Source of the DNA: Candidatus Methanoperedens sp.
GTDB taxonomy: Archaea > Halobacteriota > Methanosarcinia > Methanosarcinales > Methanoperedenaceae
Assembly (NCBI GenBank): GCA_026552955.1
Contig: JAPMTS010000010.1
Coordinates: 1 to 64,000 of the forward strand
Reading direction: 5' to 3'
DNA: 64,000 bases
Shown: positions 1-64,000 of the stretch, piece after piece
Position numbering within the stretch: the first letter of the stretch is position 1
How the letters are laid out: each line of letters begins with the position of its first letter
Notes under the pieces: generated by a model
Told to the model about the DNA's origin: nothing
What the model saw: the letters and a program-made list of their open reading frames with translations, nothing else
The model's database searches: none
Position numbers and translations under genes: made by a program

Positions 1-58
1 TAAAGAGGGTGGAAAGGATGGATTATCCGGAACATTTGTCCCTCAAAGTTCGGATTAG

Positions 59-280
59 GTGCATTTGAATGTAAAGACCAACGCTTTTGCGGAGAGCTTT
101 ATAAAGACTCTCAAATGTGAAGAAGTCTACTTGAACGAATACGGGACGTTCAATGATGCACTTACGAACATTGACCGTTTCATTGAGGAGGTATACAACT
201 CAAAACGCCTTCATTCATCGATTGGTTATAAATCGCCGATCAGTTTTGAAAATGCGTTAACTTTAAATATCGTAGCTTAA
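59..280 (+). pseudogene. IS3-family transposase C-terminal remnant
   Basis: The 73-residue stretch matches the end of an IS3-family (OrfB, DDE integrase) transposase: the NAFAESFIKTLK block around the catalytic Glu, then the RLHSSIGY motif and a P.SFE tail. An in-frame TAG sits directly before the first GTG (56-58), and the Asp-containing first part of the catalytic core is not readable in any frame of the first 58 bases. The piece therefore looks decayed rather than simply cut by the window edge, although upstream sequence is not visible. It ends just before an IS-end-like sequence that is present twice. Confidence 0.8.
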
Positions 281-374
281 CTTACTGTCTACTAACTGGG
301 CGCAGTCCACTTTGAACCCAACGAAGTTAAATATCGTAGCTTAACTGACTGTCTACTAATTGGGCACAGTCCAT
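263..374. repeat. Tandem duplication of an IS end
   Basis: Two 48-bp copies, 263-310 and 327-374, differ at four positions and lie 64 bp apart. The first includes the stop codon of the transposase remnant. Each ends in a CTGGGC[G/A]CAGTCCA-like sequence, which fits the right terminal repeat of an IS3-type element. The duplication and its mismatches suggest an old element end, not an active one. Confidence 0.7.
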
Positions 375-405
375 GGTCTCAACCTGCTGGGGTAAAAATA
401 GATTT

Positions 406-2142
406 CTAAATATGAGTATGGAATGTGGATTGTAGAGCTGTCACTGTTGACCATGCATTGGGGGCATTCTGTTTAGCGCTCCCATTAATCATAGTTATTA
501 TTTTATGTGTGTTATTTACAGATGCATATATTATTGTCGCATCCAGATCCTTTGTCACATCCGGTTCATTTTCTCGCTCTGCACCTACTTTACCTACGTT
601 TGCCTGGAATAATCCGTGAGTATATACTAATTCCTTCTGGTGAGTATGCCCTGCTGCAAACAATGTCAAATTATAACTTGCAAGCATTGATTCAAATTTA
701 TCTCTGTTAGTAGTATTCTTATCTAAACTATCCCCAACGTGATTTGTTTTTCCAGGTCTCATGGGTTCATGGCCTGTAACAATAGTAAGTGGCATAACGT
801 TGTCGTTAAGATTACCAGATATCCAGGAATGGAGTTCGGGTGGGATGTATCCACCTTCAGTTTTTGAATATTTCATGCATGAATCCGGATGATCCCCTGC
901 TTTTGGGATATTCCAAGCACATGAGCCGTCATTTGAGCCATCCCAATATTCATTCATTATAATAACGTGAGCTTTGCCTACCTCAAATGAGAACGTAGTG
1001 TTGTTGGTTCCGGCTGGCCCATTCATTAAAGTAATTCCAGGTGTCAGGTTCTTTCCGTATTGGTTCTTAATTTCATCGTAATCAAAAACATTATCTAATT
1101 CGTGGTTTCCCATAGTAAAGAACCACGGAATATTTTTTGCAGTGGATAAAGCCTTAAAATACATGAAGCTGTTCGAGCTATATCCTATATAATCAGCGTC
1201 TCCAAGCATTATGGCAGCATCAACATATCCTGATGGAGACCGTTTCAGGATTTGATCAAGGTAGCGATTTAATTCATTTTCAACAAAGCTATGCATGGGG
1301 TCTCCTACCATCGCGATGGTTGTTTGCGCTTCTTCAAGTATCCTGATATTTTCATCAGATAATTCACCATCATAAATTCTAATTTCATCCATATCACCAA
1401 GGAAAAAATTCTGTCCGGGACTTGCATTTGTCTGATCTCCTTTCGCTCCGATTGAGAGAATAGCTGCGTTGTCGCTGGGAATTGATGATGGTACTTCTAT
1501 ACTGTTTTGCCATACTCCATCCACCCTGAGAGATAGTGAAGATGCGTTTCTTTTGAAGGTTACAGAGTGCCATACTCCATCATTTCTATTTACTGAAGTA
1601 TCCTGGACTTCATAAGTTTTAGAGCCGATTTTTATACTGCCGTATAATTTATTATTTATAATTTCTACTTTCCAAAATGAATTTGGTGCTGATATTATGG
1701 TACCTTTTCGGATTATGTCAGCATCATCCATCAATGATGATGTTCGCATCCAGAAGAAAATTGTAAAGTCCACTCCTGTAAAGTTTAATGAAGCATTGTG
1801 TGAAACCGTTACATTTGTATAATTGAAATGTATTCCTCTCCCCTTCTTACCATCAGTAAAATAACTATTGTTCAAAGCATAAAATCTACCATTATTCTTA
1901 TTGGTGTCATTGAAGTCATAGATAATTACTTGTGAAGAACCATTATTCTCATCGAAGGTATAACAAGCAATACAATCACCAGGTGATAAATTATATCCAC
2001 CGTAATATTCCACTCTTTCGGCGAGGGCCAGCATACACAAGAATTGAATAAATAAAATACTTATTCCGGGTATAAGCAATAGTCTTGAAAGATCCGACCA
2101 TACTATATTTATTTTTTCAAATTGACGTTTTTTTTCTTGCAT
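406..2142 (-). CDS. Secreted LamG-domain metallophosphoesterase
   Basis: A predicted extracytoplasmic calcineurin-like phosphoesterase. After a short basic N-terminus a hydrophobic segment (about residues 20-40) looks like a signal peptide or anchor. A LamG/concanavalin-type beta-sandwich follows (about 50-270), then the metallophosphoesterase domain with GDP, GDAD, GNHE (345-348), TGHEP and GHTH (498-501), all expected dinuclear metal ligands. The ATG at 2142 is preferred over a TTG 30 bases upstream because AAGGTG lies about 9 bases before it. The gene stands alone. The substrate (nucleotide, phospholipid or phosphoprotein) cannot be told from the sequence. LamG suggests binding to a glycan or surface protein. 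Confidence 0.85.
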   Translation of the reverse strand: MQEKKRQFEKINIVWSDLSRLLLIPGISILFIQFLCMLALAERVEYYGGYNLSPGDCIACYTFDENNGSSQVIIYDFNDTNKNNGRFYALNNSYFTDGKKGRGIHFNYTNVTVSHNASLNFTGVDFTIFFWMRTSSLMDDADIIRKGTIISAPNSFWKVEIINNKLYGSIKIGSKTYEVQDTSVNRNDGVWHSVTFKRNASSLSLRVDGVWQNSIEVPSSIPSDNAAILSIGAKGDQTNASPGQNFFLGDMDEIRIYDGELSDENIRILEEAQTTIAMVGDPMHSFVENELNRYLDQILKRSPSGYVDAAIMLGDADYIGYSSNSFMYFKALSTAKNIPWFFTMGNHELDNVFDYDEIKNQYGKNLTPGITLMNGPAGTNNTTFSFEVGKAHVIIMNEYWDGSNDGSCAWNIPKAGDHPDSCMKYSKTEGGYIPPELHSWISGNLNDNVMPLTIVTGHEPMRPGKTNHVGDSLDKNTTNRDKFESMLASYNLTLFAAGHTHQKELVYTHGLFQANVGKVGAERENEPDVTKDLDATIIYASVNNTHKIITMINGSAKQNAPNAWSTVTALQSTFHTHI

Positions 2143-2345
2143 CACCAAATCACACCTTAAATCCGAAAACAATGTTAATTACATTAGATATACAGGTATA
2201 TTTACCTTTATAGCGGCCAAAATTTCAGACATGGACACTTCTAAATATATTTTATAATTCTACATCAGGCAGGAACAAAACCTTTATGTTATGATCTCTC
2301 AAACTCGAACAATTCTAAAATATATTTATCTTCCTGTTGCGATTA

Positions 2346-2366
2346 CTCATCGGGCGATCCGATGAG
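2346..2366 (+). other. Perfect 8-bp hairpin over a small-ORF start
   Basis: CTCATCGG, a 5-base loop (GCGAT), then CCGATGAG. The right arm contains the ATG (2362-2364) of the 47-codon reading frame that follows, so in RNA the start codon would be paired. Confidence 0.5.
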
Positions 2367-2505
2367 ACAAGATAAAAGGAAGATATACAATCAACTTCTT
2401 GAATATCAGCAACGATTTGGTGGCTATACAGGGAAAGATCTTGATGAAATTGCAAGGTGGTACATGATTCTGATGGCCAGTTTCATATACATGAGCAGCG
2501 ATTAA
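2362..2505 (+). CDS. Possible small protein, 47 aa
   Basis: An open frame from ATG encodes 47 residues beginning MRQDKRKIYNQLLEYQQRF and ending SSD. It is charged at the N-terminus and has a short hydrophobic stretch (WYMILMASFIYM) near the end. I recognise no family. There is no clear Shine-Dalgarno sequence, and the start lies in a perfect hairpin, so translation is uncertain. It is the only gene-like content in the 400-base gap between the phosphoesterase and the SIMPL-domain gene. It could instead be the tail of a decayed longer gene, since the frame remains open for some codons upstream. Confidence 0.35.
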   Translation: MRQDKRKIYNQLLEYQQRFGGYTGKDLDEIARWYMILMASFIYMSSD

Positions 2506-2548
2506 TAGTATGGTAATAAGGGAAAATTACCATTGTTAAAGAAGGGAG

Positions 2549-3280
2549 ATGATTAGTTTGAACAATAAAATAGTTCGAAGAATATGTGCAATTTTGGTTG
2601 GATTGGCTTTATTAGTAATTATTGCCAGTGCACCATCCATAAATTCTGAATCTGACAGCAGAGAACAAACTCAAATAAAGACTATTGAGGTTAGTGGGAC
2701 AGGTATAGTTAGCATGACGCCAGACGAGGCAACAGTGTACTTGGGGGCGCAAACACAATCTGCTAATGCTATAACCGCACAAAAAAATAATGCGATTAAG
2801 ATGGATAAAGTCATTAATGCTCTGCTGGGCGCCGGGATTGCAAAAGCTGATATGACAACATCAAGTTATACCATGTATCCTGTGAGGGATCAAACAGGTG
2901 AAAACATAACTGGCTATATAGTTTCGAATCAGCTAAAGGTGACAGTAAAACAAATCAACAAAACTGGAGATATTATCGATAAGGCAGTGAAAGCGGGAGC
3001 AAATGAAATTTACAGTGTGAGATTTACCCTCGCTGACGAGACACAGCAAAAAGCCAGGGAACAGGCCCTGAAGAATGCAGCCAAAGCTGCAAGATCAGAT
3101 GCAGACATACTTGCTGGTGAGCTTGGTGTAGTTTTAACAGGTCCTCTGCAGGTAAGCACAGGTGGCGGCACTGTCACAATACCTTACCCAGTAACAATGG
3201 CTGAAAAGAGGGTAACTCCCATCAATCCAGGAGATGTCACAGTTTCAGCGTCTGTTTCAGTAAAATATCAGTTTAAATAA
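2549..3280 (+). CDS. SIMPL (DUF541/YggE-like) domain protein
   Basis: 243 residues: an N-terminal hydrophobic segment (about 12-30), consistent with export or membrane anchoring, followed by a full SIMPL/DUF541 domain. Diagnostic blocks are VSGTGIVSMTPDEATVYLG, the ALLGAGI...DM.TSSY motif, the GYIVSNQLKVTV strand and the C-terminal PVTMAEKR...PGDVTVSASVSVKY. Family members (E. coli YggE, BP26) form ring-like periplasmic or surface assemblies linked to oxidative stress, but the biochemical role is unknown. GGGAG sits too close to the ATG at 2549 but is well placed for an in-frame TTG at 2558, so the true start may be three codons later. Monocistronic. Confidence 0.85.
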   Translation: MISLNNKIVRRICAILVGLALLVIIASAPSINSESDSREQTQIKTIEVSGTGIVSMTPDEATVYLGAQTQSANAITAQKNNAIKMDKVINALLGAGIAKADMTTSSYTMYPVRDQTGENITGYIVSNQLKVTVKQINKTGDIIDKAVKAGANEIYSVRFTLADETQQKAREQALKNAAKAARSDADILAGELGVVLTGPLQVSTGGGTVTIPYPVTMAEKRVTPINPGDVTVSASVSVKYQFK

Positions 3281-3490
3281 TATAACCTTATAAATTGGCG
3301 AGGTACTTATCTGTACTTTATGCCCATTTTATTTTATTATTTTTGCTGAATTTTGGGAACCATGTACCTTTATCCTGAAAATGATCGCTGCTTTTTCCCT
3401 CCTCATAGAAGTGTCCGATTCCCAGAATTTACCCGCTATGAAGGTTATTGTACAATAGGAGAGCCATTCTTGATAAGATTACCATAGCTC

Positions 3491-6400
3491 CTAAGAATTT
3501 CTCCATTCTTTAACCAGTTCCTCTACTTCTTCTGCACTCAAAGGTCGATTAAATCCTTGAGGAACTATATTATTTCTGAAGTCATCAATGGCTATCAATA
3601 GATCTATTGTCTCAACGACAGCAGAATCGTTACCGAGTCTTCTGTAGAACTCCAGGATATCTATTTTGACACTAGTATCTCCTTCTACATTTGCCAGTAT
3701 TCCATTTGCATTTCTGATTGTTCCTTCGATCTGATAAGTCCCAATAGAAATGTTCGCGGGTGCTGTCAATGTATAGGTAACGGTCTTATTGGTTTCCATG
3801 CTTTTCCACACCCATTCATTTGTACTGTTCTTGAAAAGATCCGCATTATCAATTCCTCTTGTTACATTCCATCCCTCCGGAGGAATTTCATGAAGAGCTA
3901 ACGCATTTTCATTCCCGACAATCCTTACGGTAATAGGTGTTGATTCATTAGGGTGGAGAGACTCTTTCTCGATTTCACGTGTGGCATTGACCCCGGATGG
4001 TAGTGGAGGTATTAGATTATTGCCAGTAACATTTACAATTACTCTCCTTATCTTACTGGTATTGAAATTACCTGCAACATCGCTTGCATTTATATAATAT
4101 TCATAGGAACCATTGGCAAGCCCTGTCTTGTTCTTGAAGAAGCTGATACCTGAACCATCCATATGTTCCTGGACGCCATTCCAGAATAGATGCGCTTCAT
4201 CGCCCGGCTCATTTAGCATAATGCTCAAATTCACGTAGTTAACATTCCTTTCTGAATTATCAGGTGGTGTCGGAGAAACATAATCAATATCCGGTGGAAT
4301 TGTATCATAAACAATCATCAAGGCAATATTATCCACCAAGAAAGCAGTCGGAGCAAAAGAATCTGTTGTTGTGGTTAGTTTCAATCTGATTGTTTTATTG
4401 TTAAACTCTAATACATCGTATTGTTCACTTATTCTATACCCGGAGCTTTTATTAAGATTACTCAGGTTTCCAAGAGACTTCAATAGTTTATCATCATCAG
4501 GCCTGGTTATTTCAATTCTCATCGTATCATTCGCTTTTGTTGTCTCTGTTGACCTGATCCAGTACCAGAATTGTACATACGCATTTTCAATACTTGAGGG
4601 GATTTTCAAATCCTGAAAAATGTATTGGTTCGCATTGTCATAATTACCCATATAAGCGAGCCAATTTCCACTATATGTCCCCATGGGATACTTCTTAATA
4701 ATAGGACCTGTATTGCTGTATTCAGTCCAGTTGGCACTTTCACCCTCAAATCCTGGATTTTTCAATAGATTCATTTTCAATGGAACTCGATAGTACATGC
4801 TGCAATATGGAGAAAAAATCCCATGATTCTTAAAAAAAGCGGTACAGATTTCTAAAAGATGCGGGGTACCATCTTCGAGGTTTGCATTATTATCATCTGC
4901 AACTATAATATCATCGAGATATTCGGAGAAATTAAAAGGTTCAAGTTTCATAGAATTGATTACAAGAGAATCAGATATATCAGAACCTAACATATTTCTG
5001 ATATCCCATAAAGATCCTGATATAATTCTACCATCATTGTGCACCTCACCGGCTACATCTTCAGGGAATCTATATGTGTTGTTCAGATTTCGAAAGCAAT
5101 CACCGCCCAAACCTTCCGCTATACAACGATTCCCATTAATAGTACTCGCAAAATAATCCGCCAATCCCTCGTTCAATGCACCGCTCTCTACTCTATAAGG
5201 TAGCGCTGGTGCATGAATTGTATAGACATGTTCAATTACATTGTGGGTATATTCGTGATAGATAATATCACTGAACAGCGAGGCTGCCTCGCAATCCCTT
5301 CCAGCACTCGAGAAATATATATTTGTGCCGTCTGAAAATCCACTACATGTACCGGGAAATTGCACATTTGAATGAGTTTGATAATTCATTGCATAAATAT
5401 CAAATGGACTTCCTCTGGTGAAGAAGTCGTGAGCCAGGTTGACATGATAAAAAACATTTGATTGCTCTTTCTTATAAGAAGTATCATCATTCTCCCAATC
5501 TATGTCATGAGTAGATGGCGTTGTAATTATTGCAAAATGTTTTGCATCCATCTCATTTTCGTCAACTACCTCCACAAATTCCCCTGCAAGTCCTGTGGAA
5601 AGGGTAAAGCTATCATGCAGCCCGGAAAGATTGTAAAAACCATCTGCTCCGGTTTTCCCCAATTCCTGATTGTCTTTAACTTCTTGTTTTATTACTGAAA
5701 ATCCCTTTTCATTCCAATTTGTAACGTTATCCGCAGAATCCTTGAAAATACTGCCATTGTTTGTAATAACGGCAATATCATCTATATACCAGCCGTTATC
5801 AGAATCAATAGTATCAGTTATATACCGAAAGCCAATCCATATCTGCTGTCCGATAAAAGAAGAAATATCTATTTTTATCGTGCTCCAATCAGCTTTGATT
5901 CCTGTATATTCTTCGAAATTTGAATAGTTTCTCCCATCGGTGGAAAGAACAACGTAGCCAAAAGAGTGTTCGTTTTCCATAAGAAACTTTGATTTAAATT
6001 CAAGAGTTGCGAAGGTAAAATTTGTAATATTGATGGGATTCCTGGTGAAAAGGTAATTATCTAAATTTTGGTCTTTTCCAGACCAGAAAATATTACTTAG
6101 ATGGTCTGTAAAATCATAGAGTGTTTCATTCCAGAAATTTCTTACTACCCGGCTCTGGTCAGGATACTCCGGATATATGCGTCCTGTAACATATCCACTC
6201 AACGTATTAAAGACGACCTTATTGTATTTCTCCAGTATTTCACCATTATTTGCATCGATGAAATATACCCACTTTGAAGGCGGGGATTTACTTAATCCAA
6301 GTTCTGCTTTATAACTGAGATGATACTTTATCTCAGTACTTGTGAGTTCAGGATAAATCACAAGCGAGATATCTTCCACAGTAGTTCTATTCTTTAAATC

Positions 6401-6916
6401 AAAATTTTTTCTGACAAAAGCAGATTTATTCGCTTCTTCTTCAAAGCTAAAATTTTCATGTCCCAAACCACCTTTGATTAATTGAAAACCTGTATCCTTT
6501 TGTACTATCTTTATGATATCTTCTTTGCCAATCGTTGGTTCAGTGTCAATATCTTTTTCAGGATAGTAGTCTGACTTGAGCGTCACTACCTTCCCATTCT
6601 TTATTCCAACAATTATCCTGCTTGAGTAAATATCTAATCCTTTAAATTTCTGGACATATTTCACTATCGATAGGTCATTTGACCTGTCTGAAAGGTACGA
6701 TGAAGACAGCACTAAATGATCAGAATCTATAGTATTACCTGAAGCATTACGCAGAATGGACTGGACTTTTGAGTATGTCAATTTCAGGAATTCACGTATT
6801 GTATTTTCAGATTTCATATCATCTATCGTTATCGTATTTTCATTAACAATGATTTCAGATCCCACTGCATTTAAAGGTGATAATAGCACCAGAACGAGTA
6901 TCAATGTCCTCATCAT
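3491..6916 (-). CDS. Large secreted M36/M4-like metalloprotease
   Basis: 1141 residues. A signal peptide covers about 1-20, followed by a fungalysin/thermolysin-type propeptide (about 50-230). A zinc-protease core carries HEYTH (554-558) and the downstream GALNEGLADYF with Glu583, as in M36/M4 gluzincins. A jelly-roll, MAM-like segment (about 280-390) is inserted before the catalytic core. After it come a carbohydrate-binding-like domain (from about 715), an Ig-like domain, a NEW3-like domain and a short C-terminal helical segment resembling the dockerin-like tails of archaeal surface proteins. It probably degrades extracellular protein or processes the cell surface. No strong Shine-Dalgarno precedes the ATG-ATG start. 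It is far longer than classical fungalysins (about 600 aa) because of the added domains. Confidence 0.85.
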   Translation of the reverse strand: MMRTLILVLVLLSPLNAVGSEIIVNENTITIDDMKSENTIREFLKLTYSKVQSILRNASGNTIDSDHLVLSSSYLSDRSNDLSIVKYVQKFKGLDIYSSRIIVGIKNGKVVTLKSDYYPEKDIDTEPTIGKEDIIKIVQKDTGFQLIKGGLGHENFSFEEEANKSAFVRKNFDLKNRTTVEDISLVIYPELTSTEIKYHLSYKAELGLSKSPPSKWVYFIDANNGEILEKYNKVVFNTLSGYVTGRIYPEYPDQSRVVRNFWNETLYDFTDHLSNIFWSGKDQNLDNYLFTRNPINITNFTFATLEFKSKFLMENEHSFGYVVLSTDGRNYSNFEEYTGIKADWSTIKIDISSFIGQQIWIGFRYITDTIDSDNGWYIDDIAVITNNGSIFKDSADNVTNWNEKGFSVIKQEVKDNQELGKTGADGFYNLSGLHDSFTLSTGLAGEFVEVVDENEMDAKHFAIITTPSTHDIDWENDDTSYKKEQSNVFYHVNLAHDFFTRGSPFDIYAMNYQTHSNVQFPGTCSGFSDGTNIYFSSAGRDCEAASLFSDIIYHEYTHNVIEHVYTIHAPALPYRVESGALNEGLADYFASTINGNRCIAEGLGGDCFRNLNNTYRFPEDVAGEVHNDGRIISGSLWDIRNMLGSDISDSLVINSMKLEPFNFSEYLDDIIVADDNNANLEDGTPHLLEICTAFFKNHGIFSPYCSMYYRVPLKMNLLKNPGFEGESANWTEYSNTGPIIKKYPMGTYSGNWLAYMGNYDNANQYIFQDLKIPSSIENAYVQFWYWIRSTETTKANDTMRIEITRPDDDKLLKSLGNLSNLNKSSGYRISEQYDVLEFNNKTIRLKLTTTTDSFAPTAFLVDNIALMIVYDTIPPDIDYVSPTPPDNSERNVNYVNLSIMLNEPGDEAHLFWNGVQEHMDGSGISFFKNKTGLANGSYEYYINASDVAGNFNTSKIRRVIVNVTGNNLIPPLPSGVNATREIEKESLHPNESTPITVRIVGNENALALHEIPPEGWNVTRGIDNADLFKNSTNEWVWKSMETNKTVTYTLTAPANISIGTYQIEGTIRNANGILANVEGDTSVKIDILEFYRRLGNDSAVVETIDLLIAIDDFRNNIVPQGFNRPLSAEEVEELVKEWRNS

Positions 6917-7039
6917 CTTATTGATATTTTTAATAGCAAATAGATTTTATTGCTAAATAAGACCAAGCTGATAATATCCGGAAACTTCCTCGTTGTTTGG
7001 ATTTATGGTATGATCGCTATGAGGTCTAAGAAAAGGAAT

Positions 7040-7150
7040 TGCAGATTCCGAGTCCCGCCTCTCAAAGGGCGCAGATACGTATGCACCACAGGCATACGTG
7101 GATTCCCACTCTCGAAGGATAATCGGGACGCGGATGAACGCAGAATAAAT
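7040..7150. other. Structured intergenic element
   Basis: Between the thermosome end and the protease start. An 8-bp perfect hairpin (7077-7084 with 7092-7099, 7-base loop) is enclosed by a 6-bp complementary pair GTCCCG (7052-7057) / CGGGAC (7124-7129). Bases 7129-7150 resemble the CGCGGATAAACACAGATGAACGCA-type dispersed repeat also seen at 14182-14206. It is probably a small dispersed repeat or the scar of a MITE. No protein is likely from this stretch. Confidence 0.4.
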
Positions 7151-7190
7151 GCTGCGTTTAAAGGAAAATATAGCGAAGGACTATATTTAA

Positions 7191-8807
7191 TTAGTCCAGG
7201 TCGCTAAGGTCAGGTTTCTTCTTCGGATTCGCATCTTTTGCAGATGCTATCACATCGTCTATGCGCAATATCATAGAAGCTGCTTCGGTCGCAGAACTTA
7301 TAGCCTGGGTTTTAACGCGAAGCGGTTCGATAACGCCGATCTTGAGCATATCCACAGGTTTGCCTTCATAAACATCAAGACCTACGGTTTTATTTCCATG
7401 TTCATGCGAGCTTCGCAGTTCCACAAGCATATCAATGGCATCAAGCCCTGCATTTTCAGCAAGAGTCTTGGGTATTATCTCAAGAGCCTGGGCAAATTTA
7501 CTGACAGCAAGTTGTTCCCTGCCTTCAAGTGTTGAAGCATATTCCCTCAGGCGAAGCGCAAGTTCTATTTCTGGTGAGCCTCCCCCGGCAAGTATTTTCT
7601 CATCTTCGATGACTACACCCACGACTCTCAGGGCATCATGCATAGCCCGGGCAAGGCTTGTCACGACATGTTCCGAACCGCCGCGCAATAATATTGAATA
7701 TGTGTCCGGGTTCTTGCAGCCTGTAACAAAAATCATCTCGCCATTTCCTACCATTCTCTCTTCAACAAGTCCTGCTTCACCAAGAGTATCGGGTTTTATT
7801 TCATCAAGGCTTGTTATGATCTTTCCCCCGGTCGCTCGTGATAGTTTGACAAGGTCGTTCTTCTTTACCCTGTGTGTTACAAATATGCCGGCTTTTGCAA
7901 GGAAATACCGTGCCATATCATCAACACCTTTCTGGCAGAAAACCACGTTAGCGCCGCTATTTATTACCTTGTCCGAAGCCTCGCGGACCAGTCTTTCTTC
8001 CTGTTCCAGGAACATCCTGGTCTGTCCTATGGACTCAATGGATATCTCGGATTTTGTTTCGGTTTTCCTTACTTCGATAGGTGTTGCAAGGATGGCGATC
8101 TTTGGGTTCTTTATGGCTGAAGGCATGCTCTGGTGGGTCTTTGTCTTATCAAGGATTATACCCTCAATCAGCTCGCTGTCCTCAACGCTTCCTTCCCCGC
8201 GCCGCTCAATAGAGATATCCTTTATGTTAACGGTTCTTTTGCCGTTTTCATTTTTTGCTATTGATTTTACAGCCTTAACTACGATGTCCGCCAATTTTTC
8301 ACGTGAGAATTCAACACCTTTCCCCGTAAGAGCGGTTTGTGCGATCTTTCGCAATTGCTCATCAGTAGAATGAACAGCAATACTGGAAAGGAGTTCCTTT
8401 GATTTTATAGCTGCAAGGCTATAACCATGGATAATGGTTGTGGGATGAACTCCAAGTTCCATGAGTTCCTGTGCGCCTTTTAAGAATTCACCGGTCAAAA
8501 CAGCCGCCGTCGTAGTACCATCGCCTACTTCATCATCCTGGGTCTTTGCAACTTCAGCAACAAGTTTTGCTGCCGGGTGTTTGATTTTCATTTCATCAAG
8601 GATAGTTGCCCCGTCGTTCGTAATTATCACAAGCCCTGCAGAATCTGTGATCATTTTATCCAATCCCCTTGGGCCAAGTGTTGTCCGTACGGCTTCGGAT
8701 ATGGCACGAGCTGCCATGATATTACTTCTTTTTGCTTCGTCTCCTCTTGTTTCTTCTGTTCCCTGTCGTAAAATAATGATTGGCTGTCCGCCTGTTTGGC
8801 CTTGCAT
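7191..8807 (-). CDS. thsA: Thermosome subunit (group II chaperonin)
   Basis: 538 residues with all group II chaperonin landmarks: [12 protein letters not shown] near residue 42, NDGATIL, the ATP-hydrolysis motif GDGTTTA near residue 96, and the apical and C-terminal equatorial domains. It forms an ATP-dependent protein-folding double ring in the cytoplasm. AGGAG lies 7 bases before the ATG. The C-terminus ends in an acidic SDLD and lacks the Gly-Gly-Met repeat tail typical of many thermosomes. Whether this is the alpha or beta paralogue cannot be decided from one copy. A TATA-like box with a flanking palindrome lies about 100 bases upstream, so it probably has its own promoter despite following mch on the same strand. 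Confidence 0.95.
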
Positions 8808-8901
8808 AGATATTCTCCTGTATCAGAATTAAATGAAATACGTCCTGGTTTTTCCAGTAATGGATTTTACCCTGACGTTGGGTTGTTTCATGTTTATAGT
8901 T

Positions 8902-8925
8902 CTATAAAAAGATTTCGGATATCCG
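8902..8925 (-). promoter_or_regulatory. Thermosome promoter with palindrome
   Basis: On the minus strand a TATA-like TTTTTATAG (8902-8910) is preceded by the perfect 10-bp palindrome CGGATATCCG (8916-8925), immediately upstream where BRE and regulator sites lie in archaeal promoters. The predicted leader to the thermosome ATG is about 70 bases. It could be a heat-shock operator, but it does not match the Phr or HSR1 consensus that I know. Confidence 0.45.
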
Positions 8926-8967
8926 GACTCTACACAAGGATTTAGGTAGTGTAAAGTCCTAAAAAAA

Positions 8968-9927
8968 TTAAAGTCTTGAAATCCCGAAGGATTTCATAAG
9001 CACCTCTTGGTCTATCTTACCGCTGGTAAAAGTCTTGGCACTATTGAGTTCGTTTATTGTTATCTCAGCTGGTGCAAAAACGCCTGCGTCCACTTTGAAG
9101 AAATCAAAGCCTGCTTCCTTGAAGGTAGTAAAGAAGGGTTTACCATAAGAAGATGAGGTTCCGGATGGCACTTTGACGATCAGTTCTTTTACCTTGTCAA
9201 CATCATATTTCACGTTATAGTATGTCTTTCCGCAATAAATGATGCAGTCATTGGTGGAACCCATGCATTTTGTATTATCTCCGATTATAGGAGATATGGG
9301 AGCGATGCCATAACCGCTTTTTATGGTGTTGATATCAAAACCGATAGATTCCATCTTATGTATCCCGGTCTCAACGATACGGGCCGATATCTGCACTGAC
9401 CCGGCAATAGAAGCAGTAGGAGCAACAACGATATGAAGATTGCCCGGATCCACATTACAATCTTTTGCGATTTTATCCGTGACTTCCTCAGGCGGCAGTT
9501 TATCAGATTCCAATACCAGAACAGCATCACTATAGGAATCCTTGTAGTTGATCTGGGCATAGAGCTTCTTCGGATTAAGGGATAATGCGCGGGCAGGCCC
9601 TGAGCCCATGGCAAAATATTTTCCAGCACTTATACGCCATCCGGCGTATTGCGAAGCCATGCAAGCAACGACAGGGTGATCAGTGCTTACCCTGATAGCG
9701 GGAACCATGATCCCGCCAAGGTCAAACGTTGTATATTCGAGATCCGCAAGGTCTGCAAGACATATCCTCGAAAGGTACATACCCGCTTCATACCCCCCGG
9801 ATACGTTCACGCCTGCATCAACAACTGTGGAACCGTTTTTTTGCTCATGTATCTCAACATTCAATTCGCTCGCAAAGTCAAGCATTTCATTAAACACACA
9901 GAGTCCGGTTTCATTTACACTTATCAT
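8968..9927 (-). CDS. mch: Methenyl-H4MPT cyclohydrolase
   Basis: 319 residues from the ATG at 9927 (MISVNETG). A GTG four codons upstream is possible, but known Mch proteins begin MISVN. Mch interconverts N5,N10-methenyl-tetrahydromethanopterin and N5-formyl-tetrahydromethanopterin in the cytoplasm, in the C1 branch of methanogenesis or, in reverse, methane oxidation. Seen: [28 protein letters not shown], and the C-terminal [13 protein letters not shown] block, all typical of Mch. It is divergent to carA across about 110 bases. No other C1-branch gene is adjacent. Confidence 0.95.
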
Positions 9928-10035
9928 AGTTCTTATCACAAAATTAATTGTAGGATTCCAGACACATAAATCTGCTTATTTTGATCGGTTGGTGATTGCG
10001 TAATCTATTTACGATGCTTTAACAGTTAAGCGGAC

Positions 10036-11133
10036 ATGAAAGCTATACTCGGGCTTGAAGATGGTACATTCGTAATAGGTGAAGGGCTCGGCGTGGAGGG
10101 AATTGTTCAAGGAGAGCTTGTTTTTACGACCCAATACACAGGATACGAAGAAGCTTTGACAGACCCGTCATATAAAGGACAGATATTGATGTTCACATAT
10201 CCGCTTATAGGGAACTATGGAATAAGCGGTGAAACTTTCCAATCAAATTGTATGCAGGCTGAAGGACTGGTGGTCAGGGAAGCCTGTGACCATCCTTCGC
10301 ATTACAAGTCCAAACGTTCCATCTATGAATATTTGAGGGACGAAGGAAAATCCGGAATAATGGGCATTGACACCCGTATGCTCACGATCAAAACAAGGGA
10401 ACGCGGAACAATGAAGGCGGCAATAATAGTGGGCAGTGATGATGGCAGGGAAGCGGTAAGACTTGCAAAAGAACAGGAAGATATTGGCGGTCTTGACCTT
10501 ATAGGCAAAGTCACCTGCAAACAGCCTTACCAGCTTACAGGAAATAAAGACGGTGACAATATCGTTGTAATGGATTTTGGCGTCAAAAGAAATATTATCA
10601 AGAGCCTGAACAACAGGGGGGTCAATGTTACTGTGGTTCCTGCAACAACACCGTTGAAAGATATAATGAATTACGAACCGGATGCAATACTCCTTTCCAA
10701 TGGACCGGGAGATCCGCAGCAGGCAGTAAATGGCATATCCGTTGTAAAAGAGCTTGCCGGACAGCTCCCGATTTTCGGGATTTGCCTTGGCCATCAGATA
10801 ATATCCCTTGCCCTTGGCGCCCAAACATATAAAATGAAATTCGGCCACCGCGGTGCGAACCAGCCTGTCAAGGATCTAAAACGGGGTATCGTACACATAA
10901 CATCGCAGAATCACGGTTATGCAGTTGATGAAAGCAGTATCGATACAAAAGAGCTCATGATCACACAGTTCAATACCAACGATAAGACAGTTGAAGGACT
11001 GCAGCACAGGGATCTTGATATAATGTCGGTCCAGTATCATCCCGAAGCGCATCCAGGGCCCCTTGATACTGAGAAGATCTTCTTTGACAGGGTTGTGGAG
11101 ACAACAAAGAAAATGAAGGTACTGGTTAAATGA
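10036..11133 (+). CDS. carA: Carbamoyl-phosphate synthase small subunit
   Basis: 365 residues: the N-terminal CPSase small-chain domain (about 1-130) and a C-terminal class I glutamine amidotransferase domain with the nucleophile Cys in FGICLGHQ (about residue 250) and the His-Glu pair in QYHPEAHPGP. It hydrolyses glutamine and channels ammonia to CarB for carbamoyl phosphate (pyrimidines and arginine). CarB is not adjacent; the next gene downstream is porC after about 130 bases, so the large subunit must be encoded elsewhere. pyrE lies 47 kb away in this window. Confidence 0.95.
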   Translation: MKAILGLEDGTFVIGEGLGVEGIVQGELVFTTQYTGYEEALTDPSYKGQILMFTYPLIGNYGISGETFQSNCMQAEGLVVREACDHPSHYKSKRSIYEYLRDEGKSGIMGIDTRMLTIKTRERGTMKAAIIVGSDDGREAVRLAKEQEDIGGLDLIGKVTCKQPYQLTGNKDGDNIVVMDFGVKRNIIKSLNNRGVNVTVVPATTPLKDIMNYEPDAILLSNGPGDPQQAVNGISVVKELAGQLPIFGICLGHQIISLALGAQTYKMKFGHRGANQPVKDLKRGIVHITSQNHGYAVDESSIDTKELMITQFNTNDKTVEGLQHRDLDIMSVQYHPEAHPGPLDTEKIFFDRVVETTKKMKVLVK

Positions 11134-11261
11134 AGAATGGTAATATTCTGGATTTCATAATTTTTATCCCGTAAAGAATAAATACCTTAATGCAATTGTC
11201 TGGGGTATTCATCATGATTGATTGTTAAATAATTATTATATTATTATTCTTGGAGAAAAAA

Positions 11262-11807
11262 ATGAAGGAAATTCGAATACATGGTCGCGGTGGACAGGGT
11301 TCTGTGACGGCAGCAGAACTACTGGCCGTTGCCGCATTTGAGGATGGAAAATACAGCCAGGCCTTCCCTGCATTTGGCGTGGAAAGAAGAGGCGCTCCCG
11401 TAACTGCATTTGTGCGCCTTGACGACAAACCCATACGCTTACGAAGCCAGATATATGAACCGGATTATGTGATAGTACAGGATGCAACCCTGGTGGATGT
11501 TGTTAATATCGCTGCCGGGGCCAAGCCCGATGGATTTATTTTAATAAACACGGAAAAAAATCCCGCATCTTTTAATCTTAATACCAGAGCTAAAATTAAG
11601 ACCCTTGACGCCACAAAACTTGCAATGGACATTATTGGAAAACCTATTGTCAATACGATCCTTGCCGGTGCGTTTGCTGGTGTTTCCGATCTTATAAATC
11701 CCGAATCCATTAAGAATGCTGTGATGGAACGGTTCCCGGGAAAAGTCGGCGAGAAAAATTCGCAAGCCATCCAGGCTGCATATGACCTTATGGAGGCCCA
11801 GCGATGA
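11262..11807 (+). CDS. porC: Pyruvate:ferredoxin oxidoreductase gamma
   Basis: 181 residues from ATG 11262, which has GGAG seven bases upstream (a TTG at 11250 is in frame but less likely). The N-terminal [17 protein letters not shown] and [10 protein letters not shown] motifs are diagnostic of the gamma subunit of archaeal four-subunit 2-oxoacid:ferredoxin oxidoreductases. First gene of the overlapping porCDAB operon. The enzyme converts pyruvate and CoA to acetyl-CoA and CO2 with reduction of ferredoxin, or works in reverse for carbon fixation. An AT-rich stretch with TATA-like sequence precedes it (about 11228-11250). Confidence 0.95.
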
Positions 11808-12064
11808 AACTCGTAATCAAAACAGTGGTCAAACCGGGAAGCACGCGAGCCAATAAGACAGGTGCCTGGCGTTCATTCATGCCGGTTTTTGACCATAAAC
11901 TGTGCAGTAAATGCGGTATATGCGCGATCTATTGTCCCGAAGGTATCGTCAATAAATTGGAAAATGGCTATTTTGAGCCTGATTATGATTATTGCAAAGG
12001 GTGCGGTATATGCGCTAACGAGTGCCCAAAGAAAGCCATCGTAATGGTGTTGGAGGGAAAATGA
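11804..12064 (+). CDS. porD: Pyruvate:ferredoxin oxidoreductase delta
   Basis: 86 residues with two CxxCxxCxxxCP [4Fe-4S] motifs ([13 protein letters not shown] and [13 protein letters not shown]). This is the ferredoxin-like subunit that relays electrons out of the POR complex. Its ATG overlaps the porC stop by four bases, and its stop overlaps the porA ATG, indicating translational coupling. Confidence 0.95.
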
Positions 12065-13248
12065 GAAAAAACATGGTTGTTGTAGAAGGTTCTTATGCTG
12101 TGGCACATGCCGTCAAGGTATGCAGGCCAAATGTAATATCAGCATATCCTATTACTCCCCAGACGCATATTGTGGAAGACCTTGCACAGTTTGCTGCTGA
12201 TGGTGATATGAATTGCGAATATATGAATGTTGAATCGGAGTTCTCAGCCATATCGGCGCTAGTAGGGGCAAGCGCAGCAGGGGCAAGGACTTATTCATCC
12301 ACGACATCGCAGGGACTGGCCCTTATGCATGAAGTGTTATTCAATGCCTCAGGAATGAGATTACCCATTGTCATGACCGTTGTTAACCGCGCTCTTTCGG
12401 CTCCTATCAATATATGGAATGACCAGCAGGACTCCATATCCCAGAGGGATACGGGATGGATACAACTCTATGCTGAAGATGTCCAGGAATCGGCGGACAT
12501 GACCCCGCAAATATTTAAACTTGCAGAGGATGAAGATGTTTTGCTCCCTGCAATGTCCTGCATGGACGGATTCATCCTTTCCCATGTTTATGAACCTGTG
12601 ATTTTACTTGAGCAGAGCCTCACTGATGAATTCCTTCCCTCTTATAATCCCGAATTCGTCCTTGACCCGAAAAATCCCATGTCGTTCGGAGCTTTTGCTG
12701 ATCCCAGTACATACACAGAGTTCAGGTACAAGCAGGAAAAAGCAATGGGTGTTGCTTTAAAGAAAATAGAAGAGATCGCGAATGAATTCAGAGATATTTA
12801 CGGAAGATATTACGGCGGTCTTATAGATGGTTATGTTCTTGACGATGCCCAGATAGTCATTATTGCGATGGGTTCGATCATTGGAACTATAAAGGATACT
12901 ATCGATGAACTTCGAAAAGAAGGAGAAAGTGTTGGACTTCTCAAAGTGAGATCTTTCAGGCCGTTCCCGACAGATTCTATCAGGAAAGCATTGAAAAATG
13001 CAAGAGTGGTCATAACTCTTGATAAGAATATTTCGATCGGCAAGAATGAGGGGGCTCTTTGCACTGAAGTCAAAGCATGCCTTCATAACACAGATAATAG
13101 AGTGCCAGTTATCGGTTTCATGGTAGGCCACGGAGGGCGCGATATTCCCATACACATGATCAAAAAAATTATCAACAAAGCAAAATTAGTCGAGAAAGGC
13201 ATCTTCGTGGAAAGCGAATATGCTGACCTGAGGGAGGACCTGGCATGA
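12061..13248 (+). CDS. porA: Pyruvate:ferredoxin oxidoreductase alpha
   Basis: 395 residues. The start at 12061 (ATGA overlap with porD, GGAGG about 5 bases before) is preferred to an in-frame start inside porD. Contains the pyrimidine-binding domain with [37 protein letters not shown] and NIWNDQQDS, then the domain II transketolase-like part. Together with PorB it forms the thiamine-diphosphate active site. Pyruvate rather than 2-oxoglutarate is inferred from the GCD-AB subunit set and the close match to archaeal PorA. Confidence 0.95.
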
Positions 13249-14117
13249 GCCTGCTAAAACCTGGTCATCGAGGCTGTGCAGGGTGCTGCGATGCACTTGC
13301 AGCAAAATTCATGCTTGATGCACTTGGGGAAGATGTTATTGTTGTAAGCCCCACAGGATGTCTTGAAGTATTTACCACACCCTATCCTGAATCCGCATGG
13401 GGTGTGCCATGGGTGCATTCACTTTTTGAGAATGCAGCAGCTGTTGCTTCAGGTATTGAAGCCGCGTTAAAAGCGCTTGGAAAGAAGAATAACACAAAAG
13501 TGGTTGCAATAGGCGGAGACGGCGCTACCCTTGATATCGGCTTACAGGCAATATCAGGCGCATTTGAACGCGGGCATGATATAACGTATATTTGTGTGGA
13601 TAATGAGGCTTATATGAACACCGGTATCCAGCGAAGTGGTGCAACACCATTATATGCAAGCACAACCACAAGTCCTGCCGGTAAGGTTTCTATCGGGAAT
13701 CCCCAGCATAAGAAGAATATGCCCGCGATAATAGCAGCTCACGGATCGCCTTATGTTGCAACTGCATCCATTGCATATGCACCTGATATGATGAAGAAAG
13801 TAAAAAAGGCAGCACAGGTAAAAGGTCCTACTTACGTTCATGTCCATGCTCCATGCTGCACAGGGTGGAAATTCGAGGGCTCAAAGACCATAGAGGTGGG
13901 CAGGTTAGCAGTTGAGACCGCAATGTGGCCCCTGTATGAAATGGAAAATGGCCAGGTCACCGGAGTAAGGAAGATCAAAAACAGGAAACCTGTGGAAGAT
14001 TACCTGAAAGTACAGGGGCGCTTCAAGCATCTTTTCACCATGGAAGGCAGAAACGAGGATATCAAAAAGATACAAGAAATAGCTGACTGGAATGCGAAAC
14101 ACTTCGGCCTGGAATAA
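13245..14117 (+). CDS. porB: Pyruvate:ferredoxin oxidoreductase beta
   Basis: 290 residues. [15 protein letters not shown] at the N-terminus holds part of the proximal [4Fe-4S] cysteines. The thiamine-diphosphate binding motif [11 protein letters not shown] ... [10 protein letters not shown] is complete (about residues 89-127), and [14 protein letters not shown] supplies later cysteines. Four-base overlap with porA. Last gene of porCDAB. Confidence 0.95.
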
Positions 14118-14181
14118 GTACCTCAATGGAGCGATTCCAAAGTTTCCGTAATATTTTAACCCGGATGCATAGCCATTAATT

Positions 14182-14206
14182 TGCGTTCATCTGTGTTTAT
14201 CCGCGG
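14182..14206. repeat. Dispersed GCGTTCATCTGTGTTTATC repeat
   Basis: TGCGTTCATCTGTGTTTATC plus CGCGG in the porB-cupin gap. Its complement resembles 7129-7150. Sequences of this type occur as short intergenic repeats in many genomes. Nothing else gene-like is seen in 14118-14340 apart from AT-rich promoter-like sequence before the cupin gene. Confidence 0.45.
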
Positions 14207-14340
14207 TTGAATTTTTCAAATTATTTTTTAAATTCTCAATCATGATAAGTTTAGTCGTTGAAACAAAAATCTTCCGGTTTTAGCCGTGGAAGAGTGTCAA
14301 TATAGCATTATTTTAATACCTTCATCACATTGTTAATTCT

Positions 14341-14649
14341 ATGGCTGGCTCTATCATAGTAAAGGACCATATCGAATACAATACCGGATCAGTGGTCAGT
14401 AAGACCTTGAAGCAGAACCCTGCAGGTTCCATAACATTATTTGCTTTTGATGCAGGACAGGGATTAAGCGAGCATTGCGCCCCATTTGATGCAGTTGTCC
14501 AGGTTATTGATGGGGAGGGACATTTCATAATTGGGGGAGATGAACATGTTTTGAAAGAAGGAGAATTAATAATTATGCCGGCAAATGTGCCGCATGCTGT
14601 CAATGCAAGGCAGAAGTTCAAGATGATGCTTATAATGTTGAAGGCATGA
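14341..14649 (+). CDS. Small cupin-domain protein
   Basis: 102 residues forming one cupin barrel. The first motif shows only G...SEHCAPFDAVVQVIDGEG: the usual HxH pair is reduced to HCAPFD, with Glu present. The second motif PANVPHAV supplies the last His. It probably binds a metal or small ligand; no reaction can be assigned. No Shine-Dalgarno is evident, so translation may be leaderless. It ends opposite the convergent haem-motif protein, with a shared terminator between. Confidence 0.85.
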   Translation: MAGSIIVKDHIEYNTGSVVSKTLKQNPAGSITLFAFDAGQGLSEHCAPFDAVVQVIDGEGHFIIGGDEHVLKEGELIIMPANVPHAVNARQKFKMMLIMLKA

Positions 14650-14662
14650 GCAAACAGTTAAG

Positions 14663-14722
14663 AAAAATAGTTGACAGATGTTTTCATATCACTACTATCT
14701 GATCTGCCAACCTATTTTTTTT
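14663..14722. terminator. Bidirectional terminator-like hairpin
   Basis: AAAAATAG-TTGACAGAT (14663-14679) pairs imperfectly with ATCTGCCAACCTATTTTT (14702-14719), followed by a T-run. It lies between two convergent stop codons. Confidence 0.55.
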
Positions 14723-14732
14723 ATCTAAATCT

Positions 14733-15227
14733 TTAATTTTTTCTCTTTGCCAGAATTGTCAATGCGAACAATCCTACAAGGGATGCAAGAATTCCGAATC
14801 CCGGAGATTTTGCTGCCTCGGTTGTAACAGGCATTTCTTCTTCCGAAGTCTCTTCCATAGTCTCTTCCATAATTTCTTCCGAAGTCTCTTCCATAGTCTC
14901 TTCCATAGTTTCTTCCTGAGTTTCTTCGGTTACTTCGGCTGTGACTGATGCTGAAGCTGTTGGTGTTATCGCAGTTGATTCAGGTTCGCCTATAGCTATC
15001 AAGGCTGCACTGGCATTAGCAGCGTGGTCAGACTGGTTCTCAAATAGCATTCCATAAGAGTTACGCGGCCCATCGCTGGCACCATTATTATGACAGGTCT
15101 CACAAGAACCTGTGCCATACACTTCAGTAAGATTTGTAAGATACTGTTGTTTTGCAAGAGACGTCGGTGCTCCTATAAGTATCATTAATGCTAACAAAAC
15201 ACACATTATTACTGTTTTCTGATTCAT
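14733..15227 (-). CDS. Exported haem-motif protein, PGF-CTERM-like anchor
   Basis: 164 residues from ATG 15227, which has GGAGG about 7 bases upstream; earlier in-frame starts are unlikely. A signal peptide (about 1-26) is followed by one CETCH haem c motif in a DUF-like segment with NSYG. Then come an acidic low-complexity stalk of EETM/EETS repeats and a C-terminal KSPGFGILASL hydrophobic helix with a basic RKN end, the layout of PGF-CTERM archaeosortase substrates. It is probably a cell-surface mono-haem protein carried on a negatively charged stalk. Its role in extracellular electron transfer is inferred from the multiheme context of the genome only. Confidence 0.8.
   Translation of the reverse strand: MNQKTVIMCVLLALMILIGAPTSLAKQQYLTNLTEVYGTGSCETCHNNGASDGPRNSYGMLFENQSDHAANASAALIAIGEPESTAITPTASASVTAEVTEETQEETMEETMEETSEEIMEETMEETSEEEMPVTTEAAKSPGFGILASLVGLFALTILAKRKN
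14839..14922. repeat. 12-bp coding tandem repeat
   Basis: Seven units of TCTTCC(ATAG/GAAG)T(C/T) in register, encoding the EET[M/S] stalk on the minus strand. A 36-bp higher-order unit is visible twice. Expect length variation between strains. Confidence 0.85.
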
Positions 15228-15496
15228 ATATTGTTCCTCCTTTGTCTCTCCCATTACTATTCTTTTATGAAGTGGAGGGAGTAACAAATGAATAGTTATG
15301 AATCATATATAATCTTTGCTAATTCTGCTGATTTTTATCGATGCTTTCACTATTAAATTGTAGAACCAGATAGGTATATTAAACATCGGATATTATGTTA
15401 GGATAAATTGAATATGATTATGAAGTATATATTTATTAATGGATATATTCGCAATTTCAAGAACCGGACTTATTGAACTTTATATGGAGGCAATTC

Positions 15497-17755
15497 ATGA
15501 GAATTCTCATAGTTTCAAATCGACTTCCGTTCACTGTTCTTGAAAAGGAAGGTACGTTCAGATATCAGGAAAGCGTAGGCGGCATGGTGTCGGGTCTTTC
15601 AGGATACATTGATTCAATGAAAACATCTTCATTTGTAGAATTAGAATATATTTGGATTGGATGGCCGGGGATAACTATTGAAGATAAAAGACAGCAAGAA
15701 GAATTAAAATCAAAAGCGCTTTCTGATTTTCATGCATATCCCATTTTTCTTTCCAGGAAAACAATGGATAAATTCTACTATGGTTTTTGCAACAAAACCC
15801 TGTGGCCGCTATTTCACTATTTTCCGTCTTATACTGTATATGAAGAGGACTCATGGAGATATTACAGGCATGTAAACGAAAAATTCTGCGAAGCTTTAAT
15901 GGAAATAATAAAACCTGATGATATCATCTGGATCCATGATTATCATCTCATGCTTCTTCCAATGCTTCTGAAAAAAAAGTTTCCTGATAATCCTGTTGGA
16001 TTTTTTCTCCACATTCCTTTTCCTTCATTTGAAATTTTCAGGTTGCTACCCAAAAAGTGGCAGAAGGCTTTACTGGAAGGGATACTGGGAGCTGACCTGG
16101 TGGGATTCCATACGCATGAATATACTCAATATTTCCTGAGATGTGTTCTTCGCATACTGGGTCATGAGAACAATATGGGCAAGATTATAACCCAGGAAAA
16201 GATCGTAAAAGCGGACACATTTCCAATGGGTATTGATTTCCAGAAATTCCATGATCATACAAACAGTGCGCAAGTTCAGAAAGAGGAAGAAAAATTTGAC
16301 AGGATGCTTGCAAACTACAAAATAATTCTTTCTATCGACAGATTGGATTATACTAAAGGTCTTATCAACCGTCTTCTCAGCTATGAAGTCTTCCTTGAGA
16401 GATATAAGCAATGGCATAAGAAATTAATACTTCTAATGATAGTTGTTCCTTCCCGCATTGGAGTAGAATACTATCAGCAGAATAAAAAAGAAATAGATGA
16501 ACTTGTTGGCAGGATCAATGGAAGGTTTGGCAGCATCGACTGGACGCCAATATCCTACCAGTACAAGTATTTGCCATTCAGTTCTCTTGTGGCCCTTTAT
16601 AAAAGAAGCGACATTGCATTGATTACGCCTTTAAGAGATGGTATGAATCTCATATCAAAAGAATATATTGCAGCAAGAACCGATAAAACAGGTGTTCTCA
16701 TACTCAGCGAAATGGCTGGGGCTTCAAAAGAACTCGGAGAAGCCATCATCATAAATCCCAATAATACAGAAGAGATCACTGAAGCATTGAAAGAGGCGCT
16801 GGAAATGCCAAAGGAAGAGCAGATCAAGAGAAACCATATTATGCAGGAAAGGCTCAAATGTTATGATATTGTAAGATGGGCACATGATTTCATTGAAGGT
16901 TTGCTTTCAGTAGGCGAGGAACAAAAAAGATTTGATGCAAGACTATTGAATCACAAAGTCAAGGAAGAGATGATAGTAGATTTCAATAAAGCCAGAAGAA
17001 GGCTTATCTTATTAGATTACGATGGGACGCTTGTTCCATTTGCTCTGAGCCCTCAGATGGCAGTACCGAACCGGGACACTTTGAATATTCTCATGAGTTT
17101 TTTAAAGGATATGCGCAATGAAATTGTCCTGTTGAGTGGCCGGGACAAAGATACGCTTGAGAGATGGTTTGGATTGCCAAATATAAACCTTGTGGCTGAA
17201 CATGGGCTATTGATTAAGGAAAAAAATTGTGAATGGAGAGCAGTTAAGCAATTGAATGATCAATGGAAAACAAGGATTTTTCCTTTACTCAAGTTATATG
17301 TGGATAGGGTACCCGGATCCTTCATAGAAGAAAAAGATTTTTCTATTGCATGGCATTATCGCAAATCTGATCCTGAACAGAGTTCGGGGCAGGCAAAAGA
17401 ACTGATGGATACACTCGTAAATCTTACTTCAAACATTGATGTTCAGGTAATGCCGGGTAATAAAGTTGTGGAAATCCGGAATTCAGGTTTTGACAAAGGC
17501 ACAGCTGGGATGCACTGGATCTCAAGAAACGAATACGATTTTATACTTGCAATCGGCGATGATTTCACAGATGAGGACCTATTCAAAATCCTTCCTGATA
17601 CTGCTTATTCAATCAGGGTTGGAATTACTCAATCATATGCAAGATTTAATCTTCATAATTATGTGGAAGTTATTGAACTTCTCAGGCAAATGGTTAAAGT
17701 TGATATGAGGTCGGATAGCATTAAAAGAGGGATTCTTGATGAAATTCCCGGTTAA
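15497..17755 (+). CDS. Trehalose-6-P synthase/phosphatase fusion
   Basis: 752 residues from the ATG at 15497 (GGAGG seven bases before). The N-terminal GT20 domain (about 1-470) has NRLPF, the GGMVSGL loop, HDYHLMLLP, FFLHIPFPS, RLDYTKG and the acceptor block TPLRDGMNL. It makes trehalose 6-phosphate from NDP-glucose and glucose 6-phosphate. The C-terminal HAD domain (about 485-745) has LLDYDGTL, LLSGRD and AIGDDFTDED, and dephosphorylates it to trehalose. A bifunctional fusion gives the whole pathway in one polypeptide. Trehalose is a compatible solute. Downstream are an MFS transporter (overlapping), glycosyltransferases and MscS, consistent with osmotic adaptation. Confidence 0.95.
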   Translation: MRILIVSNRLPFTVLEKEGTFRYQESVGGMVSGLSGYIDSMKTSSFVELEYIWIGWPGITIEDKRQQEELKSKALSDFHAYPIFLSRKTMDKFYYGFCNKTLWPLFHYFPSYTVYEEDSWRYYRHVNEKFCEALMEIIKPDDIIWIHDYHLMLLPMLLKKKFPDNPVGFFLHIPFPSFEIFRLLPKKWQKALLEGILGADLVGFHTHEYTQYFLRCVLRILGHENNMGKIITQEKIVKADTFPMGIDFQKFHDHTNSAQVQKEEEKFDRMLANYKIILSIDRLDYTKGLINRLLSYEVFLERYKQWHKKLILLMIVVPSRIGVEYYQQNKKEIDELVGRINGRFGSIDWTPISYQYKYLPFSSLVALYKRSDIALITPLRDGMNLISKEYIAARTDKTGVLILSEMAGASKELGEAIIINPNNTEEITEALKEALEMPKEEQIKRNHIMQERLKCYDIVRWAHDFIEGLLSVGEEQKRFDARLLNHKVKEEMIVDFNKARRRLILLDYDGTLVPFALSPQMAVPNRDTLNILMSFLKDMRNEIVLLSGRDKDTLERWFGLPNINLVAEHGLLIKEKNCEWRAVKQLNDQWKTRIFPLLKLYVDRVPGSFIEEKDFSIAWHYRKSDPEQSSGQAKELMDTLVNLTSNIDVQVMPGNKVVEIRNSGFDKGTAGMHWISRNEYDFILAIGDDFTDEDLFKILPDTAYSIRVGITQSYARFNLHNYVEVIELLRQMVKVDMRSDSIKRGILDEIPG

Positions 17756-19358
17756 AGATTCGTTAACAGAAGAAGAATTGGAATCCGGTCTTAAGAATGT
17801 GATAATGGATGGCCTCACAACACAGGCAATAGCAACATTGACAGGTGGAGTATTCCTTGTGGCTTTTGCGCTAAAACTTGGAGCTTCTAACCTGATTATC
17901 GGTATTCTTGCAGCCATCCCGCCTCTTGGGCAGCTGATTCAGATACCTGCAATATATATTGTGGAGAAATACAAGGTCAGAAGAGATATTTGTATCGTAA
18001 GTACGGCAGTGAGCAGGTCATTCTGGCTTCTGATTGCTCTGATTCCTTTCCTTGTTTTTCTTAAAGACCCTCTGATCCTGCTTATCATTGCTTTAACAAT
18101 AAATGCGGCTTTCTCAGCCATCGGAGGTTGCAGCTGGAACTCATGGATGCGCGACCTTGTTCCCACGGATCGAATGGGATCTTTTTTCGGTAAACGAATG
18201 ATCTATTCAAGTATAGTGGGAATTATCTTCAGTCTTGCTGCTGGTATTTTTATAGATTACTGGAAACAATTATATCCTGAAAATGAGTTATATGCATATT
18301 CATATATTTTTTTCGCTGGATTCCTGACAGGTATGCTGGGACTGTATTTTCTTTCACAGACACCTGAGCCCCGAATTGTTATCATGCAAGAAAAGATCAA
18401 TTTCGCAAGGTTGCTTATGCAGCCTTTCAAGGATGCCAATTTTAAAAACTTGATCATTTTCCTTGGATCGTGGAATTTTGCCGTAAACCTGGCAGCTCCT
18501 TTTTTCACGGTTTACATGCTTATAAGATTAAAGCTTGATATGTCAACTATTATACTTCTCATGCTATTGAACCAGGTTATTAGTATTGCATCCTTGAATT
18601 TGTGGGGAAAATATTCTGACAGGTTCAGCAATAAATCGATACTCAGTATAAATGGTCCTTTATTCATAGTATGCATTCTTGCATGGACTTTCACGGCAAG
18701 ACCTGATATGTATGTATTGACCATGCCGTTATTGGTGGTCATACATATCCTGATGGGTATTTCCACAGCGGGAATAACTCTTTCATCCGGAAATATCGGG
18801 CTCAAATTAGCCCCAAAAGGACAGGCTACTTCATATTTAGCAACAAGCAGTTTTATTAATTCTTTAGCAGCAGGAATCGCTCCGATTCTTGGTGGATTAT
18901 TTGCTGATTTTTTTGAAAACCGCAAACTCTGGATGAGCATTGGATGGGAAAGTCCGGTAAGGATTCTTGATATTCAAGCACTGTATTTTCAATCATGGGA
19001 TTTCTTTTTTCTTTTTGCATTCCTGATCGGTTTTTATTCTATACATAGATTGGCATTGGTAAAAGAAGTTGGAGAAGTTGATGAGAAGATCATAATAAAT
19101 GAACTTATTTCTGAAGTAAGAAGGGATATGAGGTCCTTTTCCACAGCAAGTGGTTTGAGAAGCACGATCCAGTTTCCGTTTTCTGTTTTGAGTAGCACCA
19201 TTAAGAATGTAAATGTTCTGAAAGATTTTAAGAGTTCTCTCAGAAATTTAAATAGGAGACGGGTAATTAGAAGTACCATGTTCAGATCTGCATTTGAAAA
19301 GCGCTTAAAGAGCATCTCACGTAGGGAGAGATTTGAGGAGATTAATAAACCTCTATAG
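17739..19358 (+). CDS. MFS transporter
   Basis: 539 residues from ATG 17739, overlapping the end of the trehalose synthase gene by 17 bases. About 11-12 hydrophobic segments lie between residues 20 and 440, with an MFS-like R...DRMGSFFGKRM loop between the halves. Unusually it carries a basic, poorly hydrophobic C-terminal tail of about 100 residues. Substrate unknown. Because it is co-transcribed with trehalose synthesis it may export or import trehalose or another sugar. It ends inside the 3' end of the convergent glycosyltransferase gene (17-base overlap). Confidence 0.85.
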   Translation: MKFPVKDSLTEEELESGLKNVIMDGLTTQAIATLTGGVFLVAFALKLGASNLIIGILAAIPPLGQLIQIPAIYIVEKYKVRRDICIVSTAVSRSFWLLIALIPFLVFLKDPLILLIIALTINAAFSAIGGCSWNSWMRDLVPTDRMGSFFGKRMIYSSIVGIIFSLAAGIFIDYWKQLYPENELYAYSYIFFAGFLTGMLGLYFLSQTPEPRIVIMQEKINFARLLMQPFKDANFKNLIIFLGSWNFAVNLAAPFFTVYMLIRLKLDMSTIILLMLLNQVISIASLNLWGKYSDRFSNKSILSINGPLFIVCILAWTFTARPDMYVLTMPLLVVIHILMGISTAGITLSSGNIGLKLAPKGQATSYLATSSFINSLAAGIAPILGGLFADFFENRKLWMSIGWESPVRILDIQALYFQSWDFFFLFAFLIGFYSIHRLALVKEVGEVDEKIIINELISEVRRDMRSFSTASGLRSTIQFPFSVLSSTIKNVNVLKDFKSSLRNLNRRRVIRSTMFRSAFEKRLKSISRRERFEEINKPL

Positions 19359-20553
19359 GAAAATTTTCATGCATATTTGACTGATCCCAGGTTGAAGGCT
19401 TTGCAGTATCAGTATCCATCGTTTTATCACTCAATTCCTTGTATATATTCAAATAATTTTCAACCATTATATCTGCCGTGAAATTTTTTTTAACATGATC
19501 AAAACAGTCTGTTGGGTCGATTTGATCGATTCTTTTTATTGCTTCCACTAATCCTTTAATGTTCGGCTTTCCGGAGTTATTACGCGGCTGAGCCAAAAAA
19601 CCAGTTTTGCCATTTATAACGATTTCAGGAATTGCCCCGCATTCAAAACCGATTAAAGGCGTACTGCAAGCGCCAGCTTCAACAGGTACCAGGCCAAAGG
19701 GTTCTCTCCAAAAAGACGGAAAGATTACTCCTGTTGTTACACTGAGGAGCTTGATTTTTTCTTCATTGCTTACTTCACCTGCATATTCAAGCACGCCTTT
19801 TTGTAAGCGCGGTTCTATGCGGTCCTTAAAAAATTCTTCTTCCTTACCTGGATGTTTTCTTCCGGCTATAATAAGTTTCATTCCCGCTTCTTGCGCTGCA
19901 TCGATAGCAAATTCTATCCCTTTTTGCGGGTCAATCCTTGAAAGGCACAGAAGCGTATCGTTTTTTCTCTTTAATCGCCGTCCGGTTTTATAACTGGAAA
20001 GGTCAATCCCATTATAAACAATATCTTTGTAAGACAGTCCTGCATCATCATGTATCGTCTGTGATTTGCTAATCGCAACAAAACGATGGTGTTTTCTGTT
20101 TCTTGCGGATCTGTAAAGCATTATATTTTCCCAACCCATGTCTTTAGCGCTCATACTGTTATGTATTGTGCTGAGCACCTGGACTCCTGATCCATTTAAT
20201 GAAGAAGTTACAAGCGGATCACCATATACATGTGAATGTATAACTTCAAATTTCTCTTCAACTTCTAACGCTTTCCGTAAGCCCAGAAAATTGTCATTTA
20301 TATCGTTCCAGGAAATGCTAATTTTACTGTCCTTCCCATTCTTAATATCCTGCCCAAGTACAGAACATGGATAAGTTGGTACCAGTTTTGCCGAAGTTAT
20401 TGAATCTCCCGTGGCAAATAAGGTTACGTCATGCCCCCATTCCACTAACTTTTCGCATATCCAATAAACAATCTTTTCTGCTCCGCCATATTTCGATTCA
20501 TGCGGAGGAGCTATCCTATACCAGACTGAAGGTGCAACTATTGCAATTTTCAT
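19342..20553 (-). CDS. GT4-family glycosyltransferase
   Basis: 403 residues from ATG 20553 (GGGGA upstream; a GTG at 20565 is in frame). GT-B fold retaining glycosyltransferase: N-terminal APPHESKYGGAEKIVYW, the mid-region SRIDPQKGIEFAI and the donor-site PSFWREPFGLVPVEAGACSTP (the EX7E motif). It transfers a sugar from a nucleotide donor to an unknown acceptor. It is divergent from the next GT4 gene. Three GT4 genes in 3.5 kb suggest a glycan or glycosylated compatible-solute pathway linked to the trehalose module. Confidence 0.9.
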   Translation of the reverse strand: MKIAIVAPSVWYRIAPPHESKYGGAEKIVYWICEKLVEWGHDVTLFATGDSITSAKLVPTYPCSVLGQDIKNGKDSKISISWNDINDNFLGLRKALEVEEKFEVIHSHVYGDPLVTSSLNGSGVQVLSTIHNSMSAKDMGWENIMLYRSARNRKHHRFVAISKSQTIHDDAGLSYKDIVYNGIDLSSYKTGRRLKRKNDTLLCLSRIDPQKGIEFAIDAAQEAGMKLIIAGRKHPGKEEEFFKDRIEPRLQKGVLEYAGEVSNEEKIKLLSVTTGVIFPSFWREPFGLVPVEAGACSTPLIGFECGAIPEIVINGKTGFLAQPRNNSGKPNIKGLVEAIKRIDQIDPTDCFDHVKKNFTADIMVENYLNIYKELSDKTMDTDTAKPSTWDQSNMHENFPIEVY

Positions 20554-20688
20554 TTTGTTCCCCACTCAATTATTGTATTCTTTATCTCGTTATTTCTTAA
20601 CTAAACTCCCTTGGTTCTGTGTATGTAACTTTACATATTTATACAACATGGGTAAAACTATATATCAGGGTTGTGAAGACAGGAAGTT

Positions 20689-21783
20689 ATGCGCATTGCC
20701 ATGTTTTGCAGTAGTTTGCTGCCTACGCCTCCTGCAAACAAAGAACAAAGAATTCATGCCCCGCTTCATCTTACAGCTGTCCTGGCCTCTGAGATGGCAA
20801 AACGCGGTCACTCTGTGACACTTTTTGGCGCCAAGGGCACAAAATCAAAAGCAAAGGTCGTTGATTTGGATCTACAGCCGCTGTTTAATCATCCACAAAT
20901 AGGTGATTCATTAGATTTGAAAAACCATAGTGCTATTAATTTTTATGAGCAGGTATTTGTCTCGGAAATTTATCGTAGAGCAGCCCAAGGAGAATTCGAC
21001 ATTATACATATCCATCCGGTTGATCTATCAATCAACTTTGCAGTCAATTGCAGAGTTCCTACTGTTTTTACTTTGCACGATCCTATTTCCCCATGGAGGG
21101 CCTTTATTTATAATACGCACAAAATGAATAAAAACATTTTTTATGTATCGATAAGTGATTCCCAACGCATGCCCCTTAAGGATATAAATTTTATAGATAC
21201 GATCTATAATGGTATTGATCTTTGCAGGTATCCGTTCAATGCTCTGCCCGGGAGTTATTTGTTATCCGCATCAAGATTGGTTCCGGAAAAAGGAGTAGAT
21301 GCAGCAATCAGGGCCGCAAAGAGAACAGGTTTACCACTCAAAATAACAGGAGAGCCCGCCTCCGATAATAACAGCTACTGGATGGAAAAAATAAAACCTG
21401 ATATAGGAGGCAAGATCAGTTATGAAGGAATGGTTTCCGCACGGCGCATGTTCAGTATATATAAAAATGCTGCCGTCCTTCTTTTTCCGATAAAATGGGA
21501 AGAACCATTCGGTTTGACGATGATCGAGGCTATGGCTTGCGGCACACCTGTTATCGCTTTTAACCGCGGTTCAGTCAAGGAGATTGTAGAGGATGGCAGG
21601 ACAGGTTTTATAGTTGATGACCTGAACGGGATGATCCGGGCAATTAAAAAAATTGACTCTATCGATCGGATGGAATGTCGGCGTCATGTCGAAGAGAACT
21701 TCAGCCTGAAAAAAATGGTGGATAAATATGAGAAGGTATATGAAAAAATCTTATTCATATCTCAAATTCCCAGCAGTCGATAA
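20689..21783 (+). CDS. GT4-family glycosyltransferase
   Basis: 364 residues from ATG 20689 with AGGAAG just upstream. N-terminal LLPTPPANKEQRIHAPLHL, mid-region SASRLVPEKGVDAAI and donor-site EEPFGLTMIEAMACGTPVI. It is similar in layout to the flanking GT4 proteins but on the opposite strand, so the three genes are probably diverged paralogues. Its last 63 coding bases before the end (21680-21742) are found again, unchanged, at 23889-23951 downstream of mscS. Its 3' end overlaps the next, convergent GT4 gene by 22 bases. Confidence 0.9.
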   Translation: MRIAMFCSSLLPTPPANKEQRIHAPLHLTAVLASEMAKRGHSVTLFGAKGTKSKAKVVDLDLQPLFNHPQIGDSLDLKNHSAINFYEQVFVSEIYRRAAQGEFDIIHIHPVDLSINFAVNCRVPTVFTLHDPISPWRAFIYNTHKMNKNIFYVSISDSQRMPLKDINFIDTIYNGIDLCRYPFNALPGSYLLSASRLVPEKGVDAAIRAAKRTGLPLKITGEPASDNNSYWMEKIKPDIGGKISYEGMVSARRMFSIYKNAAVLLFPIKWEEPFGLTMIEAMACGTPVIAFNRGSVKEIVEDGRTGFIVDDLNGMIRAIKKIDSIDRMECRRHVEENFSLKKMVDKYEKVYEKILFISQIPSSR

Positions 21784-22874
21784 TATAATTTTTCATACTT
21801 ATCGGCCATTATTTTGGCCGTAAAGTTTTCCTCAATCCATTTTCTGCATACAGCCGGATTAATGCGATTGCTTATTTCTTTAATTCGTATACACATTTTG
21901 TGCCTATCGTTTACCGGCACCAAAAAACCATTTCGGCCGTTTTTTACGATCTCATTTGCAGCCCCATGGTTATAGACAACTGCTGGTACTCCGGAAGCGT
22001 TTGCTTCGAGTATTCCCATTCCAAACGTCTCTGGTATTTTACTCGTTCCTAACAATACTATCAAATTTCCAAAGAACGCGGGTTTTTGGTGTTTTTCTAT
22101 TTTGCCAACCCACCTTATCCCCTTCGTAAGCAATGGTTTTACTTCTTTTTCGAAAAACATCTTATTGTCAGAAGTAACCGGACCGGCAATATCCAATGGC
22201 ATTTTTAATGCCCGGGCTACTTCAATAGCGTCAGTGACACCTTTTGATTCTGTTATATTTCCTATCCAACCGAGCCTGTCTTTCAAACCGGAACAAATCG
22301 AATATTCTTGAATATCAATACCGTTATGAATAGTACCGATGATATTTGGTTGAATACCTGCAATATCCAGACTTTTTTTTACCGAATTACTGACAGCCAC
22401 AAAATTGGCTTTTTTTGAATATTTTTGATAAATAAACCTTTTACCCGGATCGGTTTTGTTCAAAACTCCCTGTATGTCATGTATTGTTATAACTACCGGA
22501 ATTTTTATAAAATCGATTAGCGGCAGCACTAAAGATTCCAGGCTATGTACCTGTAAAATATCAATTTCGCCATTGTTGGCCTGCTTGATAGCATTAGCAA
22601 AATTAGCTAGATCCCATGGCCATGATCTATCCCAGGTAATACCATCCTGAACCAAAAAGTTAGGATAAATTGATTCAAGCTTATCAGCCCTTGTTTTCGA
22701 TGTTCCACTGGCAAACAAAGTTACTTCATGCCCTTGCTGATCGACTTGCTCCTTTATCAGATTAGCTATAACTGTTTCTACTCCGCAACACGCGCCTCCC
22801 GGATCTGCCAGAAGCGTACTTATATGCCCGATTTTTATTTTTTTCTTCTTTCCTGATTCATTGCCTGATTTCAT
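21762..22874 (-). CDS. GT4-family glycosyltransferase
   Basis: 370 residues. ATG 22874 has GGGAG eight bases upstream. N-terminal HISTLLADPGGACCGVETVI glycine-rich motif, HDIQGVLNK, IGNITESKGVTDAI and the donor-site TFGMGILEANASGVPAVV. Predicted retaining glycosyltransferase acting at the cytoplasmic face. Acceptor unknown. It is read towards the preceding GT4 and away from mscS. Confidence 0.9.
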   Translation of the reverse strand: MKSGNESGKKKKIKIGHISTLLADPGGACCGVETVIANLIKEQVDQQGHEVTLFASGTSKTRADKLESIYPNFLVQDGITWDRSWPWDLANFANAIKQANNGEIDILQVHSLESLVLPLIDFIKIPVVITIHDIQGVLNKTDPGKRFIYQKYSKKANFVAVSNSVKKSLDIAGIQPNIIGTIHNGIDIQEYSICSGLKDRLGWIGNITESKGVTDAIEVARALKMPLDIAGPVTSDNKMFFEKEVKPLLTKGIRWVGKIEKHQKPAFFGNLIVLLGTSKIPETFGMGILEANASGVPAVVYNHGAANEIVKNGRNGFLVPVNDRHKMCIRIKEISNRINPAVCRKWIEENFTAKIMADKYEKLYYRLLGI

Positions 22875-22959
22875 TTCTATATCTCCCTATATTGCAGGTA
22901 ATAAATATTCAAAATTGATATCAGAAGCATTTTTAAAGACATAAAATGATTCTAACCTG

Positions 22960-23877
22960 ATGGTTGGAGATAAGATTTTAATAGGCAATGTAACGTTAGA
23001 ATATTTTTTGATATTCATATTTATTTTCCTTCTCACCGTGGTTGTAGGTAATATATCATATGCTTTAATGAGGAGATTATTTGATGACAAACTTTCATTG
23101 CGTGATTCAAAATTAATAGCCAGAGTTATAGAATATACCTTGTTTACACTTGGATTCTATTATGGAGTGCGTTACGTATTAAATTTAGATTTGAATGCAT
23201 TAATTGCGTCACTTGGTATTATTAGTATTGCCATTGCTTTCGGGTCTCAGCAAATAATCCAAAATTTCATAGCTGGATTATTGATTTCAGTAGGGAGAAA
23301 TATTCAGCTTGATGACTGGGTTGAAATTGGTGGTACAGGTATAAGCAATATATTGGATATTAGTCTAACACGTACGGTTTTAAGAAATAAAGAAGGTAAA
23401 TTGTTTTATGTGCCAAACTCTCTCTTGATATCTACTATTATCATAAACTACACAAAATCAGGTTTTATAGAAATTTCAGTGCCATTAACAATACCTTATT
23501 CTAGCGATTTTGAAAAAATCAAAAATATCATTAAAGAAGTTGCACATGGACACGCTAAAATCCTTCCGAATGTATTTAGAGTAGAAAAAACATATATCTC
23601 AAAATTATTTGAATTATCCAGCATTAGAATATTATTTAAAGATAAATTAGATATGAGTATGTTCGAGCCTAGAGTCCTTATTTCTGATATATCAGATTCC
23701 AAAACAACGCTCAGCGTAAGAATCTGGATAAGAGAAATTGATAAAAAAGATGAAATACTCTCTGAATTTTTAGAGAAATTATATGGGAAATTCAAAGAAG
23801 AAAACATCTATAAGTTGAATTCTTCAAATGCCGTGAACCTTATTCCACCAGTATCGAAAATGAAACAGTATCCATAA
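22960..23877 (+). CDS. mscS: MscS-family mechanosensitive channel
   Basis: 305 residues: three transmembrane helices (about 10-35, 55-75, 80-110), the pore-helix sequence with ALIASLGIISIAIAFGSQQ, then the beta domain (LDDWVEIGG, VPNSLL) and the cytoplasmic C-terminal domain. It releases solutes on hypo-osmotic shock. Its position beside trehalose synthesis fits solute homeostasis. Start ATG 22960. No Shine-Dalgarno is seen, so it may be leaderless. Confidence 0.95.
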   Translation: MVGDKILIGNVTLEYFLIFIFIFLLTVVVGNISYALMRRLFDDKLSLRDSKLIARVIEYTLFTLGFYYGVRYVLNLDLNALIASLGIISIAIAFGSQQIIQNFIAGLLISVGRNIQLDDWVEIGGTGISNILDISLTRTVLRNKEGKLFYVPNSLLISTIIINYTKSGFIEISVPLTIPYSSDFEKIKNIIKEVAHGHAKILPNVFRVEKTYISKLFELSSIRILFKDKLDMSMFEPRVLISDISDSKTTLSVRIWIREIDKKDEILSEFLEKLYGKFKEENIYKLNSSNAVNLIPPVSKMKQYP

Positions 23878-23888
23878 GGTTCAAGATT

Positions 23889-23951
23889 GGCGTCATGTCG
23901 AAGAGAACTTCAGCCTGAAAAAAATGGTGGATAAATATGAGAAGGTATATG
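23889..23951 (+). repeat. 63-bp exact copy of a GT4 gene end
   Basis: Identical to 21680-21742 inside the GT4 gene ending at 21783. Here it begins 11 bases after the mscS stop, is out of the mscS frame, and runs in the GT4 frame to a TGA at 23999-24001. It is a truncated duplicate, not a gene. Confidence 0.9.
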
Positions 23952-23980
23952 CGGGAATTATTCCTGCAAGTATTCCAACT

Positions 23981-24020
23981 TTGAATCCTCTCCACGACTG
24001 AAGTCGGGAGATTCCAGTGT
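23981..24020. mobile_element. IS200/IS605-like end remnant
   Basis: CTCTCCACGACTGAAGTCGGGAG with a CGACT/AGTCG foldback resembles the subterminal hairpins at the right end of IS200/IS605-type elements. The same core occurs at 57704-57721. No TnpA or TnpB reading frame is present, so only an end would remain. Bases 24021-24136 contain nothing else that I recognise. Confidence 0.4.
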
Positions 24021-24136
24021 TCCTACAAGCTCTCAGTGGCTCTCATCCTCTTGGGATTACATCATCCACAGCCTCACTTGTATTCGTATATCAATATAAT
24101 CAATAGCAGGAAATAGATTTTCTGAATATTCATACT

Positions 24137-25393
24137 TTATTGTTCAAATCGCAGAGCATCCACCGGGTTCATCTTTGCTGCTGACCGTGCGGGCGCAACA
24201 CCTGAGATTACACCCACAAATATCGAGAATGCAAGTGCAAAGATCAGAAGTTGAGGCGATACAACTGTACTCATAGACCCACCGGGCCCCATCGCCATTA
24301 AACCCACAGCAGATATTATGACCGATATCAGTACGCCGGTAATTATTCCGATCACACCTCCCACAAACCCGAATAATCCGGATTCCATAAGGAAAAGTTT
24401 CATAACTTCGCCATCCGTGGCTCCAAGAGCCTTGAGCAATCCGATCTGCCTTGTGCGTTCCATGACCGACATGAACATCGTATTCGCAATGCCCACAGCG
24501 CCCACGATGAGGGAAACTGCGGCTATCGCAGCCAGGAATAGCGATATGGTCTGGACAACACTGGTTATCTGCTGCTGTATTACTGCAAATTCAGTAACTG
24601 TAAAATCCCTTGTTCTTGAATTGACGTGCCTCGATGGCATTAGTTTTGTTATAATGTCTGCAGCTACTTGATTTGCCAGAATTGGGTCTGTAACCTTAAT
24701 CATTATTGAAGTAAATGTGTTCCTTGATATATTTGTGGTTATCACATCCCTTGCATAATCAGCCGGCATGTATACCGCATTATCACCTCCTCCTCCTCCA
24801 AAACCCCCTCCTGACTTGACAAAGATCCCCACGACCTTGAAAGTCTTGCCTCCTATGGTAATCGGCCTGTTCAGGGTGAGAGGCTGTAGAAAAGTTTCAT
24901 GGGCCAGAGAGTAACCTATGACAACTGCATTCGAATCACCCGGTTGGAGATATCTGCCTCCTTCAAGCTCTGTTGTGACCATGGAGCGCCAGACTATGGG
25001 ATCAATGCCGGTTATGGATACTGATGTCCTCTCAGTACCCATTATCATATCAGACCTGCCTGAAACCATGCCGTTTACATAAAGCACACCTGGTACCTGT
25101 TTGATAACGTTCACATCTTTATCCGTAAGATTAGTGGCGGCACTGCTGGATGATCTTCCTCCATCAAAATGTTGGCCGCTGCTTGCCCGTGAAAAACCCG
25201 GAGTGACAGTTATCAGATCGGCGCCAAGACTGCCAAGGCGTGACGCCACGCTCTCCTGCATGCCCTGTCCGATGGAGATTATGGCAACGACCGCAGCCAC
25301 ACCTATTACGATTCCTATTATGGTGAGCCAGCTTCGCATCTTACTTTTCCTGACATGGCTCAGGGATAACCTGAATGTATCTAGAGTCTTCAT
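24137..25393 (-). CDS. MacB-type ABC transporter permease
   Basis: 418 residues: one N-terminal helix (about 18-42), a large extracytoplasmic MacB_PCD domain (about 45-280) and an FtsX domain with three C-terminal helices. Typical sequences are WLTIIGIVIGVAAVVAIISIGQG, MSVMERTRQIGLLKALGA and the end PARSAAKMNPVDALR. With the ATPase encoded two genes upstream it should form a mechanotransmission-type exporter or lipoprotein/peptide transporter. A Gly-rich GGGFGGGGG loop lies in the external domain. Last gene of a four-gene minus-strand operon. Confidence 0.92.
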   Translation of the reverse strand: MKTLDTFRLSLSHVRKSKMRSWLTIIGIVIGVAAVVAIISIGQGMQESVASRLGSLGADLITVTPGFSRASSGQHFDGGRSSSSAATNLTDKDVNVIKQVPGVLYVNGMVSGRSDMIMGTERTSVSITGIDPIVWRSMVTTELEGGRYLQPGDSNAVVIGYSLAHETFLQPLTLNRPITIGGKTFKVVGIFVKSGGGFGGGGGDNAVYMPADYARDVITTNISRNTFTSIMIKVTDPILANQVAADIITKLMPSRHVNSRTRDFTVTEFAVIQQQITSVVQTISLFLAAIAAVSLIVGAVGIANTMFMSVMERTRQIGLLKALGATDGEVMKLFLMESGLFGFVGGVIGIITGVLISVIISAVGLMAMGPGGSMSTVVSPQLLIFALAFSIFVGVISGVAPARSAAKMNPVDALRFEQ

Positions 25394-25422
25394 ATTTGGT
25401 ATTTATTAGTCTTTTTTTTGTC

Positions 25423-26616
25423 TCACTTTTCTTTAGGTTTCTTGATGTATTTGGAGATTTTTCCTCGCTGGAAATATAATATTAGTATGATCACAGCAGC
25501 CAGCAGCCAGGTCGAATAATTTGTGCCTGAAGATCTTGTTTGTGATCCTGTTGCGGATAATGTCACATGGAGAGACTTCTTTAAAGTATGTCTTTGTCCG
25601 CTGGTGTCGGTATATTGTATCTCCAGTTCAAGATTATTTCCGGCCCCGGGCGTTTTCGTTAGCTGAAATGGCGCTGATGTGTAATCCCCCGGATTCAGAT
25701 TTCCAAGCACAGACGTACTGCTCCCTGTAACTGAGTAGTTTTTCTGGGGGGGAAGGGTGACAGCTACTGCACTTGCAGTGCTTATCCCTACATTGGCGAC
25801 ATTAAGAGAAAAAGATCCCATGGTCTCCACATAGCTTATATCAAAATCCGTAATTCCTGCGACTACCAATCCAATGACATTATCTGTCGAATAATTGTTC
25901 TGTCCGGTAATCTTTACCGGAATATTATAAACACCGGGGCGTGCAGCTATATCTACTGCAAGATCGAAAGTTATCGATGCTTCATCACCTGCTTTCAAAT
26001 TTCCCAGGAAGAATTGTTTTCCTCCTCCAATTATGGAAAATGCCGAATTTGCACTGGCAATGTTTATTTCAGCCACAGCATTCTGTACCGTGCCTGTGCC
26101 TGCATTTCTAAATTGCAATGTTTCCCGCGTTATACTCATGGGCGCTACAATGGCCATCGTTGAATTAACCAGCATTATAATAGGCTTTCCCCTGATAGTC
26201 AATATCTGGTCATCCAGCTTGGTCGTTGCTGACATTGCCGGAGCCCCGCTGCTTGTTTTCTGTCCCTTATAGGTGACATAAACATTGAAAAAATAATCTC
26301 CTTCTACTGTATCAGGATTTACATATATCCTGAATTTTGCCGTTCTCTGGTCTCCCCAATTTGTTATAGTTCCCAGTGAATCTACATTATTCAGGATTGT
26401 TACGGCATTAGCCGAAGCAGTTTCTTTTGGCTCGAGTTTTACCGTAACATCCTCCATGAAGTTCCCAAATCCCATGTTCTTTATCGGCACATAGACATAT
26501 GTCGTATCCCCGGGATATACCGGTGCGCTCTCAGTCACAAGATAATTAGCAGCCGATGCGACCTGTGCAATCATTAATGTCGATACTATAATCAAAACCA
26601 AATTATACTTATTCAT
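25423..26616 (-). CDS. COG1361-like exported adaptor protein
   Basis: 397 residues: signal peptide (about 1-22), three to four Ig/CARDB-like beta domains with NEW3-like spacing, a C-terminal helix (about 367-385) and a basic cytoplasmic KKPKEK end. Proteins of this S-layer-related COG1361 type are often encoded beside MacB/LolD transporters in archaea, where they may act as the extracellular partner in place of a periplasmic adaptor such as MacA. Overlaps the ATPase gene by four bases (ATGA). Confidence 0.8.
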
Positions 26617-27290
26617 GTTTCACCAACTATTTTTCCATCCAGCATTTTCACAACTCTTCCTGCATATCCTGCAATTTTTTGGTCATGTGTTATCATCACA
26701 ATAGTCAAGCCCTCACTATTCAATTGTTTAAAAACATCCATTACTTCACCTCCTGATTTAGTGTCCAGGTTCCCTGTGGGTTCATCCGCCAGGAGAATCG
26801 CAGGGGATGTGGAAAGAGCCCTTGCCACGGCAACTCTTTGCTGCTGTCCGCCTGACAGCTGGGCAGGGAAATGACTCCCTCGTTCTGACAGGCCAACCAT
26901 TTCAAGCAGTTTTTTTGATGTATCTTCTACATCTTCTTCAGAAAATTCATGAATCCTCATTGGCAGTCGGATATTCTCAAGAGCTGTAAGTGTAGGATAC
27001 AGGTTGAATGTCTGGAATATGAAGCCGATCTTTTTACCCCTTACACGCGCCAATTCATTACTGTAAAATTCCGATATGTCCCTGCCTTCGAGTAAAACCT
27101 TTCCGCGCGTTGGCATGTCAAGACAACCTATCATATTTAACATAGTTGATTTGCCGCAGCCACTTGGTCCTGTAATGGCAACGAACTCCCCCGGTTTGAC
27201 CGCAAAATCTATTCCCGCAAGCGCCGGTACATCAAATTCACCCATGCGATATATTTTCCATACACCCTGCAATTCCATTATAATTTCCAT
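26613..27290 (-). CDS. LolD/MacB-type ABC ATPase
   Basis: 225 residues with Walker [10 protein letters not shown] (about 39-47), Q-loop, signature [15 protein letters not shown], Walker [13 protein letters not shown] and switch His in MITHD. Matches the MacB/LolD/FtsE family that pairs with FtsX-domain permeases. It lies four bases after the 135-aa gene and overlaps the COG1361-like gene. Confidence 0.95.
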
Positions 27291-27294
27291 GAAA

Positions 27295-27702
27295 TCACCG
27301 GTTAAAAAAGCGTTGATGACCCCAGCCCTTTGAATTATTCGTTTTATTCATAATATATTCTGCCATCCATCCGCTGGATTCTATCCTGCTTTTTTCCACG
27401 AGATTTCCTGTTTCCATATCAACAAGGGCTGTCAGGGTGATATTTTCCCGGGTAAGGACAACATGGAGGACTTTTTTATCCCCGTTCACTGTTGAAATGA
27501 TCCGTCCACGTTCCTGTACAGTAATATTATAATTATTGATCCCATTTTCATCTCCCAGTCCATTCTGGATAGCATTTATCGCAAATAGCTTCTCTTCCTC
27601 GTTTACAGGAAATGAATGACTTTCAAAATATGTAACCCTGAACCCAACAGCTACTGCCAGCAGGCCTATCATGATCAATGCAAATATTTTCCATCGGTTC
27701 AT
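27295..27702 (-). CDS. Membrane-anchored small protein of ABC operon
   Basis: 135 residues, first gene of the ABC operon. An N-terminal hydrophobic helix (about 6-22) is followed by a PepSY-like compact domain (about 35-115: alternating strands with VLTRENITLTALVDMETGNLVEK). I do not recognise a named family. Predicted to face outside. It may regulate or assist the exporter because it is separated by only four bases from the ATPase gene. Confidence 0.65.
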   Translation of the reverse strand: MNRWKIFALIMIGLLAVAVGFRVTYFESHSFPVNEEEKLFAINAIQNGLGDENGINNYNITVQERGRIISTVNGDKKVLHVVLTRENITLTALVDMETGNLVEKSRIESSGWMAEYIMNKTNNSKGWGHQRFFNR

Positions 27703-27899
27703 AGAACCAACCTGGATGAAAGACCATATAAGAATTTGCTGAAATTATCCTGAAAGTAGTATCAAAAATATGAAAATAAGCCTTAGCTATCTTTTTCTGG
27801 AATTTTTGTCACTAAGACACTTTCATATATTATATTTATCACAATCAATCATTTCATTCGTATGTGTACGAACCATAATCTTTATTAAGCTGCATATCG

Positions 27900-27916
27900 T
27901 TTACATTAATTGTAAA
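27900..27916. promoter_or_regulatory. TTTACA-N5-TGTAAA palindrome
   Basis: A perfect 6+6 inverted repeat with a 5-base spacer directly before the ATG (27918) of a 52-aa reading frame. Typical operator geometry for a dimeric winged-helix or ribbon-helix-helix regulator. It lies in the divergent gap between the ABC operon and the Hdr cluster. Confidence 0.5.
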
Positions 27917-27917
27917 T

Positions 27918-28076
27918 ATGACACGACATAGCAAAAGAAATACAACTGACAGGCTGCATTGCACATACAGCGCCATCATAGACATATTTGAGATGGAAAA
28001 CAACCGGGAACCAACCAGTCATGAAGTTAATAATATTATATTCCTTTATGGCGACAGGGGGTCGATGGTCAAGTAG
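27918..28076 (+). CDS. Possible small regulator, 52 aa
   Basis: An ATG-started frame of 52 codons encodes a basic N-terminus (MTRHSKRNTTDR) and a segment FEMENNREPTSHEV that resembles the entry to a helix-turn-helix. I cannot assign a family. The start immediately follows a palindrome, and the stop immediately precedes three 20-bp direct repeats, so autoregulation and control of the downstream Hdr operon are conceivable. It could also be the remnant of a larger regulator gene. Confidence 0.4.
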   Translation: MTRHSKRNTTDRLHCTYSAIIDIFEMENNREPTSHEVNNIIFLYGDRGSMVK

Positions 28077-28134
28077 CATTATTAATACTGATGTTCCATT
28101 ATTAATAATGATGTAATGTTATTAATAATGATGC
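28077..28134. repeat. Three 20-bp iterons before the Hdr operon
   Basis: The unit CATTATTAATAATGATG occurs at 28077, 28097 and 28117 with exactly 20-bp spacing and one to three mismatches. It ends about 90 bases before the first ATG of the Hdr cluster. TATA-like stretches follow at about 28143-28150 and 28175-28190. The two-helical-turn period suggests cooperative protein binding on one DNA face. Confidence 0.65.
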
Positions 28135-28226
28135 TCTGCATCGTTATAAATCGAAAGATTTAAAACCAATCAATCCTTTTAAATCTAAAAAAACGTTACA
28201 AACTAATTAAATCTGATGGGTACAAA

Positions 28227-29288
28227 ATGAGTAACGTACAATCATGTTATCAGTGCGGCAAATGCACATCCATATGCCCTATGCGCCGAGTATCGAAAAC
28301 TTCTCCTCGCAGTTCTATTTACAATGCGAATGTCTACGGGCTTGAAACGAAAGATATCTGGACATGCCTGACATGCGGGTTATGTCCCCAGGAATGCCCG
28401 CAACAGGTGGATTTCCTGAGCTTTATCAGGGAAGAACGGCAGGGAAAACAGCCCCTGGATATAGCACACCTTGGTGTTTTCACAGAACTTGCCGATCTGA
28501 GTTCAAAGCTCAATGGGAACATTGCGGACAAAACAACTGATTCAAAGATCGGTTTCTTTCCGGGATGCGTGGATTCCCTGGACTTGTTCCTGCACGATGT
28601 GAAAACAAATTTTGGAGAAATAACAACTTCATCTGTCAAGCTTCTTGATACATTAGGAATGAAACCGCAGGTATTAACTATGAAATGCTGCGGCCATGAT
28701 GTGCTCTGGCAGGGAAAAAAGGATATTTTTGATGATCTCAAGGCCCACAATAAAAAATACATCCAGGAAAGTGGAATAGATACTCTTGTTACAAGCTGTG
28801 CAGAATGTTATCGTACTTTTTCAAAGGATTATGACCTGGGTATAAAGGTTGTTCATATCTCGGAGTTACTTGATAAACTGGGATTGAAAATAAATGCTGA
28901 TGTGACTTTCCACGACCCATGCAGGCTTGGCAGGCATATGGGAATGTATGATGCGCCGCGAAAAGCGCTCACTGCAAACGGCGTTACAATAAGAGAGATG
29001 GAGCATTCAAAAGAAAACGCCCTGTGCTGCGGAGTCAGTAATTTCATGAACTGCAATGAGCAGACAAAAGCGCTTCGTATAGCCCGGATGGATGAAGCCC
29101 GGGCCACAGGCGCAAAGACCCTTATCACAACATGTTCAAAATGCCTGGCTCATTTCAATTGCCTTAAGACCGAAAAAGATGCCGTGAAGAGTTATGATTT
29201 TGATGTTGTTGACCTTAGCGTATTCCTTGCAAGGCAATTGGGTGAACCTGGCAAAAAAGAACAGGGATCTGCAAAACCGGAGGTGTGA
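28227..29288 (+). CDS. HdrD-like heterodisulfide reductase subunit
   Basis: 353 residues combining HdrC and HdrB functions. Two [4Fe-4S] motifs (CYQCGKCTSICPM and CLTCGLCPQECPQ) lie in the first 60 residues, followed by two CCG domains: PGCVDS/KCCGHD/CAECY and DPCRLGRH/LCCGVSNF/CSKCL. The CCG motifs bind the non-cubane clusters that reduce CoM-S-S-CoB or a related disulfide in Hdr enzymes. It lacks the extra N-terminal region of membrane-linked HdrD (about 410 aa), and no HdrE cytochrome is adjacent, so a soluble complex is inferred. First gene of the 12-kb Hdr cluster. Confidence 0.88.
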   Translation: MSNVQSCYQCGKCTSICPMRRVSKTSPRSSIYNANVYGLETKDIWTCLTCGLCPQECPQQVDFLSFIREERQGKQPLDIAHLGVFTELADLSSKLNGNIADKTTDSKIGFFPGCVDSLDLFLHDVKTNFGEITTSSVKLLDTLGMKPQVLTMKCCGHDVLWQGKKDIFDDLKAHNKKYIQESGIDTLVTSCAECYRTFSKDYDLGIKVVHISELLDKLGLKINADVTFHDPCRLGRHMGMYDAPRKALTANGVTIREMEHSKENALCCGVSNFMNCNEQTKALRIARMDEARATGAKTLITTCSKCLAHFNCLKTEKDAVKSYDFDVVDLSVFLARQLGEPGKKEQGSAKPEV

Positions 29289-29290
29289 AA

Positions 29291-29860
29291 ATGATAAAAT
29301 CAAGCGAGCTTGATCCGAATTTCAAATATGAGATAGCTAAAGAACCCGGCGGGGAAAATATAATGAAATGCTTTAACTGCACGGGTTGTACTGTCGGCTG
29401 TCCGGTCACGGAAATCGATAAATCATATAATCCCAGGAAGATACTTCGAAAAGCCCTCCTTGGAATGCGAAAAGAAGTTCTCAGCGATGATTCCATGTGG
29501 TATTGCGCATCATGTTATATCTGCTTTGAACGCTGCCCGCAGGATGTCAAAATAACTGAAGTGATCGGAGCAATACGAGCTATCGCCCAGCGCGAGGCAA
29601 AAGCAGGAAAGATCAAGATAGGGAATAATAAACCATTATTTGATAATCTTTTCATCGATTCGGTAAAAAGTAACGGCAAATGGTATGAAGCAGGGGTCAG
29701 CGGTACATTCATGCTCAAGACAAAAGGGATCGGGGGGGCTATCGGCTATGCTCCCATGGGACTTGAATTATTCAAGAAGGGAAAATTAAGCATCCTGCCG
29801 CATAAGATCAAAGGTACGAACGAGATAAAGCGTATTTTTGAGGAAGTGGAGAAAAAATGA
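29291..29860 (+). CDS. hdrC: Heterodisulfide reductase subunit C
   Basis: 189 residues from ATG 29291 (GGAGG seven bases upstream; an in-frame GTG at 29285 is less likely). Two cluster motifs: CFNCTGCTVGCPV and CASCYICFERCPQ. HdrC links the flavin-containing HdrA with the catalytic HdrB. Ends with a four-base overlap into hdrB. Confidence 0.9.
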   Translation: MIKSSELDPNFKYEIAKEPGGENIMKCFNCTGCTVGCPVTEIDKSYNPRKILRKALLGMRKEVLSDDSMWYCASCYICFERCPQDVKITEVIGAIRAIAQREAKAGKIKIGNNKPLFDNLFIDSVKSNGKWYEAGVSGTFMLKTKGIGGAIGYAPMGLELFKKGKLSILPHKIKGTNEIKRIFEEVEKK

Positions 29861-30774
29861 AGCTTGCTTATTATCCCGGATGTACCCTTCACGGCACAGC
29901 GCGCGAATATGACGCATCCACAAAAGCAGTGTGTAAGGCCTCAGGCATAGACCTCGTTGAGATCGAGGATTGGAACTGCTGCGGCGCTCTTGAAGCAATA
30001 TTTGATAAGGAACTTTCAATGGGACTTTCCGCCAGGAATAACTTCAAAGCACAGAAAACAGGGCTTGACCTTGTTATCCCGTGCAGCATCTGCTCGCATA
30101 ATCTTTCAAGAGCAGATACGGCGATGAAAAAAGATGAAGCATTCAGAACAAAGATAGAAAGAGCCCTTGGCGAAAAATATAATGGCGTTAAGATAAAGCA
30201 TCTGCTGGATGTCATGGTAAATGATATCGGGACTGAGGCAATATCCGGGAAATTCACACGTTCGTTAAAAGGAATAAAAGCGGTCGCTTATTATGGCTGC
30301 CTGCTTGTGCGGCCTTCTGAGGTTTCAAAATTTGATAATCCTGAAAATCCCATGTCTCTTGATAACCTGATACGGTCAACAGGTGCCGATTGCCTTCCTT
30401 TCACACAGAAAACAAAATGCTGCGGAGGAAATCTTCTTATGAGCAAACAGGATTACGCATTTATTCTTACAAAGAAGTTGTTCGATGAAGCAAAAGCGAT
30501 TGGCGCAAATTGTATTGTCGTGGCCTGTCCTATGTGCCACATGCTGCTTGATGGCCAGCAGACAATGATTGAAAAGGCGCATAATACTGTTATCGATATG
30601 CCTGTCCTTTATTTTACACAACTAATCGGGCTTGCCATGGGTTTGGGTGAAAAAGAGCTTGAGCTTGATAAGAATATGGTTCCGGCCTCAAAGCTTATCG
30701 GATCTATCGGGAAAGAAGCAAAAGTGGAAGTAAAAGCCGCAGGTAAAGCGCAAGGAGCGGAGGCTGCAGAATGA
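29857..30774 (+). CDS. hdrB: Heterodisulfide reductase subunit B
   Basis: 305 residues with two CCG modules: YYPGCTLHG / NCCGALE / CSICSHN, and YYGCLLVRP / KCCGGNLL / CPMCHML. These hold two non-cubane [4Fe-4S] clusters at the disulfide-reducing site. The Ala/Lys-rich C-terminal tail (last 25 residues, KAAGKAQGAEAAE) is unusual and recalls the composition of the protein at the end of this cluster. Overlaps hdrC and hdrA by four bases each. Confidence 0.9.
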   Translation: MKLAYYPGCTLHGTAREYDASTKAVCKASGIDLVEIEDWNCCGALEAIFDKELSMGLSARNNFKAQKTGLDLVIPCSICSHNLSRADTAMKKDEAFRTKIERALGEKYNGVKIKHLLDVMVNDIGTEAISGKFTRSLKGIKAVAYYGCLLVRPSEVSKFDNPENPMSLDNLIRSTGADCLPFTQKTKCCGGNLLMSKQDYAFILTKKLFDEAKAIGANCIVVACPMCHMLLDGQQTMIEKAHNTVIDMPVLYFTQLIGLAMGLGEKELELDKNMVPASKLIGSIGKEAKVEVKAAGKAQGAEAAE

Positions 30775-33700
30775 AAGGCTCAGTAGCGGTAGTTGGCGGA
30801 GGAATTGCAGGAATACAAGCTGCTCTTGACCTGGCTGACAGCGGTTTTAAGACGTATCTCATAGAATCAAGACCGAGCATAGGCGGAGTAATGTCCCAGC
30901 TTGACAAGACTTTCCCCACAAATGACTGCGCAATGTGCATCTTATCGCCAAAACTTGTGGAAACAGCACGGCATCCGAATATTGAATTGCTTGGATACAG
31001 CGATGTAAAATCCATCACTGGCAAAGCGGGCGACTTCACAGTAAAAGTTACAAAGAAAGCGCGCTATGTTGATGAAACAAAATGCACAGGATGCGGCACA
31101 TGCACTGAAAAATGCCCATCAAAGGTCCCGGATGAATATAATGCTGGTATGGCCAAGCGCAAATCCATATACATTCCTTTTGCCCAGGCAATACCGCGCG
31201 TGGCGACAATAGATTCCGCTCACTGTTTATATCTTACAAAAGGCAAATGCGGCGTATGCAAGAAAGTATGCGGGCCAAAAGCAGTGGACTATGAACAAAA
31301 AGATAAGGACATTGAGTTAAATGTGGGTTCAGTTGTTCTGGCCACAGGTTTTAAGCCATTTGATCCTACAAGTCTTAAACACTACCGTTTTGACCATCCT
31401 GATGTCATAACTTCGCTCCAGTTCGAACGCCTCATGAGCGCAAGCGGCCCCACACAGGGACACGTAACAAAACAATCAGACGGCAAAGTCCCAAAAAATA
31501 TCGCCTTCATACAGTGCGTAGGTTCGCGAAATCCCAGAATAGACAGGAACCACTGCTCTTCTGTTTGCTGCATGTATGCCACAAAGGAATCCATAATCGC
31601 AAAAGAGCATGATCCTGAACTCAATATTACGATTTTCCATATCGATATAAGGGCTTATGGCAAGAATTTCGAGGAATTTTACAACCGGGCGCAAAGAGAA
31701 TACGGCATCAAATACATTAACTCCCGGCCCCCTGAAGTGGTCGTTGACGCAAATAATGCCCTTTCTTTGAAATATGAGGATTTTAATACAGGCGACCTTA
31801 AGTCACAGAATTTTGATATGGTTGTACTTTCCATCGGGCTTGATCCAGCGGATTCAACCCGGAGCATTGCCCAGTCCTCAGGGATCGCGCTTGATGATTT
31901 CGGAAATATTGCCACAAGTATCGAGAACCCTGTGGAGTCAAGTGTTGCAGGTATATATGTATGCGGCGTGGCACAGGGACCAAAGGATATACCCGACACC
32001 GTGGCACAGGCAAGCGCTGCCGCATCAAAGGCCGCAGCGTTACTGTCAGGCGAGCGCGGAACCCTCATAAAAGAGAGAGAATTCCCAGAAGAAAAGAAAC
32101 TATCGATAGAGCCCCGCATCGGCGTATTTGTGTGCCACTGCGGAATAAATATCGGAAGCGTGGTCAATGTCCCGGATGTGGTTGAATATGCAAAGACCCT
32201 GCCCGGGGTAACACATGCCCAGGAGATGCTTTATGCCTGTTCTTCGGATTCCCAGGTGACGATAAAAGATGCCATAACTAAGAATGATCTCAATCGCGTT
32301 GTTGTAGCATCCTGCACCCCCCGAACCCATGAACCATTATTCCAGAATACCTGCAAAGAAGCAGGATTAAATCCTTATTTGTTCGAACTTGCCAATATCA
32401 GGGAACACTGCTCCTGGGTGCATATGAAGGATAAGGAGAAGGCTACACAGAAAGCAAAAGGCATCGTTTCCATGGCGGTCGCAAAATCCGCTCTTTTCCA
32501 GCCGCTTTATAAACAGAAAGTATCGCTCATAAACAGGGCGATAGTCCTTGGTGGAGGTGTAGCTGGCATGACCTCTGCGCTTGATATTGCCAATAACGGT
32601 TATTCCGTGACAATCATCGAAAGAGAAAAAGAACTTGGCGGAATGCTTCGTGAAATGACCGAACTATATGATGGAAAGAAGCCTGCTGATGTGTTAAAAG
32701 AAATCATGGGAAAAGTAGCGGAAAACAAAAATATTAAAGTAATAAATGAGGCAAAACTCCTCAAGGTGGAAGGTTATCTTGGAAACTTCAAAGGAGTTGT
32801 GCTTGCAAATGGCAAGGAGATGCCAATCGATTTTGGTGCAGCTGTGGTTGCTACGGGCGCCAGGAACCTCGAACCTTCCGGATTATTCAATTATGGAAAA
32901 GATCCCGGGGTAGTAACACAGGCGCAGTTTGAAAAAATGCTGGGGAAATCCTTAAGCGCGAATGTCATCACGATGATCCAGTGTGTGGGGGCACGCAATT
33001 CGGAACGGGAATATTGTGGAAGAACATGCTGTGTGGATGCCGTCAAGAATGCGATACGCATAAAGAAAGCAAATAGCAGTGCAAGCGTCTATGTCCTTTA
33101 TCGCGACATGAGGGCCTACGGCGTGATGGAAAAGCTGTATGGAAATGCAAGAGACCTTGGAGTGATATTTATTAAATATGAAGCCGAGAATCCGCCAAAA
33201 GTGGAAGGTAAATCGGTACTGGTTCATGATTCAATGCTCAATGAGGATATTGAGATAGCATCAGACCTTGTTGTATTGAGCACTCCTCTTATAGCAGGTG
33301 AGAATGAAGAAATTAACCAGCTCTTTAAGATACCTCTGGATAAGAACAAATTCTTCCTTGAGGCACATCCCAAATTACGGCCTGTGGATTTTGCCACGGA
33401 CGGCGTGTTCCTGTGCGGAAGCGCCCAGGCGCCGAAACTTATCGATGAAGCGATATCCCAGGCAAGCGCTGCGGCATCGCGTGCTTGCACGATTTTATCC
33501 CGGAAATTCATTGAAACAGAGGGTGCAGTATCCGTTGTAAACGAAGCAAAATGCATAGGCTGCGGCACATGTGTTACCGTGTGCCCATATAATGCCCCTT
33601 CACTGTATGATGTGACCGTAAAGGTGGAAGAGGTCACCTATACCACCAAGAAATCAAAAATCAATGCAGCATCATGCAAAGGATGCGGTTCATGCGCCGC

Positions 33701-33830
33701 TGCATGCCCGGCAGGCGCTATTACAGCGCAACATTTCTCATCAAAAGAGATAGGTGAAGCCATGGATGCTTTTCAAAAAGGTGTAAAGGGCATTTCGATC
33801 GATAAGGGCGTTGTAGAGGTGATGGTATGA
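30771..33830 (+). CDS. Double-module HdrA fusion (1019 aa)
   Basis: Two HdrA-like units in one chain. Unit 1 (about 1-430) begins directly at the FAD Rossmann motif VVGGGIAGIQAALDLADSG with the PTNDCAMCIL cluster site and an inserted CTGCGTCTEKCP, but has no N-terminal HdrA domain before it. Unit 2 (about 445-1019) has that N-terminal domain (VFVCHCGINIGS near 450), a second Rossmann motif VLGGGVAGM near 590, and two C-terminal ferredoxin motifs CIGCGTCVTVCP and CKGCGSCAAACP (about 925-980). Usual HdrA is about 660 residues. By family knowledge it carries FAD for electron bifurcation; two FADs are predicted here. The design recalls QmoA/QmoB and fused HdrA proteins of methane-oxidising archaea. 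Confidence 0.88.
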   Translation: MKGSVAVVGGGIAGIQAALDLADSGFKTYLIESRPSIGGVMSQLDKTFPTNDCAMCILSPKLVETARHPNIELLGYSDVKSITGKAGDFTVKVTKKARYVDETKCTGCGTCTEKCPSKVPDEYNAGMAKRKSIYIPFAQAIPRVATIDSAHCLYLTKGKCGVCKKVCGPKAVDYEQKDKDIELNVGSVVLATGFKPFDPTSLKHYRFDHPDVITSLQFERLMSASGPTQGHVTKQSDGKVPKNIAFIQCVGSRNPRIDRNHCSSVCCMYATKESIIAKEHDPELNITIFHIDIRAYGKNFEEFYNRAQREYGIKYINSRPPEVVVDANNALSLKYEDFNTGDLKSQNFDMVVLSIGLDPADSTRSIAQSSGIALDDFGNIATSIENPVESSVAGIYVCGVAQGPKDIPDTVAQASAAASKAAALLSGERGTLIKEREFPEEKKLSIEPRIGVFVCHCGINIGSVVNVPDVVEYAKTLPGVTHAQEMLYACSSDSQVTIKDAITKNDLNRVVVASCTPRTHEPLFQNTCKEAGLNPYLFELANIREHCSWVHMKDKEKATQKAKGIVSMAVAKSALFQPLYKQKVSLINRAIVLGGGVAGMTSALDIANNGYSVTIIEREKELGGMLREMTELYDGKKPADVLKEIMGKVAENKNIKVINEAKLLKVEGYLGNFKGVVLANGKEMPIDFGAAVVATGARNLEPSGLFNYGKDPGVVTQAQFEKMLGKSLSANVITMIQCVGARNSEREYCGRTCCVDAVKNAIRIKKANSSASVYVLYRDMRAYGVMEKLYGNARDLGVIFIKYEAENPPKVEGKSVLVHDSMLNEDIEIASDLVVLSTPLIAGENEEINQLFKIPLDKNKFFLEAHPKLRPVDFATDGVFLCGSAQAPKLIDEAISQASAAASRACTILSRKFIETEGAVSVVNEAKCIGCGTCVTVCPYNAPSLYDVTVKVEEVTYTTKKSKINAASCKGCGSCAAACPAGAITAQHFSSKEIGEAMDAFQKGVKGISIDKGVVEVMV

Positions 33831-34264
33831 ATACGGAAGTGCAAACACCGGATGCCTGGGAACCCAATATCCTCGCATTTTGCTGCAACTGGTGTTCATA
33901 CGCAGGCGCAGACCTTGCAGGTGTGAGCAGGTTCCAGTATCCTCCAACGGTAAAAATCCTGCGTGTCATGTGTTCAAGCAGGGTGGAACCGGCTTTTATC
34001 CTGAAAGCGCTGAAAGACGGAGCTGACGGTGTGCTGGTGGCCGGATGCCATATCGGGGATTGCCACTATATTGACGGAAATAAGAATGCTGAAGTAAGGA
34101 TAAATAATACCAAAAAAGCGCTTGGAAAACTTGGGTTTGATAAGAGGCTGCGGCTTGAGTGGATATCTGCCAGCGAAGGATTGCGATTCTCAGAAGTTAT
34201 TCGAGATTTTACAGAAGAGATAATGAAATTGGGTCAAAACCCGGTCAAGGAAGTGAAGAAATGA
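33827..34264 (+). CDS. mvhD: MvhD-like [2Fe-2S] subunit
   Basis: 145 residues with [20 protein letters not shown] and GCHIGDCHY, the conserved cysteines of MvhD/VhuD. This subunit passes electrons from hydrogenase, formate dehydrogenase or an F420 module to HdrA. No MvhA/MvhG hydrogenase genes are present, so the electron donor here is more likely the F420/Fdh-like partner downstream. Four-base overlaps on both sides. One of two mvhD copies in the cluster. Confidence 0.92.
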   Translation: MNTEVQTPDAWEPNILAFCCNWCSYAGADLAGVSRFQYPPTVKILRVMCSSRVEPAFILKALKDGADGVLVAGCHIGDCHYIDGNKNAEVRINNTKKALGKLGFDKRLRLEWISASEGLRFSEVIRDFTEEIMKLGQNPVKEVKK

Positions 34265-36270
34265 GCGATATTAAAGGTACTGAAAATAAAAGTGCCATTC
34301 CAAAAGATGATGAAGAAAAACGGGTAGGTGTGTTCGTATGCGAATGTGGAGTGAATATAGGCGGAGTGGTGAACACGAAAGCTGTGGCCGATTATATCGG
34401 AACGCTTCCCGGTGTTAAGGTCACATCCGTTAATAAATTCACATGCTCGGACTCGGGCCAGGCAGATATCCAGGCAAAAATTAAAGAGCATAACCTTAAC
34501 CGTGTTGTTGTGGCAGCGTGTTCCCCGAAGACGCATGAACCCACATTTCGCGCATGCATTGAAGAGATGGGATTAAACCAGTACTTCCTTGAATTCGTAA
34601 ATATCAGGGATCACTGCTCATGGATACACATGTGGGAGAAGGAAAAAGCCACAGAGAAGGCAAAAGACCTTGTCCGGATGGGTGTTGAACGGTCAAAGTT
34701 ACTTGAGCCACTCCAGGCAAGTGAAGTACCTGTAACTGATAAGGCTCTTGTTATCGGTGCTGGAGTTGCCGGAATGCAGTCTGCTCTTGATCTTGCCGAT
34801 ATGGGATTCCATGTTTATCTCGTTGAAAAGGAGCCTTCAATAGGCGGAAGGATGGCGCGGTTCGATAAGGTGTTCCCTACGAATGATTGTTCTATTTGTA
34901 TCCTGGGCCCGAAAATGGTAGAAGTAGCCCGAAATAAGAATATCCATATAATGAGCTATTCGGAAGTAAAAGCGGTAGATGGGTATGTGGGCAACTTTAA
35001 CGTGAAGATAGAGCATAAACCAAGGTATCTTGATGTCGCAAAATGCACGGGTTGCGCCAAGTGCAGCGAGGTCTGCCCGGTTGAAGTGCCTTATGATTTC
35101 AATGAAGGGCTGGGAACGCGAAAAGCAATATATGTCCCATTCCCGCAGGCTGTACCTCTTCGCGCCCTGATCGATATGGATAACTGCATTTCATGCAAAG
35201 CATGTGCAAAAGCATGTGAGAGCAAAGCCATAAACTATGATATGGAGCCTTCTTATACAGATGTCAATGTGGGAGTTATCATAGGAGCGGTGGGCTTTAA
35301 GACCTATGACCCTGAGCCGCGGCATGATTTCGGATACGGCTTATATGATAATATTATTACTGCTATGGAATTTGAGCGGCTTCTCAATGCTGCAGGGCCA
35401 ACCGGTGGTCACGTGGTTCGGCCATCAGACTGCAAAGAACCCATACGCGTGGGATTTGTCAATTGTGTAGGCTCGCGTGATAAGAATACAAATATCTACT
35501 GTTCAGGTGTGTGCTGCATGTACACCATAAAGAACGCACAGCTTCTCAAAGAGAAGCGTCCTGAAACTGACCATACGATAATGTATATTGATATCAGGAC
35601 CCCATTTCGCGGATATGAAGAATCATACAACAGGTCGCGCAACCTTGGCGTTAAGTTCCTGCGCGGGAGACCTGTGGAAGTGACAGAAGACCCTGTTACA
35701 AAGAACATAAAAGTCAGGGTTGAGGATACGCTTACGCAGGAAATGCGAAACCTTGAGTTCGATCTTATGGTCCTGGCCACAGGCATCGTTCCCAATGAAG
35801 GCATCGGCCAGATACAGCAATTATTGAAATTATCCAAGGCAGCGGACGGGCTGCTCATGGAAGCTCATCCAAAGCTCAAGCCAGTTGATACAACTATAGA
35901 TGGCGTGTTCCTTGCAGGCTGCGCATCAGGACCAAAAGATATTCCTTATGCTGTTTCCCAGGGCAGTGCATGTGCAGGACGCGCAACTATCATGCTCAAG
36001 AACAAGAAAGCAATAACAGAAGGCATCACAGCAGTTGTGAACCCTGATGTTTGTGTGGGATGCGAAGTATGCATATCCATGTGCCCGTTCCAGGCGATCA
36101 GGATGGACGAACAGGCAGTAAAAGCAAACGTTGTGAAGGCGCTCTGTAAAGGCTGCGGAACATGCGTTGCGGCATGCCCCACAGGCGCTCTTGAGCAGAG
36201 CCACTTTAAGAATAACCAGATACTTGCCCAGGTCAAGAATGTGTTCAAGTTCCAGGAGGTAGCGGCATGA
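34261..36270 (+). CDS. hdrA: Heterodisulfide reductase subunit A
   Basis: 669 residues from ATG 34261, which overlaps the mvhD stop; longer in-frame starts lie inside mvhD. Complete HdrA layout: N-terminal cluster domain [14 protein letters not shown] (about 25), FAD Rossmann motif [17 protein letters not shown] (about 162), [14 protein letters not shown], inserted ferredoxin motifs [12 protein letters not shown] and [12 protein letters not shown] (about 262 and 309), and C-terminal [12 protein letters not shown] and [12 protein letters not shown] (about 599 and 630). HdrA is the flavin-based electron bifurcation site. It is the standard-length counterpart of the fused HdrA upstream. Confidence 0.93.
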
Positions 36271-36722
36271 GTGGTGTGGCAGGGCAAACAGCTGCGAAGA
36301 CTGACGGCTGGGAACCCAAGATAGTAGCGTTTTGCTGCAACTGGTGTTCATACGGAGGCGCCGACAGCGCCGGTATGGGAAGATTCCAGCAGCCTGCTTC
36401 CGCCAGGATCATCCGTGTGATGTGTTCGGGAAGAATAGATCCACTGCATGTGTTCAATGCATTCCTGGAAGGCGCTGACGCTGTGCTTGTAACAGGATGC
36501 CATATTGGCGATTGCCATTATGTTAATGGGAACGATAAGACAAAGATCAAATATAAATATCTTGAAAATGTAGCCCATGAGCTCGGTATTGAAAAAGAGA
36601 GACTACAGCTTAACTGGATATCGGCAAGTGAAGGTGAGAAATTCGCAAATTTCATCCGCGATGTTACCGCCCAGATAAAGAAGCTGGGTCCGAGTCCCCT
36701 GAAACCTGAGGGGGTGGCGTAA
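36267..36722 (+). CDS. mvhD: MvhD-like [2Fe-2S] subunit, second copy
   Basis: 151 residues, clearly paralogous to the 145-aa MvhD upstream: [20 protein letters not shown] and [12 protein letters not shown]. Each HdrA gene in the cluster is thus followed by its own mvhD, indicating duplication of an hdrA-mvhD pair. Four-base overlap with hdrA and a one-base overlap (TAATG) with the FrhB-like gene. Confidence 0.92.
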
Positions 36723-37873
36723 TGGAAAAAGGCGAGATGTATGTTGGCTGGTCAACAAAAGATGATGTCAGAAAACGCGGAGGTTCAGGAGGCCTTGTGA
36801 CCTCCATGCTCGCGGCAGCGCTTGAAAAGAAGCTTGTTGATGCCGTTGTTGTCCTGAAAAAGATAAACGAATTCGAAGCTGTTCCTATCATAACTTCCGA
36901 TATTAATGAGGTTCTGAATTCAGCAGGTTCACTGCACTCGGTACCGAGCCATTTTGCAAAGTTGATAGCAAATAAGAATCTCAAAGTGGCACTCCCCGCA
37001 AAAGGATGCGACGTGCGGGGGATTATCGAGCAGGGTAAACGCAATGCTATCAACCTTGAGAATACATTCATAGTTGGACTTAATTGCGGGGGATCGATGC
37101 ATCCGGTCGTTACGCGTGAGATGCTCGAAGTGATGTATAAGATAAAACCCGAAGATGTCCATGGTGAAGAGATCGAGAAAGGTAAGCTCATTTTTGAAAC
37201 AAAAGATGGGAAAAAGAACGCCATCACCATCGATGAGCTTGAAGAAAAAGGATACGGTCGGCGTGAAAGCTGCCGGTACTGCACCATAAAGATACCAACT
37301 AATTCCGATATTGCCTGCGGTAACTGGGGGGTTACGGGAGACCTTGTGGGTAAAGCCACATTTGTGGAGATAAACTCCGAAAAAGGTGCAAGGCTTCTTC
37401 AGAATGCCGTTGACGCTGGTTATATCCAGATACAAAAACCCGATGAGAAAGGAGTTGCAATGCGCGCTAAGATCAAAGGCGTGATGGAAGGTCTTGGCCA
37501 GAAATGGAAAGAAAAGATATTCGTACCTATGGATAACAGGCTTGAATATTTCAGGAAGGAACTTGAGCATTGTATCGACTGCGGCGCATGCAAGACTGTT
37601 TGTCCCACATGTTCATGCGGAGATGTTTCAAAGTGTACGGAATACCATTCCCGCGGTGATGCTTATAAGATGTCCATGTATCACCTCGTGCGTTTCCTGC
37701 ACCTGGGAGATGCATGTATCGGGTGTGGGCAGTGCAGCGATGTATGCCCTGTGGATATTCCGCTTACAAGATTATACAGGAGGTTTGCAAATCCCATTCA
37801 ACAGGAATTGAAGTATGAGCCTGGTATGGATATGCAAAAACCCCCCTATTTTGAGGTGAAGTTAAATGAGTGA
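36722..37873 (+). CDS. FrhB/FdhB-type F420-oxidoreductase subunit
   Basis: 383 residues. An N-terminal FrhB/FdhB domain (about 1-260) has RKRGGSGGLVTSML, AKGCDVRGI and the CRYCTIKIPTNSDIACGNWG cluster region; by family it binds FAD and F420 and transfers hydride to or from F420. The C-terminal part has CIDCGACKTVCPTCSCG (about 283-300) and CIGCGQCSDVCP (about 333), as in FdhB. Its place between MvhD and an FdhA-like gene suggests that it replaces hydrogenase as the electron entry or exit point of the Hdr complex. Confidence 0.92.
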   Translation: MEKGEMYVGWSTKDDVRKRGGSGGLVTSMLAAALEKKLVDAVVVLKKINEFEAVPIITSDINEVLNSAGSLHSVPSHFAKLIANKNLKVALPAKGCDVRGIIEQGKRNAINLENTFIVGLNCGGSMHPVVTREMLEVMYKIKPEDVHGEEIEKGKLIFETKDGKKNAITIDELEEKGYGRRESCRYCTIKIPTNSDIACGNWGVTGDLVGKATFVEINSEKGARLLQNAVDAGYIQIQKPDEKGVAMRAKIKGVMEGLGQKWKEKIFVPMDNRLEYFRKELEHCIDCGACKTVCPTCSCGDVSKCTEYHSRGDAYKMSMYHLVRFLHLGDACIGCGQCSDVCPVDIPLTRLYRRFANPIQQELKYEPGMDMQKPPYFEVKLNE

Positions 37874-38234
37874 GGATTCAGGTTTTTACAGGAAGCAGAA
37901 AATGGATGACGAGAGCGCCACCGATATCTGCGGTTCATTGGGAAAAGGGACGTTAGCAAAAGAGAACAGAGAAACGCTGGGAAATTCTTCGGGATTAACT
38001 CCCCTGAATTTCTGTGTTGATGAAAGCAGCAGGATCCTGAACAGAGGTCATATAAGGGATGGATTATCAACACATCGTCCATTTGCTGAAAGTGACCACA
38101 GGAATCTGAATAGTGATCCTTTGAATAAAGAATTATCACAGAGCACAGAAATACAAAGATGTTTATCAGGACTCTGTTCACCTCTTGGTCTTAGTGTGGA
38201 GATCCAAAAAAGGAGGAACCTGAATGAGCGATAA
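37866..38234 (+). other. Doubtful 122-codon frame, repeat-like insert
   Basis: An open frame starts inside the end of the FrhB-like gene and ends 11 bases inside the FdhA-like gene, filling a 350-base gap in an otherwise gapless operon. The predicted polypeptide has no recognisable motif, and its composition is unlike its neighbours. The complementary strand is also open for long stretches. The DNA has phrases such as AGAGAACAGAGAAACGC and CACAGAGCACAGAAATACAAAG that resemble dispersed non-coding repeats. I judge it more likely an inserted repeat than a gene, but a real protein cannot be excluded because no stop interrupts it. Confidence 0.3.
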
Positions 38235-39639
38235 CATTTATTCAACAATATGTCCCGGCTGCAATTTTGGCTGCGGCCTGTATATTCGTGAAAATGGCTC
38301 ACTAGATGTTGATTTCAGGAAATCATCACCTGCTAATGCCGGAAAACTATGCAGGTTCGGAATGAGCCTTCCAAAGTTCTTTAATCCCGCAAAATCGATG
38401 ATAGATGGCGTGGAGACCACTATGGAAGAAGCCGCAAAGGAAGCGGCAAAGAGAATTTCAGCCAGTAAGGGTTCTGTTGCATTTCTCTCCCTGGGAAATA
38501 CCTCTAACGAGGAGCTTCTTGCATTCCAAAAGATCGCTGAATCATATTTATGCACCGGGGTAAATTTTGAGGCGCTGCCGAAGGATACTTATCAAACGAT
38601 AAGCATCGGAATTCCTTACAACGAGATCGAGGCTGCAAAACATATCGTGCTTTTCATTGACCCATACGAGCAGTATCCTCTCATCGTACGGCGCTTGCTT
38701 CTGGCAAAGACAAAAGGCGCAAAGATCACAGCAGTGTGGTGGAAAGATCTTATGCTGGCAGATGAAAACATCAGGCCTGATGATATTTCCAAACTTGCCC
38801 TTACTCAGGATTCCATCATTATTTCGGATTTCCATCCGCTTTCTGATACTGAGCAGGTAAAAAATGTGCTTTCACTTGCAAAGAACGCGGGAGCAAAAGT
38901 AACGTTCCTCAAGCCATTTGCGAACTCGACAGGTGAGTATATCATATCAAAGGATACAAAACAAAAGTCACTTGCACAGCTTATTGATGATATTAATAAA
39001 GGAACGATAAAGACGCTTTTTGCTCTTGAATCAGATATAGCCGCGCTGATACCCTCTGATACCCTTTCAAAACTCACAAACCTGATAATCCAGGCAGGAC
39101 AGGCGTCTTCTACAAAAGCAAATATCGTGATAGCACATGACCCGCTTTATAAGAAAAAAGGCACAGTAATAAATAATGAGGGCAGAGTGCAGACGCTGGG
39201 CGGCGCCGGGACGAATGGGCTTGAGGCGCTTGGTATTATTGCGGGGAGCAAATTTGATTTCAATACACTCCATGAATCAATAAAGAAAACGATCGGCATT
39301 ACAGCGGTCGATGAATTTACGATCCCGAAATACGATAGACCCGCATACGGTGCAATACAGGCCGCGCCAAAACCAGTTGAGAAAAAACCGGCGCTTATTG
39401 ATGTGTATAATCCTTTCATGTGGTTTGACCTGGCGGATGACAATGATTTCGTTGAGCTTAATTTGAACACGGTAAGGGCCCTGAAACTCCTGAAGGGCGG
39501 GACGCTGAAGATAAAATCAAACGGAAGCGCCCTTGAAAAGAAGTTCAAGGTTGCGCCCGTGCAGGATAATGTTTTGCTCACAGGAAAAAGCATGGGCATA
39601 GAGAAAGGAATCATTACGCCAGTTGAGATATCGAGGTGA
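38224..39639 (+). CDS. FdhA/FwdB-like protein, no evident catalytic Cys/Sec
   Basis: 471 residues. ATG 38224 with GGAGG seven bases upstream. The N-terminus holds a [4Fe-4S] motif Cys10, Cys13, Cys17, Cys43 (CPGCNFGC ... LCRFG) as in FdhA, FwdB and NuoG, followed by molybdopterin-oxidoreductase core features (EEAAKEAAKRI, FQKIAESYL, IVLFIDPYEQYPLIVRRLL). Where formate or formylmethanofuran dehydrogenases have the Mo/W-ligating Cys or Sec, the sequence reads PKDTYQTISIG with no Cys; Cys110 aligns earlier by eye. It is shorter than FdhA (about 680 aa), and the C-terminal pterin-binding domain is reduced. It is likely an electron-transfer or structural paralogue, like NuoG, rather than an active formate dehydrogenase. 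Confidence 0.75.
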   Translation: MSDNIYSTICPGCNFGCGLYIRENGSLDVDFRKSSPANAGKLCRFGMSLPKFFNPAKSMIDGVETTMEEAAKEAAKRISASKGSVAFLSLGNTSNEELLAFQKIAESYLCTGVNFEALPKDTYQTISIGIPYNEIEAAKHIVLFIDPYEQYPLIVRRLLLAKTKGAKITAVWWKDLMLADENIRPDDISKLALTQDSIIISDFHPLSDTEQVKNVLSLAKNAGAKVTFLKPFANSTGEYIISKDTKQKSLAQLIDDINKGTIKTLFALESDIAALIPSDTLSKLTNLIIQAGQASSTKANIVIAHDPLYKKKGTVINNEGRVQTLGGAGTNGLEALGIIAGSKFDFNTLHESIKKTIGITAVDEFTIPKYDRPAYGAIQAAPKPVEKKPALIDVYNPFMWFDLADDNDFVELNLNTVRALKLLKGGTLKIKSNGSALEKKFKVAPVQDNVLLTGKSMGIEKGIITPVEISR

Positions 39640-39644
39640 TGGGA

Positions 39645-40088
39645 ATGGCAGATGAAAAAGTAATCCAGAAATCTAAACCGGATGCAGATAAAGAAGCGGC
39701 AAAAGCTACTCTCCTGGCTCTTGCAGGAACAAAACCACCTGAAGCGCCAAAAGCCCAGAAGGCAAAACCGGAGGAAGTTAAGGTAAAAACCGAACCAGTA
39801 AAAGCCGAAGTGACAAAGGAAGTGGCAAAACCTGAAGGAGCAAAAGAAGCAGCACCTGAAGGAAAAACTGGAGCGACAAAAGCTGAAGTTAAGAAGGAAG
39901 CTGATCCCAACAAGGAATTCGTGGATGGCATAATGGCAGAGATGGCTCTTAAAGGCGCATCAAAGAAGAGACTAATCAAGATGCTGGGTGAGCAGTTCAA
40001 TTTCGATAAGCACAAGGTGATGTTCAGGCTCAAGAGGGCGCTGATAAGTGAGAGGTATGCGGCGGCGCATGCAGAGGCGGGGCATTGA
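39645..40088 (+). CDS. Ala/Lys/Pro/Glu-rich protein of Hdr cluster
   Basis: 147 residues from ATG 39645 (AGGTG six bases upstream; ATG 39639 is an alternative). About 85 residues are low-complexity KP.E/KAE/AKPEGAKEA repeats. They end in a compact, probably helical domain (about 90-147) with EFVDGIMAEMALKGASKKRL and HKVMFRLKRALISERYAA. No family recognised. The disordered linker and charged helical cap suggest a scaffold or tether for the Hdr assembly. It is the last gene of the run, five bases after the FdhA-like gene. Confidence 0.7.
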   Translation: MADEKVIQKSKPDADKEAAKATLLALAGTKPPEAPKAQKAKPEEVKVKTEPVKAEVTKEVAKPEGAKEAAPEGKTGATKAEVKKEADPNKEFVDGIMAEMALKGASKKRLIKMLGEQFNFDKHKVMFRLKRALISERYAAAHAEAGH

Positions 40089-40547
40089 AAGAAATGATAT
40101 GATAACCATTATTAAGATGAAGAAAAAAACCTTGAGGAATGGAAAGTAACTCGTTCTACAATAGTTGAATTTGATCGAATTTAGATCTTTGCTCAAATCA
40201 CCTCAGCAATTTATTTTTAATAGGTTTATATACTTATATTTTTTTAGAGTGCCTTGATAATTCTAATTGGCTTGCAGCCTATGCATGGAAACGTGGGCTG
40301 AAACTCGAAAAACCTCCCCATCTTTCGGCTACTCAGACAATGGGATTGTCATAAGGAAAAATGATGGAAATAGAGCTTTATATTTTATTTCAAAGACCAT
40401 AGAATCGGACTTAGCCGAGATGAATAATAAATATTATCACAACAAAAAAAATTAGAGGATAAATTCTTATAATGATTTTTCAATAGATATTTGAATGAAA
40501 TGATCTAACAAATCAGGAAACAGATATACCTGTAAAGGCTTATTAGG
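40089..40547 (+). other. AT-rich gap with possible gene remnant
   Basis: No confident gene. A TATA-like TTTATATAC (about 40225) precedes a frame without ATG that reads NWLAAYAWKRGLKLEKPPHL (about 40267-40330) and stops at TCATAA; it looks like the tail of an unidentified protein. An overlapping 62-codon frame from 40267 in another phase has no recognisable motif. Bases 40455-40547 are AT-rich and probably hold the flippase promoter. Confidence 0.3.
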
Positions 40548-41846
40548 ATGTATGCAGACATGAGTAATAAATATATTTTTAATAAACTTAAATCTGGCAA
40601 AACCTTGATAAATTATGCATTCCTGAAAATATCAAGCCAGGGATTCTTATTCCTTCTGTCTCTCATTCTGGCAAAAGTTTTATCTCCTGATAGATTCGGG
40701 GCATATTCTCTGAGCCTGATGATAATCTATTTTTTTAGCGCCTTATTCATGAGGTCCTCACAGGACCCTTCCATTGTCCTGGGCACTGACGAGTTGAAAC
40801 AACACAGTAAAATTAACAGAATATTTACTATAAGAATTATTATGCTGATCCAGGCAATAATTGTTTTCTATTTGATTACGTGGATTTTCTTCCGTCCATT
40901 ATCGAATTTTTCTTCCCTGGATGAAACCGGATTCTTCTTCCTGTTTTTTGCCTATACGGGCCTATGCATACGAAATTTTTTTGAAGGTACTTTTTTGACA
41001 CTGAATCACAGAATGGCTGAAGCTGCCTACGATGTCCTCACCAATATTATTTCATTTATCTGGCTATTTATAATACATTATTTTTTTACGATCAATATTG
41101 AAAACATCTTCATGATGTTCTTCATTTCACCAATTATTGCCGGTCTTATTTTTATAAGAGAGATAGATTTTAACAAAGTTCTTCCCTTCAAATTTGATCC
41201 GGTGATATTCAGGCAAATGTTCAACTATACTAAATGGACTATTTTAGGTAGTGTTAGTTTATATTTTGTAAATTGGGTAGATACTTTTGTCCTGAGAATA
41301 TTTGTCTCGCTGGATCAAATCGGGATCTACTATTTAGGATATCAGATATTCAAAGGGATTCTTGTCCTTATTTCTATCGCGAGAGTATACTATTTGCCTT
41401 TCATTTCACAACATATCAAGGATGAAAAGAAAATGCAGAATTACCTGGCGAACAAGCGATGGATAATGATGGCAGCCGGATTTATGGGAATATGTCTTAT
41501 CTATATCGCCCTTCCTTCCCTATTCAATATCATGTATTCGGATGCTTATCAGGGATCCGTCACTGTTGTGAGAATTTTGCTGGCTGGAGCGGTATTTTCT
41601 CTCTATCAAACCTTTTACTCCCCTATTTTCGATGCCATGAGACGCTATGAATTTACACAGCTTGCATCAATATTAATGGTGGCCATCAATCTTGTACTCG
41701 ACTATATCCTGATTTTCTTTTTTGGATTCCTGGGAGCTGCTGTGGCAACTGCTATTACATACGCTATATTGAGCTTGATTTATGAATTGTATTTCAGAAG
41801 ATACCTGAAGAATATTATTTTTCCATCCAGGCCTTCAATCAGATAA
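40548..41846 (+). CDS. Polysaccharide flippase (Wzx/RfbX type)
   Basis: 432 residues with about 12-14 hydrophobic helices over the whole length and the polysaccharide-biosynthesis signature near the N-terminus (YAFLKISSQGFLFLLSLILA, DRFGAYSLSL). MOP-superfamily lipid-linked oligosaccharide flippase. It could serve surface glycan or S-layer glycosylation. No glycosyltransferase is adjacent, although three GT4 genes lie 20 kb away. Start ATG 40548; a second ATG at 40560 is possible. Confidence 0.88.
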   Translation: MYADMSNKYIFNKLKSGKTLINYAFLKISSQGFLFLLSLILAKVLSPDRFGAYSLSLMIIYFFSALFMRSSQDPSIVLGTDELKQHSKINRIFTIRIIMLIQAIIVFYLITWIFFRPLSNFSSLDETGFFFLFFAYTGLCIRNFFEGTFLTLNHRMAEAAYDVLTNIISFIWLFIIHYFFTINIENIFMMFFISPIIAGLIFIREIDFNKVLPFKFDPVIFRQMFNYTKWTILGSVSLYFVNWVDTFVLRIFVSLDQIGIYYLGYQIFKGILVLISIARVYYLPFISQHIKDEKKMQNYLANKRWIMMAAGFMGICLIYIALPSLFNIMYSDAYQGSVTVVRILLAGAVFSLYQTFYSPIFDAMRRYEFTQLASILMVAINLVLDYILIFFFGFLGAAVATAITYAILSLIYELYFRRYLKNIIFPSRPSIR

Positions 41847-41875
41847 GTTCATTACCCTTCATTCAAAATATATCA

Positions 41876-42244
41876 ATGATGCCTCGTGTTACAAAAGTAC
41901 TCCTTTTCCTTAAAAATATGGTATATGAGAGCACAAGTCCAAACGAAATCCTGCGTTTTGCGAAATATTACCGGAAGAAGGGACTGGACGTAGTTCTTGT
42001 TCTCTGGGGCCCGATGGGTGTTATTCTGGGAAAAAAAGGCAAGACCGGAACACCTGCTTATGATGACAGGGTACGTGAGTGTATAGGAATGGGAATAAAG
42101 ATCAAATGCTGTGAACTTGCTTCGTCGATGATAGGTTTGGAAAAAGATGAACTTATTGACGGTATAGAACTGATACATTCTTTTGAGGTGGCTGACCTTA
42201 TGCTCGAATACTGTGAAGAGGGGCAGCTTGTTATAAACCTTTAA
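41876..42244 (+). CDS. DsrE-family protein
   Basis: 122 residues with the DsrE/DsrF/YchN alpha-beta fold: VTKVLLFLKNMVY strand-helix start, a VVLVLWGPMGVIL central segment, and CIGMGIKIKCCELASSMIGL, where sulfur-relay members carry their reactive Cys. Such proteins bind or transfer sulfane sulfur or form hexamers of unknown role. Both Cys of the CC pair are candidates. Start ATG-ATG at 41876. It precedes the M24 genes by 31 bases. Confidence 0.8.
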   Translation: MMPRVTKVLLFLKNMVYESTSPNEILRFAKYYRKKGLDVVLVLWGPMGVILGKKGKTGTPAYDDRVRECIGMGIKIKCCELASSMIGLEKDELIDGIELIHSFEVADLMLEYCEEGQLVINL

Positions 42245-42275
42245 ATCGAAGGTAATATGTACAATTATTGACCTC

Positions 42276-43433
42276 ATGAAATCAATGAAACTGAATATTC
42301 CTGATGCTCAAGCCTTCCTGATGGTCAGTGAGAGCGAACATAACGCTGATATGTATTATGCCAGCGGGTTTTTGGCTTATGATCCATTTGTTTACCTCAA
42401 TTCAGGGAAGGATCTCATCCTGATATCTGATATGGAACTGGGAAGGGCACGAAAGGAATCAAAAGTCAATGACGTTATCCCGACATCCGGATTCAATATT
42501 ATGGACAAGGTCAGAAAAACCAGGGATATTGATACCGCATATTGTGAAATGATAATTGAGCTTATCCGTTCGAAGAATCTGGATCGTATCGCAGTGCCAT
42601 ATAATTTTCCGGTTCAGCTTGCCGATTGTTTACGGGGGGCAGGGCTTGAAATCATCCCCATAAAAAGCCCATTGCGTGAAATGCGCGAAATAAAAAATGA
42701 ACCTGAGATAAGTGCGATCGAATATGCGCAAAGATCCGGTGAGAAAGCCCTCGCCGAAGGTATCAGGGCAATACAAAACGCAGCTGTGAAAGATGGCGTT
42801 CTTATGTATGAAAATTCACCATTAAAAACCCGGGATATAAGGGCTATTATTGATAAGTCACTTCTTTCTTTCAATTGTGAAGCCCCTGATATTATAATCG
42901 CATGTGGTCAAGGCAGCAGCGACCCTCACTGGAAAGGAGAAGGTGAACTTCTTGCAGATGAGCCTATAGTCATTGACATGGTGCCTCGTTCCAAAACGGA
43001 CAGGTATTATTCGGATATGACAAGGACAGTAGTGCATGGAACTCCCTCAAAAGAATTGGTAGATATGTATTCGGCTGTCCTGGATTCCCAGTCATGCGCC
43101 ATCAAAAAGATAAAAGCAGGAGTTACAGGAGCAGATATCCACAATATCGTATGCGATGTGCTGGAAGAAAGAGGGTACAAGACCGCAAGGGGTAAGAATA
43201 CTGAGTTCACGGAAGGCTTCATCCATTCCAGCGGGCATGGCGTAGGCCTTGATATCCATGAAGGACCAAACCTGGGAGAGAACGGAAAAGAATTAAAAGC
43301 GGGATGCGTTGTTACGGTCGAACCCGGTCTTTATTATAAGAAAATCGGTGGTGTGCGCCTTGAGGATGTTGTTGTTGTCACACGGGGCGGATGCAATAAT
43401 TTAACTATGTTTGAAAAGAATCTGGTGTTATAA
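42276..43433 (+). CDS. M24 aminopeptidase P-like (Xaa-Pro)
   Basis: 385 residues: an N-terminal creatinase-like domain (about 1-135) and a C-terminal pita-bread M24 catalytic domain with metal ligands in VIDMVPRSKTDRYYSDMTRT (Asp pair), HSSGHGVGLDIHE (His) and VTVEPGLYY / RLEDVV (Glu pair). Predicted dinuclear metal dipeptidase or Xaa-Pro aminopeptidase for cytoplasmic peptide turnover. The stop overlaps the start of the methionine aminopeptidase gene (TAATG). Confidence 0.9.
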   Translation: MKSMKLNIPDAQAFLMVSESEHNADMYYASGFLAYDPFVYLNSGKDLILISDMELGRARKESKVNDVIPTSGFNIMDKVRKTRDIDTAYCEMIIELIRSKNLDRIAVPYNFPVQLADCLRGAGLEIIPIKSPLREMREIKNEPEISAIEYAQRSGEKALAEGIRAIQNAAVKDGVLMYENSPLKTRDIRAIIDKSLLSFNCEAPDIIIACGQGSSDPHWKGEGELLADEPIVIDMVPRSKTDRYYSDMTRTVVHGTPSKELVDMYSAVLDSQSCAIKKIKAGVTGADIHNIVCDVLEERGYKTARGKNTEFTEGFIHSSGHGVGLDIHEGPNLGENGKELKAGCVVTVEPGLYYKKIGGVRLEDVVVVTRGGCNNLTMFEKNLVL

Positions 43434-44308
43434 TGAAAGAAACAGATGAAACAATCGAGAAATACCGACAGGCAGGAAGGATCCTGTCAGAGGTCCGAAA
43501 AGTTACTGCCCAAAAGGTAACTGAGGGTGCAAGTCTTCTTATGGTGGCGGAATTTGCGGAGAACATGATACGAGAAAAAGGAGGAGAACCTGCGTTTCCG
43601 GTGAACATTTCAAGAAATGACGAGGCTGCTCATTCAACCCCCTGTTTAAAAGATAAATCCGTATTTGGAAAAGATATGGTAAAATTGGATATCGGTGTAC
43701 ATATCGATGGATACATTGCAGATACTGCGATCACTGTTGACCTTTCAGGTAATCATAAGCTTGTTAAAGCTGCTGAATCTGCCCTTGAGGAGGCTATCAA
43801 TTTCATTAAAGCCGGAGTAAATACTTCAGATATTGGCGGAGTTATTGAAGATTCAATAACTTCCTATGGCTATAAACCCATAATCAACCTCACAGGGCAT
43901 GGGCTAGCACAGTATATCCAGCATGCACCGCCTGCAATACCCAATAAGAGAATGCCTGGAGGAGTGATCCTTGAAGAAGGAGATATCGTTGCGATTGAAC
44001 CTTTCGCCACGAACGGGGCTGGGAAAATACATGATGCAGGAAGTGCCGAGATCTTCCATATTGTTTCCGACAGACCCGTCAGGCACCCTTCTGCAAGGAA
44101 ATTATTAAAGGAGATAGAAAAATATAAAACGCTTCCCTTTGCGAAAAGATGGCTTGGTGAACGTGTGGATTTTGCAATGCTTGCACTTTCCAAAGCAAAT
44201 ATTATCAGGCCATACCCGATACTCAAGGAAATCCAGGGCGGGCTTATCTCCCAGGCTGAACATACGATTATCGTGACAGCAGACGGGTGTGAGGTAATAA
44301 CTATATGA
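43433..44308 (+). CDS. map: Methionine aminopeptidase, type II
   Basis: 291 residues. Removes initiator Met. The pita-bread fold ligands are visible: KLDIGVHIDGYIADTA (Asp residues), NLTGHGLAQYIQH (His), and VAIEPFATNG plus SQAEHTIIV (Glu residues). The insertion before the last ligands (about 200-260) is that of type II (archaeal/eukaryotic) enzymes. Translationally coupled to the M24 gene upstream and overlapping the next gene by four bases. Confidence 0.95.
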   Translation: MKETDETIEKYRQAGRILSEVRKVTAQKVTEGASLLMVAEFAENMIREKGGEPAFPVNISRNDEAAHSTPCLKDKSVFGKDMVKLDIGVHIDGYIADTAITVDLSGNHKLVKAAESALEEAINFIKAGVNTSDIGGVIEDSITSYGYKPIINLTGHGLAQYIQHAPPAIPNKRMPGGVILEEGDIVAIEPFATNGAGKIHDAGSAEIFHIVSDRPVRHPSARKLLKEIEKYKTLPFAKRWLGERVDFAMLALSKANIIRPYPILKEIQGGLISQAEHTIIVTADGCEVITI

Positions 44309-45090
44309 AGGTATCAGGGATATTCATATCTCTTGTTCTTCTTTTTTCAGTGACAGAAATAGTCTGCGCAGAAACCGGGTGGGTAAATAATATAACGGTA
44401 AATGAATATAATATTACCTGGAGTTACACTGAGACTCTTACGGGAATGGATTCAATATCCTACAGGATAAACCTTGATTCAAAGATCGGAAATAATGATA
44501 GTTTTATTAATGCATGGGAACTCCTGAAAGCGGATAAGGATTCGCGGCAAAAGTTCAAGAATTCCCTAGAAAATGAATTTGACATAAAGATAAATAATGA
44601 GACCTCTGGCATAGAATTGATAGATGTTGATTCTTCCTTGTCGCAGGCCATTATCGGAAAAACCCATCTTCCGGATACGATCGAGAACAGGTATTATGTC
44701 ACTTACAGGTTGAAAGAAAGCATTTATAACGACAGCAGTATCTGGTTCCTGGGGCAACCCAAATCACCCGTATCAATAATTCTTCCACAGGGGATCGATA
44801 TTTTCGATATTTCAGGTATGGATAATGAAACAAGGAATATCGATTCAAGCATCTCAGGATATTTTTCCAATTTATCCAAAAATCGCGCCGAGATCACTAT
44901 CAATATAAGTAAAAATGCATCATATAACCTGACTTCTCCTGAAGCTAATATAACAGAAGTCGTGGAAAACAATGAAAATAGTACAAAACCGGTATCTGAA
45001 GTATCTACGAAAATCAGGAAATGGAGTATTATCGGGGTCGGGATCGTATTTATTGTATTGATCTATGTTTTTAAGGTAAGAAAGAATTAG
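44305..45090 (+). CDS. Exported membrane-anchored protein, unknown
   Basis: 261 residues: signal peptide (about 1-22), an extracytoplasmic beta-rich region with many N-x-S/T sequons, and a C-terminal transmembrane helix (about 238-255) with a basic end (KVRKN). No recognised domain; resembles archaeal DUF4897-type surface proteins. ATGA overlap with map implies co-transcription. Its 3' end overlaps the convergent P-type ATPase gene by 20 bases. Confidence 0.75.
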   Translation: MKVSGIFISLVLLFSVTEIVCAETGWVNNITVNEYNITWSYTETLTGMDSISYRINLDSKIGNNDSFINAWELLKADKDSRQKFKNSLENEFDIKINNETSGIELIDVDSSLSQAIIGKTHLPDTIENRYYVTYRLKESIYNDSSIWFLGQPKSPVSIILPQGIDIFDISGMDNETRNIDSSISGYFSNLSKNRAEITINISKNASYNLTSPEANITEVVENNENSTKPVSEVSTKIRKWSIIGVGIVFIVLIYVFKVRKN

Positions 45091-47683
45091 CAACGAAAGT
45101 GGAAGGATCATTTTTTTTCCTGTTCTTGATTGATTTTAGAATCTCAAATGCAATAAATATGCTCGAAGCTACAACTACCGAAAATAGCCAATCTTTGAGT
45201 GACAAAGGAACAGTCCCGAATACACCCTGTACTTGTGGAAAATAGACTATTGCCGCCTGGACAAGAATGACTGCGGTAATTGACAGGATAGAAGTCCTGT
45301 TGGAGAAAAAGCCAATCTCGAAAATTGAATGGATATCAGACCTGCAATTCAGGACATTGAAAAGCTGGAAGAAAACAAAGGTCGTGAATGCTAATGTTTG
45401 TGCCTTTGGGGCTTCAAGAGAGAGCATGTAAGAGAAGATCATCAGCGTGCCAATAGCCATCATGGATCCTGTGGCAAATACATACCTCAACATTTTCCTT
45501 GAAAGTATTTGCTCCCGTGGATCTCGCGGTGGTTTTTTCATCGATTCAGGATCAAGCGGTTCTACGCTCAGGGAAAGCGCAGGAGGTCCATCAACAATTA
45601 CATTTATCCAGAGCAGCTGTAAAGCAGTAAGCGGAAGAGGCAGACCAGCAAGAGTACCTATGAAAACCGTTATAATGGCGCCTGCATTAGTGGAGAGCTG
45701 GAATCTTAAGAACTTGTTTATGTTTTCATAAATCCCTCTTCCTTCTTCGACCGCGCTGACGATCGATTTGAAGTTATCATCGGAGAGGATCATGTCGGAG
45801 GCCTCTTTGGCGACATCTGTTCCGGAAATGCCCATTGCTATCCCAATATCAGCTTTTTTCAATGCCGGAGCATCATTGACTCCATCTCCTGTCATCGCAA
45901 CAATATGCCCATGGCTTTTAAGTGCCTCCACTATTCGCAGCTTATGCTCCGGGGAAACCCTTGCAAATATTATAATATCTTCAACGACCGAATTCAAATC
46001 CGGGAGTTCATCGATTTGCCTGCCACTGAGAATTTTCACTTCCAGGCCTATCTGTTTTCCAACAGCAGCAGCCGTTGAAGGATGATCCCCCGTTATCATG
46101 ACCACTTTTATTCCCGCGTTCCTGCATTTTTGTATCTCCTCCTTCACTTCTTTTCGCGGCGGGTCCATCATTCCCTGAAGGCCAAGAAAAATGAATCCTT
46201 TTTCAGAAAATTCCCCCTGCTTGTATGCGAAACCCAATACACGCAATGCATCCCCTGCAAGCATTTCATTGGTATTCAGGATCTCTTCCTTTTCTTTTAT
46301 TGTCAGCTTTATTGGTTTCCCGTTTATCAGTACGCTATCACATAGGTTCAGGAGGATGTCCGGTGCGCCTTTTGCATAGGCGATATTTCCATGTACTGTG
46401 ATCATGTATTTACGTTCTGAAGTGAAGGAAATTTCAGAGGTTCTCGGGTTTTTCTTTTCAAGTTCATCTTTTATTTGTCCTGCTTTTGCCGCACAAACAA
46501 GAAGCGCTATTTCTGTGGGATCGCCAAAATCCTGTCCTGTTATACTTGCATCATTACAAAGCGCCCCAGCTTTTAAAAGAACATCAAAATCCTTTGGGTC
46601 TTTTGAGAATTTTCCTTCTGTGGAGTAGCCTTCACCTGTAACTTCGATCACCTCCCTGTTCGCATAGATCTTTTTTACTGTCATCTGGTTATAGGTGAGT
46701 GTGCCGGTTTTATCGGTGCATATTACCGTAGTTGAACCCAGTGTTTCAACTGACGGCAGTCTTCTTATAAGTGCGTTCTTTTTGGCCATTCTCTGTATGC
46801 CTATGGCTGAAGTAAGAGTCACTACTATTGGCAGGCCTTCAGGAATGGCTGCAACTGCAAGGCTGACCGTTGTGAGAAATAAATTGAATTTTTCTTCTCC
46901 CCGGAAAAAACCTATTATGAATACCAATATACAAATGAATCCAACCGCATAGCCAATGTGCTTGCCTAACTGCTCAAGTTTTTTCTCAAGAGGCGTGCTT
47001 TCCTCCTTGGACTGGATAAGCTGTGCTATCTTTCCTATTTCCGTATTTATCCCCGTAGAGGTTACAACTGCCCTCCCCCGTCCTTTTACTATGACAGTTC
47101 CCTGGAAAACCATGTTCTTGCGCTCATCTATTTGCAGGTCAATTGCCAGTGCTTCGATGGTTTTTTCAACTGGTATGGATTCGCCTGTAAGAGAGGATTC
47201 CTGTGCCGCAAGATTCACAATTTCAAGCAATCTTGCGTCAGCTGGAACTTTATCACCGGTTTCAAGAAATATTATGTCTCCCGGCACGACCTTTGAAGTG
47301 CTTATCCGGGTGCGCACTTGATCCCTCAATACTTTTGCTTTCGGAGCGGATATCCTTCGAAGCGCTTCAATAGATGTTTGGGCTTTGTATTCCTGGGTAT
47401 AGCCTAATGTGGCATTTACCAGGAGGACAATGAATATCGCAAAAGCTTCTGTATATTTCCCTATGAATATTTCTATTACAGCAGCAACAAGAAGAATGAA
47501 TATTAAATAATTTTTAAACTGTTCAAGGAAAATCCCAACTCTTGATCTCTTCTTTTTTTCCGGAAGCTCATTTTCCCCATATTTCTTAAGGCGCAGGAGC
47601 GCATCCTGGCTCGTGAGCCCCTGTTCTGTAATATTGAGTTCTGCCAGGACATCGTTCTTTGTCATTGCATGATATGTATTCAA
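45071..47683 (-). CDS. P-type cation (Ca2+-type) ATPase
   Basis: 870 residues, P2 subfamily. N-terminal cation-ATPase domain, A-domain TGES, M4 motif IPEGLP, phosphorylation site DKTGTLT (Asp324), MITGDHPSTA, TGDGVNDAPALKKADIG hinge, and M6 WINVIVDGPPAL. The M4 and M6 patterns fit Ca2+ or related divalent export rather than heavy-metal P1B pumps; no N-terminal CxxC domain is present. TTG at 47683 is chosen as start because AGAGG lies six bases before it; ATG 47665 has no such signal. Convergent overlap with the upstream membrane protein gene. Confidence 0.92.
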   Translation of the reverse strand: MNTYHAMTKNDVLAELNITEQGLTSQDALLRLKKYGENELPEKKKRSRVGIFLEQFKNYLIFILLVAAVIEIFIGKYTEAFAIFIVLLVNATLGYTQEYKAQTSIEALRRISAPKAKVLRDQVRTRISTSKVVPGDIIFLETGDKVPADARLLEIVNLAAQESSLTGESIPVEKTIEALAIDLQIDERKNMVFQGTVIVKGRGRAVVTSTGINTEIGKIAQLIQSKEESTPLEKKLEQLGKHIGYAVGFICILVFIIGFFRGEEKFNLFLTTVSLAVAAIPEGLPIVVTLTSAIGIQRMAKKNALIRRLPSVETLGSTTVICTDKTGTLTYNQMTVKKIYANREVIEVTGEGYSTEGKFSKDPKDFDVLLKAGALCNDASITGQDFGDPTEIALLVCAAKAGQIKDELEKKNPRTSEISFTSERKYMITVHGNIAYAKGAPDILLNLCDSVLINGKPIKLTIKEKEEILNTNEMLAGDALRVLGFAYKQGEFSEKGFIFLGLQGMMDPPRKEVKEEIQKCRNAGIKVVMITGDHPSTAAAVGKQIGLEVKILSGRQIDELPDLNSVVEDIIIFARVSPEHKLRIVEALKSHGHIVAMTGDGVNDAPALKKADIGIAMGISGTDVAKEASDMILSDDNFKSIVSAVEEGRGIYENINKFLRFQLSTNAGAIITVFIGTLAGLPLPLTALQLLWINVIVDGPPALSLSVEPLDPESMKKPPRDPREQILSRKMLRYVFATGSMMAIGTLMIFSYMLSLEAPKAQTLAFTTFVFFQLFNVLNCRSDIHSIFEIGFFSNRTSILSITAVILVQAAIVYFPQVQGVFGTVPLSLKDWLFSVVVASSIFIAFEILKSIKNRKKNDPSTFVANSFLP

Positions 47684-48002
47684 TTGAATCCTCTCTGAAT
47701 ATTAATGAAAATTTTGAGATTTTTATTCCAGTGAAATGGTTCATCGCAAGGAGAATCAACCAAAGAGAGCACAGAGCTTTGAAGCTTTCCTCTGTGGTTT
47801 CTCAAACCAGAGGAAAATAAAAAATCCCCAAATTTTTTCAATCATTATAAACTAATTATTTCCTATCATATAAGTATTTTTATGGATTTTCTCCTGAAAT
47901 TTATCATGGTACCTTCTTTTTTTTCCTTTGCGTCAATTTTTGCCGATAACATTACGTTATAGTATGCTTAAAAGGGTACTGATCCGGAGTTGAAGAACAT
48001 AT
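47684..48002. other. Divergent intergenic region with rival hairpins
   Basis: Between the ATPase and PiT genes. CACAGAG (47770-47776) can pair with CTCTGTG (47790-47796), or the latter can join CCTCTG..GGTTT (47789-47800) pairing with AAACCAGAGG (47804-47813). The two folds exclude each other. AT-rich promoter-like sequence follows. No protein frame is supported. Confidence 0.4.
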
Positions 48003-48977
48003 ATGGAGCTTTCATTTACATTCATAATTGCAATTGCTGTTGCTCTTTTCATGGGCCTGAATATAGGAGGGAATAATGCTGCTGCATCAATGGGGGCGGC
48101 ATACGGGGCAAAAGTCAGGACAAAATACCAGGCTGTCATACTCATTGGAATATTTTCGGTTCTCGGTGCAGTGATATCCGGTGGAGAAGTCATAAAAACC
48201 CTTGGAACCGGCATTCTCCCGGCGGGAACGATTGTGCTAAAAGGCGCTATCATTGCAGTAGCAGCATCCGGAATTACTGTTTTTCTTGCCAACCTGATGA
48301 GAGTTCCCATATCCACCAGCCAGGCGGCAGTAGGATCTGTAGTGGGTATCGGTTTTTTCTTTGGGGCTTCAAAAATAAATGCACCTTTTATCGGCTATAT
48401 TATAAGCTGGTGGGTCATCAGTCCCATATTGGCCTGGCTGCTCGCATATTTAATGGGAAAATATCTCTACACGCACATATTGATATGGCTTGCCGATCAC
48501 CATGAATCCGATGCTTCCATAAGGAGATCTCTTAATGTTCTCCTGACCATATCTGGCTGTTATGTGGCATATTCCGCCGGCGCAAACAATGCCGCAAATG
48601 CCGTTGGGCCTTTTGTAGGAGCAGGAATTATCGGGACAATTCCCGGAGCGATCTTCGGGGGTCTTGCCATTGGTCTTGGCGCACTTGTTTTGGGCGGGAG
48701 AGTGCTTGACACCGTTGGAAAAGAGATCACAGAACTCTGTGTTATAAGGGCTACATTCGTGGAGTTTACATCAGCCTTCATTGTCCATATCGCATCGATA
48801 AAAGGAATACCCGTTTCACTGGGAGAAATTGTCGCTGCCGGAATAATCGGTATCGGGTGCGCTAACAGCGGAATGCATATAGTAAAAGGTGACGTAGTTA
48901 AAAAAATATTGATCGCATGGGTAGTTTCACCCCTTCTTGCAGGAATACTTGCGTTCGGATTTATGACATTACTCTAG
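48003..48977 (+). CDS. pit: PiT-family inorganic phosphate transporter
   Basis: 324 residues with two PiT repeats carrying the signatures GLNIGGNNAAASMGAAYG (about 18-35) and SAGANNAANAVGPFVG (about 193-208), separated by hydrophobic helices. Low-affinity Pi (or metal-phosphate) symporter in the cytoplasmic membrane; in archaea the coupling ion may be H+ or Na+. ATG 48003; no PhoU gene is adjacent. Confidence 0.93.
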   Translation: MELSFTFIIAIAVALFMGLNIGGNNAAASMGAAYGAKVRTKYQAVILIGIFSVLGAVISGGEVIKTLGTGILPAGTIVLKGAIIAVAASGITVFLANLMRVPISTSQAAVGSVVGIGFFFGASKINAPFIGYIISWWVISPILAWLLAYLMGKYLYTHILIWLADHHESDASIRRSLNVLLTISGCYVAYSAGANNAANAVGPFVGAGIIGTIPGAIFGGLAIGLGALVLGGRVLDTVGKEITELCVIRATFVEFTSAFIVHIASIKGIPVSLGEIVAAGIIGIGCANSGMHIVKGDVVKKILIAWVVSPLLAGILAFGFMTLL

Positions 48978-48993
48978 GAAAATTACCGTTGAT

Positions 48994-51900
48994 CTATGAT
49001 TTTGGTAATTCAATTATAAAAATAGCTCCGCCTTCAGGATTATCCTCAACCCATATCCTGCCTTGGTGAAGTTCCACTATTTTTCCAGCTATGGCCAGTC
49101 CCAAACCTGAACCTTTCACTCCTTTCTTTTCTTCTCTGTGGAATCTTTCGAAAATCATTTTCTTATCTGTATCTTTAATTCCCGGCCCAAAGTCAACAAT
49201 CCTGATAATCCAGGAGCTTCCTCCATCTTTGCCATCCACAACTATTCTTTTTCCAAGAGAGGCATACTTTATGGCATTTGAAATAATGTTTATGAAAATA
49301 TCTTCGATTATTTTATTAGCTCTTGCTGGCATCCTTTTTTTAAGGTTATTCTCAACACTCATTCCGGCTCTTAACGCCAGAGGGGTGATATTTTCAATCA
49401 CCTCTCCCAATACATTTTTCAAATCCAGGTCCTCAAATTCAATATAATCCATACTTTCAAGTTTTGAGAACTTAGTAGCATTTTCTATCAGTTCCATGCC
49501 CTTGAGGAGATTTCTCCGAATGGTTTCAAGATATGATTTTTTCTGGTGATCTGTTTCATCTTGCAGGAAAAGTTCAACATAACCTTGCGCCACATTAAGT
49601 GGATTCAAAAGGTCATGATGCATGATATCGGTGAAAAGTTGCTTTATATGATTTGATTCTTCAAGTTTCCTATTATATTTATTAATAGCTTCTTCAATAT
49701 TTTTGCGTTCTGTGACATCTATAATTATCCCCTGATAGTGTGTTATCTGCCCATCCCTGTTACGCTCTATCACCATACTGTTTTCTATCCAGTGAACTGC
49801 TCCATCTTTTGCCATGATGCGATACTCCTGCTGGAAGCGATCATTGCCGCTCTGAGAATGCATCTTTACTTCTTTTAAGACTCTTTCAAGATCGTCAGGA
49901 TAGATAAACGACGCATAAGGAAGTGCCCCAGAAAGAAAATCCTGCGCACTGTACCCGAACTGTACCACGTTTTTTGAGACAAACTCAACTGGCCAATCCT
50001 CTTGTGCTTTCCACCTGAAAAGAATAGTCTGGCTGTTCTCAACCACCAGGTTCGATAGGCGAAGAGCATTTTCCGCCTGTTTGCGTTCGGTTATGTCTTG
50101 CACCATTCCATACATTATTATTGGATGATCATCAAGATCAAACAGCACTTCGCCTTTCGTATGAACATCCCCCCTTGTGCCATCCGGGCGGATAAGGCTG
50201 TATTCCATCTCGAATGGTTTTCTCAATGTAAATGCATCATCAATAGCTTTCAGGATATCGTTTTTGCTTTCCGGTGTCATACGTTCTAAAACAAGGTCGT
50301 AGTTTGGTGTAACTTCAGAAGGATCCAGACCATATATGTTATAGACCTCTTTAGACCAGATGAGCTCATTTGTGACAATGTTCCATTCCCAGGACCCCAG
50401 ATGCCCGATCTCCTGTGCTTTTATAAGCATCATCCTGCTTTTAGCCAGATCCTCTTCTTTCCTCTTTCTCTCGGTGATATCCCTCAGTACACCCATGCTG
50501 GCAATTCTGCCGCGATAGGTCACAATCCCTACGCTCATACTAACAATGATCTTTATTCCACCCTTACACAGCAGATGGAATTCGTATTCATTAGGGACAT
50601 CTTCCCCCTTTTGCCTCCGAGAATAGCGATCCTGGACCATTTCAAGATCTTCTGGCGCAACAAAGCGATGAAAATCCAATCCTATAATTTCCTCGACCCT
50701 GTAGCCTGTTTTCTTTGCAAATGCCTCATTAACAAACTGCAGTTTTGAATCCTGGATTATAAAAACTCCCTCCAGGATGTTCTCGATCAGCAGGCGGTAT
50801 TTTTCTTCGGATTGCTTGAGCTCCTCCTCTACAAGCTTCCTTTCTGTAATATCGCGCACATATTCTATCACACCTTTCATCTGCCCAGTTGTTGCTTCTT
50901 TAAGAGGATAACTGTAAATTTCAAGCCATCCCACTTCTTTTCCTCCAGGTCCGTGTTTAGGGACTACTTTATAGGCTGATTTACCAGTAACAAATGTTTC
51001 CTGGGCAGGGCACAACTCACATGGCCCTGTCCTGTTGTGATAAGCTTCATAACATTTCTTTCCAATAAGGGGCACAGCATATGGATACCAGGTTTCAGCA
51101 GTCTTGTTTACCTTGATAATGTTCATTTCCCTGTCGATAATGCCTATACCGTCCTGTATGCTTGCAAAGACACTTTCCATGAATCGTTCGCTTTCACGGA
51201 GTTCAACTTCAGCCTGTTTTCGCTTTTGATTGTTTTTATATGCTTCAATAATATTTGCGCTTGTATCGAGAAGAGGTTGAAGGTAATTAGCAATTCCTTC
51301 ATCGTAGCCGCCTGGCCGGTTGGCGATACCAGCTATACCCACAGATTTGTTTCCGTGATAAAACGGCAAAACCATAAAAGAATTAAGCTTTGGATGACCT
51401 TCCGGGACCTCATCTTTCCATTCATCTCCAGAAGGATTATTGGAAATTAACGGTTTACCCGAAATTATTACCTGACCAAAAAGGGTTTTTAAGTTGGTAA
51501 ATTCCTTTCCCAATGGAGCCTTTATTTCTATAACCTCCTCTTTATTCGAGGTGATATTTGTAATAGCATGGGTAATTTTTAAATAAGGATTACCTTCAGT
51601 GTTATAGAAGACATCTCCTATTAAACCATATTCACTCTGGGTCAGTGAAATTAATTTTTGTAGAATATTATCAAATAATATTCGTTTGTCAGAATCCTTA
51701 ATGAAAGTGGATTGTGCATTTCTTATAGCCTCCAATAGATTGTGACTTTGGCGAAGTTGCTCTTCAGCATGCTTGCGCTCTGTGATGTCGGCTATTGCCG
51801 CGATCGCACCGGAATAATTTCCTTTTTCATCATAAATAGGGGATGTTTCTAAGCTTGTATATATCCGTGTGCCGTCTTTTCGGATAAATTCAAAATCGTG

Positions 51901-52911
51901 TTGTTCTTTGACATTTTGCGCACACCCCTCCAAATAGAGCATTGCATTCATCCTCCCCGGTTCATCCATGAAAGAAAACAAATGCTTCCCCATCATCTCA
52001 TCGATGGTATACCCTAGCATCTGTGCCATACGGGGATTGACAAAACGGGTGTTCGCATCTTTGTCAAGTACCCAGATACCTTCCATCAATGTTTCGACTA
52101 GTGTGCGATATTTCTCCTCGCTGTTTCGCAGCTTCTCTTCCATTCGTTTGCGCTCTGTTATGTCCCTGACGACCTTTACCCCCGCAATTATTTTGCCCTT
52201 CGAATCCTTTAAAGGCGAAGAAATTAATTCGTAAAAAGAAATTCCCTTATCCGTGGGGATTCTCCTTTCAGACCTGTGGATCTTTCCATCAATGAATGTC
52301 TTCTCGACCGGGCAATCTTCGCAAATCTTATCGCTGCCCTCATATGCCCTGTAACAAAGTTCACCTTTCTTGTCACCATATAGATCCTTCTGTATCTGGT
52401 TCTGGTATATTATTTTATAATCCGTATCCTGGATTATTATACCATCACCTAAGGCCGCAATGATAGCCCTGGATCTGCTTTTTTCATCCTCACCTGCTGC
52501 AATTGTTGCCCCCAGGTCTTTTTCTCCCTGTTCATTTATGGTGATGTCGCGTAAATACTGGATTATTCCGTTGAATGTGCCATCCGACCCATACAATGGG
52601 GAAGACAGGATCTCAATGGATCGTTTCTCTCCATTAGAGTTGTAATGTTCATGCACGATCCTGGCAGATTGGCCTGTCTTTCGCACCTCTTCCAGCATAC
52701 AATTATGTTTTGCATATGGTTTTTCTCTATGGTGGAAAATCTTGTAACATTGTTGAAATTCTGATGCATAGTTAGATAAAAACTCGCGTGCAGCCTTATT
52801 CATCAATTTTATTTCATAGTCCGGGCTGATAACCAGGATGCATTCCGGCACACCGTCAATTACTGATTGCAGGTCCGGTTCATATGACAATTCATTTTTA
52901 GAGGTGATCAT
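48994..52911 (-). CDS. Multi-PAS/GAF sensor histidine kinase
   Basis: 1305 residues with no transmembrane segment, so a soluble sensor. In order: about three PAS domains (15-385), a GAF-like domain (about 400-560), four more PAS domains (about 575-1065), HisKA with His1099 in HHDLLNPL, and HATPase_c with NAIKYAS, DFGPGIKD, FERFHREE and GSGLGLAI. Two PAS domains have the Cys pattern CYRAY..C-x2-CP and CYEAY..C-x2-CP (CEDCP, CELCP), and the first PAS has a partial version, suggesting redox or metal sensing. No response regulator is adjacent. Typical of the large PAS kinases of Methanosarcinales. Confidence 0.92.
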   Translation of the reverse strand: MITSKNELSYEPDLQSVIDGVPECILVISPDYEIKLMNKAAREFLSNYASEFQQCYKIFHHREKPYAKHNCMLEEVRKTGQSARIVHEHYNSNGEKRSIEILSSPLYGSDGTFNGIIQYLRDITINEQGEKDLGATIAAGEDEKSRSRAIIAALGDGIIIQDTDYKIIYQNQIQKDLYGDKKGELCYRAYEGSDKICEDCPVEKTFIDGKIHRSERRIPTDKGISFYELISSPLKDSKGKIIAGVKVVRDITERKRMEEKLRNSEEKYRTLVETLMEGIWVLDKDANTRFVNPRMAQMLGYTIDEMMGKHLFSFMDEPGRMNAMLYLEGCAQNVKEQHDFEFIRKDGTRIYTSLETSPIYDEKGNYSGAIAAIADITERKHAEEQLRQSHNLLEAIRNAQSTFIKDSDKRILFDNILQKLISLTQSEYGLIGDVFYNTEGNPYLKITHAITNITSNKEEVIEIKAPLGKEFTNLKTLFGQVIISGKPLISNNPSGDEWKDEVPEGHPKLNSFMVLPFYHGNKSVGIAGIANRPGGYDEGIANYLQPLLDTSANIIEAYKNNQKRKQAEVELRESERFMESVFASIQDGIGIIDREMNIIKVNKTAETWYPYAVPLIGKKCYEAYHNRTGPCELCPAQETFVTGKSAYKVVPKHGPGGKEVGWLEIYSYPLKEATTGQMKGVIEYVRDITERKLVEEELKQSEEKYRLLIENILEGVFIIQDSKLQFVNEAFAKKTGYRVEEIIGLDFHRFVAPEDLEMVQDRYSRRQKGEDVPNEYEFHLLCKGGIKIIVSMSVGIVTYRGRIASMGVLRDITERKRKEEDLAKSRMMLIKAQEIGHLGSWEWNIVTNELIWSKEVYNIYGLDPSEVTPNYDLVLERMTPESKNDILKAIDDAFTLRKPFEMEYSLIRPDGTRGDVHTKGEVLFDLDDHPIIMYGMVQDITERKQAENALRLSNLVVENSQTILFRWKAQEDWPVEFVSKNVVQFGYSAQDFLSGALPYASFIYPDDLERVLKEVKMHSQSGNDRFQQEYRIMAKDGAVHWIENSMVIERNRDGQITHYQGIIIDVTERKNIEEAINKYNRKLEESNHIKQLFTDIMHHDLLNPLNVAQGYVELFLQDETDHQKKSYLETIRRNLLKGMELIENATKFSKLESMDYIEFEDLDLKNVLGEVIENITPLALRAGMSVENNLKKRMPARANKIIEDIFINIISNAIKYASLGKRIVVDGKDGGSSWIIRIVDFGPGIKDTDKKMIFERFHREEKKGVKGSGLGLAIAGKIVELHQGRIWVEDNPEGGAIFIIELPKS

Positions 52912-53171
52912 TTTTGTTATTTTTTTATGAGATTTTTTGCCTCATTTTTTTTTTCAAGCATATTCATTCTGGATGTTTTGCATCTGACACTATCACGATC
53001 CAAGTTACTGTTTAAAGGTATTGCCAGAAAATATTCTTTATCTGGCGGTCAAACCTATCCCTTATTCCGGTAACTCACCAACAACATATTTACCCTTATA
53101 TTAAAACATGATTTCCGTTTTGCCTTATAATTCTTTCGATTATAATCATGTAAGAAAAAGATCGAAAATAT

Positions 53172-54152
53172 CTAAACTAAGCATGCAATGGCTTTCCCCA
53201 CCTCATGCGTGGAATAATTTCCCCCAAGATCAGGCGTGGTGATATGCGTTGCAAGAACACTGTCAACAGCTTTATCTATTGACATTGCTTCTTCTGTATA
53301 TCCTGCCCAATCAAGCATCATCCTGACGCTGAGTATGGCAGCTATTGGATTAGCAATCCCAATACCTGCGATGTCAGGAGCGCTCCCGTGTATAGGTTCA
53401 AAAAGTGCATAACGGTCTCCGATGTTAGCGCTGGGGCACAGTCCCAGGCCGCCAGCAATTGCTGCTGCTTCGTCACTGAGAATATCCCCGAAAAGATTCG
53501 TGGTCACTATCACATCATATTTTCCCGGATTCAGGATCATATCATACGCCATGGCATCCACGAGCATTTCATTATATGAAATATTGTTTTTCCTGGCAAC
53601 GCTGGTACAGACATCACGGAAAAAAGAGTCGGATTTCAATACATTCGCTTTATGAACGATCGTCAGGTGTTCTTTTCTTTTTTTTGCAAGAGCGCAGGCA
53701 CGTTCTGCTATCCTCTCACTTCCCTTCCTTGTAACGATCCTGGTGGTGTAAGCAGCATCCTTTTGCAATTCTTCTACACCTGAGTACATGCCTTCAGTAT
53801 TTTCCCTCACGATTACAAAATCAAATTTCCCAGAGCAGGGCAGTTTTACATTTATGAGCGGTTTGAAAGGGCGGATATTGGCATATAGATCCAGTTCTTT
53901 TCGAAGCCGTACAAGAACACTCTTATAATTGGGGTCAGCAGGTGTAGTGATAGCCCCGAACAGCACGCAATCGCATTCCTTTATAATCCCAATATCTTCG
54001 TCTGTTATTGCGCTTCGTGTCTTTTCCCACTTGCTGTAACCTATTTCAAGAGGCACTTTTTCAATATCCAGGCTAAAAGCATCCAGTACTAAAAGTGCTG
54101 CAGGCACGACCTCCCTCCCGATACCATCACCTGGAACTACAGCGATTTTCAT
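53172..54152 (-). CDS. Isopropylmalate/homoisocitrate dehydrogenase
   Basis: 326 residues of the beta-decarboxylating dehydrogenase family: GDGIGREVVP, the substrate Arg block VRLRKELDLYANIRP, RENTEGMYSG, HKANVLKSDSFF, MLVDAMAYDMI and NLFGDILSDEAAAIAGGLG. It oxidises a 3-substituted malate with NAD(P)+. LeuB (leucine) and AksF (coenzyme B) cannot be separated by these motifs. The partner gene upstream has the homoaconitase-type loop, favouring AksF or a dual role. Last gene of a three-gene operon with four-base overlaps. Confidence 0.88.
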   Translation of the reverse strand: MKIAVVPGDGIGREVVPAALLVLDAFSLDIEKVPLEIGYSKWEKTRSAITDEDIGIIKECDCVLFGAITTPADPNYKSVLVRLRKELDLYANIRPFKPLINVKLPCSGKFDFVIVRENTEGMYSGVEELQKDAAYTTRIVTRKGSERIAERACALAKKRKEHLTIVHKANVLKSDSFFRDVCTSVARKNNISYNEMLVDAMAYDMILNPGKYDVIVTTNLFGDILSDEAAAIAGGLGLCPSANIGDRYALFEPIHGSAPDIAGIGIANPIAAILSVRMMLDWAGYTEEAMSIDKAVDSVLATHITTPDLGGNYSTHEVGKAIACLV

Positions 54153-55015
54153 AGTAATCCTATTGTATCATTTTCAAGATTTCCTTTCAGAACTTTTACC
54201 AGCATCCGGATAGCATCAACGATATCATACTCTGACGCACCCCAGTGAACAACAGCGCCGTCAATACCATTGAGGTTCACCAGTCCTGATTTCTTGCTCT
54301 GGCAGCATCTGGTGATAAAAGGCCTGGTTGGCAAATAAAGCTGTGTCTTAAGCGGGCACATGTTGATGTGCTTATAGGTCAGATCAGGGTAGCGAAGCTC
54401 AAAGATCTGTTTTGAAATGTCGCATCCCACAAGTGTTGAATTATTCTCAATATCGGTATCAGTATCAAGATATTTTCCTTTAAGTTCCGATGCGTGGCAA
54501 GGAAATACCATATTTTCCCCTTCAAACTGGCGAAGGTCGATGAGTTTGGTTGAAAAACGGATATTCAATTCCCCAAGTATACCGCTCCTTACAAGCCTCT
54601 GGATAGCGAAGTCAAGCCAGGGGGGCTCAGGAGGTGCAATATCAATTATTTCAATTTCCATTACCTCATGCAGGCTTGGATCTTTGATAAATGTGGTATG
54701 CCTGTCCATCCCTTCAAAAATAACTGTGTTTACAGCACCTTTACATAACTTGATAGCAGATTCGATAAGCCTTGTCCTGTCATGGGAATCAAGTTTTTCT
54801 TCAAATATCTCAACTTCATTTCCGAAAGAGAGCAACTCAAGAGAGAGAAGTTTTCTTAGTAGCCCTTCGCCTTCACTTTTTACCCCGTATATCTCATAAC
54901 CTGAGGGAAGTTGCGCTATTAGATATTCCGTAGTAAAATATATCGGCCCCCCTATCCTTCCCTTCGGATCAGTCCTGGTTACGCCTACGGATTTATAATC
55001 AGCCGGGAATATCAT
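54149..55015 (-). CDS. Conserved unknown in leu/aks operon
   Basis: 288 residues, no domain that I can name. It starts with an alpha-beta-like region ([34 protein letters not shown]) and ends with a Cys-rich part: [24 protein letters not shown] and [13 protein letters not shown]. Four cysteines with a CC pair could bind a metal or cluster. It is inserted between the isomerase small subunit and the dehydrogenase with four-base overlaps on both sides, so its product should be made in step with them. A function in leucine or coenzyme B synthesis is inferred from this context only. Confidence 0.75.
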
Positions 55016-55506
55016 GCATTCACCTTTTTGCGGTGTTCCACAAGCCCGCCATCAGCAAGTATTATTCGCAGGAAATCCGGAAGTTTTGTGGCAGGGTATG
55101 TTCTCTCGTTATTTTTTACAATTCCTTTTTCAAGATCGATCTCGATATTATCTCCCTCCTTGCAATCGATCGTGGCTTCAATAATAGGCAGTCCTACATT
55201 AATTGCATTCCTGAAAAATATCCGGGCAAACGACTCGGCAACGATGCAGGCCACACCTGCATATTTCAATGCCAGAGGCGCCTGTTCCCTTGATGAGCCG
55301 CATCCGAAATTCTTTCCTGCTACGATAATATCTCCTTTGCGTACTTTTTTTGAGAATTCCGGGTCGATCCCTTCCATGACATGGGACGCGAACACGCTCA
55401 TATCAGTCGTGCGCAGGTATTTTCCTGGAATTATCACATCAGTATCGATATTGTCACCGAATTTCCATGCTTTTCCCGATAGGATTATTATGTTCTTTTG
55501 ATTCAT
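55012..55506 (-). CDS. Homoaconitase/IPM isomerase small subunit
   Basis: 164 residues, aconitase swivel domain: [36 protein letters not shown] and [16 protein letters not shown]. The loop reads YLRT. In Methanocaldococcus the homoaconitase small subunit has YLRT, whereas the isopropylmalate isomerase small subunit has YLVY. By that rule this is an AksE/HacB-type subunit acting on homocitrate-series intermediates for coenzyme B, although YLRT enzymes may be promiscuous. The large subunit is not in the window. First gene of the operon. Confidence 0.88.
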
Positions 55507-55733
55507 TTATTGTTCTGTTTATTGTCCACGACTAAGATAATAATTTGGGTGAGGAAGGTAAATACCCGATAACAAATTTGCCAGGTAGAAAGACCGATTT
55601 CTCGATTCAGAATGGCTTGCTGAAATCTGCTTCAATGGTTTCACCTCAGCTCCAGCAATTCTGGCTGAGATTGGCGACCACGTTATAAAACCAAAAACGG
55701 TAGTATTAATTAACTAACGTAAAGTATTAAATA

Positions 55734-55742
55734 TTTATATAG
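55734..55742 (+). promoter_or_regulatory. TATA box of coaBC
   Basis: TTTATATAG lies about 20 bases before the GTG/ATG start at 55754-55759, a distance that suggests a leaderless or near-leaderless transcript. The rest of the 250-base gap before coaBC has no gene. Confidence 0.5.
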
Positions 55743-55756
55743 TATATAAGAAGGTG

Positions 55757-56956
55757 ATGGGAACCCACATAATTAGCACTTCAAAATCCCTTGAAGAAAA
55801 GACCATCGTTCTTGGGATCACAGGCAGCATTGCTGCGGTACGTTGCGTTGAGCTTGCAAGGGAATTAAGAAGGCACGGAGCTGATGTTCATGCCGTAATG
55901 ACCGATGCCGCGCGCAGGATAATTCATCCTGAAGCTATGCGCTACGCTACCGGCAATTCCGTGATAACCGAAATAACAGGGGATGTGGAACATGTGGATT
56001 TTTGCGGATTTGGGGGCAGGGCATCTTTGCTTTTGATCGCCCCGTGCACTGCAAATACTATAGGAAAAATAGCTCATGGTATCGATGACACACCTGTGGC
56101 GACTTTCGCTGCGACCGCTTTTGGTTCTGATATTCCTATAGTGATCGTCCCGGCAATGCATGAATCCATGTATGATCATCCCATTGTTATTGAAAATATT
56201 GGGAAACTTACAGGACTTGGAGTTGAGTTCGTAAATCCTCTAACCGAAGAAGGCGCCGCAAAAATTGCGGGAAATGAAGAAATAGTCCTGAGAGTGGAAA
56301 GAGCCACAGGAAAAAAGACACTTGCAGGAAAAAATATTCTCATAACAGGCGGCTCAACCGCTGAGGCCATTGACCCTATCAGGATATTGACGAACCGCGC
56401 CTCCGGAAAAACAGGGGTAGAGCTGGCACTTGCCGCATTCAGGAGAAGCGCCGAGGTAACTCTTGTTCACAGGGGCTGTATTGGAATACAGGGGATATGC
56501 GAGTTCTATGTAGAAAGCGCCGCAGATATGACTAAAACAGTCATCGAAGAGCTTGGAAAAGGATATGATCTGCTCATAAGCGCTGCTGCTATCTCTGATT
56601 TCACGGTTTCTCCATCAAAGGATAAAATTAAATCCGCAAAAGAGCTGACACTGAGATTGAAATCCGCCCCCAAACTTATAAAAGAAGCGCGCCGGAAATA
56701 TCCTGGCCTGAAGATCATTGGATATAAGGCTGAAACAGCTATACCTGAAGATGAACTTATAAAACGCGCCAGGAAGTCAATGGATTCATCCCGTCTATGC
56801 ATGGTAGTCGCAAACGATGTTTCATCGGGGGGGATGGGAACAGAAGAAAATAATGTTTATTTGATCGATGGTTCTGTTAAACCTGTTTCAGGTACAAAGC
56901 AGGAAATTGCGATAAAGATCATGGATAAAGTAGAAGAGATTTTGAGGGATAAATGA
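55757..56956 (+). CDS. coaBC: CoaBC, phosphopantothenoylcysteine synthesis
   Basis: 399 residues. The N-terminal flavin-dependent decarboxylase (CoaC, about 1-180) has LGITGSIAAVRCVEL, the active-site His in VEHVDF, APCTANTIGKIAHGI and PAMHESM. The C-terminal CTP-dependent ligase (CoaB) has NILITGGSTAEAIDPIR, NRASGKTG and ISAAAISDF. It converts 4'-phosphopantothenate and cysteine to 4'-phosphopantetheine for CoA. ATG 55757 is chosen over GTG 55754. A four-base overlap leads to the small unknown gene. Confidence 0.95.
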   Translation: MGTHIISTSKSLEEKTIVLGITGSIAAVRCVELARELRRHGADVHAVMTDAARRIIHPEAMRYATGNSVITEITGDVEHVDFCGFGGRASLLLIAPCTANTIGKIAHGIDDTPVATFAATAFGSDIPIVIVPAMHESMYDHPIVIENIGKLTGLGVEFVNPLTEEGAAKIAGNEEIVLRVERATGKKTLAGKNILITGGSTAEAIDPIRILTNRASGKTGVELALAAFRRSAEVTLVHRGCIGIQGICEFYVESAADMTKTVIEELGKGYDLLISAAAISDFTVSPSKDKIKSAKELTLRLKSAPKLIKEARRKYPGLKIIGYKAETAIPEDELIKRARKSMDSSRLCMVVANDVSSGGMGTEENNVYLIDGSVKPVSGTKQEIAIKIMDKVEEILRDK

Positions 56957-57237
56957 AAATCATCACTATCGATCCATGCTTTACAAAAGGCGATGAAGAC
57001 CTGTTCAGCGGCGAAGCTGAACTTGGCGCTATAAAAATAACCCGGCCTGCAATAGATAAACTTAAGGAACAATTTGACAGCGTGCAGGTGACACCCGATA
57101 ACGAAATGATAATACTTACTAATCCACCGGTTGAAAAAATAATAGTTTTCGATACCGGACGCGCGATAATAAGAAGGATCGCAAGTAAGGATCTTGCCAT
57201 AAGCAGGTTTGAGATGCTTGAAAAATTACTTGGATAA
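56953..57237 (+). CDS. Small conserved unknown after coaBC
   Basis: 94 residues, alpha/beta, with two similar strand-helix segments (AIKITRPAIDKLKEQF and KIIVFDTGRAIIRRI). No Cys or metal motif except one Cys near the start (IDPCFTKGD). ATGA overlap with coaBC shows it is translated from the same message. No function assigned. Confidence 0.7.
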   Translation: MKIITIDPCFTKGDEDLFSGEAELGAIKITRPAIDKLKEQFDSVQVTPDNEMIILTNPPVEKIIVFDTGRAIIRRIASKDLAISRFEMLEKLLG

Positions 57238-57241
57238 CATC

Positions 57242-57622
57242 ATGACTGAGGAATGCATTTTCTGCAAGATCATCAAAGGAGAAGTTCCTGCGAATATCGT
57301 ATATCAGGATGAGGACATGGTAGTATTCCACAATATCAAGCCCTCAGCGCCCATTCACGTCCTGATGATACCTGTTTTGCATATCGAAAGTGTCAATGCC
57401 CTTGAAGAGAAACACGGCTCTGTTATTTCGAAAATGATGATCAAAACAAAGGAAATTGCTCAATTACTGGGGATACGGCAAAGCGGCTACAAATTGATAA
57501 TAAATGTGGAAAAAGGCGCAGGGCAGGTAATCTTCCATCTCCATATTCATCTCATTGGAGGATGGAACGAACAGAAACAGTTCCTAGCAATGAATATCAA
57601 GAATAACACCTTAACCGTGTGA
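57242..57622 (+). CDS. HIT-family nucleotide hydrolase
   Basis: 126 residues from ATG 57242 (earlier in-frame start lies within the preceding gene). CIFCKIIKGEVPA at the N-terminus, VLMIPVLHI, and the histidine triad HLHIHL (about 99-104) with the catalytic middle His. HINT-like: hydrolyses adenosine phosphoramidates or AMP-lysine. Third gene of the coaBC operon. Confidence 0.93.
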   Translation: MTEECIFCKIIKGEVPANIVYQDEDMVVFHNIKPSAPIHVLMIPVLHIESVNALEEKHGSVISKMMIKTKEIAQLLGIRQSGYKLIINVEKGAGQVIFHLHIHLIGGWNEQKQFLAMNIKNNTLTV

Positions 57623-57689
57623 ATCCTGGCTATCGGTTAAGTTGCTATTCTTTGCTTTTTCTTATATCTGATACCAATAACTTGACACT

Positions 57690-57730
57690 CTCCACAGCTA
57701 AAGCCCGACTGAAGTCGGGAGCTTTCTTGC
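57690..57730. mobile_element. IS200/IS605-like hairpin remnant
   Basis: CCCGACT (57704-57710), GA, AGTCGGG (57713-57719): a perfect 7-bp foldback preceded by CTCTCCACAGCTAAAG. The core GACTGAAGTCGGGAG is shared with 23996-24010. No transposase is nearby. Because it lies between the convergent HIT and pyrE genes it could also work as a terminator. Confidence 0.4.
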
Positions 57731-57780
57731 CCCTTTGAACCAATTTCTTTAAAACCCTTATAATGTTTACTAAATAACAT

Positions 57781-58308
57781 TTATTCCATAAGCAGTTCAC
57801 TTACTTTTACAAGCGGTATGAGTTCCACACCTGCTTTCAAAAGAACGGAATGTGCACCTTCTTCTCGATCTACTACCACGATAACATGCTTAACAACCAG
57901 CCCCTCATTTCTTAATAATTCTATTGCTTTCAGAACAGAACCACCTGTCGTAGCAACATCTTCTACCATGAGTACCCTGCTGTTCCTGGTGAAATCCCCG
58001 ACTATCTGTCCCTTTGTTCCGTATTCCTTTGCTTCTTTCCTGATAATAATCAGCGGCAGATCCATTTCCAGAGATAAGGCCACAGCAATGGGGACGCCGC
58101 CAAGCGCGACACACCCTATATAATCAGCTTCAACCGAATACAGCTTTATCTTTTCAGAAATTTCCAGGGCTATCTGTTTTAAGATCCGTGGAGTTCCAAT
58201 GGCTTTCTTAATATCGATATAATAACTGCTCTTCTTTCCGGATGCAAGAGTAAAATCCCCGAACCTGATTGCTTTGCATTCTTTAAGGGAATCGGTAAGT
58301 GAAGTCAT
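57781..58308 (-). CDS. pyrE: Orotate phosphoribosyltransferase
   Basis: 175 residues from ATG 58308 (GGAG about 10 bases upstream; longer frames run into carS). Has the FGDFTLASGKKSSYYID N-terminal block and the PRPP loop VLMVEDVATTGGS (about 119-131). Makes OMP from orotate and PRPP. The start overlaps the carS stop, so it belongs to the dCMP deaminase-carS-pyrE operon. Confidence 0.95.
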   Translation of the reverse strand: MTSLTDSLKECKAIRFGDFTLASGKKSSYYIDIKKAIGTPRILKQIALEISEKIKLYSVEADYIGCVALGGVPIAVALSLEMDLPLIIIRKEAKEYGTKGQIVGDFTRNSRVLMVEDVATTGGSVLKAIELLRNEGLVVKHVIVVVDREEGAHSVLLKAGVELIPLVKVSELLME

Positions 58309-58859
58309 TACCAGGGCTCCTTTTTTAATCTGGCATAATATCCGATAATATTGGTCAACCTGTGTAAAAGCGGCGTGAAAAGCACAACGGTTGCCATTAT
58401 CCACGGCGACGCCAGAAAATTATCCGAAAACCATACAGGGTCAAAAGCGTATGTCAGGATCCAGGCGCCTGCTACAAAATCCAGCTGGTCTACAAGAGGG
58501 AATTTTGCGCCCCGTTCATACCCAAGCCTTCTCTTAAAAAAACTTTTTATCATATCTCCCAGGAGAGCGCCAAAAGACAGCGCAAATATGGATATCATAG
58601 TGAAAGTCCCAAGATATTGCAGTGAAGTTATTTGCATTTGTATGAGACCTGCAACTACACCGCATGCTGTACCTCCGATCAGCCCGTAAAATGTCTTGCC
58701 GTCGCCGAATATTCTTCTACCGTCCCACCAGTTCTTCTTGAAATCAATGGGTGTCCCGCCCCCAAAAACAACCGCTGTCGGATTTGCAAGGTAGGCGGGA
58801 AGCATCAACCATGAAGCTTTTATTATTAATCCCGCAATATTAGCGATTATCTCAAACAT
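58308..58859 (-). CDS. carS: CDP-archaeol synthase
   Basis: 183 residues, DUF46/CarS family, with four to five membrane helices and the conserved cytoplasmic signatures FGGGTPIDF, WWDGRRIFGDGKT and GALLGDMIKSFFKRR ... PLVDQLDF. Transfers CTP to unsaturated archaeol phosphate, a step specific to archaeal membrane lipids. One-base overlaps with both neighbours (TAATG). Confidence 0.95.
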   Translation of the reverse strand: MFEIIANIAGLIIKASWLMLPAYLANPTAVVFGGGTPIDFKKNWWDGRRIFGDGKTFYGLIGGTACGVVAGLIQMQITSLQYLGTFTMISIFALSFGALLGDMIKSFFKRRLGYERGAKFPLVDQLDFVAGAWILTYAFDPVWFSDNFLASPWIMATVVLFTPLLHRLTNIIGYYARLKKEPW

Positions 58860-59311
58860 TAGCCTCGCCCGGGGGAAAATTGTTCGACCATGACTCCTGC
58901 TTTGTCAAAAAAAACCAGGGATTCCTTATCAGGATATACGTTACCGAATACGACTTTTTCAATTCTTGAATTGATGAGCATCTTTGCACACAGGATACAC
59001 GGCTGGTGAGTGCAATAAACTGTTGCGTTCTCTATGCTGACACCATGAAGCGCTGCCTGGATAATGGCATTTTGCTCCGCGTGAACGGCTCGGCACAGTT
59101 CATGCCTTGTTCCTGATGCGATATTGTTTTGCTGCCTGATGCATCCGATATCCAGGCAATGTTCAAGGTTCCTCGGCGCGCCATTATAACCTGTGGAAAG
59201 TATCCTCTTGTCCTTTACTATCACTGCCCCGACCTGGTTCCGGAGGCAGGTTGAGCGTTTTGCAACTATGGTTGCTATTTCCATGAAATATTCATCCAGT
59301 GTAGGTCGCAT
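58859..59311 (-). CDS. dCMP deaminase-like protein
   Basis: 150 residues, cytidine/deoxycytidylate deaminase fold. Zinc ligands and catalytic Glu in [11 protein letters not shown], and the cysteine pair in [12 protein letters not shown]. Also [10 protein letters not shown] and an extra Cys region ([10 protein letters not shown]) typical of ComEB/dCMP deaminases. Predicted to make dUMP from dCMP. First gene of the operon with carS and pyrE. Confidence 0.9.
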
Positions 59312-59370
59312 CGGCGATTAATAACCACCAAACGATAAATATTTACTGCTTAGGGAATTAATTGTTTGAT

Positions 59371-60063
59371 ATGAAATCAATTGTTTTACTTTCATCAGGT
59401 CTTGATTCTACAGTTGCCTTCAAAAAAGCATATGACAAAAGCGATGAAATCCTGTGCGTGACGTTTGACTATGGGCAAAAAGCACGAGAAAAAGAGATCC
59501 TATTTTCGAAAACGATATGTGAGCGATATAATACCGGACACATTGTCATAGAACTTCCATGGTTCAGGACATTTCGTGGCGCTCTGACAGGAGGAAATGC
59601 TTTGCCTGAAATATCAGGAAATGAACTTGATACTATAGAAATCACGCAAAAATCGGCTGAAATGGTATGGGTGCCGGCGCGAAATGTTGTTTTTCTCTCG
59701 ATTGGTGCAGCCCTTGCCGAGAATTACAAATATGATACTATTGTCACGGGTTTTGATGCTGAAGAAGCTGCCACTTTTCCTGATAATACAACCGAATTTG
59801 TTGAACGATTCAATGAGATGCTCAAATTTGGGACTCTCACCAAAACATGTGTATGGGCCCCTTTGATCTCTATGAATAAATATGATATCATAAGGCGGGG
59901 CTATGAGATAGATGCTCCGTTTGAATGGTCATGGTCATGTTACGAGGGCACGGAAAAACCCTGTGGCATATGTGAATCATGTCTCAGGAGAAAACGTGCT
60001 TTTGAAATTGCATGCATAAAAGATCCGTTGCTTGAAAGACTGGGATCAATTCCCGCAGAATAA
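59371..60063 (+). CDS. queC: 7-cyano-7-deazaguanine synthase
   Basis: 230 residues from ATG 59371 (an in-frame TTG lies three codons upstream). The PP-loop SSGLDSTVAF near residue 8 binds ATP. The C-terminal zinc site is formed by SCYEGTEKPCGICESCLRRK. Makes preQ0, the precursor of archaeosine in tRNA. A TATA-like AAATATTTA lies about 35 bases upstream. QueD and QueE genes are not in the window. Confidence 0.95.
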   Translation: MKSIVLLSSGLDSTVAFKKAYDKSDEILCVTFDYGQKAREKEILFSKTICERYNTGHIVIELPWFRTFRGALTGGNALPEISGNELDTIEITQKSAEMVWVPARNVVFLSIGAALAENYKYDTIVTGFDAEEAATFPDNTTEFVERFNEMLKFGTLTKTCVWAPLISMNKYDIIRRGYEIDAPFEWSWSCYEGTEKPCGICESCLRRKRAFEIACIKDPLLERLGSIPAE

Positions 60064-60110
60064 ATGATAAGGATCTTTGTATCCACAGGGATTTGATCCA
60101 ACCCCTAAAA

Positions 60111-60539
60111 CTATTCCAATTCAAACTTGATGAGGCAGTCGCCCACTGTTCCAGGTTTATCCACACCTTTTGTTATTACATTTCTTCCGATTTTTTTTAC
60201 GGCTGCATACTTTGCCGCCTGTACTATGGGACAGGCTGTTGCTATACCTTCTTTCCTCAGGATCTCATTACCATGGCAGATGGCGCATCCTTTGATATTG
60301 AGCGTATATTTTTTTTCGTCGCAATTGATTTTCACATGTTTTGCAAATTCAAGTTCGTTCTTGAGATAGTTTTCAAAACTCTTGGCAAATTCATCGTTAC
60401 TTTTCAGGTTCCCTGCTTTATCCGCCCAGTTGTCGGCAAATATCGAACCCACTTTGGCATTTACTTTCTTGGCATCCTCACCAAGTGCTTTTATCACAGT
60501 ACTGTGATATTGTTTAAAGAAATTCAGGCTTGTTGTCAT
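60111..60539 (-). CDS. V4R-like Cys protein, unknown function
   Basis: 142 residues with strong Shine-Dalgarno GGAGGT. N-terminal helices are followed by a small alpha/beta part with GCAICHGNEILRK and ACPIVQAAKYAAVKK, and a last Cys in GDCLIKFELE. The Cys layout resembles V4R/4-vinyl-reductase-like domains of methanogen proteins that bind a small molecule or cluster. CAICH also matches a haem c motif, but no signal peptide is present, so covalent haem is unlikely. Encoded about 175 bases after a 48-aa Cys-rich protein on the same strand. Confidence 0.65.
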   Translation of the reverse strand: MTTSLNFFKQYHSTVIKALGEDAKKVNAKVGSIFADNWADKAGNLKSNDEFAKSFENYLKNELEFAKHVKINCDEKKYTLNIKGCAICHGNEILRKEGIATACPIVQAAKYAAVKKIGRNVITKGVDKPGTVGDCLIKFELE

Positions 60540-60715
60540 GTTACCTCCAATCTTGTGACTGTTTTGACAAAACTATACATAACCGTAATCCAATATAAAG
60601 ATTTTGCTTAAAAAAAATTAAAAAAATTACTTTTGAAACTGCATGATTCCCATTACCTGGAAAATTATGATATCGTGAAAAAGCTGATTTGCACGGAAAT
60701 ATCCGTGAAAATCCG

Positions 60716-60862
60716 CTAAAACCCATCTTTGGAATAAAACCGCATTCCAAAATGTTCACACTGGCCGGCTTCGCAAGCTTCTTCTTGCCGCCTGTCACAA
60801 TGCGAAAGCGTTAAGAGTCGTATTGCCATATCGTGTTTTTCGCAGTACGGTGAAACTATCAT
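60716..60862 (-). CDS. 48-aa Cys/His-rich small protein
   Basis: An ATG at 60862 preceded at six bases by AGGAGG, one of the strongest ribosome sites in the window. Encodes 48 residues: MIVSPYCEKHDMAIRLLTLS, then HCDRRQEEACEAGQCEHFG and MRFYSKDGF. Four Cys and three His in 32 residues suggest a zinc or Fe-S knuckle. Upstream lie two TATA-like AATATATAA copies (about 60921-60950). A 6-bp hairpin (60692-60707) follows the stop. No family recognised. It is probably related in function to the V4R-like protein downstream. Confidence 0.7.
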   Translation of the reverse strand: MIVSPYCEKHDMAIRLLTLSHCDRRQEEACEAGQCEHFGMRFYSKDGF

Positions 60863-61008
60863 TTTATTCCTCCTTTTATGTCAACAAATTTGGATTATTC
60901 GCCAACAATATGTAAATAAACCACATAATATATAATATTAAGCGTTTAATATATAATTCTAATAATTATCATTACCATACAATGATGATTGGAAAAAACC
61001 GATAGGCA

Positions 61009-61527
61009 TTACTGGCTTTTTCCGAATTTTTCCTTGTAAAAAAGTTGGTCCAATTCCTTCCTTTCTGATATCATTTTCTTATGAACAGGATTCCCCAGAG
61101 CAATTACACCCATTAATTCAAGAGAACCGGGAGCTCCAAGGATGTTATTGACAATTTCTTTGTTCTTAAGGATTTCACCGAGCCATACTCCCCCAAGCCC
61201 CATTGAATGAATCGTAAGGAGCATATTCTGGATGCATGCTCCTATCGACTGTACGTCTTTTACATAATTATACATATGATCCTTATCCAGAAAAACGACT
61301 ATCAGCACTGGTGCGATCTTAATGGTAGGCCCGTAATTGGTAAGCTTTAACAATTCGATTTTGGTACCAGGATTTCGCACTATAATAAAACGCCATGCCT
61401 GATTATTCAGACCTGATGGCGCCCAACGCCCTGCTTCCAGGATTTGAGTGATCACTTCATCACTCACATTTTCATCAGTAAATGCTCGAACACTCCGTCT
61501 GGATTTAATTGCTTCGATAGTATCCAT
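61009..61527 (-). CDS. Nitroreductase-family flavoprotein
   Basis: 172 residues from ATG 61527 (GGGTGA five bases upstream; an in-frame start at 61590 lies inside the preceding gene). The FMN-binding motif SRRSVRAF is at the N-terminus, then APSGLNNQAWRF, a central GLGGVWLGEIL and a C-terminal K.GKSQ end. A single-domain NAD(P)H- or F420-dependent nitroreductase/dehydrogenase; substrate unknown. It follows the CxxC protein gene by four bases and so belongs to its operon. Confidence 0.9.
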   Translation of the reverse strand: MDTIEAIKSRRSVRAFTDENVSDEVITQILEAGRWAPSGLNNQAWRFIIVRNPGTKIELLKLTNYGPTIKIAPVLIVVFLDKDHMYNYVKDVQSIGACIQNMLLTIHSMGLGGVWLGEILKNKEIVNNILGAPGSLELMGVIALGNPVHKKMISERKELDQLFYKEKFGKSQ

Positions 61528-61531
61528 TTTA

Positions 61532-61867
61532 TCACCCGTACATAATAGGATCAGGAGGCTGCATTTGAAGCATTGGGATAAGGTTTTCAAGCGAAATCGG
61601 GAATACTCCTGTAATTTCTTCCCGGCAAGAAGGACAATTCCGGGAAAAATTAAGTGGCGTTACCCGGATCGTTTCATCATAAATGGATTCGGAAATGAAT
61701 GGACTGATAGTTTGGATGGTCTGCCCTATTTCGAATTCTCCACCGGAAAGAAAATCATAATAGGTAATTTTCTCGGAAAATCCACATTTACATTTTAATT
61801 CGACCATATTTTTCAGAAATGTATTTCGCCTATTTTTTTGTAATAATGAAAAAATCATTTCTTTCAT
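61532..61867 (-). CDS. CpXC-like zinc-ribbon protein
   Basis: 111 residues if begun at ATG 61867, four bases after the stop of the 47-aa gene; in-frame starts upstream overlap that gene. ELKCKCGFSEKITYYDFLSG and NCPSCREEITGVFP form two cysteine pairs about 50 residues apart, as in CpXC or zinc-ribbon proteins. The Met/Pro-rich tail (MLQMQPPDPIMYG) is odd. Sits between the Cys-rich 47-aa protein and the nitroreductase, so it may help metal or electron handling. Start uncertain. Confidence 0.6.
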   Translation of the reverse strand: MKEMIFSLLQKNRRNTFLKNMVELKCKCGFSEKITYYDFLSGGEFEIGQTIQTISPFISESIYDETIRVTPLNFSRNCPSCREEITGVFPISLENLIPMLQMQPPDPIMYG

Positions 61868-61871
61868 TGAT

Positions 61872-62015
61872 TCATTTCCATTCATACATTTCGACATGTG
61901 GGGTCTCACAGCGCAGACAACTTCCACATATCACATTTACATTGAATTGTGGCGCCTTGCAATCCTGGCATGGTGTGCATTCCAAACAGTCTTTCTTACA
62001 CTGGCGTAATTCCAT
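61872..62015 (-). CDS. 47-aa Cys-rich small protein
   Basis: ATG 62015 opens a 47-codon frame: MELRQCKKDCLECTPCQDCK, then an ICGSCLRCETPHVEMYEWK end. Eight Cys in 31 residues, spaced C-x3-C-x2-C-x2-C-x2-C ... C-x2-C-x2-C, point to zinc or Fe-S binding. No Shine-Dalgarno is seen, but a TATA-like CTATTTTTAG lies about 27 bases upstream, so a leaderless message is plausible. It is followed directly by the CpXC-like and nitroreductase genes. No family recognised. Confidence 0.65.
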   Translation of the reverse strand: MELRQCKKDCLECTPCQDCKAPQFNVNVICGSCLRCETPHVEMYEWK

Positions 62016-62056
62016 GATAATATATTATTTGATAATACTAAAAATAGATTGTGGTC

Positions 62057-64000
62057 TCATCTGGTACGCCTTACAACAAAAACAATGAATAATATGGCTA
62101 TTGTATCTGCTAATGTGAGCATACTTGTATTTTTCTTCTCAATCTCTTTCAAACTCCCACCCTCTATTGCAAATTCATGCGATGAGGGTAAACCCCATTT
62201 ATTGTTTCTCTCCATAGCTTCAACAAATACCAGATGTTTGCCAGATGATAAATTTGATACATCAATTTGCGCAAATACGTTCTCTGTCTGAGAATCAAAA
62301 ATCCCATCAGCAGGATTCATCCGGGATTTTTCAAGAGGAGAATCAATATAATACCTTACAGCTTTTATCTTCATCTTATATCCGGCTGATACTATCGTCC
62401 TCAATATCGTCCTGTTGTCTTCCTTCATTAACGTGATTTGTTTGATCCCAGGCGTCATGTGAAGCCCTGTTATTTCATGAATATTCGATACATGACAGGC
62501 TTCACACCTTTCATTCCTGTGTTCCTCATCGCCTATGTACATCGCGCTGAAATTGTCCCGGGTCGCTGCATGACAGCTAATACAATTCCTTGGGTTCTTG
62601 TAACCGGCAGGATGTGTCTGTATGTCTTTTGTTCCCCCATGACATGCACGGCAGGCATTGTTCCCTCCCCCGTTTATAGTATCATGTTTTCCAAGGGATA
62701 GTATTTTTTTCTCTGAAAAACCCTCATTTCCATGACAAGAAAGACAGTTTCCCCCACCGTTTCCACCATCAAAGACCTGGGGTGAATGGAAATTTTCAGG
62801 GATTTTCCCGATATTAATAGTTGAATTTTCCCAGAGCCAGCTTGTATTATAACCTCCTATCGTCTGGTTTACAATTGTTTTCTTAATGTCAGGGGACAGA
62901 CCTACTACCTCTTCAAGAATCACCATATTTTTTGGATTTGCCTGGATTATTCCCGATACTTTGGCCTTGAAAATCGTAACATTCTTGGGCTGGTTCCCAA
63001 GATAATTAATGGTCGGGGTAAATTCAAATATGTCTCCACGTTTCACAATATCCTCATAGAAATAATTAGCAGTTTGTAACTGGAGGATAGCTGCTTCGCT
63101 TTTTGTGTCCACTCCTTTGACCGTAAGGCTTGTTTCTTCCGAAACATTCCATATCTGGCCTTCATAAAGAGCTTTTTGGTTTTCAGGTTCAATAGTTACA
63201 TGCAAATCTTCATCTGTAAGTCCTTCCAGCAATTGCAGAACCGTTATTTCATTAAAAACTTTTTTATCAGTGAAATTGACCGTTTCCCTCGTGAAAAATA
63301 TCTCATCTTTCTCCTTGCTGACCCTTTCTATTACCCTATATTTCATTTTCGGGCTGGCATACACATGACATGAATAGCATGATGTGATTTTTTTCTCAGG
63401 ATGTACCCTTTTCAGCCTGAAACCTTCAAACTGGATAAATCCGGTGTCATTCGTTTTAAAAATACCTGTGATAGTAACGACAATTTCTGGCACTTTTATG
63501 CTTACGTTATCGATGGTAAGGTATTCTTCATACGTGTAATTTCCAATGCCCACAATGCTCATATCTAAAGATTTATTTTCTTTAATAAGTTCAATTAGAG
63601 CGCTCCCTCTTACTGATGAAACCTCGATCAATTTCAGGCCAAAACCGAATCCAAAGTCCACAGATTCTCCTTCTTTTACGCTGAATTTGTTATTTTCCCT
63701 GCTGAGTTCCACAAGGGCAGTCCTGTTCTCGTATATCAGGGTCGCATTTCCCCATTTCTCTGAATTGTCCTTATTCAGGTGGCAGTAAATACAATTGATG
63801 CTGGCAAGAAGATCGTTTGAGGCAAAATGAGATACCGTTGAATTAATGTTCTTGCCCTGTGAATAAACGCTGTTTGTGTGGCATTCCTGGCAGTCCTGGG
63901 ATGTTGTTACGTTATAATTGATGATGTTAGTCGGGTTATTGTTCAGGCCAGCGTTCTTGAAATGCGAATATATCATTGGGGCACGGAATTTTTGATTCAG
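62057..64000 (-). CDS. Membrane-anchored multiheme cytochrome c (partial)
   Basis: The frame stays open through the window edge, so the N-terminus is missing. At least 647 residues are visible. Seven haem c motifs: CQECH, CIYCH, CYSCH, then, after a long haem-free beta-rich region (about 250 residues) with repeated strands, CLSCH, CRACH, CISCH and CEACH. The last part (about 100 residues) resembles an Ig-like domain and ends in one transmembrane helix (MLTLADTIAILFIVFVV) and a basic tail. Predicted to sit outside the membrane and pass electrons to extracellular acceptors, as proposed for ANME-2d cytochromes. Confidence 0.88.
   Translation of the reverse strand: MNQKFRAPMIYSHFKNAGLNNNPTNIINYNVTTSQDCQECHTNSVYSQGKNINSTVSHFASNDLLASINCIYCHLNKDNSEKWGNATLIYENRTALVELSRENNKFSVKEGESVDFGFGFGLKLIEVSSVRGSALIELIKENKSLDMSIVGIGNYTYEEYLTIDNVSIKVPEIVVTITGIFKTNDTGFIQFEGFRLKRVHPEKKITSCYSCHVYASPKMKYRVIERVSKEKDEIFFTRETVNFTDKKVFNEITVLQLLEGLTDEDLHVTIEPENQKALYEGQIWNVSEETSLTVKGVDTKSEAAILQLQTANYFYEDIVKRGDIFEFTPTINYLGNQPKNVTIFKAKVSGIIQANPKNMVILEEVVGLSPDIKKTIVNQTIGGYNTSWLWENSTINIGKIPENFHSPQVFDGGNGGGNCLSCHGNEGFSEKKILSLGKHDTINGGGNNACRACHGGTKDIQTHPAGYKNPRNCISCHAATRDNFSAMYIGDEEHRNERCEACHVSNIHEITGLHMTPGIKQITLMKEDNRTILRTIVSAGYKMKIKAVRYYIDSPLEKSRMNPADGIFDSQTENVFAQIDVSNLSSGKHLVFVEAMERNNKWGLPSSHEFAIEGGSLKEIEKKNTSMLTLADTIAILFIVFVVRRTR

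Follow-up and report, generated by a model that had tools for sequence, protein, structure and literature searches.

A conserved small-protein gene between two putative, separately regulated promoters ahead of the Hdr cluster of Candidatus Methanoperedens

We analyzed a 64-kb stretch of DNA from Candidatus Methanoperedens, referred to below as the window, in which a large Hdr cluster begins at position 28227. Two promoters were recognized upstream of this cluster (Table 1). P1, spanning about 27840-27916, drives a gene for a protein of 52 amino acids, and P2 (28077-28165) is the promoter of hdr itself. An initial annotation of the region had described a TTTACA-N5-TGTAAA palindrome directly before a 52-codon reading frame, followed by three repeats at exact 20-bp spacing about 90 bases before the first Hdr gene. 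All of these features were present, the last repeat ending 90 bases before the hdr ATG. A further palindrome, TTCGTATGTGTACGAA, which is stronger than the TTTACA one, had been missed. TATA spacing places the probable start site of P1 near 27908-27912, and transcription from P2 is predicted to start near 28187. An Rfam search of positions 26000-30000 matched no RNA element, and folding of the hdr leader was no better than that of shuffled sequences.

Table 1. Features of the region upstream of the Hdr cluster, in window coordinates
Feature	Position	Strand	Basis or remark
Degenerate ATTAAT-type box of P1 (CAATCAATCATTTC), upstream of the MsvR box	27842..27855	+	Weak in the window itself
MsvR-type operator TTCGTATGTGTACGAA (TTCGTAN4TACGAA)	27857..27872	.	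Exact match to published MsvR box
BRE/TATA of P1 (CCATAAT CTTTATTAA)	27873..27888	+	Sequence; conserved CCAaAAtcTTTAaTA in P1 alignment
TTTACA-N5-TGTAAA palindrome TTTACATTAATTGTAAA	27900..27916	.	Overlaps predicted P1 start site
Conserved 52-aa small protein gene	27918..28076	+	Homologue searches, dN/dS ~0.15, two predicted helices
Repeat copy 1 (CATTATTAATACTGATGTTC)	28077..28096	+	Diverged form present in close relatives of the window
Repeat copy 2 (CATTATTAATAATGATGTAA), holding perfect 14-bp palindrome CATTATTAATAATG	28097..28116	+	Best conserved copy among close relatives
Repeat copy 3 (TGTTATTAATAATGATGCTC)	28117..28136	+	Corresponds in position to the one site seen throughout the genus; degenerate in G019
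BRE/TATA of P2 (CGAAAG ATTTAAAA)	28152..28165	+	Sequence; conserved MGAAATSTTTAAA-like element
First Hdr-cluster gene (Fer4 + CCG domains)	28227..29288	+	Gene downstream of P2

Sequence conservation identifies the 52-codon frame as a real gene. Intact single copies were found in 23 of the 31 genomes of the genus, homologues occur in two further families of the order, and the median dN/dS was 0.15 over 34 non-saturated pairs, with less non-synonymous than synonymous change in 153 of 153 pairs. A protein search recovered the gene in most relatives. By profile search, 131 of 238 genomes in the class each had a single copy; within the genus this search found the gene in 25 of 31 genomes, in two of which (G012 and G021) it was truncated. 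Besides Methanoperedenaceae (f1), the families with homologues are f2 and f5, whose names we inferred, f5 being Methanosarcinaceae as judged from gene content. No match was found in the f3 and f4 genomes covered by the protein search, nor among the f4 genomes listed by the profile search.

Members of f5 are about 72-91 residues long and have the core D-I-F-x-M-x-x-x-R-E-P-x-x-x-E in common. One cysteine (C15) is conserved in Methanoperedens and none in the f5 members. The protein corresponds to no known family in Pfam, NCBIfam, PHROGs or PDB sequences and belongs to a Methanosarcinales family of small proteins that has not yet been named. Its AlphaFold model consists of two helices (pLDDT 74, moderate confidence) and had no PDB fold match with E < 0.001. 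A possible helix-turn-helix entry had been noted for the frame; family, PDB sequence and fold searches detected none. For none of 18 members did any HTH, RHH or other DNA-binding family reach a meaningful E-value, the best related match being Sigma70_r3 (E=0.11) in one member only. A ribbon-helix-helix reading, suggested by the helix pattern, was likewise dropped, as no test supported it.

The arrangement of the small gene and hdr differed among genomes of the genus. The observed orders were gene-repeats-hdr (the window and its relatives), mcrD-gene-hdr and gene-mcrD-hdr, and in other genomes the gene and mcrD were located on a contig other than that of hdr. mcrD separates the small gene from hdr in G001, G005, G015, G022 and G071, and the gene is on a different contig from hdr in G007 and G011. 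It is decayed by internal deletion in G012, G013, G014, G016 and G021 and lost in several relatives. In f5 genomes, the small gene lies away from hdr, often after dtxR-feoB, so that a tie to Hdr alone is not supported. Many genomes of the genus contain two mcrD copies, the second paralogue being located beside the small gene and hdr; the genome of the window has a single mcrD, inside the mcr operon. A second hdr copy with mcrD close by was observed in G003 and G017. In a tree of the first Hdr protein, six three-repeat loci and one three-repeat locus with a decayed gene formed one branch (support 94/91), and the position of G002 was not settled.

At P1, the palindrome that had been missed is an exact copy of the MsvR box, TTCGTAN4TACGAA (PMC3729527), and both the sequence and the P1 alignment set it against the BRE/TATA. 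All 30 Methanoperedenaceae loci compared had the pattern TTCGN8CGAA at P1, and no more than five further TTCGN7-9CGAA sites occurred in those sequences. Regardless of whether its first gene is mcrD or the small gene, every P1 carried the TTCG...CGAA palindrome against its BRE/TATA, and the box was retained where the frame is decayed (G012, G016, G021). A 248-aa protein encoded in the genome of the window combines ArsR-type HTH and V4R domains and is of MsvR type; its gene has the box 49 nt before the start. V4R proteins occurred in all 31 genomes of the genus, and the box was found about 49 nt before the start in 20 of 20 resolvable msvR genes. Small-protein homologues preceded by this kind of box were also found in the sister genus and in four genera of f5, where 9 of 56 sampled loci, which are related to one another, had it at about -54, against about 0.2 expected at the background rate. 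Most f5 genera lacked the box before their homologues (g26, 0/11; g13, 0/8; g8, 0/6); a box before all homologues was thus rejected, and MsvR would control only part of the family. The box in 30 of 30 loci, the presence of msvR with its own box, and the box before other homologues make the predicted action of MsvR at P1 well supported by sequence. With its recognition sequence present, MsvR appears to be a better candidate regulator than the 52-aa protein for the upstream half of the region.

Two other elements were found in P1. The ATTAAT-type box upstream of the MsvR box reads TcAtnATtAAtnATTT in the aligned P1 promoters of 23 Methanoperedenaceae loci, and its distance from the TATA in G007, G011 and G018 is 31 nt, the same as at many hdr P2 promoters. 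The TTTACA palindrome by itself is unremarkable for the window, since 31 of 100 shuffles gave at least one match with at most one mismatch. Loci whose transcript begins with the small gene have nevertheless conserved it; those in which mcrD leads, and those of the sister genus, lack it or show an altered form.

Other MsvR-type sites were observed outside this locus. A perfect one (L074, G000:C37:71910, outside the window) lies ahead of a NifB-like gene. Multicopy, partly tandem units at L071, L072, L076 and L077 (G000:C26, C28, C47 and C10) contained GTAAACTATANATACT, a TTCGTATATATACGAA palindrome and a GTGGGCAG/CTGCCCAC stem; they resemble a family of small-RNA genes whose starts carry an MsvR-type site, and an Rfam search of these units gave no match.

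The three repeats of P2, which were also found by TRF, are 80-85% identical to the first copy. Their 3x20 match score of 48/60 was reached by none of 2000 dinucleotide shuffles, the maximum of which was 38. Each repeat contains the dyad CATTATTAATAATG in perfect or near-perfect form; the repeats, described initially as direct, are thus palindromic sites in tandem at the stated 20-bp spacing and not simple direct repeats. The window and its relatives alone have three copies, and most Methanoperedens have a single copy. An ATTAAT-centred palindrome was located 29-35 nt before the hdr TATA in 24 of 26 genus loci. This site was kept where the small gene is decayed (G012, G013, G014, G016), separated by mcrD or located on another contig, and the 52-aa protein is therefore not required for it. 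P1 has a weaker form of the P2 box at a similar distance from its TATA. When the TATA-coupled pattern was searched for in the 31 genomes of the genus, the matches fell mainly at hdr P2, at P1 and at one CBS-domain gene, which suggests a small set of putative targets. The repeat had also been considered as the mark of a genome-wide regulon, with further copies before other Hdr or cytochrome operons; its own genome yielded only isolated other matches, with no such operon among those inspected, and this idea was abandoned. In several genomes, a CBS-domain gene (L147, L148, L159) carries the same ATTAAT box and TATA spacing.

Some observations concern the start of the first hdr gene. In the window, a four-codon frame (ATG GGT ACA AAA TGA, 28216-28230) overlaps the hdr ATG. 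In 10 of 29 loci there was no in-frame ATG, GTG or TTG before the first Fe-S cysteine, and in those 10 loci ACG occupies the position of the ATG at 28227 in the window, which suggests a non-standard start or a frame change.

The frame, the palindrome and one repeat copy are conserved, and the initial annotation thus withstands the refuting condition it had set, a lack of conservation of the repeats or the frame in close relatives. The region next to the Hdr cluster is a real, conserved regulatory site. On balance, we favor an arrangement in which two archaeal promoters, stacked and under separate regulation, enclose a small conserved gene ahead of the methane-oxidation energy cluster. As read from sequence, P1 most likely represents MsvR-type redox control and P2 the site of a second factor, with the 52-aa protein as a small effector. 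By analogy with the characterized MsvR, the reduced protein would bind the P1 box and block TBP/TFB, and the oxidized protein would release P1, so that the gene behind it would be switched on by a redox change. The product of P1 would be the 52-aa protein and, in many relatives, also the second McrD. At P2, the AT-rich palindrome that lies some 30 nt before the TATA may be bound by a putative factor, with three copies two helical turns apart in relatives of the window. The regulators of the region are thus probably MsvR plus this further, putative factor.

The initial annotation had read the same features differently, taking the 52-aa protein as a DNA-binding autoregulator of its own palindrome and the hdr repeats, that is, as a self-regulating switch. 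The gene and the palindrome at the start site are both conserved, palindromic sites adjoin the gene, and the N-terminus of the protein is basic in Methanoperedens; however, this N-terminus is not kept in f5 homologues, and the searches of 18 members and of PDB sequences and folds point away from DNA binding. In addition, the hdr site and the MsvR box persist where the gene is decayed or located elsewhere, so that the operators do not co-occur with the gene. We therefore consider an autoregulator quite improbable: a regulatory region beside the Hdr cluster and a real gene remain from that proposal, the supposed switch is probably a target of MsvR, and the small protein is more likely a product than a switch. 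It is also unlikely that the protein is a constitutive MCR/Hdr assembly factor inherited beside the second mcrD, with P1 an ordinary promoter conserved for strength and not for redox control. That the second mcrD copy and hdr are its neighbours in much of the genus, and that McrD has been given a part in MCR assembly or F430 loading (PMC12176620), would fit such a role, but promoter strength alone hardly explains an MsvR box in 30 of 30 loci together with msvR and its own box, and the family is located elsewhere in f5 genomes.

A different possibility concerns P2 only and is compatible with MsvR at P1. Instead of being a protein operator, the repeats could serve to bend DNA or exclude chromatin near the hdr promoter, consistent with their very AT-rich sequence and 20-bp phasing and with the fact that no factor is known. 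This appears doubtful to us, as dyad symmetry, sequence-specific conservation that includes the flanking GATGC, a near-fixed distance from the TATA, and recurrence at P1 and at the CBS-domain gene suggest a specific binder. For P2, we therefore retain a putative second factor as the preferred reading.

With regard to function, the 52-aa protein most likely acts on other proteins, as a redox or assembly effector of MCR/Hdr/Mtr-type enzymes, and not on DNA; this assignment is drawn from neighbouring genes only. More tentatively, and with less than even probability, the family could be a Methanosarcinales-wide effector under MsvR redox control in several lineages, which adjusts MCR, Hdr or Mtr upon exposure to oxidants. 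If so, redox sensing in Methanoperedens would be tied directly to the methane-oxidation cluster and the second McrD. In the papers searched, we found no literature on regulation of this locus and none joining Methanoperedens, promoters, transcription factors and Hdr. Redox sensing and the adjustment of core enzymes in anaerobic methanotrophs are largely uncharted, and the conserved MsvR box, placed before an unnamed but conserved small-protein gene and in many relatives also before the second mcrD, offers a concrete way to connect a known redox repressor with the machinery of methane oxidation.

Compared with the known MsvR promoters (M. thermautotrophicus msvR/fpaA and M. acetivorans msvR; PMC3729527), P1 has the exact TTCGTAN4TACGAA next to the BRE/TATA and a very short predicted leader, and msvR is present with its own box. 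M. acetivorans MsvR binds the box when reduced and has been proposed to repress by blocking the BRE (PMC3729527). The promoters differ in their targets, which here are a small-protein gene and, in relatives, the second mcrD of an anaerobic methanotroph, and there the fpaA oxidative-stress operon or msvR; P1 also has an additional palindrome at its predicted start site. The P2 repeats resemble plasmid-type replication iterons in being tandem at helical spacing, but they are located near the TATA ahead of hdr, occur as one copy in most relatives and are accompanied by no replication gene.

Small proteins provide a further comparison. MtrI, a 68-aa protein of M. mazei (MM_2401), carries a four-cysteine zinc ribbon at its N-terminus and binds cobalt through Cys40; it is reported to occur only in Methanocomedenaceae, Methanoperedenaceae and Methanosarcinaceae (PMC12774963). 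Like MtrI, the 52-aa protein is small, predicted to be helical, and variable in genome context. In the genomes searched, it was found in Methanosarcinales families that include Methanoperedenaceae, a distribution that even if shared would not make it an MtrI. Its sequence is different, with at most one conserved cysteine, and identity with MtrI was rejected because the four-cysteine zinc ribbon is missing. MtrR of M. mazei (49 aa), which acts on a central enzyme, is also a small protein of a methane-pathway archaeon; it is reported to be confined to Methanosarcina (PMC13370731), whereas the 52-aa family spans three families of the order. For both MtrI and MtrR, an action on the Mtr complex has recently been shown, and the present locus adds an uncharacterized family to the small proteins of this order.
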